From NCBI GenBank assembly GCA_944990035.1, contig CALYLX010000144.1:496001-560000 (forward strand): a DNA stretch of 64,000 nucleotides. The letters run 5' to 3'. Position numbers and translations under genes: made by a program. The stretch is from Clitopilus passeckerianus. Taxonomy: Eukaryota; Basidiomycota; Agaricomycetes; Agaricales; Entolomataceae. Under the pieces are notes generated by a model. It made no database searches, was not told the origin of the DNA, and worked only from the letters and a program-made list of their open reading frames with translations. Position 1 is the first letter of the stretch. Each line of letters opens with the position of its first letter. Shown piece by piece: positions 1 to 64,000 of this stretch.

Positions 1-1602
1 TGTGTCGATTTGGGAACTTTCGTGCATCTAAGTATTCAAATGTAAACTCCCGACGAAGTTCGGGACGACTATGGAAGACTATGCATAGTTGTGAGAATAT
101 GAAAGAGCTCCCACGTAGGATAGTAAGGTTATCACGGACCTTTTCGAGTATTCAACAAACCCAGAATCCGGCAGACCAGCCAGTGCCGACCCTACACTTT
201 CAGCCTCTCAGTGAGAAGCAAGGTACGAAGTCATTTCAAAGGTCAAATGGATGCGTTCGTCCGTCTCTTAGCAGAATACTCAATCCTACACGATTCGCCA
301 CCCAAGTTACAGCGCCAATATTATCAGAAAGAACCTCATCAATTGGTTGAACCAAGGACCGAACTTGCACTGGCGGAACGGACTTGGAGTTTCGAAGGCT
401 GAGGTCCCGAGGATGGTCTGTGCGTTCGGCGGTATCCGATCACATGATCAAACGCGTCAATCTCGACTTGACGCGTTTCCGTCGACCCCATCTTTCTTCT
501 TCTCCTACCACCACCATCTCTCCGGCAGCGACCTTTCGGGTTCACTTCCTTGAACCCAATACCAGATATTCGAGCCAACGACAAGAGATAATGGCCTCGG
601 CATCTTAGGTGAGCGCCTTCAGCGCACTTTTGTAGTACCTGGCAGTTGCTGATCATGCCTTCGGCGTCGTTTGGCTAAGACTATATGCGCGGTATTCCGT
701 CCCATCATTTGGTATGGATACAATATTGGGATCATGGGCCTTCTTGAACTGCGTATGAAGGCTGCTCACGACCGCCCCGCAACATCTGGTAATAAGCCCC
801 ACCTTTTAGAGCGCATATAGCCACTTATCTGGCTTCCGCAGAGCTCCAACATCACTCTATCACACTACGAGGAGAGACACCAGGACCCCGCCAACCCCCT
901 AGCCATTGGGCATGACCCCGTCTCACGGCCCTTTGCATCTGGCCCCTCACGGGTAGGCACTCGCCCCTTCCAATCTTTCTCTTGTTTACTGGCTTGGCTT
1001 TTATTTGAGAATCGCATGCGTCTGTTTTGGGGAAGGGATTGGGAAGCTAAGTGTCAGGATGGCGGTATTGCGTTATACGAGTATTGTAAAGCTGTTCTAA
1101 TATAGTTAATCGAATATAAATATTTTCTTAATTCCGTTGGATGTGAGAAAGCCGGCTCAAGCCCGGCTCATTCAAGGCCTCGTTCCAGGCAAGTTTCCAT
1201 GCGAATACATAGTCGTAGAAATTCACATACTTGAGCGAAGTTTACTTAGTTGATCCAAACACACATATTTGGCACGAAGTATCCAGAGCGACTCGATAAT
1301 GGTTTTCAATGTATACTCTGCTAGTAAATATGGATGCTATGGAACCCATGTGGGCTATGTATGGACATGTATTCGTATGGAAACTTGTGGACGTTTTGGT
1401 GATGTCAGGATTCCTCCCTCCCCTTCTTCCCTCCCGAGCTTCGCCGCATTTGGAAGCTGACTCATCCTGCCGAACACTGCCGCTCTCTGCCGCTTCTTGT
1501 CCCAACACGTTCTAAAGGTTGCATATTTTTAAAGCTTGTAGCTTTCAAAGCCTCTCCGAGAAAACACACAGAACTTCTCTCTGAGCAAAGTTCTACTCCT
1601 TT
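1..1602. other. gene-poor left end
   Basis: I see no convincing gene here. Open frames are under 110 codons, overlap on both strands and carry no recognisable domain. Around 480-600 there is a CT-rich stretch followed by ATGGCCTCGGCATCTTAG and a donor-like GTGAGC. This looks like a promoter and first exon, but the frame closes after five codons, so it may be a relic of a lost gene. Confidence 0.5.
450..478. promoter_or_regulatory. inverted pair of ACGCGT boxes
   Basis: Two 11-bp arms (450-460 and 468-478) are perfect reverse complements around a 7-bp spacer, and each contains ACGCGT. In fungi ACGCGT is the MluI cell-cycle box bound by MBF/Mbp1-type factors at G1/S promoters. No intact gene follows within 1 kb, so either the target was lost or the site is fortuitous. 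Confidence 0.35.
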
Positions 1603-1868
1603 TTACAGCCAATTACGAAACGATAGACCGCTTTTTGGCCGAACGACGCTGAGGGGCCGTGTTTAGACTTGAGACTGAACAAACAATAACGGGAGCAAAT
1701 GGAGCAGGTTCGGGATAAATAATTTCTTAAGAAGGGCAGCGAGAAGACCGACGGCCCCACAGAGGGCTGCTGATTGGCTGGTTTTGTTTGTGTCGGTCCC
1801 AACAGTAAACACGGTGGCTGAAGGCTGCAAAGTCGAAAACCGGTCTATCGATTCGTAATTGGCTGTAA
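1603..1868. mobile_element. fold-back MITE-like element
   Basis: The ends 1603-1629 and 1842-1868 are inverted repeats matching at 26 of 27 positions. Weaker complementarity continues inward for about 40 bp more on each side, so most of the 266 bp could fold as a hairpin. The outer boundary reads TA-CAGCC at the left and GGCTG-TA at the right, compatible with a TA target duplication as in Tc1/mariner-derived MITEs. There is no internal coding capacity. The family is unknown to me. Confidence 0.6.
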
Positions 1869-2356
1869 GAAAGAAATTCCAATCCGGCAAGGTTCTCTCA
1901 GGACTCGAGCGAGCCGCCTCAGGACTATCAAATCGTTTCCGCAACTCGCTAAGGAAGTCTGCATCATTTCAGTTCCATCACTCACTATCTCCTCACGGTG
2001 CATATCCATAATAGTCGCCATGCATTGGAACACTTACCCCTTCGCAAACTTACTCTGATGCACCTTTACGCGACCATGTGACCGGATCCATTACCCCAGC
2101 TACACGAGTTCATACAGAAATCTGCACTCCCATTGGTTAATCACCAACCTCGCAAAGCAAGAAATAAGCACGACTAGTTTTTCCCCTGGACTTGAACCAT
2201 CGACATAAAATGGAGTCCTGTGATCCCTCAAAATCATCGACATCTCCCCCTAAAACGGAGCCTTGCCCTCTGTGACAACCGCACTTCGGCTGCTGCTGAG
2301 CTACTCCTCAATCCACTCTCATCACGGTGTACAAAGGACGCAAGCTTGAACCCCCA
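1869..2356. other. intergenic, upstream of array copy A
   Basis: No gene is recognised. The end of this stretch corresponds to the leader of the array genes. The codon aligned with the start ATG of the other copies is GTG at 2327 here, so copy A probably starts at the next in-frame ATG (2357). Confidence 0.4.
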
Positions 2357-3233
2357 ATGGACTTCGACTGGAAGGACAGCTCCAGGGAAATACCTCTCGG
2401 GTCGACTTCGCTCAAACAATCTGGCAGTGACTCTCCTGCCAGTGCATCCACGCCAGGTATGTGGGAAACAAACGACTGGAACGCTGCCTCATTTGACATG
2501 GCAGCTCCAGTGGTTCCTACGCTCGGAGCGGATCGACCCGTGCCGTTCAGTAGTGCCCTCAGCCACCCCTCTCGGCTACAAAGGACGAACGCTTCCCCCT
2601 TTGCACCTACCGAACCAACAAAACCTTCGACTTCGTGGCGGGCCTTTACACCGTTATCGATTCCCACCATAGAAGTATACCACATTCCGGATGTTGGTAT
2701 GGATGAAGTGGGCATGCCTGAACCCGATGGAAAGGCGAGGCCTGACGGACGACGGAGGGTTTTATCGAGGCGGAGGGTACGTTCGATAACCCCAGAAAGT
2801 TTGAGCGATGAGTCGGAGGATGAATCAAGCGACAACGATCATCGATACAAGAGACGCTTAAGGTCACGCGCCGTCCATCGAGTTGGCGATCGCCGCCGTA
2901 GTAGGAGTCCATTACCTCTCAGTGAAGGTAAGGCGTCCATTTATTCAGAGACCAGGCGGGTTATTGACGCGAATTTCTACACTTTTTGAAGTTCAGGCAC
3001 AGCTCATGAGATCGAGACTCAGCGCTGGTGGAAATATCAATTTATATGTTGGAAACATTCCGGCCACACCTCCCACCGAGCCAGCTGATGGCCCACGTCG
3101 GCCCCCTTTGACAACGCCAGCCTTCTGGTGCTTAGCACTTCTTGTCGTAGCATGGCATCTCAACCCTTTGCACTACTTCAAGTCGGAAACAGCCGTTTCG
3201 TCACCTCGAGAGACGTTCTGTCCAGTTCCTTGA
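2357..3233 (+). CDS. array copy A: disordered Ser/Arg-rich protein with one C-terminal TM segment
   Basis: This is the first of six tandem paralogues. It begins with MDFDW, followed by a Pro/Ser-rich disordered part, a basic stretch (SRRRVRS), an acidic Ser/Glu/Asp block (SDESEDESSDND), and Arg/Ser dipeptides near SRSPLPL. An intron runs from about 2929 to 2990 (GTAAGG to TTGAAG). The last exon carries SAGGNINLYVGN, then PPLTTPAFWCLALLVVAWHL as the single membrane helix, then a short tail ending CPVP. A 48-nt stretch at about 2458-2505 has GT/AG ends but is also in frame, so splicing there is uncertain. The usual start is mutated from ATG to GTG. The N-terminal layout (MDFE-like start, Trp/Pro patches, basic then acidic blocks before a TM) vaguely recalls Brr6/Brl1 nuclear-envelope proteins, but the Cys-rich luminal domain is absent. 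Function unknown. Confidence 0.6.
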
Positions 3234-3409
3234 TCATCTCGATGATCGTTATTGGATTCTGCAGGCCTTCAAAAGATGAAAGTCAGAAAGTCAGTCGTTG
3301 AATTCCCTCTCTCCCGCTAGATACTTATACATGCGCAGTCTAAACTGTTCAGCTCCCCCACTCCCTTACTCAAAGAGAGTACCCTCGGTCCTATGGACGT
3401 CTTTTCTTT

Positions 3410-3895
3410 TGGCTCTTATGATTCGACATGCAGAACTCACAAGGAATGGCTTGGCGTTTCGTGTCAACGCCTGATTCGATCTCGATAGCCTGCACGTCCC
3501 TCTGGACGATGGTTGGTGGCAAGATGGAAAGGCAAGCAATCTGGAAGTGTACTGGTCTTAATTAGAAGACATTGCTAAACTTTCGGCATATAAGATCTGT
3601 CTGATCCAAGATTTATGCATTCACTTTTGGAGGTTACTCACCTCCCTATACAGTACCCACTCTTAATTATCGTTATTTGTTAGACATTTATATTTTACAA
3701 CATGAATGGGATCAATACTGTAACCTTCAATAGCGAAGTGAGAGCAGTTCTAGGGATGAAATAGCCGACACGCGGAAGCTAATCCCAATTCCCTGACCAG
3801 AACTTGCATCATCAAACCGAATCTACTGTATCGTAGAGCTCATGGTACCATTCATCTTCTCTCTTTTCCCTCGCAAGAAGCTGGACTCCTTAACA
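3410..3895 (+). repeat. displaced copy of MFS-gene 5' flank
   Basis: This stretch resembles the intergenic region and leader before MFS genes 1 and 2 (about 12020-12500 and 14540-15050). Shared runs include one near GGCAAGCAATC, the block ending in a poly-AT run and ACATGAAT, and CCAGAACTT(G/C)CATCATCAA near 3800. It is joined directly to the 3' half of array copy B rather than to a transporter gene. It is therefore a recombination product, not a functional promoter of an MFS gene. Confidence 0.6.
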
Positions 3896-3904
3896 TTCCT
3901 GAAT

Positions 3905-4487
3905 CATGGGAACCTTCGTTATGTAACCATGATGTCACACGCCGGCAGGGATGAAGTCGGTTGACCCCAAACGAACGAATACCTAGATGGCCTACCCAGC
4001 ACTTCTTCGAGGAGGCACAGGGCGCGTCCTACAGTTGAGACATCTGACCGAAGAGTTGGAGGGGGAATCAAGCGACGACGACCACAACCAGAGGCGCAGG
4101 AGGTCACGTTCTGCCAGTCAAGACGGCGACCGCCCCCGTAGTAAGAGCCTCTTGCATCTTGATGCAGCCTCAGGTGCGATATCATTCGACTGAAACTTAA
4201 AGATAGAGCAGGTTGATGATAATATTTCTACATGTTGGGCAGCTCACGCACAGCTCAACAGGGTAACGTTTCGCGCAAGAGGGAACATCATCCTTGTTGT
4301 CGGAAACCATCCGATGCCTCCTCTTGCTGAGCAAGATAACACCAGCTCTCGTCGACCTCCTTTAACGGCGGCAGCCCACTAGTGCTTTGTACTCCTCGTC
4401 GGTATATGGCAATTCTGCCCTTTGGACTACTTCCAATCAAGAGCCCCGATCTCGTCACTTGTGGAGGCGTTCTGTAAAGATCCTTGA
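3905..4487 (+). pseudogene. array copy B: broken paralogue
   Basis: This copy starts abruptly in the middle of the family sequence: GGGAACCTTCGTTA matches the WEPSL codons of copy C. It then has an in-frame TGA soon after, a frame change before the acidic block (SDDDHNQ), and a conserved-looking Arg/Ser region. In the membrane exon the codon that is TGG in the other copies is TAG (about 4381). The family's terminal TGA is still present at 4485-4487. The 5' half is replaced by MFS leader sequence. With several independent lesions it is a pseudogene. Confidence 0.75.
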
Positions 4488-5551
4488 CCCATCTCGACAG
4501 GATTTTGCTGGATTGTTCCCGCTACAGAGGACGAACATCAGAACGTTAGCTCTTCTATTCTCTTTACTGTGTAGTTTACTTAATCGTGTTCAGCGTAGAT
4601 CGGCTACCGGAGAATGCACGAATAAGCTATCAGGACCACAGAATATGCCTTGCCTCGTCGTGCTGCTTCTCAACCTACCATATCGTTCAGCCGATGCTCG
4701 GAATCTCGATAAAATCTCGAAAATCCGCAGGGAAGTGAGCGAGGCTTTGGATGGCAGGAACAAGACCCACCTATGGGGCATCACCAGGATGTTGGCCTAA
4801 GAACGAGGATATATACCCTATTTGCTAACGACAGATGTTGAAGGATCTCAACTTGTTCAAGTTGGCGCGAAGAGACAACCTTTTGGCGAGCATTCAAAGT
4901 GTACTTATTTATATCCCAGTATTCCTGGGCTCGATCATATTATTGCTTTCTACGCTGTCCATACGTTTCGAGTACTCTTCGGTTCATGGCGGAATTGGAT
5001 TAGCGGTAATGGAATTGCTGGCACACCGTAGCTCAATGTTCAACCCAGTGACCAGTCCCTTGACCAGAACATCCATCATCCAACCGACTCTACCAAAAAG
5101 CTCATGGCGCCTTTCTACTAGAAAGTTGGACTGTGACAGCCATGAATGCGAATGCTGTTCCATACCGGTCGGGGAAGAGAAGAGACGGCCAAATGATGCT
5201 GCAGAAAAGTACGCCATAATTGATACCCCTTGAGCAGACGTTTGCTAACTGGCTCGGGTTACAGCAACCTGCGCTCAATGATCCCAGACCACTTAGGGCG
5301 TGTGAACGAGGAGACACGTTGGGGGACTCCCTAGGCAGCGGTCATAGAAGTGTCGTGAGAGAACCAGGTCTCCAAGGAATTGCTCGTGCTAACATGTGGA
5401 TTGTACAGATGTCGAACTCTCCGAATCTCAGATCAGATCTTCTTCCTAGAAGCCACCCCTACGGTGCGGTGAATTTCCGAACTCGTTAAAAACCCTTTGT
5501 TCTGCCATTCGGGCTTCACTTTCTCCTTCGTTACCCAATCTACTATTCGAC
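4488..5551. other. intergenic with a second MFS-leader relic
   Basis: There is no convincing gene. The segment from about 4970 to 5125 (a run near TGACCAGAACATCCATCATC and CTCATGGCGCCTTT) matches the leader of the MFS genes near 14850-14980, again without a transporter following. A hydrophobic open stretch at 4835-5000 is overlapped by this repeat and probably does not encode a protein. Confidence 0.45.
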
Positions 5552-6431
5552 ATGCACAGCCGGCGGAGCCGTGAATCTCTGATGGACTCGGAATCCAACA
5601 AGGGCCTCGGCGACAGATTGCTTTGGGAGACGTCATTTGAAGAATCAGACTCTTCCGCGCCTCCGACAGGTATGAGGGAAGTAAAAAACTGGGAAGTTGC
5701 CTCGGCTGACATACTATGTTTCCATGAGGTCTTAATACGACCTTTGGCGCAGGTCGACAGGTTCCATTTATCTTCAACTCATCTCTTGAGCAGAAGATGC
5801 CGACCTCTTCTCTTTGGGCACCTCCCAGTCCGCCATGGGAACCTTCGTTAACTCCTGTCAATTACGTCCTGTTCTCAGATGCTAGTACAGGTGATATCGG
5901 CCGGCCTGAGGCGAATCTCAAGGGAGGATCTAGCGGACTACCGAGGATCCTGTCGAGGCGCAAAACGCGTGCTCGGAGGGTTGCAAGAGATCTAAGCGAT
6001 GGATCGGGGGAAGAGCCAAGCGACGACGATACCCAGCACCGGCGGCGCTTTAGGCCTCGTTCTTCCCATAAAGAAAGGGGCCGCGGCCGTAGCAAGAGTC
6101 CGCGACACCTTGATGAGGCCTTAGGTAGGATAACGTGCTTCTCCAAGCCTCTGACACTTGCTCACGAGAAATTTCGATACGCTCTAAAGTTCAAGCCCAG
6201 CTCGTGAGATCGACTCTCAGCGCTGGCGGAAATATCAACGTCTACGTTGGAAACCTTCCAGCGACCTCTCCTGCTAAGCCAGAAAATGGCTTACGCCGGC
6301 CCCCTTTGACGACGCCTGCGTTCTGGTGCTTGGCCATTTTTGTCGTCGCGTGGCGATTAAGCTCTTCGAGCTACTTCAAGTCAAGAACACCCGACTCGTC
6401 GCCCGGAGAGATGTTCTGTCCAGCTCTTTGA
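5552..6431 (+). CDS. array copy C: disordered Ser/Arg-rich single-TM protein
   Basis: Exon 1 (5552-5669) encodes MHSRRSRESLMDSES and LLWETSFEESDSS. An intron (GTATGAGG to CATGAG, about 5670-5731) joins in frame to GLNTTFGAGRQVPFIF. The middle exon has WAPPSPPWEPS, a basic stretch, the acidic SGEEPSDDD block and Arg/Gly/Ser repeats. A second intron (GTAGGATAACG to CTAAAG, about 6124-6191) leads to the last exon with SAGGNINVYVGN, the TM segment (TTPAFWCLAIFVVAWRL) and the tail. The stop at 6429-6431 is at the same place as in every other copy, which supports it as the real C-terminus. The exon layout matches copy F. The role is unknown; a nuclear-envelope or ER tail-anchored position is only an inference from the topology. 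Confidence 0.65.
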
Positions 6432-6499
6432 TTTATTCCGTACGTTAGAAGTCAGTTCTTCAATTCCCTCCTTGACGATGGATATTAATACACGCCCAG

Positions 6500-6800
6500 T
6501 GTAGATTGTCCGATTGGCTCGCTAATACTCAAATCAAATACGACCAATGCTATAGAATGCATCACCAATGCTTTGGAGACCGCAAATCCAAGACGGATCT
6601 GTTGGGTGAGGAACTGGCGGATGAAGGATTGACGAAGCTCGAAACTCTATGGATCGGGAACCTGTTACGACTGCCCTCGCCGATACCCTCAAGGAAGGCA
6701 CAGACACGGCGGTCTCGACCGGCAGGCAGATTTGGACGGCATGTCAGAATATGTGGACCCTTCCACGCCGCCTTTATTCGAAGCCGGGCAGAGAGTTTGG
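6500..6800 (+). repeat. conserved block downstream of copy C (pairs with 8280-8580)
   Basis: After an intron-like GTACGT...CCCAG segment ending near 6500, this stretch is clearly related to 8280-8580 downstream of copy D. Both contain ATACTCAAA, GCTATAGAA and CAATGCTTTGGAGACCGC, and later AAGCTCGA and TCAAGGAAGG/TCCAGGAAGG. A faint version follows copy A (about 3340). The reading frame is continuous with the upstream exon only if the conserved stop is ignored. It could be a lost coding exon or conserved 3' UTR. Confidence 0.5.
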
Positions 6801-7309
6801 TTTGGAACGAGAGGAGCATGGCTTTAATTGTGAAGGAGGTCGAGGTGGTAGAGACGGAGGCAATCGAAGATGAGCCTGCTTAGGGTACTCCATGTTACGG
6901 TTGGGACAGTGCAAACCGGAAACCTGCCTACGAGGTGAAGGGTTTGGTAGATACCATGCATGAAATGCACCGAAAGTGGTTGGACCGCCTTACTTAAGTA
7001 GATTGATCGGCCCTGAGGCCCGAGGTCTCCTTCCCTCAGTCCCTGCCTGTCAAAATCCGATTTTAATGGGACCGACGGTTTGCTGTCGGGGATATGTCAC
7101 GTGTGCGTTTATGTGCCTCTCGAGGGAACTGCCAAAGAACCGCCTCAGGCTTCATATACGGTAACAACTTCGCCATTCGAGATGCCATCCAGTGTTTTCT
7201 ATGAAATAAGCTCATGCACTGCTCGAGAACCACCATAACCGCTGATTCTATTCACCACCTACTACTCAACTACTCAAATAACCTGTAATCAAGGAGTATT
7301 CTGATCGAC
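6801..7309. other. intergenic before copy D
   Basis: No gene is recognised. The last about 120 bp (TTCACCACCT... TGATCGAC) closely resemble the sequence before copy E (9420-9479), so the array genes share their proximal promoter and leader. Confidence 0.4.
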
Positions 7310-8174
7310 ATGTACAAGCGCCAGAGCCATGAATCTCCCATGGACTTTGAATACGACCACCACCCCAGGAAGAAACCGCTATGGGAGATACAGTCTAAGG
7401 TCTCAGACTCTTCTGGATCTGAAATAGGTATGAGGGAAGTAAACAACCAAGGATTCCTCGATTAACATGGCATCCTCAGCAGGTCTTAACACAGCCTTGG
7501 ATGCGGATCGACAGATTCTATTCAGCGTTAACCAGCCTCTTGGGCAGGAGATGCCGAGTTCTTCTCTTTGTCTCCCTTCGGGATGGCCATGTGAACTTTC
7601 GTCAACTCCAGTTCGTGACGTTCCAACGTCAGATGCTGGCACGGAGGAAGTTGACGTGCCTAAAACCAATGGAAAGACAAGACCTGATGGGCAACGAAGG
7701 ATTTCGTCAAGGCGGAGGGTGCATTCGAGAATGCCAGAAGGTCTGAGCGACGAGTCGGAGGAGGAATCAAGCAACGACCACAGTCGGTACAAGAGACGCT
7801 TGAGGCCACGCTCTGCCCGCCACCACGGCCGTAGTAGGAGTCCCTTACATCTTGACGAAGCTACATGTAGGATAATGTGCTACTCAAAGGCTACGAAGGC
7901 TGCTAACGAGATTACTACGCGTTCTGAAGTCCAAGCACAGCTCGCGAGGTCGTCCTTTCGTGCCGGAGGAAATATCATCTTTCTTGTCGGAAACCACCCG
8001 GCTCCTCCTGCTGCTGAACGAGATAACGCCAGCTCACGCCGACTTCCGTTGACGGCGCCGGCCTTCTGGTGCTTGGCTCTTCTCGTGGTGGCATGGCAAT
8101 TCAGCCCTTTGGATTACTTGAACTCGAGAACTCCCGTTTCGTCGCCTGGAGAGGTCTCCTGTCCATGGCCTTAA
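7310..8174 (+). CDS. array copy D: disordered Ser/Arg-rich single-TM protein
   Basis: The start ATG at 7310 follows TGATCGAC, the same leader as copy E. The protein begins MYKRQSHESPMDFEYD and KKPLWEI. An intron (about 7430-7479, GTATGAGG to CCTCAG) joins to AGLNTALDADRQILF. Basic SRRRVHSR, acidic SDESEEESSND and the SRSPLHL motif follow. The second-intron position (TGTAGGATAATG ... TTCTGAAG) is open in frame, so it may be retained or spliced. The final exon has RAGGNIIFLVGN and the TM helix (TAPAFWCLALLVVAWQF), ending CPWP with TAA at 8172-8174. It is the only copy with TAA rather than TGA at the conserved stop, so the stop position is kept while its codon has changed. Confidence 0.65.
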
Positions 8175-8279
8175 GTTATATCGACGATCTTTGTTGGGTT
8201 GTGAAGTTGTACATGGGAATGAACTTTAAGTCAGTATTTCGTTTCCCGCTTTTACAACGGACACTCACACATAGCCTGT

Positions 8280-8580
8280 GTAGATTGCCAGACTGGCCCA
8301 CTCATACTCAAAGCAAATGCTATCTACGCTATAGAAAGCACCTCCAATGCTTTGGAGACCGCTGAAGCCTGTGCCGGATGAGGAGCTGCGGGGTGGAGGG
8401 TTGACGAAGCTCGAGATGCAGAGGATCGGAAAGAGGATAACGGCTTGCCCCCATTCTACGAACGCCCACACCAATACTCTCCAGGAAGGGGCAGATGCGG
8501 AAGTCGCGCCCAGAAAGCAGCGCCATTGGCACCATGTCGGAATCTGCGGATGCTTCCACAGCCACTTTATTCATGGTCGA
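8280..8580 (+). repeat. conserved block downstream of copy D (pairs with 6500-6800)
   Basis: This is the duplicate of the block behind copy C. It indicates that the duplicated unit includes several hundred bases 3' of the stop codon. Coding-looking stretches occur in different frames with indels between the two copies, which fits a decayed exon better than an active one. Confidence 0.5.
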
Positions 8581-9479
8581 GCTGGATTATCGGGAGGCAG
8601 GAGGGTCATAGCTTTGACCGTGGACCCCTGCTCTGCTATCGTCTGCTCATGCTTGTATCATGAAAATACGGATACCATCCACTTCAATATAAAGTACGTG
8701 TGTTTAAGTTGACCATACTGGCGGCATATGTCAGAATCTGCGATCCTGCCTATGAGGTGAACCGGTTGGTGGATTTGTGGGCCTGGATATAGAGAAGGTG
8801 ATTGACCTCCCCATGGAAAGCCTGGTGAGGATTGGACGCGTTAAGGGATTGTCATGATTTCTGGGCTCGTCGCTGCACATTCAGATTCGTGGAACCCCTG
8901 CTCTACCTCGAGCTTGTAAAGTAAAAATATGAGTATCATTGAAATCACCAGTTTTTTAACGTTTATTTAGTATGCGTGAAAATAGCAGAAGTGGTTAGAC
9001 GGCTTTGTGTAACCCTATCCTCTCAGGTACTTTCAAATCGTCTCAGCAATAATGGTTATCGTGACGCATTCGTTGTTATAGCCTTTTTCGGTGACTTATC
9101 GCAGATCATGCATTGCCTGGAATTTCCCGCTACCTTTTAAGGCATCAGGGTCTATGCTACGGCAAGCTCGAGTTGTCTATGGATGGAAAGCGTGTCCGAC
9201 CCTTGAGGAAACGAACTATTGACATTGACAATTATTTGTGTAAAACGAGCGACCAAACAACCTCGTAAGCGACCCTGAAAGTGGACCTGAAATTGAACCC
9301 ATTGCCTATGCAAGAAATTCCGCAATAACCTTTATAACCAGCAACGCCCCGCCAGCCTAGATGTTGTACAACGTTTTCTATGTTACCAGCTCCTCGTCTG
9401 TCCGACACTATAGCCTGCGACTATATTCACCATCTGCCACCCAACTAGGGTTACTAGGACTCGGATTACTCTGATCGAC
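8581..9479. other. intergenic before copy E
   Basis: No gene, RNA gene or clear repeat is recognised, apart from the about 100-bp leader immediately before 9480 that is shared with copy D. Confidence 0.4.
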
Positions 9480-10296
9480 ATGCCAGTACACAAGCGCCAG
9501 AGCTATGAACCCCTCGGGGACTCTGACTGCGATGAACGCCAGGGAGAGAAACCGCTATGGGCGGCACCTTCTAAGGACTTAGACTCTCCTGAGCCCTCAA
9601 CAGGTATGAAGGAAGTAAACGACTAGAACGATCCCTCGACTGACATGACGCCTGTAGATCTTGACACAACCATCGGCGCAAATCGAAAGTTTCCCTTAAT
9701 CTTCGACCCGCCGCTCGAACAGAAGATACCGAGCTCGATTCTTCGATCCCCTCCGAATTGTTCCTGGAAATATTCGTCAGCTCTACTCAATGACGGCCAA
9801 ATTTCAAGTGCTGGAATGGATGAAACCGGCTGGTCTGAAACCAACGAACAGAGAGCCGGGCCGGATGATCACCCAAACACTTATTCGAGGTGCAGGGCGT
9901 GTCCCAGGAATGCAAAACGCCCGAACGAAGAGTCGGAGGAGGAAACGAACCTCGACGATAACGGGAGACCGTCCAGACCACGTTCTGCGTGTCGGGACTG
10001 CGATTGTCACCGTACCAGGAGCTCCCCACATCTCAAGGAAGCCCCAGGTGCGATATTACTTGGAACAAAACGGAGTAGGCTACTTACGAGGACGTCATGC
10101 AGGTCAAGCACAGCTCTTGAGATCGACCTTTAGCGCGGGAGGAGATATTATCTTTCTTGTTGGAAACCATCCGACAACTCTTTCTGTACCGGATAACGGC
10201 TCCCGCCAACCCCCTTTGACGACGCCGGCCTTCTGGTGTTTAGCGTTCATCGTCGTGGCATGGCAAATCACGTCGTCAACTTATTTCAGCTCATGA
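9480..10296 (+). CDS. array copy E: disordered Ser/Arg-rich single-TM protein
   Basis: The start is ATGCCAGTACAC (9480) after TGATCGAC. The N-terminus reads MPVHKRQSYEPLGD and KPLWAAPSKDLDS. An intron at about 9603-9650 leads to the exon with TTIGANRKFPLIF. The basic/acidic middle is more diverged than in C and F (NEESEEETNLDDN), and the region has gained several Cys residues. An intron (about 10049-10101, GTGCGATA to ATGCAG) joins to QAQLLRSTFSAGGDIIFLVG and the TM helix (TTPAFWCLAFIVVAWQI). The tail is the shortest of the family, ending YFSS with TGA at 10294-10296, upstream of the usual stop, whose counterpart is visible about 45 bp later. Confidence 0.55.
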
Positions 10297-10609
10297 AGAA
10301 CGCCATTCTCTTCAATGGTGAGACGTTCAGTCCTACTCCTTGACACATTCTAATTCTGACAGCACAGGCGCCACCAAAGAAGAACGTTCGAGATAGTATT
10401 TACTCGTTTATCTGGCATCGTCAGGGCAGAGGGCTATGAAAGAGTATGTATACTGCTCTGGCGACAAGACTTTAAGGACCGTGACCTTTCCGAGCTGGCA
10501 GGAAGGAATTCCCTTTGGAATTTGAGCTTTCAAACGTAACTACTTACTTTTTAACGGTACCCTTGCGCATGATCAAATTATTGCTACCCATGTAGTTCAG
10601 TTTTCAGAA

Positions 10610-10700
10610 TGCTACTGAGCTCATGGCGAAATCGGAGGAGGAGCGATTGGGTTGCCGACACACTGAAGCCAATCCCGGTCCCCGGAGGAGAACTGGTAGC
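10610..10700 (+). repeat. third displaced MFS-leader fragment
   Basis: GTTGCCGACACACTGAAGCC and the surrounding sequence match the MFS1 leader (GTTGCCGACACGCGGGACC near 12354) and the 3740-3800 copy. No transporter follows, and array copy F begins 270 bp later. This marks another unit boundary in the mixed array. Confidence 0.45.
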
Positions 10701-10972
10701 CAGTGTGTACGCTGAGCTGAATGAGAACATTGCGGAAGGATACCAATCAGACATACTAAATGACCCAGGTTACAGCGAATTCGGCGAGGAGTGTACTCGT
10801 TTCTCGCATGTGGTGGTGCAACTTCACTGAAGGGAGATATGGGCAAATCCAAGGCCATCTCCGTTGACGAATTGGGAACTGGCGTTGATTTCATGACTAC
10901 TTATTTGTACCCCATACTTTCTATTGACGCGTCAGGTTCAATCGGCGCTGAATAGACGGGTTTCTGGTCGAC

Positions 10973-11839
10973 ATGTACAACCGTGACAGACGGAGCCGCG
11001 AGGCTCCTATGGACTTCGAATTCGTCGATCGCTCTGAGAGGAAACCACTGTGGGCGACGCCGTTCAAGGCATCAGACTCGCCTACCTCTACAACAGGTAT
11101 GAAGGAAGTGAACAACTGGAAGACGCCTCGGCTGATATAGTGGCCCTAGGAGGTATTAACACAACCTTTGGTGCAAATCGACAGGTCCCATTTATCTTCA
11201 GCCTCCCACCTCCCGAGCAGAGGACGCTGGGTTCTTCCGGTTGGGCACCTCCAAAACCGCCATGGGAGCCTTCGTCAACTCCACCTGAACGTGATGACAT
11301 CCCTATGTCAGATACGGGCGGGCCTGAAACGAATGTCGAGAACGGGTCTAGCGGGCTAAGGAAGACCTTATCAAGGCGTAGGCCGCATTCTAGAACTGCA
11401 AGAGATCAAAGCGATGAATCAGAGGAGGAATCTAGCGATGACGATAACGGGCACCGCAGGCGCTTGAAACCTCGTTCTTCCCGCCAAGGAGGTGACCGCG
11501 GCCGTAGCAAGAGTCCACTACATCTCAATGAAGGTAGGTCATCACCTTGCTCAAGGACCAGGCAGATTATTGACGAGGATCTCCACCCGTTCTTCAGTTC
11601 AAGCACAGCTCATGAGATCGACTCTCAGTGCTGGAGGCAATATCAACTTATATGTTGGAAACCTTCCGACGATACCTCTTGTTGAGCCGGATAATGGCTC
11701 CCGTCGACCCACTTTGACGACGCTAGCAATCTGCTCCTTCGCGTTTCTCGCTGTGGCATGGCAATTCAGTTCTTTAAACTATTTCAAGTCAGGAATGACC
11801 TTCTCGTCACCTGGACAAGGGTCATGTCCGGATCCTTGA
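10973..11839 (+). CDS. array copy F: best-preserved member of the single-TM family
   Basis: Exon 1 (10973-11095) encodes MYNRDRRSREAPMDFEFVD and KPLWATPFKASDS. An intron of about 45 nt (GTATGAAG to GATATAG) joins in frame to VALGGINTTFGANRQVPFIF. The middle exon contains GWAPPKPPWEPSSTPPE, DIPMSD, a basic LSRRRPHSR stretch, the acidic SDESEEESSDDDN block and RSKSPLHL. A second intron (about 11534-11597, GTAGGTCA to TTCAG) leads to VQAQLMRSTLSAGGNINLYV, a membrane helix and a short tail, stopping at 11837-11839. There is no signal peptide, so the topology suggests a cytosolic or nucleoplasmic N-terminus with a C-terminal anchor. The PFIF..WAPP..PW.P..DVDMSD-like order resembles the N-terminal half of Brr6/Brl1 proteins. 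That is weak and unproven. Function unknown. Confidence 0.68.
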
Positions 11840-12527
11840 CTTCTCTGGACAATCTTCGTTGGGTTGCGATGGGTGTATAGAGCGGTTGAACGTTAGAAAG
11901 TTAGTTTCCCGATTCTTTCTTTTCCGCGGGTTACTCACACATGCTAGAGGACATAGATCTTCAACTGGACCTATTCAAAGGAAATACCACTGATCTGCCG
12001 GTCCGGTAGTTCTCTGGTTCGATCTTGAAGCTTTAAAGCTTAAAGGGCCGCAGATCGTGGCGGATATTCTAGTGTGTTGATTGGATGACGATTGGTAGTA
12101 GGATCCATGACATGTCTGCTCTAGTGGCTTCTCGCATGTTTTAGAAGCCATATATAGCTGGACTCTGTGCGTCCATATTGGACATATTCAAACTTTAATC
12201 ACCCAAGTTCGGAGGTTATTCACCCCGGTTCCACATACACCTATGCTTGATTATGATGGTTGATGTGCGGATATTTTTAACTACAAGATTGGGAATAAGA
12301 ATGAATAGTCCCCAGATTCACGGGATGGTGATCATGAGAGGAACGGCGATGGAGTTGCCGACACGCGGGACCTTATCCCCGCCACTTCGTTGACCAGAAC
12401 TTCCATCATCAAGCCGAATCTATAACTACTTATCATAGCGCTATGGTGCCATTCATCGTTCTTCCAGACACCTACCAAGAAGCTGTCAACTGAAGAGATT
12501 TGATTCTGCTGGTACGCTTGCGAAACC
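11840..12527. other. intergenic between array and MFS gene 1, with MFS leader
   Basis: The first part is copy F 3' flank. From about 12020 it holds the MFS promoter/leader that recurs before MFS gene 2 and in the displaced copies at 3410-3895, 4970-5125 and 10610-10700. There is a run TTGACCAGAACTTCCATCATC at 12391. No separate gene is seen. Confidence 0.5.
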
Positions 12528-14514
12528 ATGGCATCCCGGCGCGCCACGGAGGAAACACCACTCTTGTCAGAGAACACTGGTGCTGAAGGTCATCGTCGTA
12601 ACCGGATATCGCGTCTTCAAATTGGACTCATCCTGTTGGTTTCACTGGCAGAGAATCTCAGTCCACAGGTTCTCTACCCATTTATGCCAGATGTGAGTTC
12701 CCTGTCCAGTCGGTGGTACACGGCTGATTGACTGAGGTTCTGTGCTAATAGTTGGTCGCAAACTTGGACATCACGCACGGGGATGCGAGCAAAGTCAGCT
12801 TCTACATGGGAGTAGAGGTGAAGATTCCTGATACCAAAACGGATACCTTTGTTGGCTAACGCCTTTGTCACTAGCGTGCTCTTTTCTTCACGACATTGTC
12901 GTTGACCACGCTTTCCTGGAACCGGGCCTCCGATCGATTGGGTCGAAAACCTATCCTTTTGGCTGGATCCGGTGGGGCGGCGCTCTCGCTCTACGCAACT
13001 GGCCTCACCCGGCGGTCGTACCGTTGGCTCATCGTCAGGTACGCAAAGCACGACTCTCAGTTTCCCCTGTTGCTAATGCAGCAATGTCATTAGTCGGTGC
13101 TTTGGTGGTTTTTTCAGTACGTTTACGGACTCGCTATTGTCTCATTGTGGAAACCTGATATAATGAACTGCTTAGATGGGAATGTCGGCATACTAAAGAG
13201 GTTCGCGCATGCTTTACGGAAGCAAACTCATGAGCTGACATTTGTCACAGTATAATGGCAGAGATGGCTGCTGATTCTAACCAACTCGCTGAGGTAACTA
13301 CTCTTTTCTCGTGTCCATATCATACCTTACCGTGACATTCTCGTAGCTCTTTTCCTACTTGCCGCTAGCGTGGGCAGGGACTGGCCTGGTAAGCTTTTCC
13401 GGAGTTTGACCTTTCATGAACTGAATGACCTTTCCGGCATAGTTCGGGCCCTTGATAGGTGGTTCCCTTGCACGGCCTGCTGAACAGTTCCCCGGGCTGT
13501 TTGGATCCAATAATTTCCTCAAAGTGTACCCCTACTTCCTCCCCTGTGCTGTCAACGCATCCTTCCTCGTCTTCGCCTGCGTTATGTGCTATGTCTTCCT
13601 GAAGGAGACACTCAAGAATCCAGAATCGTTTAGGCAGTGGCTAGGCCTTTCATCAAGCAAGAATTCAGCCCAAACTTCTCAGACCTCTCCCGAGAATGTA
13701 GCTGAGAGCGCTGGCACGCCAATAGATTCCATTCCGGAGTCTGAGCGACCATATCCAATTCTTGACCTGCTCCGAACGCGACGTGTACTGCTTGTAGCAG
13801 TAAACTACATGTGTTTAAGCATCTCCCAAGCCTCCCTAAACACCTTCCAGCCGCTCCAACTATCTCTTCCCGTCGACCAAGGTGGCATGGACTTTCCTCC
13901 CCCGCTAGTCGGCAAGATCCTTTCCATCTTCGGTCTCCTCAATGGCGCCCTACAGTTTTTCTTCTTTGCAAAGATCCACGCTTATTTGGGCCCGAAATGG
14001 TTTTTTACTATTGGGACTGCGTGCGGGATCCCCATGATCATGTCATTCCCGTTGACGAACTACCTTGCGAGGAGTAGCGGGAATATAGGGCTGGGGGTAT
14101 GGGGTCTGATTGCAGTTCAAACACTTGCCAAGGTCGGGATCAATATGTCTTCTGGTAAGATTTCTTAACGTTGAATGTGAACCCGTCGCTCATCTGGAGG
14201 AACAAGGTGCTTTGTTCATTGTCGTCGCAGCCGCCGCGCCAAACAAGGCATCCCTCGGTGCGACGATGGGAATCTGTCAGGTCAGTTCAGAGTTTGCCGA
14301 CCGGGGATTTTCGCTGATTGACGCGAAATTGCAGACGATTGGAAGTCTCATGAGAGCTTATGGGCCTGCAATGACGAACACCATCTTTGCCATTTCTCTT
14401 GAGAAGAATATATTGGCTGGGAATTTGGTTTATATTTTCCTTTTCATCACCACTTCGATCACACTGGTCACGGCATCTTTCCTTCCTCGACAGTTATGGA
14501 CTAAAGACAAGTGA
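12528..14514 (+). CDS. MFS transporter (ZIFL/YCR023C-like), gene 1 of 3
   Basis: Major facilitator superfamily transporter of the fungal DHA1-like group related to plant ZIFL and yeast YCR023C. The N-terminus MASRRATEETPLL is the acidic-dileucine-like start typical of the group. It is followed by QIGLILLVSLAENLSPQVL (TM1) and PFMPD. MFS motif A reads RASDRLGRKP. The RCFGG and NGNVGILK motifs, SYLPLAWAGTGL, FGPLIGG, a long Ser/Thr-rich central loop and six C-terminal helices follow. About ten short introns splice in frame throughout, ending at LWTKDK with TGA at 14512-14514. The substrate cannot be read from the sequence; small organic molecules or metal chelates are possible. It is probably a plasma or vacuolar membrane protein. 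It is the head gene of a three-gene tandem array. Confidence 0.85.
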
Positions 14515-15053
14515 TAGCCCACTAAACTCGCGCATACTATCAACTTGGGCTCGATGGTTTCGTTCCAACGCTTGTTTCGATCTCCAAGGCCTGCAAGTTG
14601 TGATAAGGGTTGTTGTGGGCGAAGATTAGGAACAGGATGGAATGGCAAGCAATCAAGATGTATATTGGCTTCGATCGAAAGACCTAGCTGGACTTTGTTT
14701 TGGGTTTTTATATATTAGCCTGAGGATGCAGCATCTGTCTGGCCAAAGGTTTAGGCAAATTCGGACTTTACACCCCTCCCAACTATACCACACTTGATTA
14801 TTGTTATTGTTGCACATTCATATTTTACTACATGAATCAAGTGTCCACAGCGAAGCGAGAGGAACGGTGATGGAGTTACCGCTCGAGACGCGGAAGCTTA
14901 TCCCCGTCACTTTGTTGACCAGAACTTCCATCATCAAGCCGAATCTATTAGTACTTATCAGAACGCTCATGGCGCCATTCAGCTCTTCTCTTATACCTTC
15001 CAGGACGCTAGCACTTGAAAGCAAACTGACTCTGCCAGTTCCCTTTCGAACCC
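14515..15053. other. intergenic with MFS gene 2 leader
   Basis: This is the full version of the segment that has been copied into the upstream array. It has a TATATATTAG run at about 14709, then the CATATTTTACTACATGAAT stretch (about 14819) and the TTGACCAGAACTTCCATCATC block (14915). It probably contains the MFS2 promoter. Confidence 0.45.
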
Positions 15054-17043
15054 ATGACATCCCAGCGCGCCAATGAAGAAACACCACTTTTACCTGGGAG
15101 GGCTGCTCCCGAAGCACATATTCCGAGCAAACTGTCCCGATTCCAAATCGGAACCATTCTGCTCGTTCAACTGGCAGAGCACATCACCCCCCTCCCTCCG
15201 TTTATGCCAGATGTGGGGTCTCCTACCAAGTCGGAATACACAATGTACTGAGATTACATCCGTCACCATTGTAGTTATTTGCGAACTTGGATATCACCCA
15301 TGGAGACGCAAGTAAAGTCAGCTTTTATATGGGCGTAGAGGTGAAGATCTCTCATGGACGTGAATGTTTGTCGGCTAATGTCATGTTGCGTTCAGCGCGC
15401 TCTTTACTTTACGACGCTGGGATTGACTACGCTTTTCTGGAACCAGGCCTCAGATCGATTAGGGCGAAAGCCTATCCTTCTACTTGGCCTCTGTGGAGGG
15501 GCTCTTTTTATGTATGCAACTGGCCTCACTCGGACGTTTTCGTGGCTTATCGTCAGGTATGCATATGCACAGCTCTTGGTCGTCCTAGTCGGCTGCTGAT
15601 ACTTTGATCTCGATAGTCGGTGTCTTGGTGGAGCTTTCAGTACGTCCGCGGGAATTCTTTGCCTTTTTCTGCTCAACTCAGTTGGGTTGACCCGATAGAT
15701 GGAAATGCTGGCATACTCAAGAGGTTCGTACACTAACCATGGACGGAAACTCATGGGTTGACGCTTGGTGCAGCATTATGGGAGAAATGGCTGCTGACTC
15801 TGACCAATTGGCTGAGGTGGCTTGTCTTCTCTTATCAAATCAAACCTTGGCTCAACTGTCTTGCAGCTCTTCTCTTACATGCCACTAGCATGGGCAGCAA
15901 CGGGCATGGTAGGCACCCCCATAGTCGTTCATCTACCTTTCGGAAACTAACTGATGTCTCTGGCTATAGTTCGGCCCATTGATCGGTGGATCACTCGCAC
16001 GGCCTGCTGAACAATTTCCTGGCCTTTTCGGGTCAAATAATTTCCTCAAAGCATACCCCTACTTCCTCCCTTGCGCCGTCACGGCATCCTTCATCGTCTG
16101 CGTTAGCTTCTTCAGCGCTATTTACCTGAGAGAAACCCTCAAGAACCCGGAACCATTTAGACAGTGGCTCGGCCTTTCGGTCAGCAAGGAAAATACCCGA
16201 GCTTCACCTACTACGGATGAGGAGACAGTCCAGAGGGCTGAAACACCACACAAGCCCGTTCCTGTGGCCGAACGACCATATCCGATTTTAAAACTTCTGC
16301 GAACGCGACTTGTGCTGCTAGTAGCAGTAAACTACACCTGTTTATCCATTTCCCAAGCTTCCCTGAACCTCTTCCAGCCGCTTCAGCTCTCTGTGCCCGT
16401 CGACCAAGGTGGGATGGGCTTCGCACCTCCATTGGTTGGCAAGATCTTATCGGTCTTCGGCCTTCTCAATGGCGTCCTCCGAGTCAACTACTCTTCTTTG
16501 CGAAGATTCACGCCTACACGGGTCCAAAGTGGTTTTTCATAATTGGAACTGCGTGCGGGATACCAATGATCATATCGTTCCCTTTGACGAACTATCGTGC
16601 GAGGAGCGGGAACATTGGGCCAGAGGTATGGGGTCTGATTGCGGTTCAGACACTAGCCAAGGTCGGGATCAATATGTCTTATGGTGAGGCTCCTTACCTT
16701 TCGACGAGAAACTTCCACTGATCTGGAGGAACTAGGTGCTTTGTTCATCGTCATCGCTGCCGCTGCGCCAAACAAAGCGTCGCTCGGTGCGACGAATGGA
16801 ATTTGTCAGGTCAGTCCAGAATTCGTTGGCTCAAAATTCCGACTCACATATCTGGTATTGCAGACGATCGGTTCCTTCATGAGAGCATTTGGGCCTGCGA
16901 TGACGAACACCATATTTGCCATTTCTCTTGAGAGGAATATTTTGGCTGGGAATTTGGTTTATATTTTCCTTTTCCCCACCACTTCGATCACGTTGGTCAC
17001 GGCGTCTTTCCTTCCTCAAAAGTTATGGAGTAAAGACCTGTAA
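15054..17043 (+). pseudogene. MFS transporter gene 2 of 3, broken by a 5-bp insertion
   Basis: Close paralogue of gene 1 with the same exon layout: MTSQRANEETPLL start, ASDRLGRKP motif A, RCLGGAFN-type motif, NGNAGILK, SYMPLAWAATGM, FGPLIGG. Splice joins are in frame until the exon beginning near 15969. There the sequence CTCC-GAGTC-AACTACTC (inserted bases 16481-16485) replaces the CTCCAACTACTC expected by comparison with genes 1 and 3. The frame therefore changes in the loop after NGVL, and a stop follows about 60 nt later (TCA TAA at 16538-16542). The downstream exons remain well preserved in the shifted frame to the end (LWSKDL, TAA 17041-17043), so the lesion is recent or an assembly artefact. 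If real, the product lacks its last four or so helices and is non-functional. Confidence 0.7.
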
Positions 17044-17334
17044 AGACAAGTAACAGCCCAGTCGACTGTCGTGTACTTCAATAGACTGCGTCGTTGTAGT
17101 ATTTGCCGTCATAGGCAAGAATAGCTCCAGTTGGCGATTGATGTAGCTAATTGTGTCATCCGGAGTTGGTCATGCAATGATACAGAACAACACATGGGGA
17201 TTGATTCCATCAGCACCTTTCCTATCACAACAGTCATGATGCTTTCAGTGCATGAACGTGCTGCTGCCTATTTCAGGATATCCTATTAGAAGCCATGGTT
17301 TGCAGGGTCTTATCGCGACATCTCTTCTTTCTGC

Positions 17335-19312
17335 ATGTCGACCCATCGCGACGATGAAGAGGCCCCTCTACTTTCCGATGGTCCATCTCACTCTGGTGCC
17401 GAATTGGCGCTTTCTTGGTTCCAAATAGCAGTCGTCCTTCTCTTGCAGCTAGCCGATCATATCGTTGGCCAGGTTCTGAACCCTTTCATTCCGGCAGTAC
17501 GTATGAAATAGGCTTATCCTACAATCCGTACCCTAACATTTGATTCTAGCTTGTTGGAAGCCTCGAAATTACGCACGGAGAAGAGAGTAAAGTCAGCGTT
17601 TATGTCGGAATTCTGGTAGGTCCATCGTTCCTTGGTTGCCTCCGCAGTTCCTAAATATTTGGCCCAGCAATCCTTATATTTCGTCTCCACGACATTGACG
17701 ACGTTATTCTGGAGCCGAGCCTCGGATAGGCTGGGTAGAAAACCTATCCTGCTATGCGGAATGTTCGCATCTGTGATATCAATGCTTGGAATTGGCCTCA
17801 CTAGAGGTTATTGGTGGCTCGTTGTCAGGTGCGAAATATGGCGTTTACTGCTAGATTGTCTCGGTACTGATGATATATCTGACAGTCGGTGTATTAACGG
17901 TGCATTTAGTACGTGCCGCCCCTTTCTATGTCCCTCATAGGACTGTACTCAGTCTCACCTAGACGGGAACGTTGGTGTAATCAAAAGGTGAGGTCACTGC
18001 GGGTCGGACTAGGGAACTCGATTTCATTTCTGAGGATACACAGCCTGATGGGAGAAGTAACGACGAATTCAGACAAACTAGCGCAGGTACGTCGTCCGCC
18101 TTGCATCACCGAAGGAGGATCCGTGAACATTCTCTCTAGCTTTACTCTCTCCTGCCCATTGCGTGGGCGACTACCGGCACAGTTCGTCTTTCTTCGCAGT
18201 TACTACAACTACTCGTCCTAAAGCCATCTTCCAGGTTGGCCCTCTGATTGGAGGTTATCTCTCCTCTCCAGTTGAGCGGTTTCCCGAAACATTTGGCTCC
18301 TCGATATTTCTCGCGGAATATCCTTACTTCTTGCCATGTGCAGTAACAGCCGCGTACATAATGTTCGCCTGGCTGGTTACTCTGGTGTTTCTGCGCGAGA
18401 CACTCAAGTATAGGGTGTCTTTCTCCACCTGGCTTGGGCTTGGTCGTGTTTTTGGAAGGCCACAAATCCACTCTGGCTCCCACACCGAACCACCTCTGGG
18501 TGCACAAGCGTCGCATTCTACTGTCTCTGAATCGGAAAGGCCACTTCCAATGATTGAGCTACTCCGTAACTCACGGGTTCTTCTGGCAGCCCTAAACTAT
18601 GCCTGCCTCTGCCTCACCCAGTCATCACTGAACAACTTCCAACCCGTCCAATTCGCTACCTCGATCGAAAACGGAGGCATGGGATTCGATCCACCATTAA
18701 TCGGCAAAATCCTTTCCACGTACGGTTTCATGAACGGCGTCCTTCAGCTTCTTCTGTTTGCCCGAATACATAAGTATCTTGGGTCGAAGAGGTTCTTCGT
18801 ATGCGGTGTATCATGCGCGATCCCGATGATCGTGTCCTTCCCCCTGGCGAACTATCTCATCAGGACATATGGTCATGGACTTGGCGTTTGGATCGTTATA
18901 TACGTGCAGGTTCTCGCTAAGATAGGGGTGAGCATGTCATACGGTGAGTTATTCGTCCAAATTTCCGTCGTCTTGGGACAAACTGACTATTTCTTTCTAA
19001 TAGGCGCGCTGTTCATTCTGATTGTCGCTGCTGCACCCAATCATGCTTCGCTTGGCGCTACAAACGGTCTTTGTTTAGTGAGCCCTTGTTGTATTGACAA
19101 TCATGCAGTCATCGTACTTACACCATCTTCAGACCACAGGGAGTTTGATGCGAGCTGTTGGGCCCACAATGACGAACACCCTTTTCTCCCTATCAATGAA
19201 AACTGGAATATTGGGAGGAAACCTGGTATATGTGTTTCTTCTGGTCCTAGTCGCTGTCTGTCTTACGACAGCGTCTGCATTGCCGGAAGAACTCTGGAAG
19301 AAAAAGGAATGA
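17335..19312 (+). CDS. MFS transporter (ZIFL/YCR023C-like), gene 3 of 3
   Basis: The start ATG at 17335 encodes MSTHRDDEEAPLL, then a helix ending in ADHIVGQVLNPFIPA. Motif A (RASDRLGRKP), RCINGAFN, NGNVGVIK, LLPIAWATTGTVGPLIGG and the C-terminal helices are all present. Every join I made by eye keeps frame. The last exon begins after ATCTTCAG at about 19131 (TTGSLMRAVG) and ends LPEELWKKKE, stop at 19310-19312. It is more diverged from genes 1 and 2 than those are from each other, so it is probably the older copy. It also lacks the shared leader, which fits a later duplication of genes 1 and 2 only. Substrate unknown. Confidence 0.83.
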
Positions 19313-19601
19313 AATGCGTAGCTCGTCGGCGGCCTTGACAAGGTTTCACGCTTCCATACCATAACGTAGATCTATTTAAGCTTTTCAGTGGGACCACCTA
19401 ATGTTCGAGTCACGTAGCTGAAGCACATAGCTTTCTCAGCAAAAGCCTCAAAAGGCTTCTTGGGCGCCGGGGACAGCCCCCGGCCCAGTGTATGTGTCTT
19501 GACCGCAGTCGGGGTCATGTATTGCGGCCAAAGTGATCGTCTATGTAGTCATATATATATAAGCGGACTGACTGGCACTCTTCCGGAATAAGACGTCTAC
19601 T

Positions 19602-20458
19602 ATGTTAGCTAGTGACACCATACTTCTGGTTCTTGTAACGCCTGAGATAGAGAAATCAAACCACTACGCAATCGCCGCCCAACCCTCTTCATACGAGGTA
19701 TATATTATGTCCACGTTCGGTCTTTCGTAGCTTTTACCAAGCACACCTCCGACAGGATGCCCTCCGCTCGGCCCGGGAACTTCTGGGGCAATATCTTCGA
19801 GATCCTGAAGCAGAGTTGGTTCTCCGTTCTAGTGCCAGGAATAAGAACAACGAATGGATCCGGGCTGATATCAGCCCGAAAACGTGGTATCATGCTATTC
19901 TTCGAGATCCAAGAGAAATTGGAGTCTTTGGGAAGGTCTAGTCACTGACGCCGGAGGGGAAACGTTGGCCTGTCGGTCCGATTGCACTCACCTAGGCCAG
20001 ATGCTCTGGGTTTACTCCCCGGTTGAACTGGTCGGAAAAGGTTGATTTGACTGATCCACATAGAACAATCATAATAGATCGGCCAAAAAGCTTCCAAGTT
20101 GGTTATTTCTATTCGTGCGTGAAGCTACTCTAACGACTGTTCTTGGGCTGTTCTCCAGGCTGCCGCGGAGACGGTAAGGAAGCTTGTGAGTGCAATGTTT
20201 AATAGCAACATTAGCGCAAATCATTCGCTCCAGAAAGGTGAGCAACTAGTTCGACCAGCTCTCAGATGCTGAGCGAAATCTAGTCAAGTTTGTTGCATTC
20301 CACAACCCAAATCTATCCAGCTGGGACGAGTTCCCCCCGGAAGCCTACGGGAAAGATGATGCATGGAAGCAGACCGTTCCGCCTCCGGGTGGTATCCTGG
20401 GTGCCATATTTGACTGCGGAGATCTACGAAAAACCGAGGCGCCAAAATTTGGATAGAT
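19602..20458 (+). pseudogene. decayed gene of unrecognised family
   Basis: A TATATATATAAG box lies about 50 bp upstream. The ATG at 19602 opens an exon (MLASDTILLVLVTPEIEK) ending at 19697. A GT-AG intron (19698-19755) joins in frame to DALRSARELLGQYLRD and ends WYHAILRDPREIGVFGKV with TAG at 19939-19941. In the same frame after the stop, LTPEGKRWPVGPIALT looks coding. Further on, a Val/Ala/Lys-rich exon (about 20161-20238) and a strongly coding-like piece (about 20263-20455: DAERNLVKFVAFHNPN, SWDEFPPEAYGKDDAWK, TVPPPGGILGAIFDCGD) end in TAG, separated by stops and a frame change. It reads as one gene with several lesions. I do not recognise the family. Two short GC-rich hairpins lie before it at 19443-19458 and 19461-19486. 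Confidence 0.5.
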
Positions 20459-20632
20459 TACCTACAAGTAGATCGGAATGTTATTTCAGCATTCTGAGAA
20501 GTGACGATTTGGTCACTCTACCTTAACTGCAATTCGGTAAATCAAACCGTGATTATTCGCACAAGCCGATGGAATGTAAGGAAATGGTTGAGGGCTTTAA
20601 TATTGATGGAGGAGTAGGCACGGACATTCGTG

Positions 20633-20687
20633 ACTGGCCTGGTACTCACAAACGGGTACTCACAACCTTTGTGTGTACCAGGCCAGT
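20633..20687. repeat. 20-bp inverted repeat (hairpin)
   Basis: Arms 20633-20652 and 20668-20687 are reverse complements at 19 of 20 positions, with a 15-bp loop that partly repeats the arm (GGTACTCACAA twice). It could be a small MITE remnant. It is not obviously linked to any gene. Confidence 0.6.
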
Positions 20688-21544
20688 TAAGCCTAGCCTA
20701 CATAAAAACAGTCAGACTCGCCTTCTCCTGAACCCAGCCGCCTACTGTGTCAGGAAAAGTCACCATGCTTCTCGTTCTCATCCAGTAAGCAGGCCCAATT
20801 ATTCAGATCTCATAAGCCGTACTGAACAGTTCGCTCAAGTTCGTCGTCTTCCCAGCCTAAAGCTGTCAAGCTCAGTCACCCCCGGGGCACATCTCGAGTC
20901 CAAAGATTTCGATCACTGGCAAGTTTGGAACTGGAGGAGATTCCAGATGGAGGCGGACAGCGGGGAAAAGGCCTTGGTATTGTTCATATTATCCTCTGGT
21001 GGCGGCCTTACAGGCAACTCGGCTCACGTTCATTGGTGCTCCAGAAAATCGCTCGTTTTCTCGTACATTCCACGCCTGACTCACGGTGACAGCAAAAAGC
21101 ACAGCAATGCTTAGCGTTGTGTCTCCATCAAATCCCTCAACAGCAACGTGTGCTCGATGCTCCGCGCCGACTCCCCATATCTTACAGCATCTGTTCTCCA
21201 ACAATTCCCTCATTTCAGGGTCCCTTGCGCTGCCGAGCCGTTGACTGTCAGTCAGTCAGACGTCTCCCCGTTCGAGAGATTATTTGGGGCAGCCACAAGG
21301 CCCCATTATCCAGTAAAATCCCTGAGAAATGACACCTGCCGCGCCGCAACCCCAGCCTGAGGTAGCATTGAATAGAAACCGAAGCCCGAAGACAAGGAAA
21401 GGCCTGGAAAGGCCCGTCGGCTAGATAAAGTTCGTAATCTTTTCCATCATTCCACCCAAATGGGGACGGATCAGGTGATCTGATGTATAATTCCCTTGAT
21501 TGATTTTGGAGATGGAAACAGATGTAAATAGACCTCGAAGAATG

Positions 21545-21552
21545 CATAAAAG
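21545..21552 (+). promoter_or_regulatory. TATA-like box of metallothionein gene
   Basis: CATAAAAG lies 82 bp before the start codon, with a short CT/A-rich leader after it. This is the usual layout for a strongly inducible fungal gene. I did not find a clear copper-factor site by eye. Confidence 0.4.
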
Positions 21553-21633
21553 GACGATGGAGTTGGGGTAGAAGTCCTCAGGCAATCGTCTCTTCCCAAT
21601 CAACTACTACCTCTTAACTCGATTCGAACAAAC

Positions 21634-21860
21634 ATGCAGGCGGTACGCTTCTGCTCTTCTCGTCGTGCCTGCACCTGGACTGACTGAACCTTTGCTTTCA
21701 CTCAACAGATCTTCGAGCCCCTCGTTAACAACGGCTGTGGAAACGCCAGCTGCAGCTGCGGCGATAGGTGTGTATATACGTCGTACAGAGGTTCACTTCA
21801 TCTGACTTTCTCATCAGCTGTGGATGCGCTGAAGGTGCATGCAAGTGCGGCCAGAAGTAA
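21634..21860 (+). CDS. small Cys-rich metallothionein
   Basis: Three tiny exons: 21634-21642, 21709-21767 and 21818-21860, with GT-AG introns of 66 and 50 nt. Joined, they give a 36-residue protein: a 12-residue leader (MQAIFEPLVNNG), then seven Cys spaced C-x4-C-x-C-x3-C-x-C-x4-C-x-C, ending CKCGQK. CxC pairs and the Gly/Ser/Ala filling are typical of fungal copper metallothioneins, which bind Cu(I) in the cytosol and buffer copper or cadmium. The number of Cys (seven) equals that of the short Neurospora/Agaricus type, though the order of gaps differs. The middle codon AGC is split across intron 2 and restored by splicing, which supports the model. Automated ORF calls would miss it because each exon is so short. 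Confidence 0.85.
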
Positions 21861-22867
21861 ATACGCGCTGCCTTCCTCCCAGAATCACCATACAGCCGAC
21901 CCCGTTCCCTGTTCGCAATGGTCTATGCCTATGTATAACATCATTGTATAATAACCTGTACAAAACAACATGAAATATTTTTGTCTGCGTCTCTACCTGT
22001 GTGATATTCATCCCTATCTGAGCCCATAATATTCTCAGAATCATCACGGTATGTCGGCGGATTCCTCTGCCACAACAATATATGTTACGAGAACAAGCGC
22101 CTTCTGTACCTTGAAATCAGCCACCTCGAGAACGTTTGTAGAATAGACAACAGCAGCTGACCCTATTCCTGTCAATCCGATATGGCACATGGCCTAGATT
22201 CCACCAATTCGAGCCATCGGACCGATGGATCAAGTGAGATCAAGTGGCAGCATGACGGCAGAGTATCAAAGAAGTCGTCCACGTTTGGCTCCAGTAGCTA
22301 TTGTGCCATTCAATCGTCCCGCGAACCGGCGGAAGACGTGCGCTGAATCCGAGTGGCTTTTGGTGGCAGATGGGCTGCGGAAATGCGATAATCATAATTG
22401 TCCGACCCGGTAGTGGCGGATCTTGCGAAAGTAGAGTTCAGAGGCACATGGATGGGAAAAGGTATGACGTTTGGATTGAGGAAGTAGGATTGATTCTACT
22501 TCTGATATGGTGGAATATAAATGAATGTGAGGTATACATAGACATCTAATGTGATTGTAAGTTATGAAGAGTGAGCAAGGGAATAGGAAATGAATAAAAG
22601 GTCCGGGGGCTAGGGTCCAACCAGAAATAGTAAGGTAAAATGAAATGAAATCGGAATCGCATCGGCGGCAAGGAATTTGAAGGAACGTCAAATAAGCTTT
22701 GCCAAAAATCAAAGTCGAAATGGACGTGACGTTCAACAGTGCTCCTACAACTTCGAGCATCGCAGAAGCTTTCGTCCCCGCGCATATAGTCACACTTCCT
22801 TCGACCGTTATAAAGAGACAGTTTCCAGGTCGTAGCTTTCCATCCTCCCTTTCTATTCCTTCACCTC
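21861..22867. other. intergenic, convergent 3' ends
   Basis: Holds the 3' ends of the metallothionein gene (plus) and of the 22868-24451 gene (minus). AT-rich with polyadenylation-like stretches; nothing else recognised. Confidence 0.4.
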
Positions 22868-24451
22868 TCATCGTCCCTCTCCCTCCTCACCACCTCCCCT
22901 CGTAGCAAGGAAAGCCCCACCCTTAGCCAGAATCGAATCTCCTCGATTCGGCCTAGGCCTCCCAAACCCCAAACCCGCAGATGGGAACTCCGACCCCTGG
23001 CTCTGTTCCCTCCTCACACCAGGGAACCCAGCAGAGGGGAACTGAGTGTCCGAGTCAGCGAAGCGTGAACCAGGACTAGGTGAAGGCGCTGGGATATCTG
23101 CCTCCGTGAGACCTTGACTCCCGTCAAAGTCATCATCGTGGATGCCAACTTCCCCAAAGCTGAGCTTGCTGAAAGGCCCAGCTTGGCCCAAGTGAGGCGG
23201 TGGAGAGACGAGCCCGAATGTGACGGAGGTAGGTGAAGGGAGGGAGGGTGATTGGGACGTTGACGCGCTTGTGTTGGAGCGTGAGCGGGAGTCGCGGGAT
23301 CCCGAGCCCGAGCCTGAGGTGGTGGATATGGATTTGAGTTTACTCCTGCCAGTGCTGCTGCTGTGGCTGCTTTTGCTCTTGGATGATTTGTGTTTCTTCA
23401 GTGGTGTTTGGCCGGGACCGGCGCCCGGGAGTAGCATACCAGGTGATGGGGGTGGTTGGAACCCTTGCCTTAGGTTGGGGTTAGGGAAACCGGGTGATAT
23501 GGGAGTTGGAGCATCTGAGCGAGATGCAGATGTTCGAGATGCGGATGTTCGACTGCGTGAGTCGGATCCAGAGCGGGAACCACTGGCTGGATCTCTGCTT
23601 CGGCGTGCGTAGACTTGGCCGTCTAGGTCTGCTTCGTCTTCGTCGCCGTCGGGGCCGTCGTCTCTGTAGACGGCATGACGTGTTGGTTTGGTGGGGGAAG
23701 TACGGCCAGCTGACACGAAAGGCCCGAAACCTTCAAAGGTCGGCATGCCTGGGTAGGGGTCCGCACCACTTCCCTGGAAGCCTTCGAATGCCTCTCCAGA
23801 GGCTTGTGAGCCCTCTTGCAAGGCTAACGCGAGTTTCTTCATTTCTCGTTTTTCTCGCCGCCTTGCTCTCCTTTCCGCCTTCTCTTCCTTCCGACGCCTC
23901 TCTTCCTCCTCCTGCGCTGCTTCACGGGCGGCTAAAGCACGCGTCATGGTGGAAGACGAACTGGTGAGATTGGCAATTGAAGCTGAATCAAGAGGTGCAG
24001 CGTCCGAGTCAAACGTGGACCCAGAGGATGTCCTCGTCGCAGTAGGTACAGCCAATGCAGACGTAGATTCATCATCTGATTCAGGCAGATGTATAGGCGG
24101 AGGAGCAGGTTTTCCAAAGAGGTCGTACCCAAACACAGTGATCCTCTTCGAGCTCCCCTTTTGCGTAGATTTCTTTGACTTTTTCTTGGAACGACGGGTG
24201 GAACGGCCGGGGTTGGAGTGTAAGGACATGCGTTCTGCGTCAACGTCGGTGTCGGGATCTTGGAGGAGACCTGCGAGTTCGTCTGGTCGTGCGCGGGGGA
24301 TACGGTGCGCAGTTGGGTTGTGTGCATCTGGGTCTAGGAGGGAGTCTGTTGAGGCAGACGCGTTGGCGTTTGGTGAAGGGGATGTTATACATGGTAGACA
24401 GCTTGAGAAGGCGACGTGTAGAGTGTCAGACCAGGAGAATGCGGTAGTCAT
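22868..24451 (-). CDS. conserved-type disordered protein, function unknown
   Basis: Intronless frame of about 527 residues from the second Met (MTTAFSWSDTLHVAFSSCLP). I prefer this over the ATG 13 codons upstream because the FSWSD.LH.AFS.CLPC start looks like a family N-terminus with a Cys pair that could be lipidated. Then come an Arg/Pro segment (RIPRARPDELAGLL), a Lys-rich KKKSKKSTQKGSSKR patch, ITVFGYDLFG, an Arg/Glu coiled-coil-like stretch (EEEERRRKEEKAERRARRRE), long Ser-rich low-complexity repeats and a C-terminal FPSAGLGFGRP and RGDSILAKGGAFLA. I do not recognise an enzyme domain. Gene density, lack of stops and ordered motifs at both ends support it as real. Confidence 0.65.
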   Translation of the reverse strand: MTTAFSWSDTLHVAFSSCLPCITSPSPNANASASTDSLLDPDAHNPTAHRIPRARPDELAGLLQDPDTDVDAERMSLHSNPGRSTRRSKKKSKKSTQKGSSKRITVFGYDLFGKPAPPPIHLPESDDESTSALAVPTATRTSSGSTFDSDAAPLDSASIANLTSSSSTMTRALAAREAAQEEEERRRKEEKAERRARRREKREMKKLALALQEGSQASGEAFEGFQGSGADPYPGMPTFEGFGPFVSAGRTSPTKPTRHAVYRDDGPDGDEDEADLDGQVYARRSRDPASGSRSGSDSRSRTSASRTSASRSDAPTPISPGFPNPNLRQGFQPPPSPGMLLPGAGPGQTPLKKHKSSKSKSSHSSSTGRSKLKSISTTSGSGSGSRDSRSRSNTSASTSQSPSLPSPTSVTFGLVSPPPHLGQAGPFSKLSFGEVGIHDDDFDGSQGLTEADIPAPSPSPGSRFADSDTQFPSAGFPGVRREQSQGSEFPSAGLGFGRPRPNRGDSILAKGGAFLATRGGGEEGEGR

Positions 24452-24834
24452 GATGATGTGGTTTTTGGATGGGTATGCAAGATATTCCAAATATTTTTAA
24501 TTTAGGTCGTGAATGGTTATCGTGAGCAGAGGGTATAGATGTTCTGGTACTTTCGAGGTATATTGTGCGAGTCGTCAGCCCGCGTAGATAGGAAAGATAC
24601 AAGAAAGAAGAGGGACGAAGCTGGGGAAAGTGGACCAACTTTGCAGCCACGCGGCACGCAGTTCAGCACTTGATTCAAGTTGATTGGGGCGCGGGAAGGG
24701 AAATGGCGTTTGGCTACCGGATATGGCGACCTCCGGAAAATTACTCCGAGCACCCCCTTTTCACATGGAGATGGTCCATTTGCACAAAGATACAGTTGAA
24801 TTCTCCAAACGAATACTACTAGGGCAACATCTCC

Positions 24835-27800
24835 CTACTCGCTATACGTCTCATCACTAGAATGCTGATCCAACTCGTAAACCGCCTTCTCCACAGTAAA
24901 GCTCTGAGTGCTCATCTCGCTTGACTGGCTTATCACCGCCTCGGCCTGAACCGTCTGCTTTTGCTTCCCCTTCATGTTGTGCATGTTGCCCTTGGTCAGG
25001 GGCGCAGTCGGGGGAAGCGGTGGAGCGGGGACGGGTGCCGGAGCAGGTTTGTCTTGGGAGGGTTTCTTGACTGAAGGTGAGATGGGTAGGGGTGGTTTTG
25101 ATGGAGAGGCGGTGGTCGTGGCGGGATCGGCACCCTGCTGGGACTGGAAGAACTTGTCGCCGTAATTGAGGAAGAGTTCGGTGTCAGCTTTGAGATTGGC
25201 TACTATTGCTCTTAGTCAGTCTGTGTTTTTATTTCCAAGAATGCCAGTGTTGTATGAGGATATCAGAAACGTACAAGCAAATATCCCGATGCGGTGTTCG
25301 CCGTTAACTAGCCTGACTATATTTCCGAAAATGAGCTCGATAACTTGTTACTGAGGAAAAGAGGAACAAACCTCCTGCGTAGCAGTTCGGAACACTGTCA
25401 TGATTGATAAACCTCGCTTCGTTCCCTGCTTTGGCACTGTCTATCGACAGAGTGGGGTCAACCTGGAAGAGGTAGGTTCGGTGACGATGTTCAGCGACGA
25501 AACTGAGCAGGTTTGGGAGAATATGGATCAGAAAACGTAATCATGCAACAAGGAGAAAACAGAACACACTCTCGACATAGGGTGGTTATTTGATATATCA
25601 GTTCGCCAGTGTATTCTAGCCAAGGAGGATTAGTGCTTTTGATGCAGTGGTGTGAAGGGAGGTGGTGGGTACCAATGATAAAGTCGTCCTCTTGCACAGG
25701 TTCCATGATGAACAGGCCTAGACCCCATGTGCTTGTTCTAACTTCGGTTTGCTGTTTCAAAAATAGATCTCAGAAGTCGGAATTGGATGGAGGAGAGGGA
25801 GAGGGGGAACTAGAACCTTTCTGGCACCCCTTTGTATCGCGGAGTTCCTGCATACGTTCGCTTCTGCGTCTCTAGATTGTCCATCCATAGGTCAGTTTAT
25901 GCAATGAAGGGATTGAATGATCGTGGGGGTACCTGGATTTACAACTCAAACAAAGCTCCGGGTCACATTCTCTATGTGCTTTGAAGCAAGGACAGTGGTT
26001 CGTCCTACATGTCCTCCTCAAGCTGTTCTTGGTTGTTGAGTGGTACTTGAGGTGTGCGCAGCGGCAGCCTTGCCAACGTCTGGCACCTGGTTGGTGAACG
26101 GGGTCGTTAGTCACAGTTCGAATGGGTATATGCGCACATTGCTAGGCAAGCAGGCGGAGGAGAAGACGTACATTTCCTATCACAACGGCACCCTGATTCG
26201 CAATGTCCGTCATTCTGGAAGCAGGAGCAGTTGTTGGCTGCTGTACATGGACCTGGGTGTGAGCAGGGTGGTTGTCTTCCAAGAATTTCGTTAGTGGGAG
26301 AGGTTAACTGGCAGGAGGGAATATTTACGGGCTATATGCATTGGCATCATGATCTAGGAAAGGAAAGAGCGAGTTGTCAGTCAGCCAGGAAAAGGTATGT
26401 AAAGTGTAAAGTAATGTACCTATAAAATTCAACGTGGGGCCCCTCCTGTTTGGAGCTGGCTTCTCAGGTGCCTTGGAGTGGGGCTTCGAGCTGGACGCAA
26501 TAGTCGAATCTGGAATGAGTTGTTGTCGGTGTTTGAAGACCTGCGGTAGCACTAGGATAAGCTCGTGGAGTGCGCATGCGAGGACAGGAGGAACTGTACC
26601 TCACGACAAGGTTTCCTGACGATAACAGCTAGATCGCAAGGCGTCGTGTCGGGAGAGTACCTCAATGCGAGGGTAAGCATGTCGAGGTCGTCGGTAGTCC
26701 ATTGGGAGTATCTCTGTAGCGAGAGGTAGGAGATTGATCCTGGCCCGAGGAGGAAGCAGGTGCTGCTGCATGGGGAAGTCACGGAGTGGGAGAGGGAGGA
26801 GCTTGGGAGGGTTGCGGGTACAGTGGGTGGTTGGGTGTGTTCGTATACTGTTTGTTGGACAAAGGTTAGAGCGTGTTCTGGGAGTCGCGGTGGGGAAACA
26901 TACGATGTACAGGACAATATCCTGTCAGACAGTTCAGGTTGGTACAGAAGTCCTCGATGAGGGAGGATAGCTTGGTTGAAGGTGTTGAGAGGCTTGAAGC
27001 GTAACGGGGTTTAAATGGGAGGAGGTTTCGTCCCATTCGGGAAATTGGCTGGTTTTCTGTGGCTGGTAGCGGGTTCAAGCTCGAATCCGAAGAGAGCACA
27101 GGAGGCAAAGGCGGAATCCACGAAGGAAAGTCGTGTCGTTGAGAGTACTGAATGATATTGTCTGGCTCTGAAACCAAAAGCGAGTACTCAAACAACCCCG
27201 TATCTTCAACCTCTTGCAGCGTAACCAATCTCGACGCGAGAAGGGCATGCACAGCTGATATTGTTATAACTCCTACTCAAGAAAGGTCAACATCTTCAAC
27301 CTACGCGCACACACAAAGGTAAGAGAATACATACAGTCTGGATCCATGGGAGTTTCGCCCGACTGCCACTCTAACCACTTGTAGTCGCTGCAATGAAGGA
27401 GAAAGTCGAATCCTGGGTCATCTGCTAGTGGGATGAAAGGCATGTATTCCGAGTCGTCCCCGACGAAAAGATTGCGATTCGTCGTGGTACACATCTCGTA
27501 TGGTGGGCAGCCTTTCCATGGGTCAGTATTTATGGTACTGCTGGACAAAACCGTGGTGCTTGTCGGGGTGCTTTCATCCGAACCATCTGGATCCGAAATA
27601 CATTCGAAGGAAGTAACGGTGAATGACGCGTCGCTTTCCGCGTCTTCGTCGTCGAGCTCATCGATTTGAGATTCGACGGGTCTCCAGAGGTTGATTGGGG
27701 GCAATTCATCGCGGTCTGGGGAGGGCGTCGTGTGCAGAGATGATATTGTCGTTTTTGCATGGTTTTGTTCCCATTCGTAGAATGAGGCCCAATGTTTGTG

Positions 27801-27872
27801 GTATGTTAGCCTTGCAAGCGACGCTACTGCATCTTTGCGTGGTAGTGCTTGGCCCGGCGTTGACGTGGACAT
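24835..27872 (-). CDS. EZH2-type histone H3K27 methyltransferase (PRC2 catalytic subunit)
   Basis: About eleven exons splice in frame from ATG at 27872 to TAG at 24835-24837, giving roughly 750-800 residues. The middle has a SANT-like REVFKHRQQL segment after CRE. The CXC domain follows: CSHPGPCTAANNCSCF, CRCDRKC, then RRWQGCRCAHLKYH and HCPCFKAHRECDPELC. The SET domain reads TSTWGLGLFIMEPV, IGEYTGELI, HRTYLFQVDPTLSIDSA, NEARFINHD..PNC and LFLNYGDKFF. These are the SAM-binding, catalytic and post-SET-like positions of E(z)/KMT6 proteins. The product should place H3K27me3 as part of Polycomb repressive complex 2 in the nucleus. A Pro/Lys-rich tail extends past the SET domain. It shares a 552-bp divergent promoter with the BRR2 gene. 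No lesions were found. Confidence 0.88.
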
Positions 27873-28424
27873 CGAGGTCGCTGTTTGAGACCAAGCTACA
27901 CGCTGAAAGCGTGCCTGCTTGTCAATTCCATTTGATGATGGATTGAAACTGTCTCAATTTCTGGAAAAACACCAGTTTTTTACTGTTCAAAATTCATATA
28001 GTTTGTTTAAATGGCCGAAAAATCGATCCAATAACCAAAATTATAATCAAGTTACGCTGCTGGATCTTCTGTAATTTTGCGGCAATTTATTGGCTCATTG
28101 TGAATCATCAAGATACAATTGACGTTCAAAATCAGATAAAAGTTTCATTTCTGCGTCCTGCAGGCGTTTTCTCTTTTGAATGTTAAAACTAACTTTTGTT
28201 AGCTGTAGCGCCGTTTCTTGAGCGTACAAGCCTGTCCTCAGGCTGCCTGGAAGTCTGGGTCAATTGCTGAATAAGCAGTTGTCCAGCCAATCAGAACGCG
28301 TCATTCAGTCCACGGACCCACCTGAGTCCAAGTCCGTGGCTTACCTAACTCCAGCCTCGCGTCAGCAAACTTTTCGAGCAGAACGCCTTCAACGTTCACC
28401 ACCACTTCTTCAACGACTATCACT
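27873..28424. promoter_or_regulatory. divergent promoter region between EZH2-like gene and BRR2
   Basis: This 552-bp AT-rich stretch separates the start codons of two divergent genes. No gene fits within it. No specific factor site was recognised. Confidence 0.5.
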
Positions 28425-31400
28425 ATGTCAGGAGGCGGAGGAAAGCCTGATCTCTCAGGATACAACTATGGCGCCATCTCATCTTTGGTGCTAACCGCTG
28501 ACAGGTCTGCACTTCCTCGACGCGACAAAGAGCCAGATGGCGCGCCCACCAGTTTGGTGGGGAGGATTGACGTGAAGGAGATGGGGTCGAGGGTGCAGAG
28601 GCAGGCGCCGAAGGACTTGGATAAGAAGAAGAAGAAGGCGGCGGCGGATAAGGCTGACCAGCTGGAGAAGCAGGCAGCGACGAAGAAGAAGAGTGTTGGG
28701 TTCCAGAGTTATGCGGATATTCTGGAGGCGACGCAGGATGTTGAGGGGTTGACGTATCGGCCGAGGACAGCGGAGACGAAGGAAGTGTACGAGATGATCC
28801 TCAATACTGTGCATAGTGCACTTGGGGACCAGGCTCAGGATATCGTTCGGTCTGCTGCTGATGCGGTGCTGGAGACGTTGAAGAACGAGAATATGAAGGA
28901 TTTCGACAAGAAGAAGGATATGGAGGAGATTCTGGGCAATATCAACGCGGAGACATTTGATGCTCTCGTCAGCTTGTCGAAGAAAATCACCGACTATGGC
29001 CAGGAGGACGAGGAGATGCAGGATCCAGACCAGGAGCGGAAGGAGGGCGAAATTGACGACGAAGTTGGTGTCGCTGTTGTCTTTGACGAAGAAGAGCAGG
29101 AGGAAGAGGACGAAGAAGGCTTCGAGGTTCGAGAAGAGTCAGACGACTCTGACGACGAGGCCGAGAACAGGCAAGACCAGGCTGAGCCCACTCCCGAGGG
29201 TGAAGCTGGCGACGAAGAACTTGTCATTGGAGGAGAATCCTCAAGAACCAAAAAGGCCAAGGCCGACCAAGACATCGTTTCCCCCCATTCCATTGACGCT
29301 TTCTGGGTGCAGAGACAAATCTCTGAAATTTATCCTGATCCTGTCACTGCTGCCGACAAAGCCTCGCAGGTGTTGTCGATTCTTGGCTCCGAATCCAACC
29401 TTCGTGACTGCGAGAATCAGCTCATGGACCTGTTCGAGTACCAGAGCTTCGGCGTCATTACGAAGTTCTTGAAGAACAGGGACGTCGTTGTCTGGTGCAC
29501 CAAGCTCATGCGAAGTGATGCAGACGAGAGGGTCAATGTTGAGGTCGCGATGAGGGAGAAGGGCGTTGGGTGGATCCTCCGCGAGCTCGCTGGCGATCGT
29601 CAGGCCAAGTCGAAGGACTCGGATGACAAAATGGACGTTGACGAGGAACAGAAGCCTACCGTCCCCAAAACCGCTACCCTTGCTCCTGGCTCGACTGTCC
29701 AGCCCAAGCGGACGGTTGACCTCGAATCTCTGGCTTTCTCGCAGGGTGGACACCTCATGACCAACAAGAAGTGCAAGCTGCCCGACGGGTCGTTCAAAAG
29801 GTCGAGAAAGGGCTTCGAGGAAATTCATGTCCCTGCACCCAAGCAGGTGCCTATCAAGGATGGCGAGCTCGTCATCATCAAGGAGTCTATGCCAGCCTGG
29901 GCCCAAGAGGCATTCACTGTACCCAAGCTGAACAGGGTGCAGAGTCGCTTGTTCCCAATTGCCTTTGGCTCTGATGAGCCTGTCCTGCTTTGTGCCCCCA
30001 CGGGTGCTGGAAAGGTTAGTACTGCTCTTCACATGGCTATATGCGCGTTTTCTAATCGAACCTCTAGACAAACGTCGCTATGCTGACAATCCTACATGAA
30101 CTTGGAAAGCACCGAGATGAGGAAACCGGCGAATTCGACCTGGACTCCTTCAAAATCGTCTACATTGCCCCCATGAAAGCCCTTGTCCAAGAAATGGTTG
30201 GCAACTTCTCCGCCCGCCTAAAACCCTACGGCATCAAAGTCGGAGAGCTCACGGGCGACTCGCAAATGACGAAGCAACAGATCACCGAAACCCAGATCAT
30301 CGTTACCACCCCCGAGAAGTGGGATGTCATTACTCGCAAGAGTACTGATACCAGCTACACGAACCTCGTCCGGCTCATCATCATTGATGAGATTCACTTA
30401 CTGCACGACGAGCGTGGACCTGTGCTGGAGAGCGTCATTGCCAGGACGATCAGGAGGATGGAGCAGACGAATGAATATGTTCGTCTTGTTGGCCTTTCCG
30501 CCACGTTGCCCAACTACCAAGACGTCGCCACCTTCCTCCGCGTTGATGAGAAGAAGGGCCTGTTCTACTTCGACTCCTCATACCGACCTTGCGGGCTTCA
30601 GCAACAGTTCATCGGTATCACCGAGAAGAAGGCCATCAAGAGGTACCAGGTGATGAACGAGGTCTGCTACGAAAAGGTGCTTGATCAGGCTGGGAAGAAC
30701 CAAACTCTTGTCTTCGTTCACTCGAGGAAGGAGACAGCCAAGACCGCAAAGTTCCTCAGGGATATGGCGATGGAGAAGGAGACCATCGGGCAGTTCGTCA
30801 AACCTGACGGAGCTGTTAGGGAGATCCTCACCGAGGAGGCCAACAACGTCAAGGACAACAACCTCCGAGACCTTCTTCCCTTCGGTTTCGGTATTCATCA
30901 TGCTGGAATGACGAGGGAGGATAGGATGTTGGTGGAAGAACTCTTCGCTGATGGCTCGGTGCAAGTCCTCGTCTGCACGGCTACGCTTGCATGGGGTGTC
31001 AACCTTCCCGCCCATACCGTCATCATCAAGGGAACCCAGATCTACAACCCCGAAAAGGGCCGCTGGTGCGAACTGTCGAGTCAAGACGTTCTCCAGATGC
31101 TAGGACGTGCCGGACGACCGCAATATGATACCTTTGGAGAGGGCGTCATTATCACGAATCATTCGGAGCTACAGTACTACCTGAGCCTGATGAACCAGCA
31201 GCTGCCGATTGAGAGTCAGTTCGTGGCGAAGTTGGCGGATAATTTGAATGCGGAGATCGTGCTTGGGACCATTAGGAACAGGGACGAAGCGGTGCAGTGG
31301 TTGGGGTATACTTACCTGTACGTTTTATCAAAACCTTTCTTCCAGTTTCATACTAATCATTCGCCTCTCTTTAGATACGTTCGTATGCTCAGGTCACCGG

Positions 31401-34400
31401 GCGTCTACAGCGTCGGCGCAGACTACCAAGACGGCGACGATGCACTGGTTCAGAAGCGTGCAGATATCATCCACTCCGCCGCCGTTCTCTTGGAGAAGTG
31501 TCAGCTCATCAAGTATGAAAGAGCCAGCGGCCGATTCCAGAGTCTGGAACTTGGTCGCATTGCATCGCATTACTATATCACACATAGTTCGATGATGACC
31601 TATAACCAGCACTTGAGGCCTACGATGACGATGCTGGAGCTGTTCAGGGTGTTCGCACTCAGTAACGAGTTCAAGCTGCTTCCTGTACGTCGCCTCCCTT
31701 TGATGTCCAGACTTGCGCTCATGGAAGTTTTATTAGGTTCGTCAAGAGGAGAAGCTTGAACTTGCAAAGCTTCTGGAACGTGTCCCAATTCCTGTCAAGG
31801 AGAGCGTTGAGGAGCCCGCTGCCAAGATTAACGTTCTTCTTCAGGCTTTCATTTCTCAACTCAAGTTGGATGGTATTTTTTTTTAACTCTCCTGTCCTTC
31901 GGCATGTGGCTGATTATCTATTTCAGGCTTTGTTCTTGTTGCTGATATGGTCTTCGTTCAGCAGTCTGCTGGTCGGTAAGTGCAAATTAAACAGTAATGC
32001 TTTCCACAGCTCACATCCCCATTCTAGTATTCTCCGCGCTATCTTCGAGATATGCCTCAGGCGTGGTTGGGCAGTACCTGCCAAGGCTGCCTTGGATATG
32101 TGCAAGATGGTCGAAAAACGTATGTGGGGTTCTATGACACCGCTCCGCCAATTCAAGGGTGTCCCGGGCGACGTCATACGTAAGGCTGAAGGAAAGCAAT
32201 TCGTAAGTGCCGTTGGCCAAATTTCTGAACAGCCGCTAACTCTATGGTTTTTAGCCTTGGTACAGATACTTCGATCTGGTGAGCAAGCCCCAACTTTCAA
32301 GTGATCTCGTATTAACTTCGCCTTTCAGTCCCCTCCCGAGATTGGTGAACTCATCGGTATCCAAAATGCTGGTCGCCTTGTCCATCGCCTGGTGCACAAT
32401 TTCCCCAAACTACAGTACGTGCTCAGTCATATTTTCTTATACTGATGTTGAATCTGATTCTTTCATAGACTTCAGGCGCAAGTTCAGCCCATCACGAGGT
32501 CATTATTGAGGATTGACCTTTCCATCATCCCTGACTTCCGATGGGACGAGAAGATCCACGGAGGTGCTGAGACATTCATCATTCTTGTCGAGGATGTTGA
32601 CGGCGAGGTCATCCTGTTCCACGATACCTTCATCCTCCGCCAGAGATATGCCGAAGATGAGCATAACGTCTCAATTACTGTGCCGATGTTCGAGCCCGTC
32701 CCACCCAACTATTACATTTCTCTCATATCCGACCGTTGGCTGCACTCCGAGACCCGCCTCCCAATCTCTTTCAAGCATCTCATCCTTCCTGAGAAGTTCC
32801 CTCCTCCAACACCTCTCCTTGACTTGCAAGCTCTACCCATCTCTGCCCTACACAACAAGGAGTTCGAGCAGATCTACTCGTCGACCATTCAGTCGTTCAA
32901 CAAGATCCAGACGCAGGTCTTCCAAGCCCTTTACACTTCCGACGAGAACATCTTCATTGGAGCACCAACCGGCAGTGGGAAGACCATTTGTGCCGAGTTT
33001 GCTCTCTTACGACTATGGAGCAAGCGTGACCAGCCTCGAGCAGTGTGCATTGAGCCGTACCAGGAGATGGTTGACCAACGTGTTGCAGAATGGAGAGCCA
33101 AGTTTGCGAACCTGCAAGGTGGCAAGGATATTGTCAGCCTCACTGGCGAGACAAGCGCTGATTTGCGCTTGTTGGAGAAGGGAGATGTCATCATTTGCAC
33201 TCCTACTCAGGTATGTTTTATTCCCGTTTTGAAAGCTCGGATTATACTCACGATTGCAACAGTGGGATGTCATTTCGAGAAGATGGAGACAACGCAAGAA
33301 CGTCCAGAACATCGGGCTGCTGATTGCCGATGAAATCCAGTTGGTTGGTGGAGAGGTTGGCCCGACATACGAGGTCATCTTGTCGCGCACCCGATATGTC
33401 TCTGCTCAGACCGAGAAGAAAATCCGTATCGTTGCCTGCGGCGTGTCGTTGGCAAATGCCCGTGATCTCGGAGAATGGATAGGTGCTCCTTCCCATGCCA
33501 TCTTCAACTTCTCACCTAGGTATGGGACCTTATCATATCCATTTTATCAGCTACTAATTCATACCTCAGCGCGCGTCCACTGGATATGGACATTCATCTA
33601 CAATCCTTCCAAATTCCCCACTTCCCCTCGCTTATGATTGCGATGTCCAAGCCTGCCTACCTCGCCATCGTCGAGTATTCCCCAGCCAAACCCGTCATCG
33701 TGTTTGTGCCCTCAAGAAGGCAGTGCAGACTCACAGTCGATGACCTGCTCACGCATTGCTCTGCGGATGAAAATCCAGACCGCTTCCTCAATATCGAGCT
33801 CGATGACTTACAACCTCATTTGGACCATATCAAGGACCAAGGCCTCGTTGAGTGCCTTAAGCTTGGCATTGGCTACTTCCATGAGGCGCTGGACAAGCAA
33901 GACAAGCGTATTGTCCAACGTTTGTTTGAATCTGGTGCCATCCAAATTCTGGTCGCATCCAAGGTATTTATATCCGAATTGTGCATCCCGTGCCTTGACT
34001 AAATCTATCTTCAGGATACTGCATGGAGTTTGCCGGTCGCCAGCTATATGGTCGTCATCATGGGTGTTCAATCATATGAAGGCAAAGAGCACCGTTATAT
34101 CGACTATCCTGTTATGGATGTGCTCCAGATGATGGGTCGTGCCTGCCGGCCGAAGGAGGATGAGCGTAGCCGTTGTGTCCTGATGTGCCAGCAGACGCGA
34201 AAGGACTTCTACAAGAAGTTCCTTGCGGAGGGTCTGCCCATCGAGTCCCATCTTCCTACCCATCTACTCCACGATTATTTCCTGGCTGAAATTGCTGTCA
34301 AGACGATTGAGAACAAGCAAGATGCCATGGTGAGTTACGCTGGGTTCATATAACTGTCCCCAAGCTGACGTTTGCATCTCAGGACATTCTGACATGGACA

Positions 34401-35782
34401 TACTTCTACCGACGTATGACTCAAAATCCCAACTACTACAACCTGCACAACGTCAGCCATCAACACCTGTCGGACCACTTGTCAGAGCTCGTCGAGAACA
34501 CCCTCACCGACCTCGTCAACTCCAAGTGCATCACAATTGGTAGGTCCAACTCCTGCGCTTCCTTTATCCAGTACTGACCCTACCTGTGTAGAGGATGAAA
34601 TGGATGTTTCTGCACTCAACCTCGGCATGATCGCTGCCTACTACAACATCTCATGTATGTATCAGCTTTCAACAGTCAGTTTTGTGTCAGGCTAAATGGG
34701 TATTTGCAGATGTCACCGTCGAGGTGTATACGTTGTCACTCAAGGAGAGGACCAAGCTCAAGGGTCTCCTCGAAGTTGTCTCATCATCGGCCGAGTTCGA
34801 ATCCATTCCCATCCGCCGCCACGAAGATGTCCTTCTGCGTCGCATTTACGACCGTGTACCCGTCAAGCTAGATGCAGCTGACTTCGAAGCACCCCATTTC
34901 AAGACCTTCCTACTTCTCCAAGCACATTTCTCCCGGCTACAACTGCCTCCTGACCTTGCCGCAGACCAAGCTCTTGTCCTTGAGAAGGTTCTCAACCTCC
35001 TCTCGGCCTGTGTCGACGTCATGTCATCCAATGCGTGGCTCAACGCATTGGGTGCGATGGACTTGTCTCAGATGTGCGTCCAGGCAATGTGGGAGACGGA
35101 TTCTCCGTTGAAACAGATTCCTCACTTCGAACCCGATGTAAGTGCTTGCGCCTCCATATCTATGATACAACATCTCACTCGCTCCTGTAGGTTGTCAAGA
35201 GGTGCAAGGAGGCCAAGATTGAGTCTGTTTACGACATTATGGAAATGGAGGATGACCAGCGCAACAGCTTGCTCCAGATGACTCCCAGCCAAATGTATGT
35301 TTGTTCCTTTCTTTCGTCAAACCTTTTGCTGACCATGATGTTTCTAGGCGTGATGTTGCTATGTTCGTCAACTCCTATCCAACTCTCGACATCACCCACG
35401 AGCTTGTCAAGGGAGAGTACACCGCTGGTTCTCCCATCGTCCTTCAAGTTGGCCTGTCACGTGATACCGATGAAGACGATGAAGAAGGCGACGACCAAAC
35501 CGTCGTTGCGCCATTCTATCCCAACAAAAGATGGCCAACTGGTGGTTGGTAGTTGGAGACTCTGCCAGCCGCCAACTGCTGGTCATCAAGCGCGTCACCG
35601 TCAACAAGAGCCTCGCCGTCAAGCTTGAATTCACCTTACCGAAAGGCACCCATTCACTGAAGCTCTACGTGATTTGCGATTCGTACATGGGCGCGGATCA
35701 CGACATTGACATGGATCCTATTGATGTTGCAGAAGGCGAGGATAGTGATAGCGATGAAGACATGGAAAGTGATGAAGAGTAA
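28425..35782 (+). CDS. BRR2: pre-mRNA-splicing helicase Brr2 (U5 snRNP 200-kDa)
   Basis: About 17 exons, roughly 2,170 residues, matching the usual length of Brr2. The N-terminus is diagnostic of Brr2 rather than Slh1/ASCC3: [20 protein letters not shown], then [16 protein letters not shown], a basic stretch, and a very acidic region ([16 protein letters not shown]). Helicase cassette 1 has APTGAGKT (split by an intron at 30015), [39 protein letters not shown] and [11 protein letters not shown], followed by a Sec63 unit. Cassette 2 has GAPTGSGKT but DEIQ in motif II and MMGRACRP, matching the catalytically reduced second cassette of this family. It ends in an acidic tail ([14 protein letters not shown]). 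Brr2 unwinds U4/U6 snRNA to activate the spliceosome. All joins examined are in frame. The stop is 147 bp from the convergent stop of the next gene. Confidence 0.93.
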
Positions 35783-35928
35783 TTTACGACCTGATATTTG
35801 CTCTGTTCTTACAAGCTCATTGTACTAATACGATGTCTGTATTCTAATTCATGATTGCAATTTAGTCTCTGTTCCTATATTGTCCGTGGTAATACCACAA
35901 TGAGGTATTGGGTTCGTGCTCAAAGAGT

Positions 35929-37364
35929 TTAGAAGGTTGTAATGTCGCGCAGACTATCCGTTTCCAGTCGCCCGGCTTTGAGTTGCTTCAAATTCTTGCG
36001 GAGTTCTTTGAAAACCTCAACCTTCCCCTCTTTCTGTTGGCAGTTTGAGTATCCCAGAATCTTCCGAGAAACAAAAACCATACCTGGATGGCTGTGACCT
36101 TCCCTTGTACGCTCGGTATAGCGTAGAAGACCGTTTCGCGGACTTCAGGCCCGTCAGCACATACAAATACACTTTCGGGAAGACGGCGAACCTTTCACTT
36201 TCCCTTCATGAACAACCTTGAAGGCCTGAATCCCAAGGCCGGATTTTGGGACTTTAGTTCCACGGGGCGTTTTCTGTATCTTCCATTAGCAACCTGATTT
36301 ATGGTTCAAGTAACTGCTAACAACGAACGTATTTCTTGTTGATCGCTTTTTGGATATTATCCGCCATCATGAGACCCGTGAAGCATACAATTCGTGGGCG
36401 ATACTTGCAAACTTTGGCCAGAAGAGCTGGGAAGTTGGCTACCATGTCCTCTTTCGAAGGGTCTCGAAGCTAGAAATATGCAGACTCACGTGTGCGAAAA
36501 TTTGGATCAAGTTGGGATAGGCTTACTGTGAAGACAGGGACAAGTTCCGTCTGAGGAAAAAGGGTCAGGAAGGGTTTAGGTCAGCGAAAAACATGCGACG
36601 TACTATACCGATACGGGATCGAAGGAGTGCACTCTCCTGGCTAGGCGAGAGTTCTGAGGAGGTAAGACCTAAATTTTGAAATAGTATCAGGTTCAGACTC
36701 TTTTAGTACTTCTGGAGGGAAAGTAACGTAATACCTGATCGGTGAAGACAATGCCAGAAATGATTAAGGGGGTTTCCAAAGTGGTGCCCAATTTCAAGAG
36801 ACTTCTGTCCGGGGCTGCAGGAGTACATCGGTTAGTTTTAAAAGGCAGCATTGCAAAGTCAACACCCTCGTACCTAATATCACAGAATAAGACTAGTAAT
36901 ATCCAAGAAATGCGGCCATGAACATCTGAGGCAACACACACAAACAGGTCACAGCTTGCTCACCGTCTAAGTCATAGTCAATGACATCTGGAAGCACTTG
37001 TTCGTCCTCCTCATCCTCTGATGGGTCATTCGAATCTTCGTCCGATGGCTCGTCCTGGGCCTCAGCGTCTGAATCCTCGCTTGCCATGGTAGGGCTACTA
37101 ATGTAGCTGGAGCGAGCATACGTCTTGCCTCGGATGGGTTTAGAGGTCGTGACTCTTGCATTCGGAAGATTGGCTCTGGCACTGGGTTTCGAGTTACCAT
37201 TGCTGCTTTTTACGCGTTTTCCACTGGTCAGAAATTGGATGCAACGTCAGCAAACGCGTCGCATGGGTAGAGGTGTCTTCCAGAACTCACTTCGGGGCTG
37301 CTTCAATCAACAAGTCTTCCTCCAGATCACTTTCATCCTTAGCCGTTGATTTACGTTTGGCCAT
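35929..37364 (-). CDS. TDG/Mug-family mismatch DNA glycosylase, catalytic Asn replaced
   Basis: Starts MAKRKSTAKDESDLEEDLL with a Lys-rich nuclear-type N-terminus and an acidic block (SDEDSNDPSEDEEDE). The catalytic fold reads DYDLDVLFC-DISPG, then IGHHFGNPLNHFWHCLH, GLTSSELSP, IGITELVPVFT, KYRPRIVCFTG and ETVFYAIPS, ending SLRDITTF. This is the order of thymine/uracil-DNA glycosylases of the TDG/Mug family, which remove T or U from G mismatches. The family motif GINPG is DISPG here. The AG ending the exon (36874-36875) plus C of the next exon (36814) give AGC Ser, where the paralogue at 40158-41614 has AAT Asn. That Asn positions the catalytic water, so this copy may be inactive or altered. 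The downstream intron has an unusual GTTCGC donor. It is divergent from the phosphotransferase gene (201 bp between starts). Confidence 0.82.
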
Positions 37365-37565
37365 ATTGCGCAAACTGCCTACTGGTGGTATCTGCTGTTG
37401 TGGGGAGCAGAAAGAGGCTTAATTTCAAATTTCCAATCCCTGGAGTCGGCGACATTAAACCGAATTTTAGCGAGACGCGTCGCGTGAACCCCATTTGGGC
37501 TGCCACTTTGACTCAGAAGGAATTAAGTATGACCGGGCCCCTTAGGCTGGCTGTTAACGTTCATC

Positions 37566-39478
37566 ATGCGACGCCCACATACTTTCAGCCTTAGTGACAT
37601 GCTATCATGGAGAAAAATTTCGGGTCTCCTTGGCGCATCCTCTCCAACAAGAATCTGCTTTCTGACCCCACGAAAGAGTCCACACCCCGTTCGATCTATT
37701 ATTGCCTGGTCTAGGAAGGCCTCGACCTCAACACAAATACTGAAACCAGACGGACGCTGGCTATGGAATGATGAACTTCGTGAGCATGGCCGAACGGTGC
37801 TCATCCTTGGAAACTGGAAGGCAGACTAATATTTATTCCTCAGAACGCCACTCACGAACCATTAGCGTTAACTTGGATGCTGTAGCGGAAATTGCATGCG
37901 AGAAAATGTCAGCCAATCGGTGCGTCAGTATTGAAAATCTTGCGGAAGGTGACTAACGTTTAGCTTGCCGAATACAGTCTCTCATTAATCAGCCTGAGCA
38001 GGAGCATATAATAAGGTTTATTCCCTTACCCTGGAGACAGGAGACGAGCTTGTGGTTCGATTTCCTTGCAAACTGGTTGAAGACATGCATCTCGCCACTG
38101 CTAGTGAGGTCGCAACAATGGATTACTACCGCGAGGTCATCAAGCAGCCTGCACCAAAAGTCATTGCCTGGAGCTCAACCCCTGAACTAAAGCAGAAAGT
38201 TGGCTGGGACTTCATTTTGATGGAACGGATCAGGGGCGAGTCCCTCGCTGACCACTGGCATACAATCAACTTTGAGCAGACAAGACCTGTCCTGAAAGAT
38301 ATAATCCTCAACCAGTACTATATTCTGCATCCGAACTTCTCTCAGATTGGAAGCATCTATTTCAAAGACGATGTCGCCCCCCACCTCCAGGATCGGCCAT
38401 TGTATCGAACTGCCTTTTCTGACTATCCCGATGAAGGCAGGTATCGCATTGGGCCTATAACTGACAGGCAGTTCTGGTTCAATGGAGAGCTGGGCGTGAA
38501 CGATCTTTGTGGACCATGTACGTTTACATACCTCACTTGCAAATACCATGACCGTGACTCGTGACGACTTCAGGGAACGACATGGGATCTTTTCTTCAAG
38601 ATATCTGCCAACTTGCTATCCGACGAGTGGAATATCAATGCAACAGGGCAAACATACGACACTCTAGCGCCAGCCTCAGCCTCTCTAGGCCGGAGGATTT
38701 CCCTGTCATTTGGAGACTTCTTGAAAAATGCCTCACGTTAGCGCCCTGCATACCTGATCTACTCCGAAATCCTCAAGTCACCTTCCCGACCTTGTCACAT
38801 CCCGATTTAAACAGGTCGAACATTCTTATCTCAACGTCCGACTACCGGGCTCAAGCCTATATCGATTGGCAAGGCGCCTCAGCGCTGCCCATTATGCAGG
38901 CAAATATAGTTCCTCAAGCGGTTCAGTACCAGGGCAGCTTCATAGAGATGCGTGGTCTCGACTTAGACAAGGATCCTTCTCTCCCCGAAAACTTGAAAGC
39001 CGAAGAGGTGGAACAAGCAAAACACGAGCTTCGACTTGCTAATCGTCAGCACCGCCTAATGCGGTTCCTAGCAGGACATTCTCCCCGCGTCTCAGCCGCT
39101 TGGGCAGATCCTTTCATTGTCCCTGTTCAAATGTTCTCTGATATCGTTCTACGTTCCTGGGCTGATGGACCTGCCCCGCTGAAGAACTTTGTAAACGAAC
39201 TCGTTTCCGCCTGGCCAGATGGCGTCCCTTGCCCCGTCATCCGGACTCGAGCACAGTTTTATGAAGAGGCGACTGAGTATGTGCATTTTATGCGTTTTCG
39301 CGATACTCAATTGGATCTTGTAGACAATCTCGGGTGGGGGGGTGATGGGTGGGTCTCTGATGCTGGTTATCCTGATGCAAAGAGGTTATATGACGAGCTC
39401 AAGGAAAAGTGGTGCGACGAGGGGGCTGGTGCGCCATTCCCGTTCGATGATGGGATGTGGTGCTATTATCTAACGTAG
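37566..39478 (+). CDS. AIM9-like aminoglycoside-phosphotransferase-fold protein
   Basis: Four exons. Exon 1 (MRRPHTFSLSDMLSWRK, Arg/Ser-rich) could be a mitochondrial presequence and includes GRWLWNDEL. GT-AG introns (about 37776-37849, 37949-38008, 38519-38574) join in frame to AEGAYNKVYSLTL (glycine-rich-loop equivalent), VRFPC, TASEVATMDYYRE, WDFILMERIRGESLADHW, SHPDLNRSNILIS (the H-x-D-x4-N catalytic loop) and AYIDWQGASALP (metal-binding Asp). It ends MWCYYLT. The order and spacing match the fungal AIM9/Altered-inheritance-of-mitochondria-9 group of phosphotransferase-fold proteins. Their substrate is unknown. The region is intact. Confidence 0.82.
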
Positions 39479-40157
39479 ATATCCCTGATTATATGTGTAA
39501 CCAAGTTCATAAGACCAAAGACTCTCCACTCACTAACATATCACGATTTGCCAACATGGCCACCCGGAAGCTACCACGCTTTATAACCCTTTGTTGATAA
39601 GATATCATTAGTGAGAATCACTTTAATTTACTAGGTAGTGTGCAGATGTTGACCTCTGAATCAGTGTCATGATTGGGAGTCGATCAATGCTACGTCTTCT
39701 GAACGCATCGGCTAATTCTCGACACCCTCCGCTCTGGTGCGTGCTTCGCACCACTCAGTCAGCTTGGGTCGACAGTCCGGATTGCAATTCCCAGTATCAT
39801 TGTCGAAAAACACCTGGAAGGGGGCCTCAATCGGCTTATTATTGTGATCAACAGCAAGACACCAAACCTCGTAAAAGCCACGGTGGCGTCCGAGAGTCCG
39901 ATCTAGTCAGGGCTCGCCAGGAGCTCACTGACTGGGAAGAATCTTTCATGATATCACATGTGATGTGTGGCTTACAGCCAATTTGGAGCCCCGGCACCGT
40001 TTTGAGCTCTTGTTTGATGGAAGGGAAGGTATAATTATAATTAGTGGTCTAATCTACTACGATAGAGGGCAACTGACGCTTAAGTACCCAAAGAAGTATT
40101 ATATAACTTGAGAATAATATGGGGGAAATTTTGAAGATTACTGTACATTCTTTGCAA
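39479..40157. other. intergenic between convergent genes
   Basis: A 121-codon open frame (39669-40034) has no recognisable domain and no clear coding bias. I do not call it a gene. Confidence 0.4.
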
Positions 40158-41614
40158 TCAGGGCGCAGAGATGATGTTTAATCGAGAGGTGTCCAGATTT
40201 CCAGACTTCTGACTGTTGAGCAGCTGATGGAGGTCTTTGAAGATTGCCACTTTGCCGTCCCTCTAGTAGATAATTAGGGTGAATAAACCCAGGTCCAAGT
40301 GACGAGTGAGATCTAAGCCTCACCTGAGGGACGCGAACTAGTCCGGATGTACTTGGGACGGCATAGAATAATGTTTCGTGTCCACCTGAGGTTGCCATTA
40401 GCGAGAACGGTTTACGTAGAGAAGTTCCCCTGACCTTCAGGTAGCTCTTCACGAGTCCCATGGACCAACTTGTACGACTGCAGGCCAAGTCCCGATTTTG
40501 CTGGCTTTACGCCACTCGCTTTCTGTTATTAGTATACATCCTCCATCAGCCATGTCCTGGAGACAATGAAAACATGAATTGATGTACGTAGCGTTTGTTC
40601 ATCTGAACCTGCACTATCCGGGCGTTATCTAAGCTCACGAAGCATAGAATACGAGGCCGATATCTGTCGACTTTGGCGAGAAGCGTAGGTATGCCGTCAA
40701 TTTTATCTTGGACCGACAGCTCACTCTCCTAAGCAGATGTCAGAGATAAGAGGACGTGTAGTAGTGGGGCTACCTAGATACTTACCTCGGAGGTTGGCCG
40801 ATCGACAAGGTCCGTCTGAACATGGTTTCAGCTTTCCTCATAAGACATAGAAAGGCGATTGGTCACTCACTATCCCAAGCCGAAATTGTCCAGGCAGCTC
40901 GAATTCTTCGGTTGGCGAAAGTTGTCTAGATGTAAAGCCTGTGATGTTCACTACTGTTTTGTTCTGAATATGGCTTCGTGATAGATTGAGCACGCACCAG
41001 CCTGGTGGAGACAATACCAGAATTGGTTGGAGGCGTGTCCAAAATGGTGGCCTATCTCCGCCGACTTTCTTCCGGGACTTCAACGGGCATCAACACGAGA
41101 AGACATTAGATTCTGCTGAGGAGCACTTACTTGATTCCGCAAAAAAGGACTGTTATGAACGTCATGATTAGGGGCCAGGCGGCGTCGATGGCTTGATGGA
41201 TTGACTTACTGTCCAAGTCAGAATCAATGACATCTTGGAGCTCTCGCAGATGTGCATATTTCTCTGGAGGTGCGTAACCTTCGGGGTTCTTTTGACTTTC
41301 GAGACCACAGATTTGGTAGAGGAAGCCTTCAGGGTGACTTTCTCATCGAGGTTGTCAACGTCTACCTTCGCCCTTGACTGGGCTACTCTTATTCGAGAGG
41401 AGCGGCGTTTTTCGTCAAGTTTTGTAGACCGCTGAGAATCATGTCCGAGTTTTCCATCGTCGTCAGAGCTAACTTTTGCCCGTTTTCTCGGGCTTGAGGC
41501 CAAGCCGGCGAAAGCGAATGAAGCAAGCGATGGTATCTGAATTTCGGCAGAAGACGTGTAGTTTTCTTCGGTTTTAAGTAGATCTTCTATGTCTCCTGCT
41601 GCGCGCTTTGACAT
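40158..41614 (-). CDS. TDG/Mug-family mismatch DNA glycosylase, canonical GINPG
   Basis: Paralogue of the gene at 35929-37364, with the same fold order. The N-terminus MSKRAAGDIEDLLKTEE is followed by Lys/Arg-rich stretches (SSPRKRAKVSSDD). A 78-nt intron (GTAGAC to CAAAAG, about 41301-41378) joins in frame to NPEGYAPPEKYAHLRELQ and DVIDSDLDILFCGINPG. The Asn codon is split AA|T by an intron, then come SAEIGHHFGHASNQFWYCLH, SGLGLQSYKLVH, ETLFYAVPSTSGLVRVPQ and a C-terminus ending NIISAP. An upstream in-frame ATG at 41698 would add 28 residues; I prefer 41614. It should be a nuclear G/T and G/U glycosylase acting in base-excision repair or possibly methyl-C turnover. The late intron uses a rare GTCAGG donor at the same position where the paralogue uses GTTCGC. 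Confidence 0.82.
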
Positions 41615-41873
41615 TTTGCTTGCCTGAAGTGAAAGGAGGCTGTTCTGAGGCTTTCCAAACGTCAAGACGAACGAACCTTGGGAACCGAGACGCGCCATCG
41701 CGTCACACTAAATGGCGCTTAGTCAGCCCCAAGCGTCGGACCGGAATGTGCCGGGGACGTCAACCATTCTCCCGACTGCCGAGCATCGTTTTCCGTTTCC
41801 CTTGTTCTGCCACGATAATCTTGCAAAGTCAAAGATTTGGTGCGAGATCTCGATGACGGTACATGTAGATGTG

Positions 41874-42505
41874 CTATAGGTGGGGTCTTTTAATATCGGA
41901 TAGCTCGAGAATTCTGACAACCCTCTCTTCCAAAAGCCTCTGCTCCGACCCAAGCACCCGGAATGGGATCCTTAGGTCGTTCAGAATCTTCTTGAAGAGC
42001 TCGAAGCATTCGTTCTGCTTCTCAAGAAGCCGCACTCCATCATCCACCAGCCACTCAGGTACTGGCGTGAACAACACAAAGACTGATTGTCGATAACCTG
42101 GTAGAGCGGCCTGAAATTCAGGCGACTCAACCAGGTGACCGAACCTTATCTGGCCCTCCGTAACGCTAGGCGCCTGGAGGACTGCGTAAACAATTGGGTC
42201 CACAGCCGAGCGGTCGCACAGCTGAATAGGACAGGCAATCCCTGCCTGTTCCTGCTCCAGGTGTGCTTTCATGATTGCAACTTGCATTTGCAACGCACCC
42301 ACGTCTTCACGTGTAAACCCATCACGAGCCATGACCTCGCGAGCGACTTCCTTCACCACTGCTGAGCCGCTAAGGCCTAGCGCTTTGCTCAGTGCATTAC
42401 ACGTGGTTGTCTTTCCGGTCGACTATGAAGTTCCGTCGATATTTAGTACAGATTGAGTAGGGGAACGCTCACTGATGGACCAACGAGGAAGATCTGCTTT
42501 CTCAT
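41874..42505 (-). CDS. P-loop ATPase/kinase of the AAA_28 (NadR/Ttd14-like) type
   Basis: Two exons of about 190 residues. Exon 1 encodes MRKQIFLVGPS, and a 52-nt intron interrupts the Walker A loop, which becomes GPSSTGKTTTCNALSKALGL. Downstream are VVKEVAREVMARDGF, a long Glu/Gln-rich helix, CPIQLCDRSAVDPIVYAV (Walker-B/lid region with Asp-Arg) and VFVLFTPVPEWLVDDGVRL. The N-terminal motif and the CDRSAxDP element match small P-loop kinases of the NadR and Ttd14 group, common in Agaricomycetes. The substrate is unknown; nucleoside or nucleotide is likely. It is divergent from the RdRP gene, 152 bp between starts. Confidence 0.72.
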
Positions 42506-42657
42506 GATTTTGGGGGGCATCGGACCTCTCAGGCCCTTGGCCTTTATATAGGCTTGTCAAATCAAATTTGCTTTTCTGCAAGCGCTCAAGAACTCTCATG
42601 TAAGCATTTTTGTTCTCGTGGTACACTGCGGCCTCCTAATTCTTCTCAGGTCCCATT

Positions 42658-45600
42658 ATGGCACCTTACGTCCTCCAGCAGAGCCCGACGAAGGATGATA
42701 CTTCGTGGCGCTATTCAGTCCCTCCAACGGCCCTAGTTCCTCCCAAGAATCGCCCAACACTAGGAAAGATGATCCTCTTTACCGCAGAACAAATTACCAT
42801 CCAGATGGCCCCACTCCCAGCAAACCGCATCTTACGCGGTGACGACCCATCGAAGTTCATCCTTTTGTCCTTTGGTGGCCTGCGATTTCCTGGATCAACT
42901 CTTCGTGACATGTCAGATTACATTGCACGGCTGCTGAAGGCCGGTATTTTCCTGAACAATGTGCAATATCGGTTTTATCACCACAGCAATAGCCAACTGG
43001 TATGTTCTTGCTCTCGCTAATCGTTGACGACGACTAATGATTCATGAAGCGTGGCAGATCATGCTTTGTACGTGAAGCAAACTCAGACGAAGAGCTTGAT
43101 CGTAAAATCTACGCCCTGGGAGATTTTGGGAACATTATGAACGCGGCAAAACGTGAGGTTCTTAAGAGACCCAACTTTGTACGATCTGCTTACCTCAAAA
43201 GTGCAGGTGCCAAACGTATTGGGTTATTGTTTTCCGAGGCGCAGCTGGATTGCGAGTTAGACCCAGGGTACATTGAGGACATCGACGATATCAAAGAGGG
43301 AGATGAACTCTTCTCAGACGGATGTGGTCTCATCTCGAAGAGGCTTGCGGTTCAGCTTAGTCGATCGAAGAAGATCATTCTGAGAGGAGTACGATATACG
43401 CCGACTATTTATCAGATCAGGCAAGTCCTACTTTGACGAAGAGATACATGTGCTTACCTCCAATTCTGATTGGTAGGTATCTTGGTTACAAAGGAGTTCT
43501 GATGCTCCACCCTGAACTGAATGGTTCCGACAAACCGCTAGCACAGTTTCGGAAGAGTATGAAGAAATTCAAGACGACTCAAGATTGGACCTTTTCAGTC
43601 GTCAATTTCTCCAAACCTTATACCTTTGGTCGCCTCAACAACGATGTTATGGTTCTTCTCTCGAGCCTTGGTATCACCGACGAAAAACTCAGGGCAAAGC
43701 AGCAAGAGTATTTTGACTGGATTCGAGCAGCCTCCGTCGACGCTATCAAGGCTGTCGATTTCCTCTGCGCATTGCAAAACTACGACCTGGCAGAAAGGGT
43801 CCTACTTGATGGACTCGACGATCCAACAGTCAAGGAGAAAGTGCGAAAAGTACAACTATCCGAAGTATCCAGCTTCAAGAGCGACAAGGGGCGGCCAAAG
43901 TCAAGAACATTTGTTCGGGACTCTCGTCGACTCTTTGGAGTCTGCGACCCTTATGGTGTTCTCAAAGAAGGCGAAGTCCACATTCGCATCACAGTCGGTC
44001 GAAAAGGTGCTGCTACGCCTATACATGGCGATGTTCTTGTGGTCCGCAACCCCTGCCTTCATCCAGGTAATCGTCGCTCTCAGCTTTGAACATCCGACAA
44101 GCCTGTTAACTGATATCCAATAGGGGACTGCTTGAAGCTTCGTGCAGTTCATAATAACCGCCTCAACCATCTTGTCGACTGTATTGTGTTTGCCTCCGTA
44201 GCTCGCCCCGGACATCATTCCGCTCCATCAATGTCAAGCGGCGGAGACCTTGATGGTACGATATCTTTCCGAAAACCGACGCATTCTAATCAATAGGCAG
44301 GTGACGAGTATTTCGTGTGTTGGGACAAGGACCTAGTGCCTACACGGGTAGTGGAGGTGAGAAGCTACTCCATGCTAACGTTGTCAAATTGACAGATATT
44401 TTTCCAGTCTTATGACTATCCCCCGAATAAAGAACAGAGGCCCGTCAAACTTGAACGGTCTCATCTGATAGACCACTTCGCAATGTACAGCGGGGCAGGG
44501 TAGGTGGCATTCATACGCCCACGACAGCTTATTGAAATGTCTCTCCTTCTAGAGTTGCAAGGGTTGCATCCCTGCACGCGAAATGGGTCCGCGCGAGCCC
44601 CAAAGGTGCTCTTAGTCCCGAGTGTCAAGAGCTCAACGCGCTTCATTCCCAATGCGTTGACGGTGCGAGAGTCAAGATTCCAGATCGGCTTACAAAACTG
44701 CCTGAGCTACCAGGGGACTCAGATCCTTTCATTCTCGACGTTCTGGAGAATGATAGGGCAGAATTCGCTGAAGCTTTCATAAGCGAAAACGTAACTCTCG
44801 AGGTGGTGTCGTCCATGAATGCTGGTGGTGGAGAGCATCTCCTACGTGGATTGCTACAAAGCGAACAGAGCTCATTATCGGAATTCGAGATGTTCAATCT
44901 CGCAAACGCCCTCGCAAGGCGTCTCTCTCTCGACGCGTCATCATTCCTCCCCTACCTCGACATGTCAGCCTTGACTGCCCAGCAAAAGCATGCCCTCAGC
45001 CTTTCCCTCGGTTTGGAGAGAAGAGAGCACCCCATTATCTGGAATTCTCTTCTTCGTTCGGACATTCTTCGGTCTCAGGATCTTTACCAACGGGCTTTGA
45101 ATCAACCATTCTCTATTCAGCGACTTTATTCGTCAAAGCAGCAAGGACTTTATACCTTTTTCGAGTTTCTTCGAATGGCGACCCAGGAATACACCAGGAA
45201 GTTACTGGTCCTCCAAGTAAGTTCCTCATTCTTTTGATGCAATCAAGCAAGCTCAGTCCCTGAAGACAACAGCACACTTCTCTATTGGGATCTTTATGCG
45301 TGGTCCTATGCCCTGGGATGAAGACACGGATGTCGGGCATAATGTTGTCGTTTGCTCATTCATGCCTTATACGGCGTCCGACATCCCAGGCTATCGGCCA
45401 TGTACCAAAGATTATCGCCTCCATCTTGGAGATAACAACTTTCAGTTGTATAACAAGCAACAGAGCGACACATTCGTCTTCATCAACCATGCACCTCGTG
45501 CGTCTAGTTCGGAGATTGCTGTGAGCATCGCTGTACAGAAGATATCCGCAACTGTACAACGGGTACGTTTCACCTCTGTTCCGACGTACCTACTCTAACA

Positions 45601-48588
45601 TCTTTAATTCCTAGCAAGTTGGAAGGCTAAGAATGGCACCAGTGATTGCTTTAGAATTGCACGTCGTGTCCAATCGAGATAGGGAAGCGCATCAGCTATT
45701 TGACCTCTGGTTTGACCAGTATGTGACGCAAGTAGAGGTTGATGCGCACTGAGCTGACGATGCATTGCTGCCAGTGTACCTACCGAGGAATTTGTTAAAC
45801 GTCTGGCTCGACGACCTGAACCGTACACGAGAAATGATATCCATAATGTCGACTGGTCAAAGGAGGATCGCCGTGCCTTACAAGGCTCATTCTTTCAACT
45901 ACCTGATCTCGTCAACACAGATGGCATTAGCCACAGCACACCTCCAGTGAACGAACTTGATCCCAGAAGCTGGCCACAGCCGGGGATCAAGTGGAGCAAT
46001 GGCAGAGGCATGATGAACAGAGCATGTCGCGACACCTCGCCACCAAAACGTCCTCGGAAATTGATGAAATCATGGAATTTGCCCTGGAACATAATGCGGA
46101 AGAGGAGATCTTCATGATATTTCATCATATAGCGTCCACCCCGTCTGTCGATCTTTCTATCCTTACCGAGTGGGTCGAGAGATACCCTGCCCTCGTCTTC
46201 TCCCTCATCAAGATCTATCCGCCGACAGATAACTCTTCTCTCCCTCCAGCATTGCGGGAATCAGGTCACGTTGTCATTCGAAATCTTATTCGGTGCGCGA
46301 ACGCACTTGGGTTTACGGTGTTGTCCACTTTGGAGAAGATTTCGAAGTCTATCCAGGGGCTGGAGGCTGCCCAATACTATGATCTTCTGATGCTCGTCTC
46401 GATGAGTGTTCGGTCTCAAGAGGTGGCCCGGGAGCTTCTACTTGTTCTCAACGATTTTCGAATTGACGAGTCCGATGGCCCTCTGTCCCCTACCGCAAAA
46501 TATGGCAACAAACTCGCGCTATCAATTGCATTCGAGCGGGCTGAAGAGGCAGCTGACGAATGCCCTTGCGATGACTCTGGGCGACCGAAAAAGCAGAGAG
46601 CTGCCCCATCGCAGGTAAAGCTGCGCTGGGTGCCGGAAAAAAGGACACAGGTTATTGCCGAATATCGAGTTGATACTCGCCCATCTGCTCGGCTTCACTC
46701 TCATGTCCGACTTCAGGCTGCATCAAAGCCTACCAATCAATGGGCTCAGCCTGTAGTTCTTGACGGACTGGTTGTCGTCGCTTCGAAAGGAGAATTTAGG
46801 ATTGAACTCATGCATAATCCCCCTCCGGAAATGGAAGAGATGGACTGGACCATGTTTAACGCTGGGAGCATTGGTGAGAATACTTCCTGCCCGCTTCTAT
46901 GCTAGCGCTGAGAGAGTGATGCCTTAGCTACCTCAAGGGCAATGATGGACGCACTCCAGCGCCTGATTACCGAACGATCTGGTTGTTGCAGATTTCACGG
47001 TGTCATCACTGGAGAGGTCGTTGCGACAGAGGATATCAGCGCCGCAGAAGCGAGAACGGGTGCAAATCTGGATACATCGGGCCCTTCCAATTATGGTGGC
47101 TTGAACGCAAGTCAAATTGATGCCGTCCGCTCTTGCAGTGCACCACTTTCGTTGATTTGGGGTCCTCCTGGTATGACCTTCTAGAGCGTTACTTGTAGGA
47201 CTTTCTAATCTTCGGGCACAAGGTACTGGCAAGACTACCGTGGTAGTGCAGATCTTGCGGGTCCTGCTGAAGGACGCTGTTACTGATGGTACAAAGATAC
47301 TGATGTCAGCGTCTACCCACAATGGTGAGCCAACGTTGTCACTCATCTCAACCATTAGCACTGACTAGGGTGTCCAGCTGTCGACAATGTCCTTGAACGG
47401 TTCCTCAAGTTGAATGAGACAGAAGAACTCCTCACAGACCAGCAAATTCTTCGTGTGGCTACGGATCAATCCAAGGTTCATGAATCCTTACGAAGTTATA
47501 CGATTGATGCTCGCGTTGGTGGTGACTTGAATGAGAATAATCACCTTGCTAAAAAAGCGCGGAGCGGGTTGAAAACGCCATCCTTGTATTCACGACTTGC
47601 GCAGGTAGGAACGCTCCGATTTGTGCACGGAACACGTACTTATTTGTACCCCCAGGAGCCGGCCTTGGGACCCTTCGGAAGCAAGACTTCGATATAGCTA
47701 TCATTGATGAGGCTTCACAAATAACTGAGCCGACTGCTCTCATCCCACTCGTCAAGGGCATTAAGAAGGCGGTGATGGTAGGAGATCAGTATGTCACCCT
47801 ACCCTCGAGTTTTACTTGGCTGTTTTTATTGACAAGTTACCAGCGTACAACTGCGACCTACAGTCCGGAAAATGGGGCGGGTTCTCGAACTGGACGTGTC
47901 TCTCTTGGAGAGAATCTATACACGCCTCGATCACCCTGATCTACGCAAAACAATGCTTGATGTGCAATACCGGTCTCCGAGAGAACTCATGACGTTTCCG
48001 TCGCAAGAGTTCTACGAAGGGCGCCTCGGTACTGGCCTTCAGAACAGTGCGCAAATCCTCAGTGTTTTGAGTGCATCAGCATTCCCCTGGCCACGTACGG
48101 GAGATACGGCGAAGCCAACGGTTTTCATACCTTGTGCTTCCGAAGAGGACATGGGAGGGATGTCGAAAAGCAACCTAGGACAGGTTGAATTGATGCAGCA
48201 TATTCTACCACTGCTCCGAAAAGAAGTCCCAGGTACCGAAGAGGACATGGTAGAGCGGCTGAAGGAACTCAAGATTACTATCCTCTCACCCTACACCAAG
48301 CAGATACAGGCCCTCCGTAGTCGTGTTCCCAACACACCATGCTACACCATCGATTCCTTCCAAGGCAGAGAAAGCGACATCATCATCTTCACCTCTGTCC
48401 GCTGCAATCCTGATCTGGATATTGGTTTTCTGGAGGATGCGAGACGACTGAATGTGATGTGGACGCGAGCCCGGATTGCCCTGATCATTATTGGAGACCG
48501 CCTGACCCTCTCAAGTAGCGAACTTTGGAAGCGGGCCCTAGCTGCTTGCAACGAGGTTACAATTAAATTGCCTACACCAACGTCCTGA
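42658..48588 (+). CDS. RNA-dependent RNA polymerase fused to UPF1/SDE3-type SF1 helicase
   Basis: The N-terminal half is a cellular (QDE-1/RDR family) RNA-dependent RNA polymerase: ILLSFGGLRFPGSTLRDMSD, GLISKRLAVQLS, QIRYLGYKGVLMLHPEL, GDVLVVRNPCLHPGDCLKLR, and the catalytic loop SGGDLDGDEYFVCWD (about 44239-44315, split by an intron). Reading then continues through VPTEEFVKRLARRPEPYTRND and LDPRSWPQPGIKWSNGRGMM to a SF1 helicase: LNASQIDAVRSCSAPLSLIW, GPPGTGKTT (Walker A), SASTHNAVDNVLERFL, IAIIDEASQITEP (Walker B), VGDHVQLRPTV, DVQYRSP, SFQGRESDIIIFTSVR and NVMWTRARIALIIIG. It would make dsRNA from aberrant RNA for quelling-type silencing. Two joins are weak: 45947-46020, either a 74-nt intron or a frame break, and 47551-47560, a frame break after a run of six A. 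One intron (43421-43476) is GC-AG. Roughly 1,700 residues. Confidence 0.8.
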
Positions 48589-48883
48589 CGGAGGTATCTG
48601 TGTATCCTATTTGTGTATTTCGCGATGTATTTCATGATTTTCCCGAATATGATGTGATTCCTCTGAACTGGATGGCACTGGTCGAACTCCCACATAAAGG
48701 CATGGCACTCCGGTTGGCGACTAGACTGCTTGGCGGATCATTAACAAGTTAACCCTCATAAACTCGCCACTCTATGTTTGCCCAACGCATTCGAGGAAAC
48801 ATGGATTCTACGCCATACATTGAAGAATTTACCAAGTCATACATCACGAAAACTATACACTAATAAGAGGAGAGCTATTGCAA

Positions 48884-49832
48884 TTAAGTTGGCGAAAAGC
48901 CTGAAGGATTTTCGTAGAACAAGGTGGTTAGTGTCAACAAGTTCTCGGAAGAATTGAATTTTGGAGAAACTAACATTGTACGACTTCTCGGCTGCTTGCG
49001 TAGACTCATTGACATGTCGTCTAGGTTGCCGCCGTCGTCCAGGCCTGCAAGGTCGGGGAAGATCTTCTCGATAAAATGAGTAACCTCTGGTGGTATTTTG
49101 CCTTCAGTGTGAGAACTGTGGGCCACTTCAACGGTGCGGATGTTGGACCTGTTCGATAGTTGCGCTTGACAATATCGAAAGCCACTGAGGTGATCCTGTA
49201 GCGAGATGATCTTCATACCGAGGTCTTGGCCAAGTCGGTCAAGCTCGTCACTGGTTAGACCCTCTCTTTCTGATAGTAGGAAGAGCCCACGATACCACCA
49301 CCGCTTAACATGGTATTTCCGTCCCCAAGAGACAAATTCAAGAGCATCCAAATCAACCTTGTCGAGTTCCTTGATCGCACGATGTCGAACTTCTCCCAAT
49401 CCCCACATCGTAGCGAGTTCTAGCACGGACAACCATTGAGATTGAGTGAGAGACTCTCCTCCAAGCCGCCTGACAGTAACCGTGTCAACGACCTTTGAAA
49501 ATGCATAAACAAACATCTACCCACAATGGCGAGACGACTCTCAAAAGTTGGCGGAAATCGCATGCCTTTACATTTTCCAAGCGATGGCGTTGGTTCTTGG
49601 ACTGGTCAAGAGACGCGCCTGAGAGATTGAAGAGCTCTTGGAAGAACGGCGATTCCTCGAAGGGGTGCGCGGGGACCCGGAAGAGGGTATCCTCCACCTA
49701 TGTATGGCAATGTTAGCACGTCTCTCCTTACATTACTTGGTTGAGCTCGAAGCGCACAATAAAGCAAGCGTTGTCGAAAAAATGATTCTTGTCTCGGGTA
49801 TAACGGGAAAGATCAATATGATCTGAATTCAT
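48884..49832 (-). CDS. BTB/POZ-domain protein, paralogue A
   Basis: Starts MNSDHIDLSRYTRDKNHFFD (ATG at 49832). Introns at about 49698-49723 and in the region of 49484-49534 (GTGGGT to TGTCAG) keep frame when used. The BTB core is IVRFELNQ-VEDTLFRVPAHPFE, then FFQELFNLSG and KACDFRQLLRVVSP. The C-terminal part has SQWLSVLELATMW, EVRHRAIKELDKVDL and KYHVKRWWYRGLFLL, the LATMW...A...L signature of Agaricomycete BTB proteins. Such proteins are expanded in these fungi with no fixed function; some act as Cul3 adaptors, which cannot be judged here. It is the most diverged of the four. Confidence 0.7.
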
Positions 49833-50661
49833 CTTTGCCGGTCAGAGAACGCGGGGAGATGAGTATGCAGCGTTGGTCGAAGCTACAAGACTGATAGCTT
49901 GGGCCAAATCTGCAGACTCAAAGCTGCGGGGTGAAGAAGTCGAGCTGTGTCCATACTTATACAGTCGAATTTCAATCAATTCGAATGTGGTGTGACATGG
50001 GACATGCTGTTCGAATTTTTGTTTTGGAAGATCTTCCATTTTAGGGTGAGCTGCGCCCCTTTTATGGTGACTGATTTCAATTTATCAGCCTAATCTGCAC
50101 GATTTTGGATCCAAATTGTGTTTGTGGCGTGGGATGGGTATGGCGTTTCGAACAAATCGGACCTTTATGACCAATTGACGTTCGAATTGGTTAAAATTCT
50201 ACATTTCTGCATCTGTAAGCCTGACAACAAGAGGCGCCCAGGAACGCAAGAAGTCAAGAAAGAAGCCCCGAATGGCGCAACGTGTAGCTGGGATCTACGC
50301 TGCTTACTTCCAGTTCTTCGAACACGCACCCTCGCAGCACCTCGCCTCGGATTGAACCAGATTTACTCCCGGCCATGCGTCAAGTCCACGTGGAATTGCT
50401 AACATATACGGTCGCAGAAGCGCAGGTGTCGGCGCAGTCCAAACACCCTGCTGAGCTCCTGCGTGATTGTATCTGGTATGGGTTGACGCCTCACTAATCT
50501 GGTCGTCCTCATGGTCGTCGGTCTTGTAAAGCATGGAGTCGGACAATAATCCGGTTTTATTGATCGTGTTCGTCTACGCAAAGTCACTAGCCATTTACAG
50601 GGTACTGTCAAAGGTGGGGTACAAGAATTACAAGAAAGAACGGCAGTCTCTGATAAGAGAG
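49833..50661. other. intergenic between BTB A and B
   Basis: No gene recognised. Small open frames at 50118-50402 and 50304-50546 overlap on opposite strands and lack domains. Confidence 0.4.
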
Positions 50662-51544
50662 CTACTTTGGCTTTGCACTCTCTCGTTTACTACCGCTCCC
50701 GCCGCTACCTCCAGTCGTCCCGTTCTCCTGACTAGCGCTCGACGACATGTTGGAGGCGTCGACGAGCTCGGGGAAGATCTTATCAATAAACATATCAATC
50801 TCCGCCTTCGACAACTCTTCCTTCGTAGCGGAGGATCCTGCCTTCGACGCTCGTTGCTTGAAGCCCGAAACGTGTCCTTGAAGTGAAATGACCTTGAAGG
50901 TTGTTGGTTTTCCAATTTTGTCCATCCACTCGTCCTTAAATTCGTTCTTCTCCACGAGTAGGCGTAGAGCCGGTCTGATCCACTCTTTGACGAGGTAGTC
51001 TTGAGCCAGAGCGAGGCGACTGATCCCGTTCAGTGGCAAATCTTCAAGCGCCTTGATAGCAAGTTGTCGAACCTTTCCGAACTCCCAAGTTGTCGCCAGT
51101 TTAAGGACCGCAATCCATTGTGGAGGGGTGAGTTTTTCGTCCTCGAAATGCCTACACCTAAGGTTAAAACACAGGACAATAAAGCTGAATTCAGAGTTGA
51201 CAAACCTCGGATAAAGAACTCGAAGGAATTGGCGGAAATCTTGGACGTCTATATCTGGAAGACGGTGAAGGGATTCTCCTTAGTGACGTGGTTGGCGGAG
51301 CTTGTGGCCACGGGGCTACCGGGGAGCCCAAACATATCTCTGAACTTTGTCGAACCCTCCTCAAAATGGTGCCGAGGCAGCCTGAAGATCACATTTCCGA
51401 CCTGTAGGATAGCGGAGTTTAGTGCCGCTAGCGAATGGGCGTGAACAGCTCGTTGACCTACCAGGAAGTAAACATCTTCAAAAAGAAGAATTCGTCCTTT
51501 TTGCAGGCCGACAGGTCTTCAGAAAAATTCGTGTTGTTGGACAT
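50662..51544 (-). pseudogene. BTB/POZ paralogue B, two frame breaks
   Basis: Exon 1 starts MSNNTNFSEDLSACKKDEFF (51544) but loses frame in a T run on the minus strand (plus 51480-51484). Paralogue C has TTCTTCTTCTTCGAG there and B has one base fewer. The second exon (FRLPRHHFEEGSTKFRDMFG) loses frame again at about 51262-51270, where C reads AATCCTATGCACCGACTTCC. Downstream, in the correct frame, IDVQDFRQFLRVLYPR, RHFEDEKLTPPQWIAVLKL and the C-terminal ALAQDYLVKEWIRPALRLLVE are intact, ending in a Ser/Gly tail. A GTTTGT donor replaces the GC donor used by C and D. Each break looks like one missing base. Either a young pseudogene or two assembly errors. Confidence 0.65.
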
Positions 51545-51989
51545 TTGAAAGAGGTGAGAGTAGTATTGTGACATAAAACCGTTCTCGCTCTCCCCCAAGT
51601 ATTTATAATAGTCAACCATGGCAGGGATCGATATGGGTACAGGGATAGCAGGATAATGTCTTGTAAAATTTCCCAAGAAGTTGCGTTGCCGCTCAGAAAC
51701 AATGTACCGGCTTCGGCAGCGCTTCCTTTAGTGAGGCATGTTCATCAAGAAGCCTGGGCGAGAATTCCAGCATTGAATGAGGCTGATCCTGGTCTTGAGA
51801 TCGATTCTGGATTCTGACTTCCGAGGAGGTCAGTGCCATGCATCGTAGAAGACAATTACCACACAACGTACCGGAGGGGTTTCGCGAATCATAAAGCAAT
51901 GTTAATCCACAGTGACAGTCAGGAGAAGGGTTTGAACGTCGTACAATGACACAACACTGGATTCAGAAATAGGAAGGTAGTGATAACTC
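51545..51989. other. intergenic between BTB B and NTase 1
   Basis: No gene recognised. It likely holds the BTB-B promoter and the NTase-1 3' end. Confidence 0.35.
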
Positions 51990-52775
51990 CTAGTACCTGT
52001 ACGATACAATGCCATTCCCGGTAGACGAGTTTCGTGTTGTAAACCCCAACGCAGCCCACGGCGCGGCCATCTGCGGATGATGCATAACATACTGGTGAAC
52101 GCGTTCCTGGGATTCTTCGTGGAGCCACTCAGGTGCATAATAATCCTGGAATGGTCTTCGTGCTAAACGATGAAGTGTAAGGTGGAGGAATTCAGCAATA
52201 TCTATCTCATCAACATGTATTTTCGCCCGGTACCAAGATCTCAAGTCGTTCTTGTGATCTACCCAGCCTCGCAGCTTGAGCAGCAGCAGGATCACCTGGG
52301 GCATAACGGGAAGATCAACATTGTTTGGTAGCCGTACGATGAATTCTTCTGGAAGCAATGGGATACTGAGAAACCCGGGTTGCAGGATATCCACCTTGCA
52401 GGCACGGTATCGGTTCGGTAAGGGTGGCCATTGGAACGTGTACCAAAGGACATTCCAACCCGCACCTGGCGTCACCGAGGGAACAAGGAAGAAGTTCTGA
52501 TCAAAAGTAGTGAGGAGGTGCTTGACTTGTTCTGCGCCATACGAGGGATCCATGATTGCTACATCAACATCCTTCGAGGAGTAGGTGTAAGTATCATGCA
52601 TTCAAGTTGATTGTAAAAGGCGTACGTTGGGTTGGCGATTCCGCATGCCCCAGACATACCATGCAACACTCCCGAATAAGCAGGCCTTAATCTCGGAATG
52701 GCTGAGAATACTGATAGTGTGGCTTGCCACATAGCGAACCTCAGCGAGGGTGACACCGTGGCGATTCAGCATCAT
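51990..52775 (-). CDS. nucleotidyltransferase-fold protein 1
   Basis: Starts MMLNRHGVTLAEVRYVASHT. The NTase signature is CLFGSVAWYVWGMRNRQPN, then after a 52-nt GT-AG intron (GTACGCC to CGAAG) DVDVAIMD. This is the hG-S ... D-h-D-h pattern of minimal nucleotidyltransferases. The rest (FLVPSVTPGAG, CKVDILQPGFLSIPLLPEE, VILLLLKLRGWVDHK) is shared with the paralogue at 56746-57476. About 240 residues. These proteins are frequent in Agaricomycetes and are often annotated as hypothetical; the donor nucleotide and target are unknown. It lies in the middle of the BTB tandem. Confidence 0.7.
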
Positions 52776-53481
52776 CCTCTCTTGTCTGCGAAGCTGTCAC
52801 TGGACAAGATAGAAGGATTGGCAGCAATCATTTTCAGAATTCGGGTATGAAGTGGAGGAGGTTCTTGTCCTAACGGAGCCGAACATTGACCCAAAGTAAC
52901 AATTAGATAATTATATAATAAATCCGACAGTAATAGTACTAATACACTCCATTTATGGGGAGACTGAAGATCATGGCCTTATCTGAAGGTTCGCATACGC
53001 CAGATTGCGGCCCTCACGACATCTGTGTTCATTCATCAAGCAATGGCATTTCATTGCTATGCAATTCCAGAAACCAAATGGCTGGAGGCCTCGAGAAGCA
53101 CAAGTGGAACGAAGGAGAGAAATACAGGATTCAAACTACGCACTTCTTGTCCCCCCAGAACCCAGAACGTGGGCTGGTTACGAGCCTACAAGACGAGGTG
53201 CTTACACGTCAAGCCACGTGTAGTTCAATCATAGACCCAGTCATGAAATATCTTCTGCCATCGTCAAAATAACCGCGACGTGAAACCCGCAGTGGTTGTA
53301 TCTGGCGAGTGTGTCGGTATAGTTGTGAGGTAGGATCTCAAACATACCATGCATTACGGTCACATATTCCGGAAGATGAAGCAACAATCAAAGCTATATT
53401 GAAGATTTTGGCGATAGATTTACAGGAGATAACGAGAAAGGATCGAAAACGACGGGAAAGACTCGGACTCGACGCGATAAT
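52776..53481. other. intergenic between NTase 1 and BTB C
   Basis: An open frame at 52955-53272 has no recognisable domain; overlapping frames on the same strand argue against coding. Nothing supported. Confidence 0.4.
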
Positions 53482-54378
53482 CTACTTTGTCTTTGAATCA
53501 GGTCGCTTGGTGGCGTTACCATTATTGCTCGTAGCCCCATTCTCCTGAGAGCCCTTTTGAGCTGGGACCGCGGCCTCGACCAGCTCTGGGAACACCTTGT
53601 CGATGAAAGCGTCGATCTCGGCGATGGAGATGTCGTCTTTCTGGGTGGCTCCGACCTTGGGACCTCGTGGGTGCTTGTAACCAGCTACATGGCCCTGCAG
53701 CGATATGACCTTATGAGTTGTTGGCGTGCCGATTTTGTCCATCCACTCCGCTTTGAATTCTTGTTTCTCCGCGATGACACGTAAAGCAGGCCGCATCCAT
53801 TCTTTGATATGGTAGTCCTGGGCGAGGGAAAGGCGGGCGATGGGGCCGATAGTCATGTCTTGAAGAGCCTTGATGGCGAGCTCCTTGACTTTGGCAAAGC
53901 CCCAGGTAGTGGAGAGTTTGAGAACTGCGATCCACTGCTGGCCGTTCAGTTTCTCAGCCTCAAAGTGTCTAGAGTGGAGACAAGATGTGAGTGGAAGTCA
54001 ATGGCTGAGTAGTGCGCTGGAAGGCTCGCCTCGGATAGAGAACACGTAGGAACTGTCGGAACTCATCGAGATCGATACCGGGAAGTCGGTGCATAGGATT
54101 TTCTTTGGCGATATTGTCGGTCGGATTGGACACCCTTGGGCTACCGGGTAAGCAGAACATATCCCTAAAGCGCTCAGAGCCTTCTTCAAAGTGGTGGCGC
54201 GGAAGACGAAACACAGTATCGGCAACCTAACATTCGTGGATGAGTTGGCACTGCCTAGGGAGAGGCTTCAATCTGAAGGCAAACTTACGACGAAGTAGAC
54301 ATCCTCGAAGAAGAAGAATTCATCCTTCTTGCATAGTCCAAATTCACCTCCTCTTGGTAGTGTCATTCCGGTGGCCAT
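53482..54378 (-). CDS. BTB/POZ-domain protein, paralogue C
   Basis: Intact three-exon gene. MATGMTLPRGGEFGLCKKDE is followed by FFFFEDVYFV, a GT-AG intron, then VADTVFRLPRHHFEEG, ERFRDMFCLPGSP, GIDLDEFRQFLRVLYPR. A second intron (53969-54029) has a GC-type donor (GCGAGC). It joins to HFEAEKLNGQQWIAVLKL, LAQDYHIKEWMRPALRVIAE and a Ser/Asn/Lys tail. The BTB fold and following LKLATTWGF..V.ELAIKAL region match paralogues B and D, and the splice position is identical in all four. Cellular role unknown. Confidence 0.75.
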
Positions 54379-55487
54379 AAAAAAGGAGTATGTGGCGGAT
54401 GAGAGAGAACAGTGGGACGATCTCAAGGGAAGGGATCTTTGCTTTGTGTCTTGTGAGCGTTCTCTTTAAAAGCCGCAGGTTCGTTGGGCGAAGGCGTGTT
54501 TTGCGGACACTGCAGCTGGAAGCGTATATCTAGCGCTGAGGGAAAGCGCAGCAGTCCAAATCTTCCACGCAGAAGATCCTGAGACGTAATTGGTACTGGC
54601 ATTTGTCTAAGGGCATCTACTGTTCGCTAGCCATGCGTCAGTGCTTCAAGTCCGCGTGCAATCCAGAAAGAATGAGTCCTGGTGCAATGGGAAAGTGAGG
54701 TCTATCCAAAGAACTAGATTATTTGTCAACCTAGGGCGCTTAAAAGAAACCCCGACTTACGTGCATGTGCTTCGATGGTATGACATGAAGAACAATTTCG
54801 GAATCGTAAAGAATTCAATCTGCGTTGAGTCCTTGGATCATAACAGGAAGAAATGCATTTCAACCCAATGTCCATCATTGCGAGTTCAGCAGATCATCTA
54901 GCCTGCAGCGGGCTGCCCGTTGAGCATGCGTTTGTGCGACTTCATTTTCAGACGAATTTGGGAGTATGAGCATGAGGCAGAGATTGCAGAAGGAGCCAAA
55001 TCTTTCTGGTTTCTGTACCTCCCTTTGGATTGCGGTAGTTGCTGTTGAGCAATGCGCTTGAAGAAGGCGTTTCAGGAAAAGAATATCATTTCAAGAAGAG
55101 TAAAGAAGAGTGGCCTCGTTGGAGAAAGGCCAACTTTGCGTGGCCGAATGGCCTGATCCGGAAAACCGAAGTTGCCAAACCCGGAAAGACGCGCTCGGGC
55201 GCTAAGTACAAAGACTACGACCTTCCCAATGCACGTTCCAATCTATTGACGTTCCTGTCGCCTATGCCTTGAAGGAATTGCTGAAGATGCGAAGCTACGA
55301 CTAGTCGTGCATTGTTTGAAGGCGACAAGACTCAGACTGTGAACCCCATGCCATTTGAATCCGATTACAGAGTGATACTGATTTACGACACAGACAGAAA
55401 AATATGTTTGTGGTAACGTTATGAAAGATTATGACACCGGATTAAGGGTAGAGAATGGGTTCAAGGAGTAAGAACGGCAGCGAGACG
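54379..55487. other. intergenic between BTB C and D
   Basis: More than 1 kb without a supported gene. Frames at 54641-54901 and 55039-55272 are Lys/Trp-rich but show no domain or consistent splice signals. Confidence 0.4.
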
Positions 55488-56357
55488 CTAGCCTGGGGGT
55501 TTGGCCCCGAATGAGAAACTACTAAACAGAGGTCGTGCAGTAGTATCCACCTCGGGGAATATCTTTCCAATGAATTTATCAATGTAATCGGGCCTTGGGG
55601 GCGGGTTCGGGGCAAACGAGAAGATGGATGCTGGTTTGGGTGGCTCGGGTGGCTCGGCTGCTTTTACTTCGTCCGTCTTCTCCTTGTAGCCAGAAACGTA
55701 TCCTTGGAAGAGCGACACTCTCATGCTAAGCGAAAACCCCAGCCGTGTACTTTCGCCTTCTGTGAGAGCTGTATGGCTGGCGAGGCGCCGCAATGCAGTA
55801 TACCACCAGCGATCAACCTTATAGTCATGGGCCAATGTCAGTAACGTAGGTCCATCAATGTGGATCCTTTCAAGCTCCCGTATTGCGGTCGCGCGGACTC
55901 TGTCGAATTCCCACATCGTGGCTAGCTTCAACACTGAACTCCACTGGGGGACTCCAAGAGTTTCACGCTCGTAGTTCCTGTTACACGGCCCAAGAGACGA
56001 CATAAGTTTGCGTTTGTGAAGCATTCTGAAATCGTTCATGACTTGCCTCGGATAGAGTACACGCAGGAGTTGGCGAAAATCATCGGCCTTGATTCCTTCA
56101 AGCTGGATAGGTTTTTCCTTCTTCACGCCGTCTGAGACGGAATCTTCTCCCGCGGGCAGCCGGAACATATCTTGGAACACTGAAGATTCCTGCTCGAAGT
56201 GGTGCTTAGGCACCCTGAACATTGTTCGTTCAACCTAGGTGACGACGTCAGATGGTGATCCAGAAACTGATGTTTGCAAACGTACCAGAAAATGGACATC
56301 CTCAAAGTAATACTCGCCATCCTGCTTGCAGGATAACAAGTCAAGTGGTTGCGCCAT
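55488..56357 (-). CDS. BTB/POZ-domain protein, paralogue D
   Basis: MAQPLDLLSCKQDGEYYFED, an intron, then VERTMFRVPKHHFEQESSVF, DMFRLPAG, GIKADDFRQLLRVLYPR. The next intron (55978-56046, donor GCAAGT) joins to NYERETLGVPQWSSVLKLAT, RATAIRELERIHIDGPTLLT and HDYKVDRWWYTALRRLAS. The C-terminus carries a Pro/Ala-rich stretch, IDKFIGKIFPEVDT and FSFGAKPPG. Without the intron the frame also stays open, so automatic models may wrongly read through it. Intact. Confidence 0.75.
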
Positions 56358-56745
56358 GTTTCATGCAGCTTGGGTATGTCAGCCGAGAGTGTCTGTGTAG
56401 AAGAATGTTACCCTGTAACCAAGAGATTGTCGTGGGCCATCCACGTGGCAAAGGCGCCCAACCAGCAGCTGACCACACTCATGGTCGTCTCAAAAAGGTT
56501 GGTTCCTCAAAATCGTGATGTTGAGAGGTAAATTTCATACGCTTATGGCCCGTGGGTCGAAGTCAGCGGTATTTCATAGGCAGGACCCACAGAGGATCGC
56601 TTTGAGAAAAGCTCGGCCTTTCCGATTTCCGAAAGCCGAACCAGTGCTAGCGAGCGCTAAAGAAATAAGCGCTAGTCGTTCGCTTCACAAAACGAGGGGT
56701 ATAAACATGTCAAAGTAAATAGAAAGCATACAGTATATGACGCGC

Positions 56746-57476
56746 TCAGTAGGAGTCAGAATCGAAGTCCTCAGCATCTATATCGGATACATCGAACCCT
56801 AGTTCAGCCCATTTCCCGGCAGAGTCAGGAATCGTATCGATAAACCTCTCGATTCGTTCCATACTCTCGTCAACAAACCACTCGGGTAGGTTCTGATCAC
56901 TTAAATGCGCATCATAGTGGTGTATAGCCAAGTCCAACATCTCATCCAGGTCCGCCTCATCCACCCAGGTCTTCTCTTGCATCCTACGCCGATGATCGTC
57001 CATGTGGTCTGTCCAGCCTCTTAGCTTCAGTAAGAGGAGAGTAATCAGGGGCACGACAGGAAGGTCTTCATTGCCCTCGATGCGAACAAGTTCTTCAGGC
57101 CACAGATAAGGGATGCTGAGAAGGCCGGGCACGAGGATGTCGACTTTACAGGTCCAATCATCCTCTGCGTGCCGGAACCAAAGAACGCGGTAGTCAGCGT
57201 TAGGGTTTCTCGAGGGAACAAGGTAGAATTCAGAGCTTGAGGACACAAGGAGTTCCTTGATTGATTCTGGTTCCCATTCCTCGTCCATCACAACGAGGTC
57301 GACATCCTAGAAACACGTTCACTCAATCTGCTGACGCCGAGTAGAAGGAACCTTACATTTGGTTCCCGACGCTGCATCCCATACACGCTGCATGCAGCAC
57401 TGCCAAATAGGCATACATCCAGGCCGTTCGCTTCCAGAATCTCAATCGCCACCCTCGCTGCTTCAAGGACACTCAT
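56746..57476 (-). CDS. nucleotidyltransferase-fold protein 2
   Basis: MSVLEAARVAIEILEANGLD, CLFGSAACSVYGMQRREPN, then after an intron (57307-57355) DVDLVVMDEEWEPESIKELL. The G-S...D-x-D signature of the NTase fold is complete. The body (FYLVPSRNPNADYRVLWFR, CKVDILVPGLLSIPYL, LITLLLLKLRGWTDHMDDHR) parallels NTase 1. The acidic C-terminus ends FDVSDIDAEDFDSDSY. About 227 residues. Intact; likely the functional copy. Substrate unknown. Confidence 0.72.
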
Positions 57477-57884
57477 ACCGGTCGAGGCGGAGGAGACGTG
57501 GTGATAGAAGTCAACAATGGTAACCCGTTGGGCGCCTACTGAACATCAGGATTGTGGCGCTGGCGCGCTCAGGCTTCTGAGCCACAGATTCTAGTAGATG
57601 ATCTATCTATGGAGTCCATCTGTTGTCAATGAGTTACAAGGCATCGAGAGTCTTTGGACCCACTGCCGTCGAAATCAACTTGGATGACCAATAGAAATGG
57701 AACCGCGAGTAGCGAGGGTTTGGCGAAGAACGTTAATATTTGATAACTATTAGAATTACAAACATGGTGTCGATTAAGTGAAATTCAGTCCAGGCCGTGC
57801 TCATGCCGACTTGTTCTGCTCGAGGAATCCTGAACCACAGATTTGAGCAATCACCTCCGGCGAGCTGATTATGAATGGATGCCA
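57477..57884. other. intergenic with a short GST 3'-end relic
   Basis: Bases about 57780-57830 resemble the 3' end of the glutathione transferase gene at 61645-61695 (both with CTCATGCCG, CTTGTTCTGCT and GAGGAA at matching spacing). This points to an old duplicated GST end next to the UstYa gene. Nothing else recognised. Confidence 0.4.
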
Positions 57885-58970
57885 CTAATAGATAACAGCA
57901 GGTGGAGGTAGGTCATCTTCAACATAGGTTTTGATGTCAATGTATTTGTCGATATGCCTCTCGCCTGCCCAAGCTCGAACCTTCTCAAAATTCTTACACA
58001 TATGGGGGTACTCGAGGCGAGGTCTAACCACGAGGTCCTTAGGGTCCCATTGCCAGAAAACAATAGATGGGTCTGAGTGGCACCTAACGCAACAAAATAA
58101 ACGATGAATATTTGATATAGGGATGGGACGGGAGGAAGGAAGGCGCTCACATTACGTATTGCCTAATGGAATCGATACAATGGGAGATGTGCTCGGGGGC
58201 AAACTCCTCTTCGGGGTCATCGAGGAGTTGGTCGTAACGATCTCGACGGAGAGCTTGCCTGACTTTATTCTGGAAGGTCTATCAATATCTCATCCGGTGG
58301 ACAGTTGGTACACTAGCTTACCACGCAGTGAAGTTGATGGAATACGTCGAGTTGAGCGATGTAGTACCCAGGGAACTCCTTGATTGGCCATGTTCTGTTA
58401 GGCAAGAGAGCAGCTTCACTTCTGGGAATCTTCATCATCGTAACTAGGTCGAGGTTTTTGCTATAAAGAGGAGTAAAACGAGCTGAGTACATAAACTCAC
58501 GATTGTACAAGTCCTGCCACGCTTGATCAGACTCGTCAGAGTATTCTTGGTATATTGTCTTCTTGTAAAATCCGTCGTCAAAAACTTTGATTTGGTCCTC
58601 CAGAATCTCGTTTGCCGGAGCTATAAAGGTACTTAATCAATAATTGGAAGAATTGGCGAAGGATTGTCCTACAATAAAGTTGGAGCCGTGTGCTACTCCC
58701 AGTGGCTCGGCAAGTCGCAACTAGTTGGTCGTAGGCAGAACTTGAGCTCCGGAAAGCCAGAAGAAGTAAGATGAGCCCAATCGCCTGCACGGCGATAATA
58801 GCAAGAAAGATAATATCTTTCTTGATGCCGAAGTGTCTTTTCTTGAGTGAATGAGTCTCGTAGCCGTTGAAGCCATGTTGTTCGCAATGGCATTCTCTGT
58901 GAGGCTCTCCAGTAGGTGACTCGAGGTCAACAGCCATCAGAGGCAGATATCCTTCAGACTTGTCGCTCAT
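57885..58970 (-). CDS. UstYa-family (DUF3328) oxidase
   Basis: Starts MSDKSEGYLPLMAVDLES (58970). A membrane helix (DIIFLAIIAVQAIGLILLLL) is followed by a luminal part: YSPANEILEDQIKVF after an intron, Q.YSDESDQAWQDLYNREF, LLPNRTWPIKEFPGYYIAQL, DVFHQLHC (first H-x-x-H-C motif), VNKVRQALRRDRY, HISHCIDSIRQYV (second H-C motif), MCHSDPSIVFWQWDP, and a C-terminal YVEDDLPPPAVIY. This order is that of UstYa proteins, which in ustiloxin and asperipin biosynthesis carry out oxidative cyclisation of ribosomally made peptides (established for that family). It is a type-II-like membrane protein facing the secretory lumen, where a secreted precursor would pass. It is divergent from the repeat precursor at 60123-60970 with 1.15 kb between starts. 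Confidence 0.85.
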
Positions 58971-60122
58971 AGTCGTGGGGCGAGACAAAGACCGCAAAGT
59001 GTGGTGAACAATCCCTATTACAAGGAGGGTTCGTTGTGAGCAAGACGTCGGAGTCATCAAGCCAGTGGCGATTCGGATCATCCTAGTTCGGCTGTTCTTC
59101 AACGACAGCGAAAATTGTACATGGACCAGATGCGAAGAGAAGACGTAGCATTCAAACCTTCCCCAATCTGAGGGAAACATGATGGAAAGGAGGCTACGTA
59201 AACTAACGATGATCTGAAGGGACTGGGACCAGGAAAGGAAAGGGTATTTGATCCGGCACCCAACAAGTTGGACCGGCGTTTGTCTTCTCCGACGCGCCTC
59301 ACCATGACCACCTCCTTCAACTGACTCGAGTTTGAGAGATCAAAAGTGCCCTAATGTGCGCGAACTATTGTAGCAGGGATCTTGATTTTGCCTGAACTCT
59401 CACTAAAACCTCTAGTACGATTTCTGGGGCAAAAACGCTGTGCATAATCACGCATGGAACGCCAGCAACGATGCTTATTCTACATGAACACCAGCATACT
59501 CGCTAAAGCTGATTACATGGGTACTAGGTCAAACGAAGTGTAGTGGTGGCGGCGGCTTATTGAGAAAGATGCACAAGGCGCTCCCGCTAGTCTCTTAAAA
59601 TATCTCAGCTATTTCCGAAGAACTGAAACGTCGCACCTTGGACAGCAGGATTGGATTTCTGATGTCTCAATCTTCGGATAGGTTTTCCAGGTTTCCTTCT
59701 GCGCAGGGAGCTATACGTATGGCTGGATTGAACATATCTGCCTCCGGATCATCCATGGTCAAGCACAGGTGGTAAGAATCGAATGTCTGAGTTGTGCTTT
59801 CCTTCCGCTAGGTATGCCGAGAATGACTCCCATTAATTTCGAGTCGGAGGGCTCCACATCAGGCGATTCTACTGTTTCTATTCGGCCTGGAGCGCACGCC
59901 GCTGTACTACTGACAAACGGAATGGTAGTCTTGCAAATCCTCTGAACCGACCACGTGCGAAGTGGTCCGAGGCCATTGCGATTGTAGATGAGCTAGCAAG
60001 TCCTAACTTGACTTACAAAGTCCCCGGACCAGTATAAATACAGGTGCCAGTTTTCTACAGACGACACCGCAGTAAAGTGGTATTTCGAGAACAAGCCTCT
60101 CTCTCATCAGAACCCTACGACA
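58971..60122. promoter_or_regulatory. shared divergent region of UstYa and repeat precursor
   Basis: The 1.15-kb region separates two divergent starts. A clear TATA box TATAAATA lies at 60033-60040, 83 bp before the precursor ATG, and suggests strong inducible expression. I found no additional gene: open frames on either strand within it have no domain. Confidence 0.55.
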
Positions 60123-60970
60123 ATGAAATTCTCCATCGCTCTTATTCAACTCGCCCTTGTTGCCTTCGGTGCCCAAGCAGCGCCGGTCGACGCGGGGACC
60201 TTTGGTACTGGTTAGTCTTCGTTCATTACGGCAGGTGTCAGTTATTGACACGCAGTTCACTGTCTAGAACGTCGTGGGAGGCTGCCAGCGCCGATTCAGA
60301 TGCCACTTTCCATCGTTCATCCAACGGCGGATGGTACTACGGCAAGCGCGATGAGGCTGCCGTTGCCGACTCTGATGCTACCTTCCATCGCTCCTCCAAC
60401 GGCGGATGGTACTATGGCAAGCGTGAGGAGGCTACCGGCGCTGACTCCGATGCTACTTTCCATCGCTCGTCTAATGGTGGATGGTACTACGGTAAACGTG
60501 ATGAGGCTGCCGTTGCCGACTCGGACGCTACTTTCCATCGCTCTTCTAATGGCGGGTGGTACTATGGCAAGCGTGGCGAAGCTGCCGTTGCCGACTCAGA
60601 CGCCACCTTCCATCGCTCCTCTAACGGTGGATGGTATTACGGCAAGCGCGACGAGGCTGCTGTTGCCGACTCCGATGCTACTTTCCATCGTTCATCCAAC
60701 GGTGGATGGTACTATGGCAAACGTGAGGAGGCTACCAGCGCCGACTCCGATGCTACTTTCCACCGGTCGTCTAACGGTGGATGGTACTACGGCAAGCGTG
60801 ATGAGACTGCTGTTGCCGACTCTGACGCCACCTTCCATCGCTCCTCCAATGGCGGGTGGTACTACGGCAAACGTGAGGAGGCTGCTACTGCCGACTCTGA
60901 TGCCACTTTCCATCGCTCCTCTAATGGCGGATGGTACTACGGCAAGCGTGAGGAGGCTTCCAACGCCTAA
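60123..60970 (+). CDS. secreted Kex2-processed repeat precursor (candidate RiPP/KEP)
   Basis: Exon 1 (60123-60210) encodes a signal peptide, MKFSIALIQLALVAFGAQA, with cleavage likely before APVDAG. An intron of 57 nt (60211-60267) follows. Exon 2 starts with Arg-Arg codons and then nine tandem 25-residue units, each DATFHRSSNGGWYYG followed by KR and an acidic/Ala spacer (such as DEAAVADS). The protein ends SNA, TAA at 60968-60970. Lys-Arg after every unit is the classical Kex2 site; the Glu/Asp-Ala spacers resemble those trimmed by dipeptidyl peptidases in alpha-factor-type precursors. The core is invariant in all nine units while third codon positions vary widely, so selection acts on the peptide. 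The splice join is one base short of frame around 60274-60280 (right after the Arg-Arg pair), so the model as given is broken at that point. A Trp-Tyr-Tyr motif before each KR and a UstYa neighbour point to a dikaritin-like RiPP. Product and activity unknown. Confidence 0.8.
60299..60967 (+). repeat. nine tandem 75-bp coding repeats
   Basis: Period of exactly 75 bp (25 codons) beginning GAT-GC-x-AC-x-TTCCA; units differ mostly at third positions (TCC/TCT/TCG, GGC/GGT, AAC/AAT, CGC/CGT). The last unit ends at the stop. Slippage or unequal crossing-over can change the copy number, so strain variation is expected. Confidence 0.9.
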
Positions 60971-61666
60971 GACAACGTGTTCTTTTCCCCGCCTGATACA
61001 TACATGCATAGGCTTCCCGGAATGATCAGAGCCATTCTTCTGTTAGCTATTTGTCCTTCCCCATTCAACCTTACCGAACTAAATTCCCTTTCCGTTTCGG
61101 ATTTCTTTCTTTTCTTTACGCCGTTTACGAGCCTGCTTGATCGATTGTTGTACTACTATTCAAACGAATACATTGACGAATACTGTTTTCCATCTATCAA
61201 CCTGCGTGACATGAGGCTCTTGGAGTGGATTACCTCACGGTGAAGTAAACAAGAGATAGATTTAATTAACTGGATTCAGTCCTTCAACAGTTTCCGGACG
61301 ACTGCGCTGCCCCTCGCGCCTGTTCAACAGCACTGTTACTCGGCGACATGCCTGCGAGGTCCTCACACAACACATTTTCAAGTCTACATTTTGGAACAGT
61401 CTATCTCCTGCGTGGACCTTGCTTCGCCTTAGTAGGAAAGAGCGGAGGAGAAATGGATGGTGGGGACAGCCGGGAAGGTGTAGAAACGACGACGAACTTG
61501 AAGAACCGTTTATTTGCCTCGAGTGCTTTGACGATTAGATCTTTGATGTCCCCAACGGTTGACCATGATCGGAGGAAAAAGTAAACAAACTGTCGTGTTT
61601 CAAAAGTTATAAATACAAGCATGTTCAGAACTGTCGATATAACGAAATTTCAGCCATGCCTATTAC
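60971..61666. other. 3' region of precursor and downstream gap
   Basis: Nothing supported except the probable 3' UTR of the precursor gene and the 3' end of the GST gene; the small frames at 60977-61243 and 61348-61584 have no domain. Confidence 0.4.
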
Positions 61667-62546
61667 TCATGCCGTCTTGTTCTGCTGGAGGAAGCTGGCA
61701 ATACACTCTTCAGTCCTGGGCCTCACGATATCCTGAACGGGAGGTTTGAGTAAGGACATTAATCAAAGAATATCAGCGCGGCGGTACTAACATCTTTCCA
61801 GGTCTTCTTGACACTCTCACGAGAGGTAACGTCGTCGAAGTACTTGCGGTAACGAGCAAACTTAGGATCGGTCTCAATCGTCTTGAGAGTCTCCAACGAG
61901 GCGGGGATAAACTTCCCGAGGACCTCAAGGCCGAGTTTGAGGCGAAGCAAGAACGGTGCAGCCGCGATGTCAGCCAAAGTGAACTGCTTTCCGATGGCGT
62001 ATCCTTCAGCCGGGAGGAGAGCTTGAATTTTTTCCACGCCAGTCAGAACGCCGTCGAGATTCTGCTTAAGGAGAGCGCCAATATAGGCAGGGACGAGGAC
62101 ATCGGATACCTGCGACACGAAGAAGCGAGCCTCGGCGCGTTCTATAGGATCGGTGGGGAGAAGAGCGCCATTTGACAAGTCGTTGACAAGGTCGACGACG
62201 ACGAGGGATTCAGCTATTTTCTTGGTGTCGGGAGACGGGTCGGCGGGATCAGCTTGGGGACCGATCGCGATTGCTGGTACCTGTATGGCAAGTTGACATT
62301 AGTGTTCGGTCACGCAAGACCTTTGCGGGGGTACCTTGCTAGCCGGGTTGACCTTAGGGGCATACCACTCTGGTTTGTTTTGGAGGTCAATCTCGTAGCG
62401 AGTGAATTCGAGACCAGTCTCTGCGAGAGCAATTTCGGCCTGATTTCGACGTTATTCAAGCACGGTGCCGGACAAAGTGTCTTAGAACGTACCCTATGAG
62501 CGAAGGGGCATCCAATGTTGGTGTAGAGGGTGAGTTGCTGGACCAT
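61667..62546 (-). CDS. glutathione S-transferase
   Basis: Exons joined in frame: MVQQLTLYTNIGCPFAHR (thioredoxin-fold start with Cys-Pro active-site-like CPFAHR), AEIALAETGLEFTRYEIDLQ, PEWYAPKVNPASK, VPAIAIG (cis-Pro), ESLVVVDLVNDL (GSH-binding Glu-Ser), then the all-helical domain (ADIAAAPFLLRLKL). The last exon joins at GAT|GATATC (intron 61733-61790) and ends FLQQNKTA, TGA at 61667-61669. The CPxxxR start suggests the omega/GTT2-like group with deglutathionylation activity rather than conjugation. It probably acts in detoxification or stress. Whether it belongs with the neighbouring peptide genes is not decided by the sequence. Confidence 0.82.
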
Positions 62547-62680
62547 TGTAAGGGATTACTCGTATAGGTTCTGAGGGAGAAATCCAGATTGATCCTCTTT
62601 CTTATAGCTCATCTCTATCCCTGTACGGTACACCGTGGACGAATTGCGACATTTCTATTGATGATCAAGCAACGCTTCAG

Positions 62681-63163
62681 TCAGCAGCCTGCTGACGACG
62701 CCATACGGCAGACATTGAGCTGAGAAATCCAGAGATAGTTATCAACGGTGAGCTGGCATAGTTTAAGAGAAACAAGAGGTCCTGCAAGTTGTGCAGATGG
62801 TAGTCCGGAACCTCGAGGACTGTTTGAAACGAGCTCTCCTGCAAGATCGGCAAGCGCTAAAGAGTTCTTGCTGAACGGGCAAGGCCGGCTAGAGTCCCAC
62901 ACGATATGGATGTGGTCATTCTGCTGACGCGATAAGCCCAGACGCGTCGCGTCAATAATCGCGTGACAGTTCTTATTTCCGATTTCCGGAGGAGTTTTCG
63001 TTGCGAACGGCGTGGGAAGTACTTGCTGCTGTGGAACCATAGCTCCTGACCGTTCATCACCATGAGCAGCCACTCCCTTGACTTGGACGACGACCATAAT
63101 AGCCAAGACAGCAATGTTATCTGCTGCTACTAGAATGCGGCTGTACCTTGATGTCTTGGTCAA
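62681..63163 (-). CDS. possible small secreted protein, doubtful
   Basis: 160-residue open frame with a hydrophobic N-terminal stretch (RILVAADNIAVLAIMVVV) that could be a signal peptide, followed by NCHAIIDATRLGLSR and DSSRPCPFSKNSLALADLAG. No family recognised, no clear introns, and it starts only 147 bp from the divergent next gene. It may be noncoding. Confidence 0.3.
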   Translation of the reverse strand: MTKTSRYSRILVAADNIAVLAIMVVVQVKGVAAHGDERSGAMVPQQQVLPTPFATKTPPEIGNKNCHAIIDATRLGLSRQQNDHIHIVWDSSRPCPFSKNSLALADLAGELVSNSPRGSGLPSAQLAGPLVSLKLCQLTVDNYLWISQLNVCRMASSAGC

Positions 63164-63309
63164 GCCAAGCCTGATACAGCGACCCCAGCGAAGGGTGTTC
63201 AGGTTGGCGCACGTTTGTCCATATCGAGTATGACTCGAAGGCTAAGGCTCCGTATGTCTGGCTTATCAGGAACCGTCTAAGTAACTACACCTCTATATCC
63301 ACTACTGCT

Positions 63310-64000
63310 GTGACTTCTATGGAACCAAGCTCGATCAATGGCACCTTCAAACGCTCTGGACCTCCAAACCCAGCATGGACCTGGGGCCAGAAAGTTGAGG
63401 CCACTCCAGAAGGACAGGAATGGATGGAAGGCGCCAAGAGCGGCTGGACAACAATAGATGCTTCTTCTGAAGATCCAAAGTACGTGAAATAGGTTATGCC
63501 TCTGGTTTGGTGCCGACATATCAGCGCAGGCAAATGTACGCACTTCTGGGAGTGGGGTCGTGCCACGGCCTGTTGCCTTCGTCTCCTCGATATCAGAGGA
63601 TGGAGTATGCAATCTTGCACCTTTCAGGTAACTGAAGCGTGTACCTCACAAGCAAAATATGAATCCTGATTTCTCTCCCAAGTTGGTTCAACCAGGTGTC
63701 GACCAACCCTCCCGTTATATCGATCTCCGTAACCAAAGGGTCTGCATCTCAGCCAGTCAAGGATACAGCTAGGAATATCAAGAGCACCAAGGGCTTTGTA
63801 GTTCATATCATCAGTGAACCGTGGCTCAGGCAAGCCAACTCTTGCGGGATCGACGCGCCTGCGGACGTGAGTGAATGGGACATTAGCGGCTTGACGAAGG
63901 AACCAAGTGTACGTTATTCTTCCGATGATCTCAGAGTCTGCCGAGAGGTTCTCACAGTGAGATTATAGGCCCATGTCAAGGCGCCTAGAGTTCGAGAAAG
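63310..64000 (+). CDS. flavin-reductase-like (FMN-binding split-barrel) protein, 3' truncated by window end
   Basis: Exon 1 encodes MTSMEPSSINGTFKRSGPPN and ends DPK; an intron (about 63480-63530) leads to QMYALL, then after a frame break VVPRPVAFVSSISEDGVCNL (a hallmark of flavin-reductase-like domains), FSWFNQVSTNPPVISISVTK, DTARNIKSTKGFVVHIISE, NSCGIDAPADVSEWDISGL and AHVKAPRVRE at the window edge. It should bind FMN and is likely an oxidoreductase of the NtaB/DIM6-like group. The break (about 63546-63555, CTTCTGGGAGTGGGG) behaves as one missing base. Without it the frame is lost for 30 codons. It continues beyond 64000. Confidence 0.72.

Follow-up and report, generated by a model that had tools for sequence, protein, structure and literature searches.

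A divergent Kex2-repeat precursor and UstYa gene in a basidiomycete as one copy of a duplicated, probably dikaritin-like cassette

Within a 64,000-nucleotide stretch of a basidiomycete genome of 64.8 Mb and 160 contigs (the window; C141:496001-560000), a gene for a nine-repeat, predicted-secreted precursor stands head to head with a UstYa (DUF3328) gene, and we propose that the two belong to a duplicated cassette of two genes making a dikaritin-like peptide, with the UstYa protein likely cross-linking a Trp to a Phe of the peptide core; we give this reading as a whole a probability of roughly 0.6. Its parts differ in strength, such that (i) the locus very probably belongs to a basidiomycete family of dikaritin-like RiPPs, (ii) the focal UstYa is in our view highly likely to act on the product of the focal precursor, and (iii) a Trp-Phe cross-link as the reaction itself is put at somewhat below even odds. 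The original prediction, made from the letters of the window, described the pair; the present analysis adds that it belongs to a multiplied group of such pairs.

The precursor gene lies on the plus strand and contains a single intron. Exon 1 (60123..60210) opens at ATG 60123 with MKFSIALIQLALVAFGAQAAPVDAGTFGT and encodes a predicted signal peptide (MKFSIALIQLALVAFGAQA) followed by the start of the leader; the intron (60211..60267) is placed by the acceptor tgtctag, which is the in-frame acceptor of two further copies on contigs C93 and C142. Nine 25-residue units then follow (60276..60970), each composed of a spacer, the core ATFHRSSNGGWYYG and KR, before a short tail and the stop (60970). All nine end in WYYG-KR, forming tandem repeats with dibasic Kex2 sites between them. 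Their spacers follow the pattern [GDE]E[AT]x[AVTSG..]ADSD, and it is after this acidic spacer that the part fixed between units begins. Signal peptide features judged by eye (K2, a hydrophobic run, AQA-AP) are present in the precursors of all five loci compared (5/5). A Pfam match of the repeat to LINC-PINT was discarded as a repeat artefact.

On the minus strand, with 1.15 kb between it and the precursor, the UstYa gene (57885..58970) comprises five exons (58970-58673, 58620-58501, 58443-58322, 58269-58151 and 58083-57885) separated by introns of 52, 57, 52 and 67 nt, with GT..AG at 4/4 in three genomic copies. Its 285-aa product has one predicted transmembrane stretch and matches UstYa (PF11807) at 150.9 bits (E 6.2e-44; Pfam; cut-off 25). 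The predicted divergence of a nine-repeat signal-peptide precursor from a UstYa gene is thus borne out. The HxxHC(x)nHxxHC motif of DUF3328 copper enzymes is present as well: HQLHC, at 175, is as originally read, whereas the accompanying "HC motif" is in fact a second full HxxHC, HISHC at 207. The HxxHC residues are invariant across an 11-row alignment with relatives, save for the first Cys, which is missing in one row. Between UstYa alleles at the focal locus, dN/dS is 0.155. A database search found 19 relatives among 704 candidates, with the best named full-query one, from Cyathus, being 44% identical; of the 12 named among the 19 matches, 11 come from Cyathus, Crucibulum, Coprinopsis, Flammula, Mycena, Flagelloscypha and Sistotremastrum, which we take to be genera of Agaricomycetes, and one, the weakest, from Xylaria. 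Searches of solved structures and of NCBIfam each gave 0 matches, and the structure predicted for one relative, P0001, was of low confidence (mean pLDDT of 66.2).

The focal pair is also present on C93, at 99.6% identity over 9.5 kb, and on C142, at 91%, from which we infer that the C141 haplotype was assembled twice, once as C93, and that C142 represents the other haplotype. Compared with C93 and C142, the window copy has one base fewer in the G run directly following the tgtctag acceptor; the signal exon there is out of frame with the units at this acceptor and in frame only via a later AG, whereas the C93 and C142 copies read ERRGEA[AT]SADSD in frame from the signal exon into the units. Taken at face value, this would make the window copy a decaying cassette, with the one-base difference real and only the relatives active. 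The acceptor at which the window copy falls out of frame is kept in the two other genomic copies, and a sister cassette on C74 also looks broken (its UstYa model, L044 2344-3418, is without an ATG and holds a stop, owing to decay of the cassette or to a sequence error). Decay of the window copy is nevertheless very improbable, given that the near-identical C93 is without the C141 difference and carries a different one, a one-base C-run difference in its UstYa gene, that run lengths are the sole difference between C141 and C93 across the 2.1 kb aligned, and that the other haplotype reads through. Since C141 and C93 differ only by run length and C93 has a C-run difference of its own, errors of sequencing or assembly are the probable source of the one-base differences in both the C141 precursor and the C93 UstYa gene.

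The whole genome was searched first with the precursor and next with paralog units, and precursor relatives turned up only on C141, C93, C142, C74, C26 and C123. The paralog-unit search gave 35 matches (E<=10), grouped into 11 gene copies, and every match (35/35; 11/11 precursor copies) lies within 3 kb of a UstYa match. Within this genome, paralogous loci repeat the adjacency of precursor and UstYa that the original prediction would have looked for in relatives. Head-to-head pairs occur at four loci (focal, 88k, 94k and C74), amounting to eight copies when C93 and C141 of the focal locus are counted apart, with 1.13-1.38 kb between start codons (the C74 UstYa start being approximate). The 88k precursor, with the core IVFLPQSIGGWAPG, differs in unit number between haplotypes (eight and five; L042 550-1194; L045 555-974), with Val or Ile in the core. 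Other arrangements are found too: a single-unit precursor copy lies behind the 96k UstYa gene (C93:97.7k), and the C26/C123 precursor, with [VF]LQRGxYWP units, follows its UstYa gene in tandem instead of facing it (L041 15-332; L059 526-843). Scans of UstYa flanks added two more: next to C142:187k, a divergent precursor built of IFFYNWG units, and next to C142:816k, a weak candidate that has PLWNGEW units but no KR and that contains a stop.

Among UstYa loci of the wider group, flanks were read at 11 (C142 44k, 67k, 90k, 96k, 185k, 187k, 201k, 761k and 816k; C74; C26), and seven of these have a precursor or candidate alongside. Repeat scans of the flanks fetched for C142 67k, 185k, 201k and 761k gave no precursor; such scans seek similar fragments ending in dibasic sites and are blind to single-unit or KR-free precursors, and the 185k UstYa gene lies ~2 kb from the precursor at C142:188k. 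Of the other related UstYa loci, C94:75k was read in part, and C93 59k, 173k, 174k and 188k, C94 147k, C79 and C141:576k lay outside the scans. For the more distant UstYa groups, the scans covered ~1.5 kb around the match on C66, C67, C69, C139, C59, C114 and C8, leaving aside C4 and C116. Those on C66, C67, C69 and C139 (L012-L029) form tight groups, e.g., five matches in ~6 kb on C66, with no repeat precursor within ~1.5 kb. In the UstYa tree, the focal gene groups with 89k/90k, 96k and C74 (support 100/99), with the other rows from its own genome falling outside. Searches for precursor relatives elsewhere returned none at E<=10, either from a single sequence (253 candidates) or from an alignment of five precursors (7997 scored candidates); these null results could reflect absence or, equally, missing gene calls or composition filters.

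The intergenic region between the two start codons (58971..60122) has block homology to the corresponding regions of the paralogous pairs, such that those of all four head-to-head loci are homologous in blocks. A TATA element, TATAAATA, lies on the plus strand at 60033..60040, 90 bp before the precursor ATG, and is found 90-95 bp upstream of the precursor ATG in 6/6 intergenic regions compared. The homologous blocks and the constant placement of TATAAATA together point to joint duplication of enzyme, intergenic region and precursor. At the level of sequence, the cassettes have demonstrably been duplicated whole, with their cores rewritten around a nearly constant enzyme domain.

The surroundings of the pair display features of their own. 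A direct repeat of ~60 bases (81% identical) flanks the two genes at 57768-57827 and 61632-61693, its second copy sitting just downstream of the adjacent GST gene; the repeat may have been left by the duplication or insertion event through which the pair reached this site. The GST gene itself (~61.7-62.5k) was considered as a cassette part and rejected, its 7 genome matches being the three copies of the focal locus and four unrelated contigs. Further away in the window, tandem open frames at 13443-14168, 15970-16542 and 18127-19338 have FGPLIGG and FQPLQ-like stretches in common and are transporter-like by eye, with no Pfam match at E 0.001 for 13443-14168. Similar minus-strand open frames at 51990-52601 and 56746-57306, among BTB-like frames (48.9-56.2 kb; the BTB match was tested by Pfam for 55488-56222 only), look like a local tandem duplication.

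Between loci, the precursor is conserved unevenly: pairwise comparison of five precursor loci (ten pairs) gives mean identities of 72% for the signal peptide, 60% for the spacer and 30% for the core. For the UstYa proteins of the focal and 89k loci, 171/190 residues are identical in the luminal part (96-285) and 57/95 in the N-terminal part. Among the 13 distinct cores (five loci, both haplotypes), Trp is present in 13/13, Phe at position 3 in 12/13 (the exception being ATALLYTNWST), Tyr in 6/13 and Cys in 0/13; as the five loci are related, these counts are not independent, and residues in common may partly reflect descent. Haplotypes also differ in the core at the 94k locus, e.g., ATFLYNWGA versus ATFLHNWGL (dN/dS 0.37, 67 codons).

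Within the focal array the picture is one of constancy. In the C93 copy, 14/16 core and KR codons vary among the nine units, all 14 of them synonymously only, in agreement with the invariant core and free synonymous change noted originally; over all unit pairs there are 234 synonymous and 0 non-synonymous differences (for ~11 synonymous and 37 non-synonymous sites), and the spacer has amino acid changes at 4/9 codons. In the C142 array, 14 core and KR codons vary, 11 of them synonymously only, and the three amino-acid changes all fall in the last unit, GTFHASSNGGWYYN. Selection is thereby shown, at the codon level, to act on the focal core.

Which reaction the enzyme would carry out depends on how these cores are read. 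Chemistry had been foreseen at the Trp-Tyr-Tyr-Gly next to KR; Trp holds up as a candidate site in every core, whereas Tyr does not as a common one, its occurrence in fewer than half of the cores, set against the constant Trp and nearly constant Phe3, making a Tyr link unlikely as the reaction common to the family. A Tyr link within WYYG special to the focal locus would fit the use of Tyr in the ustiloxin, phomopsin and asperipin links (PMC7329392; PMC9233826; the papers cited here and below are represented by excerpts), and both Tyr codons are retained in all nine focal units; it is nonetheless improbable, as sister cassettes whose UstYa luminal part is ~90% identical have Tyr-less cores, e.g., IVFLPQSVGGWAPG. 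Precedent for other donors exists in that victorin links Phe and Leu (PMC9233826) and one family member joins Tyr-O to Phe-C-beta (PMC12186524). With one Trp constant and one Phe almost so in cores that are otherwise free to change, our first choice is a Trp-Phe link. Trp is also common in linear agaric Kex2-repeat peptides (PMC9769878), and for this reason need not be a cross-link site.

Two further readings dispense with the cross-link altogether. UstYa family members cyclise, hydroxylate, halogenate or otherwise oxidise their substrates (PMC12435403), and the focal UstYa could accordingly modify the core by hydroxylation, halogenation or desaturation; we consider this unlikely, in that cyclisation is the reaction best known for members that accompany Kex2-repeat precursors (PMC7329392; PMC9233826). 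Alternatively, the precursor might yield linear peptides, perhaps signals, as a Kex2-repeat protein of the kind found in other agarics, with UstYa acting elsewhere or only lightly. Linear Trp-ending Kex2-repeat peptides have been detected in Coprinopsis, Lentinula and Pleurotus (PMC9769878), and the focal spacer is Ala-rich, as such a reading would have it. This too is quite unlikely: a UstYa gene lies beside each of the 11 precursor copies found, with a conserved common intergenic region, and the dipeptide directly after KR/RR is GE, DE or EE in 9/9 focal units (C93 copy), none of which has the X-Ala/X-Pro of alpha-pheromone-like Kex2-repeat proteins at that position.

For a duplicated cassette with a Trp-to-Phe cross-linking UstYa, we envisage the following route. 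Both genes would be driven from the common intergenic region, as its conservation between paralogs suggests, and the precursor, by virtue of its predicted signal peptide, would enter the secretory path, where kexin would cut after RR (ERR) and KR; the kexin-type P domain has 2 matches in the genome and the DPPIV_N domain 11. UstYa would be membrane-anchored in the same path, with its dicopper domain in the lumen at the two HxxHC motifs, by analogy with its family; in CctR, HxxHC motifs form a binuclear copper site and bind two coppers (PMC12435403). The enzyme would recognise the conserved acidic spacer and oxidise the Phe3...Trp core, after which the spacer would be trimmed and the peptide secreted. 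Cassette duplication and core rewriting would in turn generate a set of different peptides. In its fullest form, that of a birth-and-death family of promoter-sharing cassettes in which a near-constant copper enzyme, directed by the acidic spacer, closes a Trp-to-Phe macrocycle in cores that are free to be rewritten, the proposal is tentative, and on balance doubtful. If true, the family would amount to a genetically encoded library of cyclic peptides. Taken together, paralogs and alleles amount to a mutational scan, made by nature, of the substrate of a UstYa enzyme; they nominate Trp and Phe3 as the important residues and the acidic spacer as a candidate recognition element, and an enzyme accepting such different cores would be useful for cyclic peptide libraries.

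The dikaritin layout anticipated for the locus is present, with a predicted signal peptide, Kex2-type repeats and an adjacent UstYa bearing both HxxHC motifs. Likewise, in ustiloxin, phomopsin, asperipin-2a and victorin, a signal peptide, dibasic-cut repeats and a UstYa/DUF3328 gene beside the precursor are described in the available text (PMC7329392, PMC9233826); the focal family differs in being basidiomycete, in its two-gene cassettes and in having Trp and Phe, rather than Tyr, common to its cores. The focal core itself has two Tyr, Tyr being the usual, not universal, dikaritin cross-link donor. Tyrosinase, a feature of ustiloxin and phomopsin, has 12 genome matches, none on C141, C93, C142, C74, C26, C123 or C94, and S41 peptidase has no match in the genome; ustiloxin-type helper genes thus seem absent.

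Closer in taxonomy are the basidiomycete Kex2-repeat proteins with DUF3328 neighbours, which have the same architecture and are sometimes multiplied (PMC7329392). Such pairings occur mostly in Ascomycota (in Basidiomycota, 103 of 1680 Kex2-repeat proteins have them), and they include type S-5 of Sistotremastrum, with 12 precursors in 2 strains, 8 of them with DUF3328 (PMC7329392). Head-to-head promoter-sharing duplication and a Phe/Trp pattern are not mentioned in the excerpted descriptions of these types. The linear agaric peptides of Coprinopsis, Lentinula and Pleurotus resemble it in their signal peptide, dibasic sites and Trp-bearing cores, but have a terminal Trp and an STE13-type motif, where the focal core has an internal Trp and the precursor an adjacent UstYa gene (PMC9769878). 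In Pleurotus ostreatus, 16 UstYa-like genes are called probably dikaritin-related, with precursors and cores not named in the text available (PMC8893723). Venturia inaequalis offers a parallel in its nine dikaritin clusters, with several DUF3328/precursor pairs in one genome; it is an ascomycete, and duplication of one cassette is not described in the excerpts (PMC9632046). Among the literature matches listed, mainly open-access and represented in part, none describes precursor/UstYa cassettes that share a promoter and have had their cores rewritten, and none describes UstYa chemistry at Trp.

Umemura raised the possibilities that Kex2-repeat peptides of Basidiomycota are scarcely ever cyclised or that a different factor is responsible (PMC7329392). 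In the basidiomycete precursor family described here, all copies found adjoin a UstYa gene. Repeat precursors beside DUF3328 genes are known, and what appears new, within the literature searched and as far as its excerpts extend, are promoter-sharing cassettes with rewritten cores and their Trp/Phe pattern.
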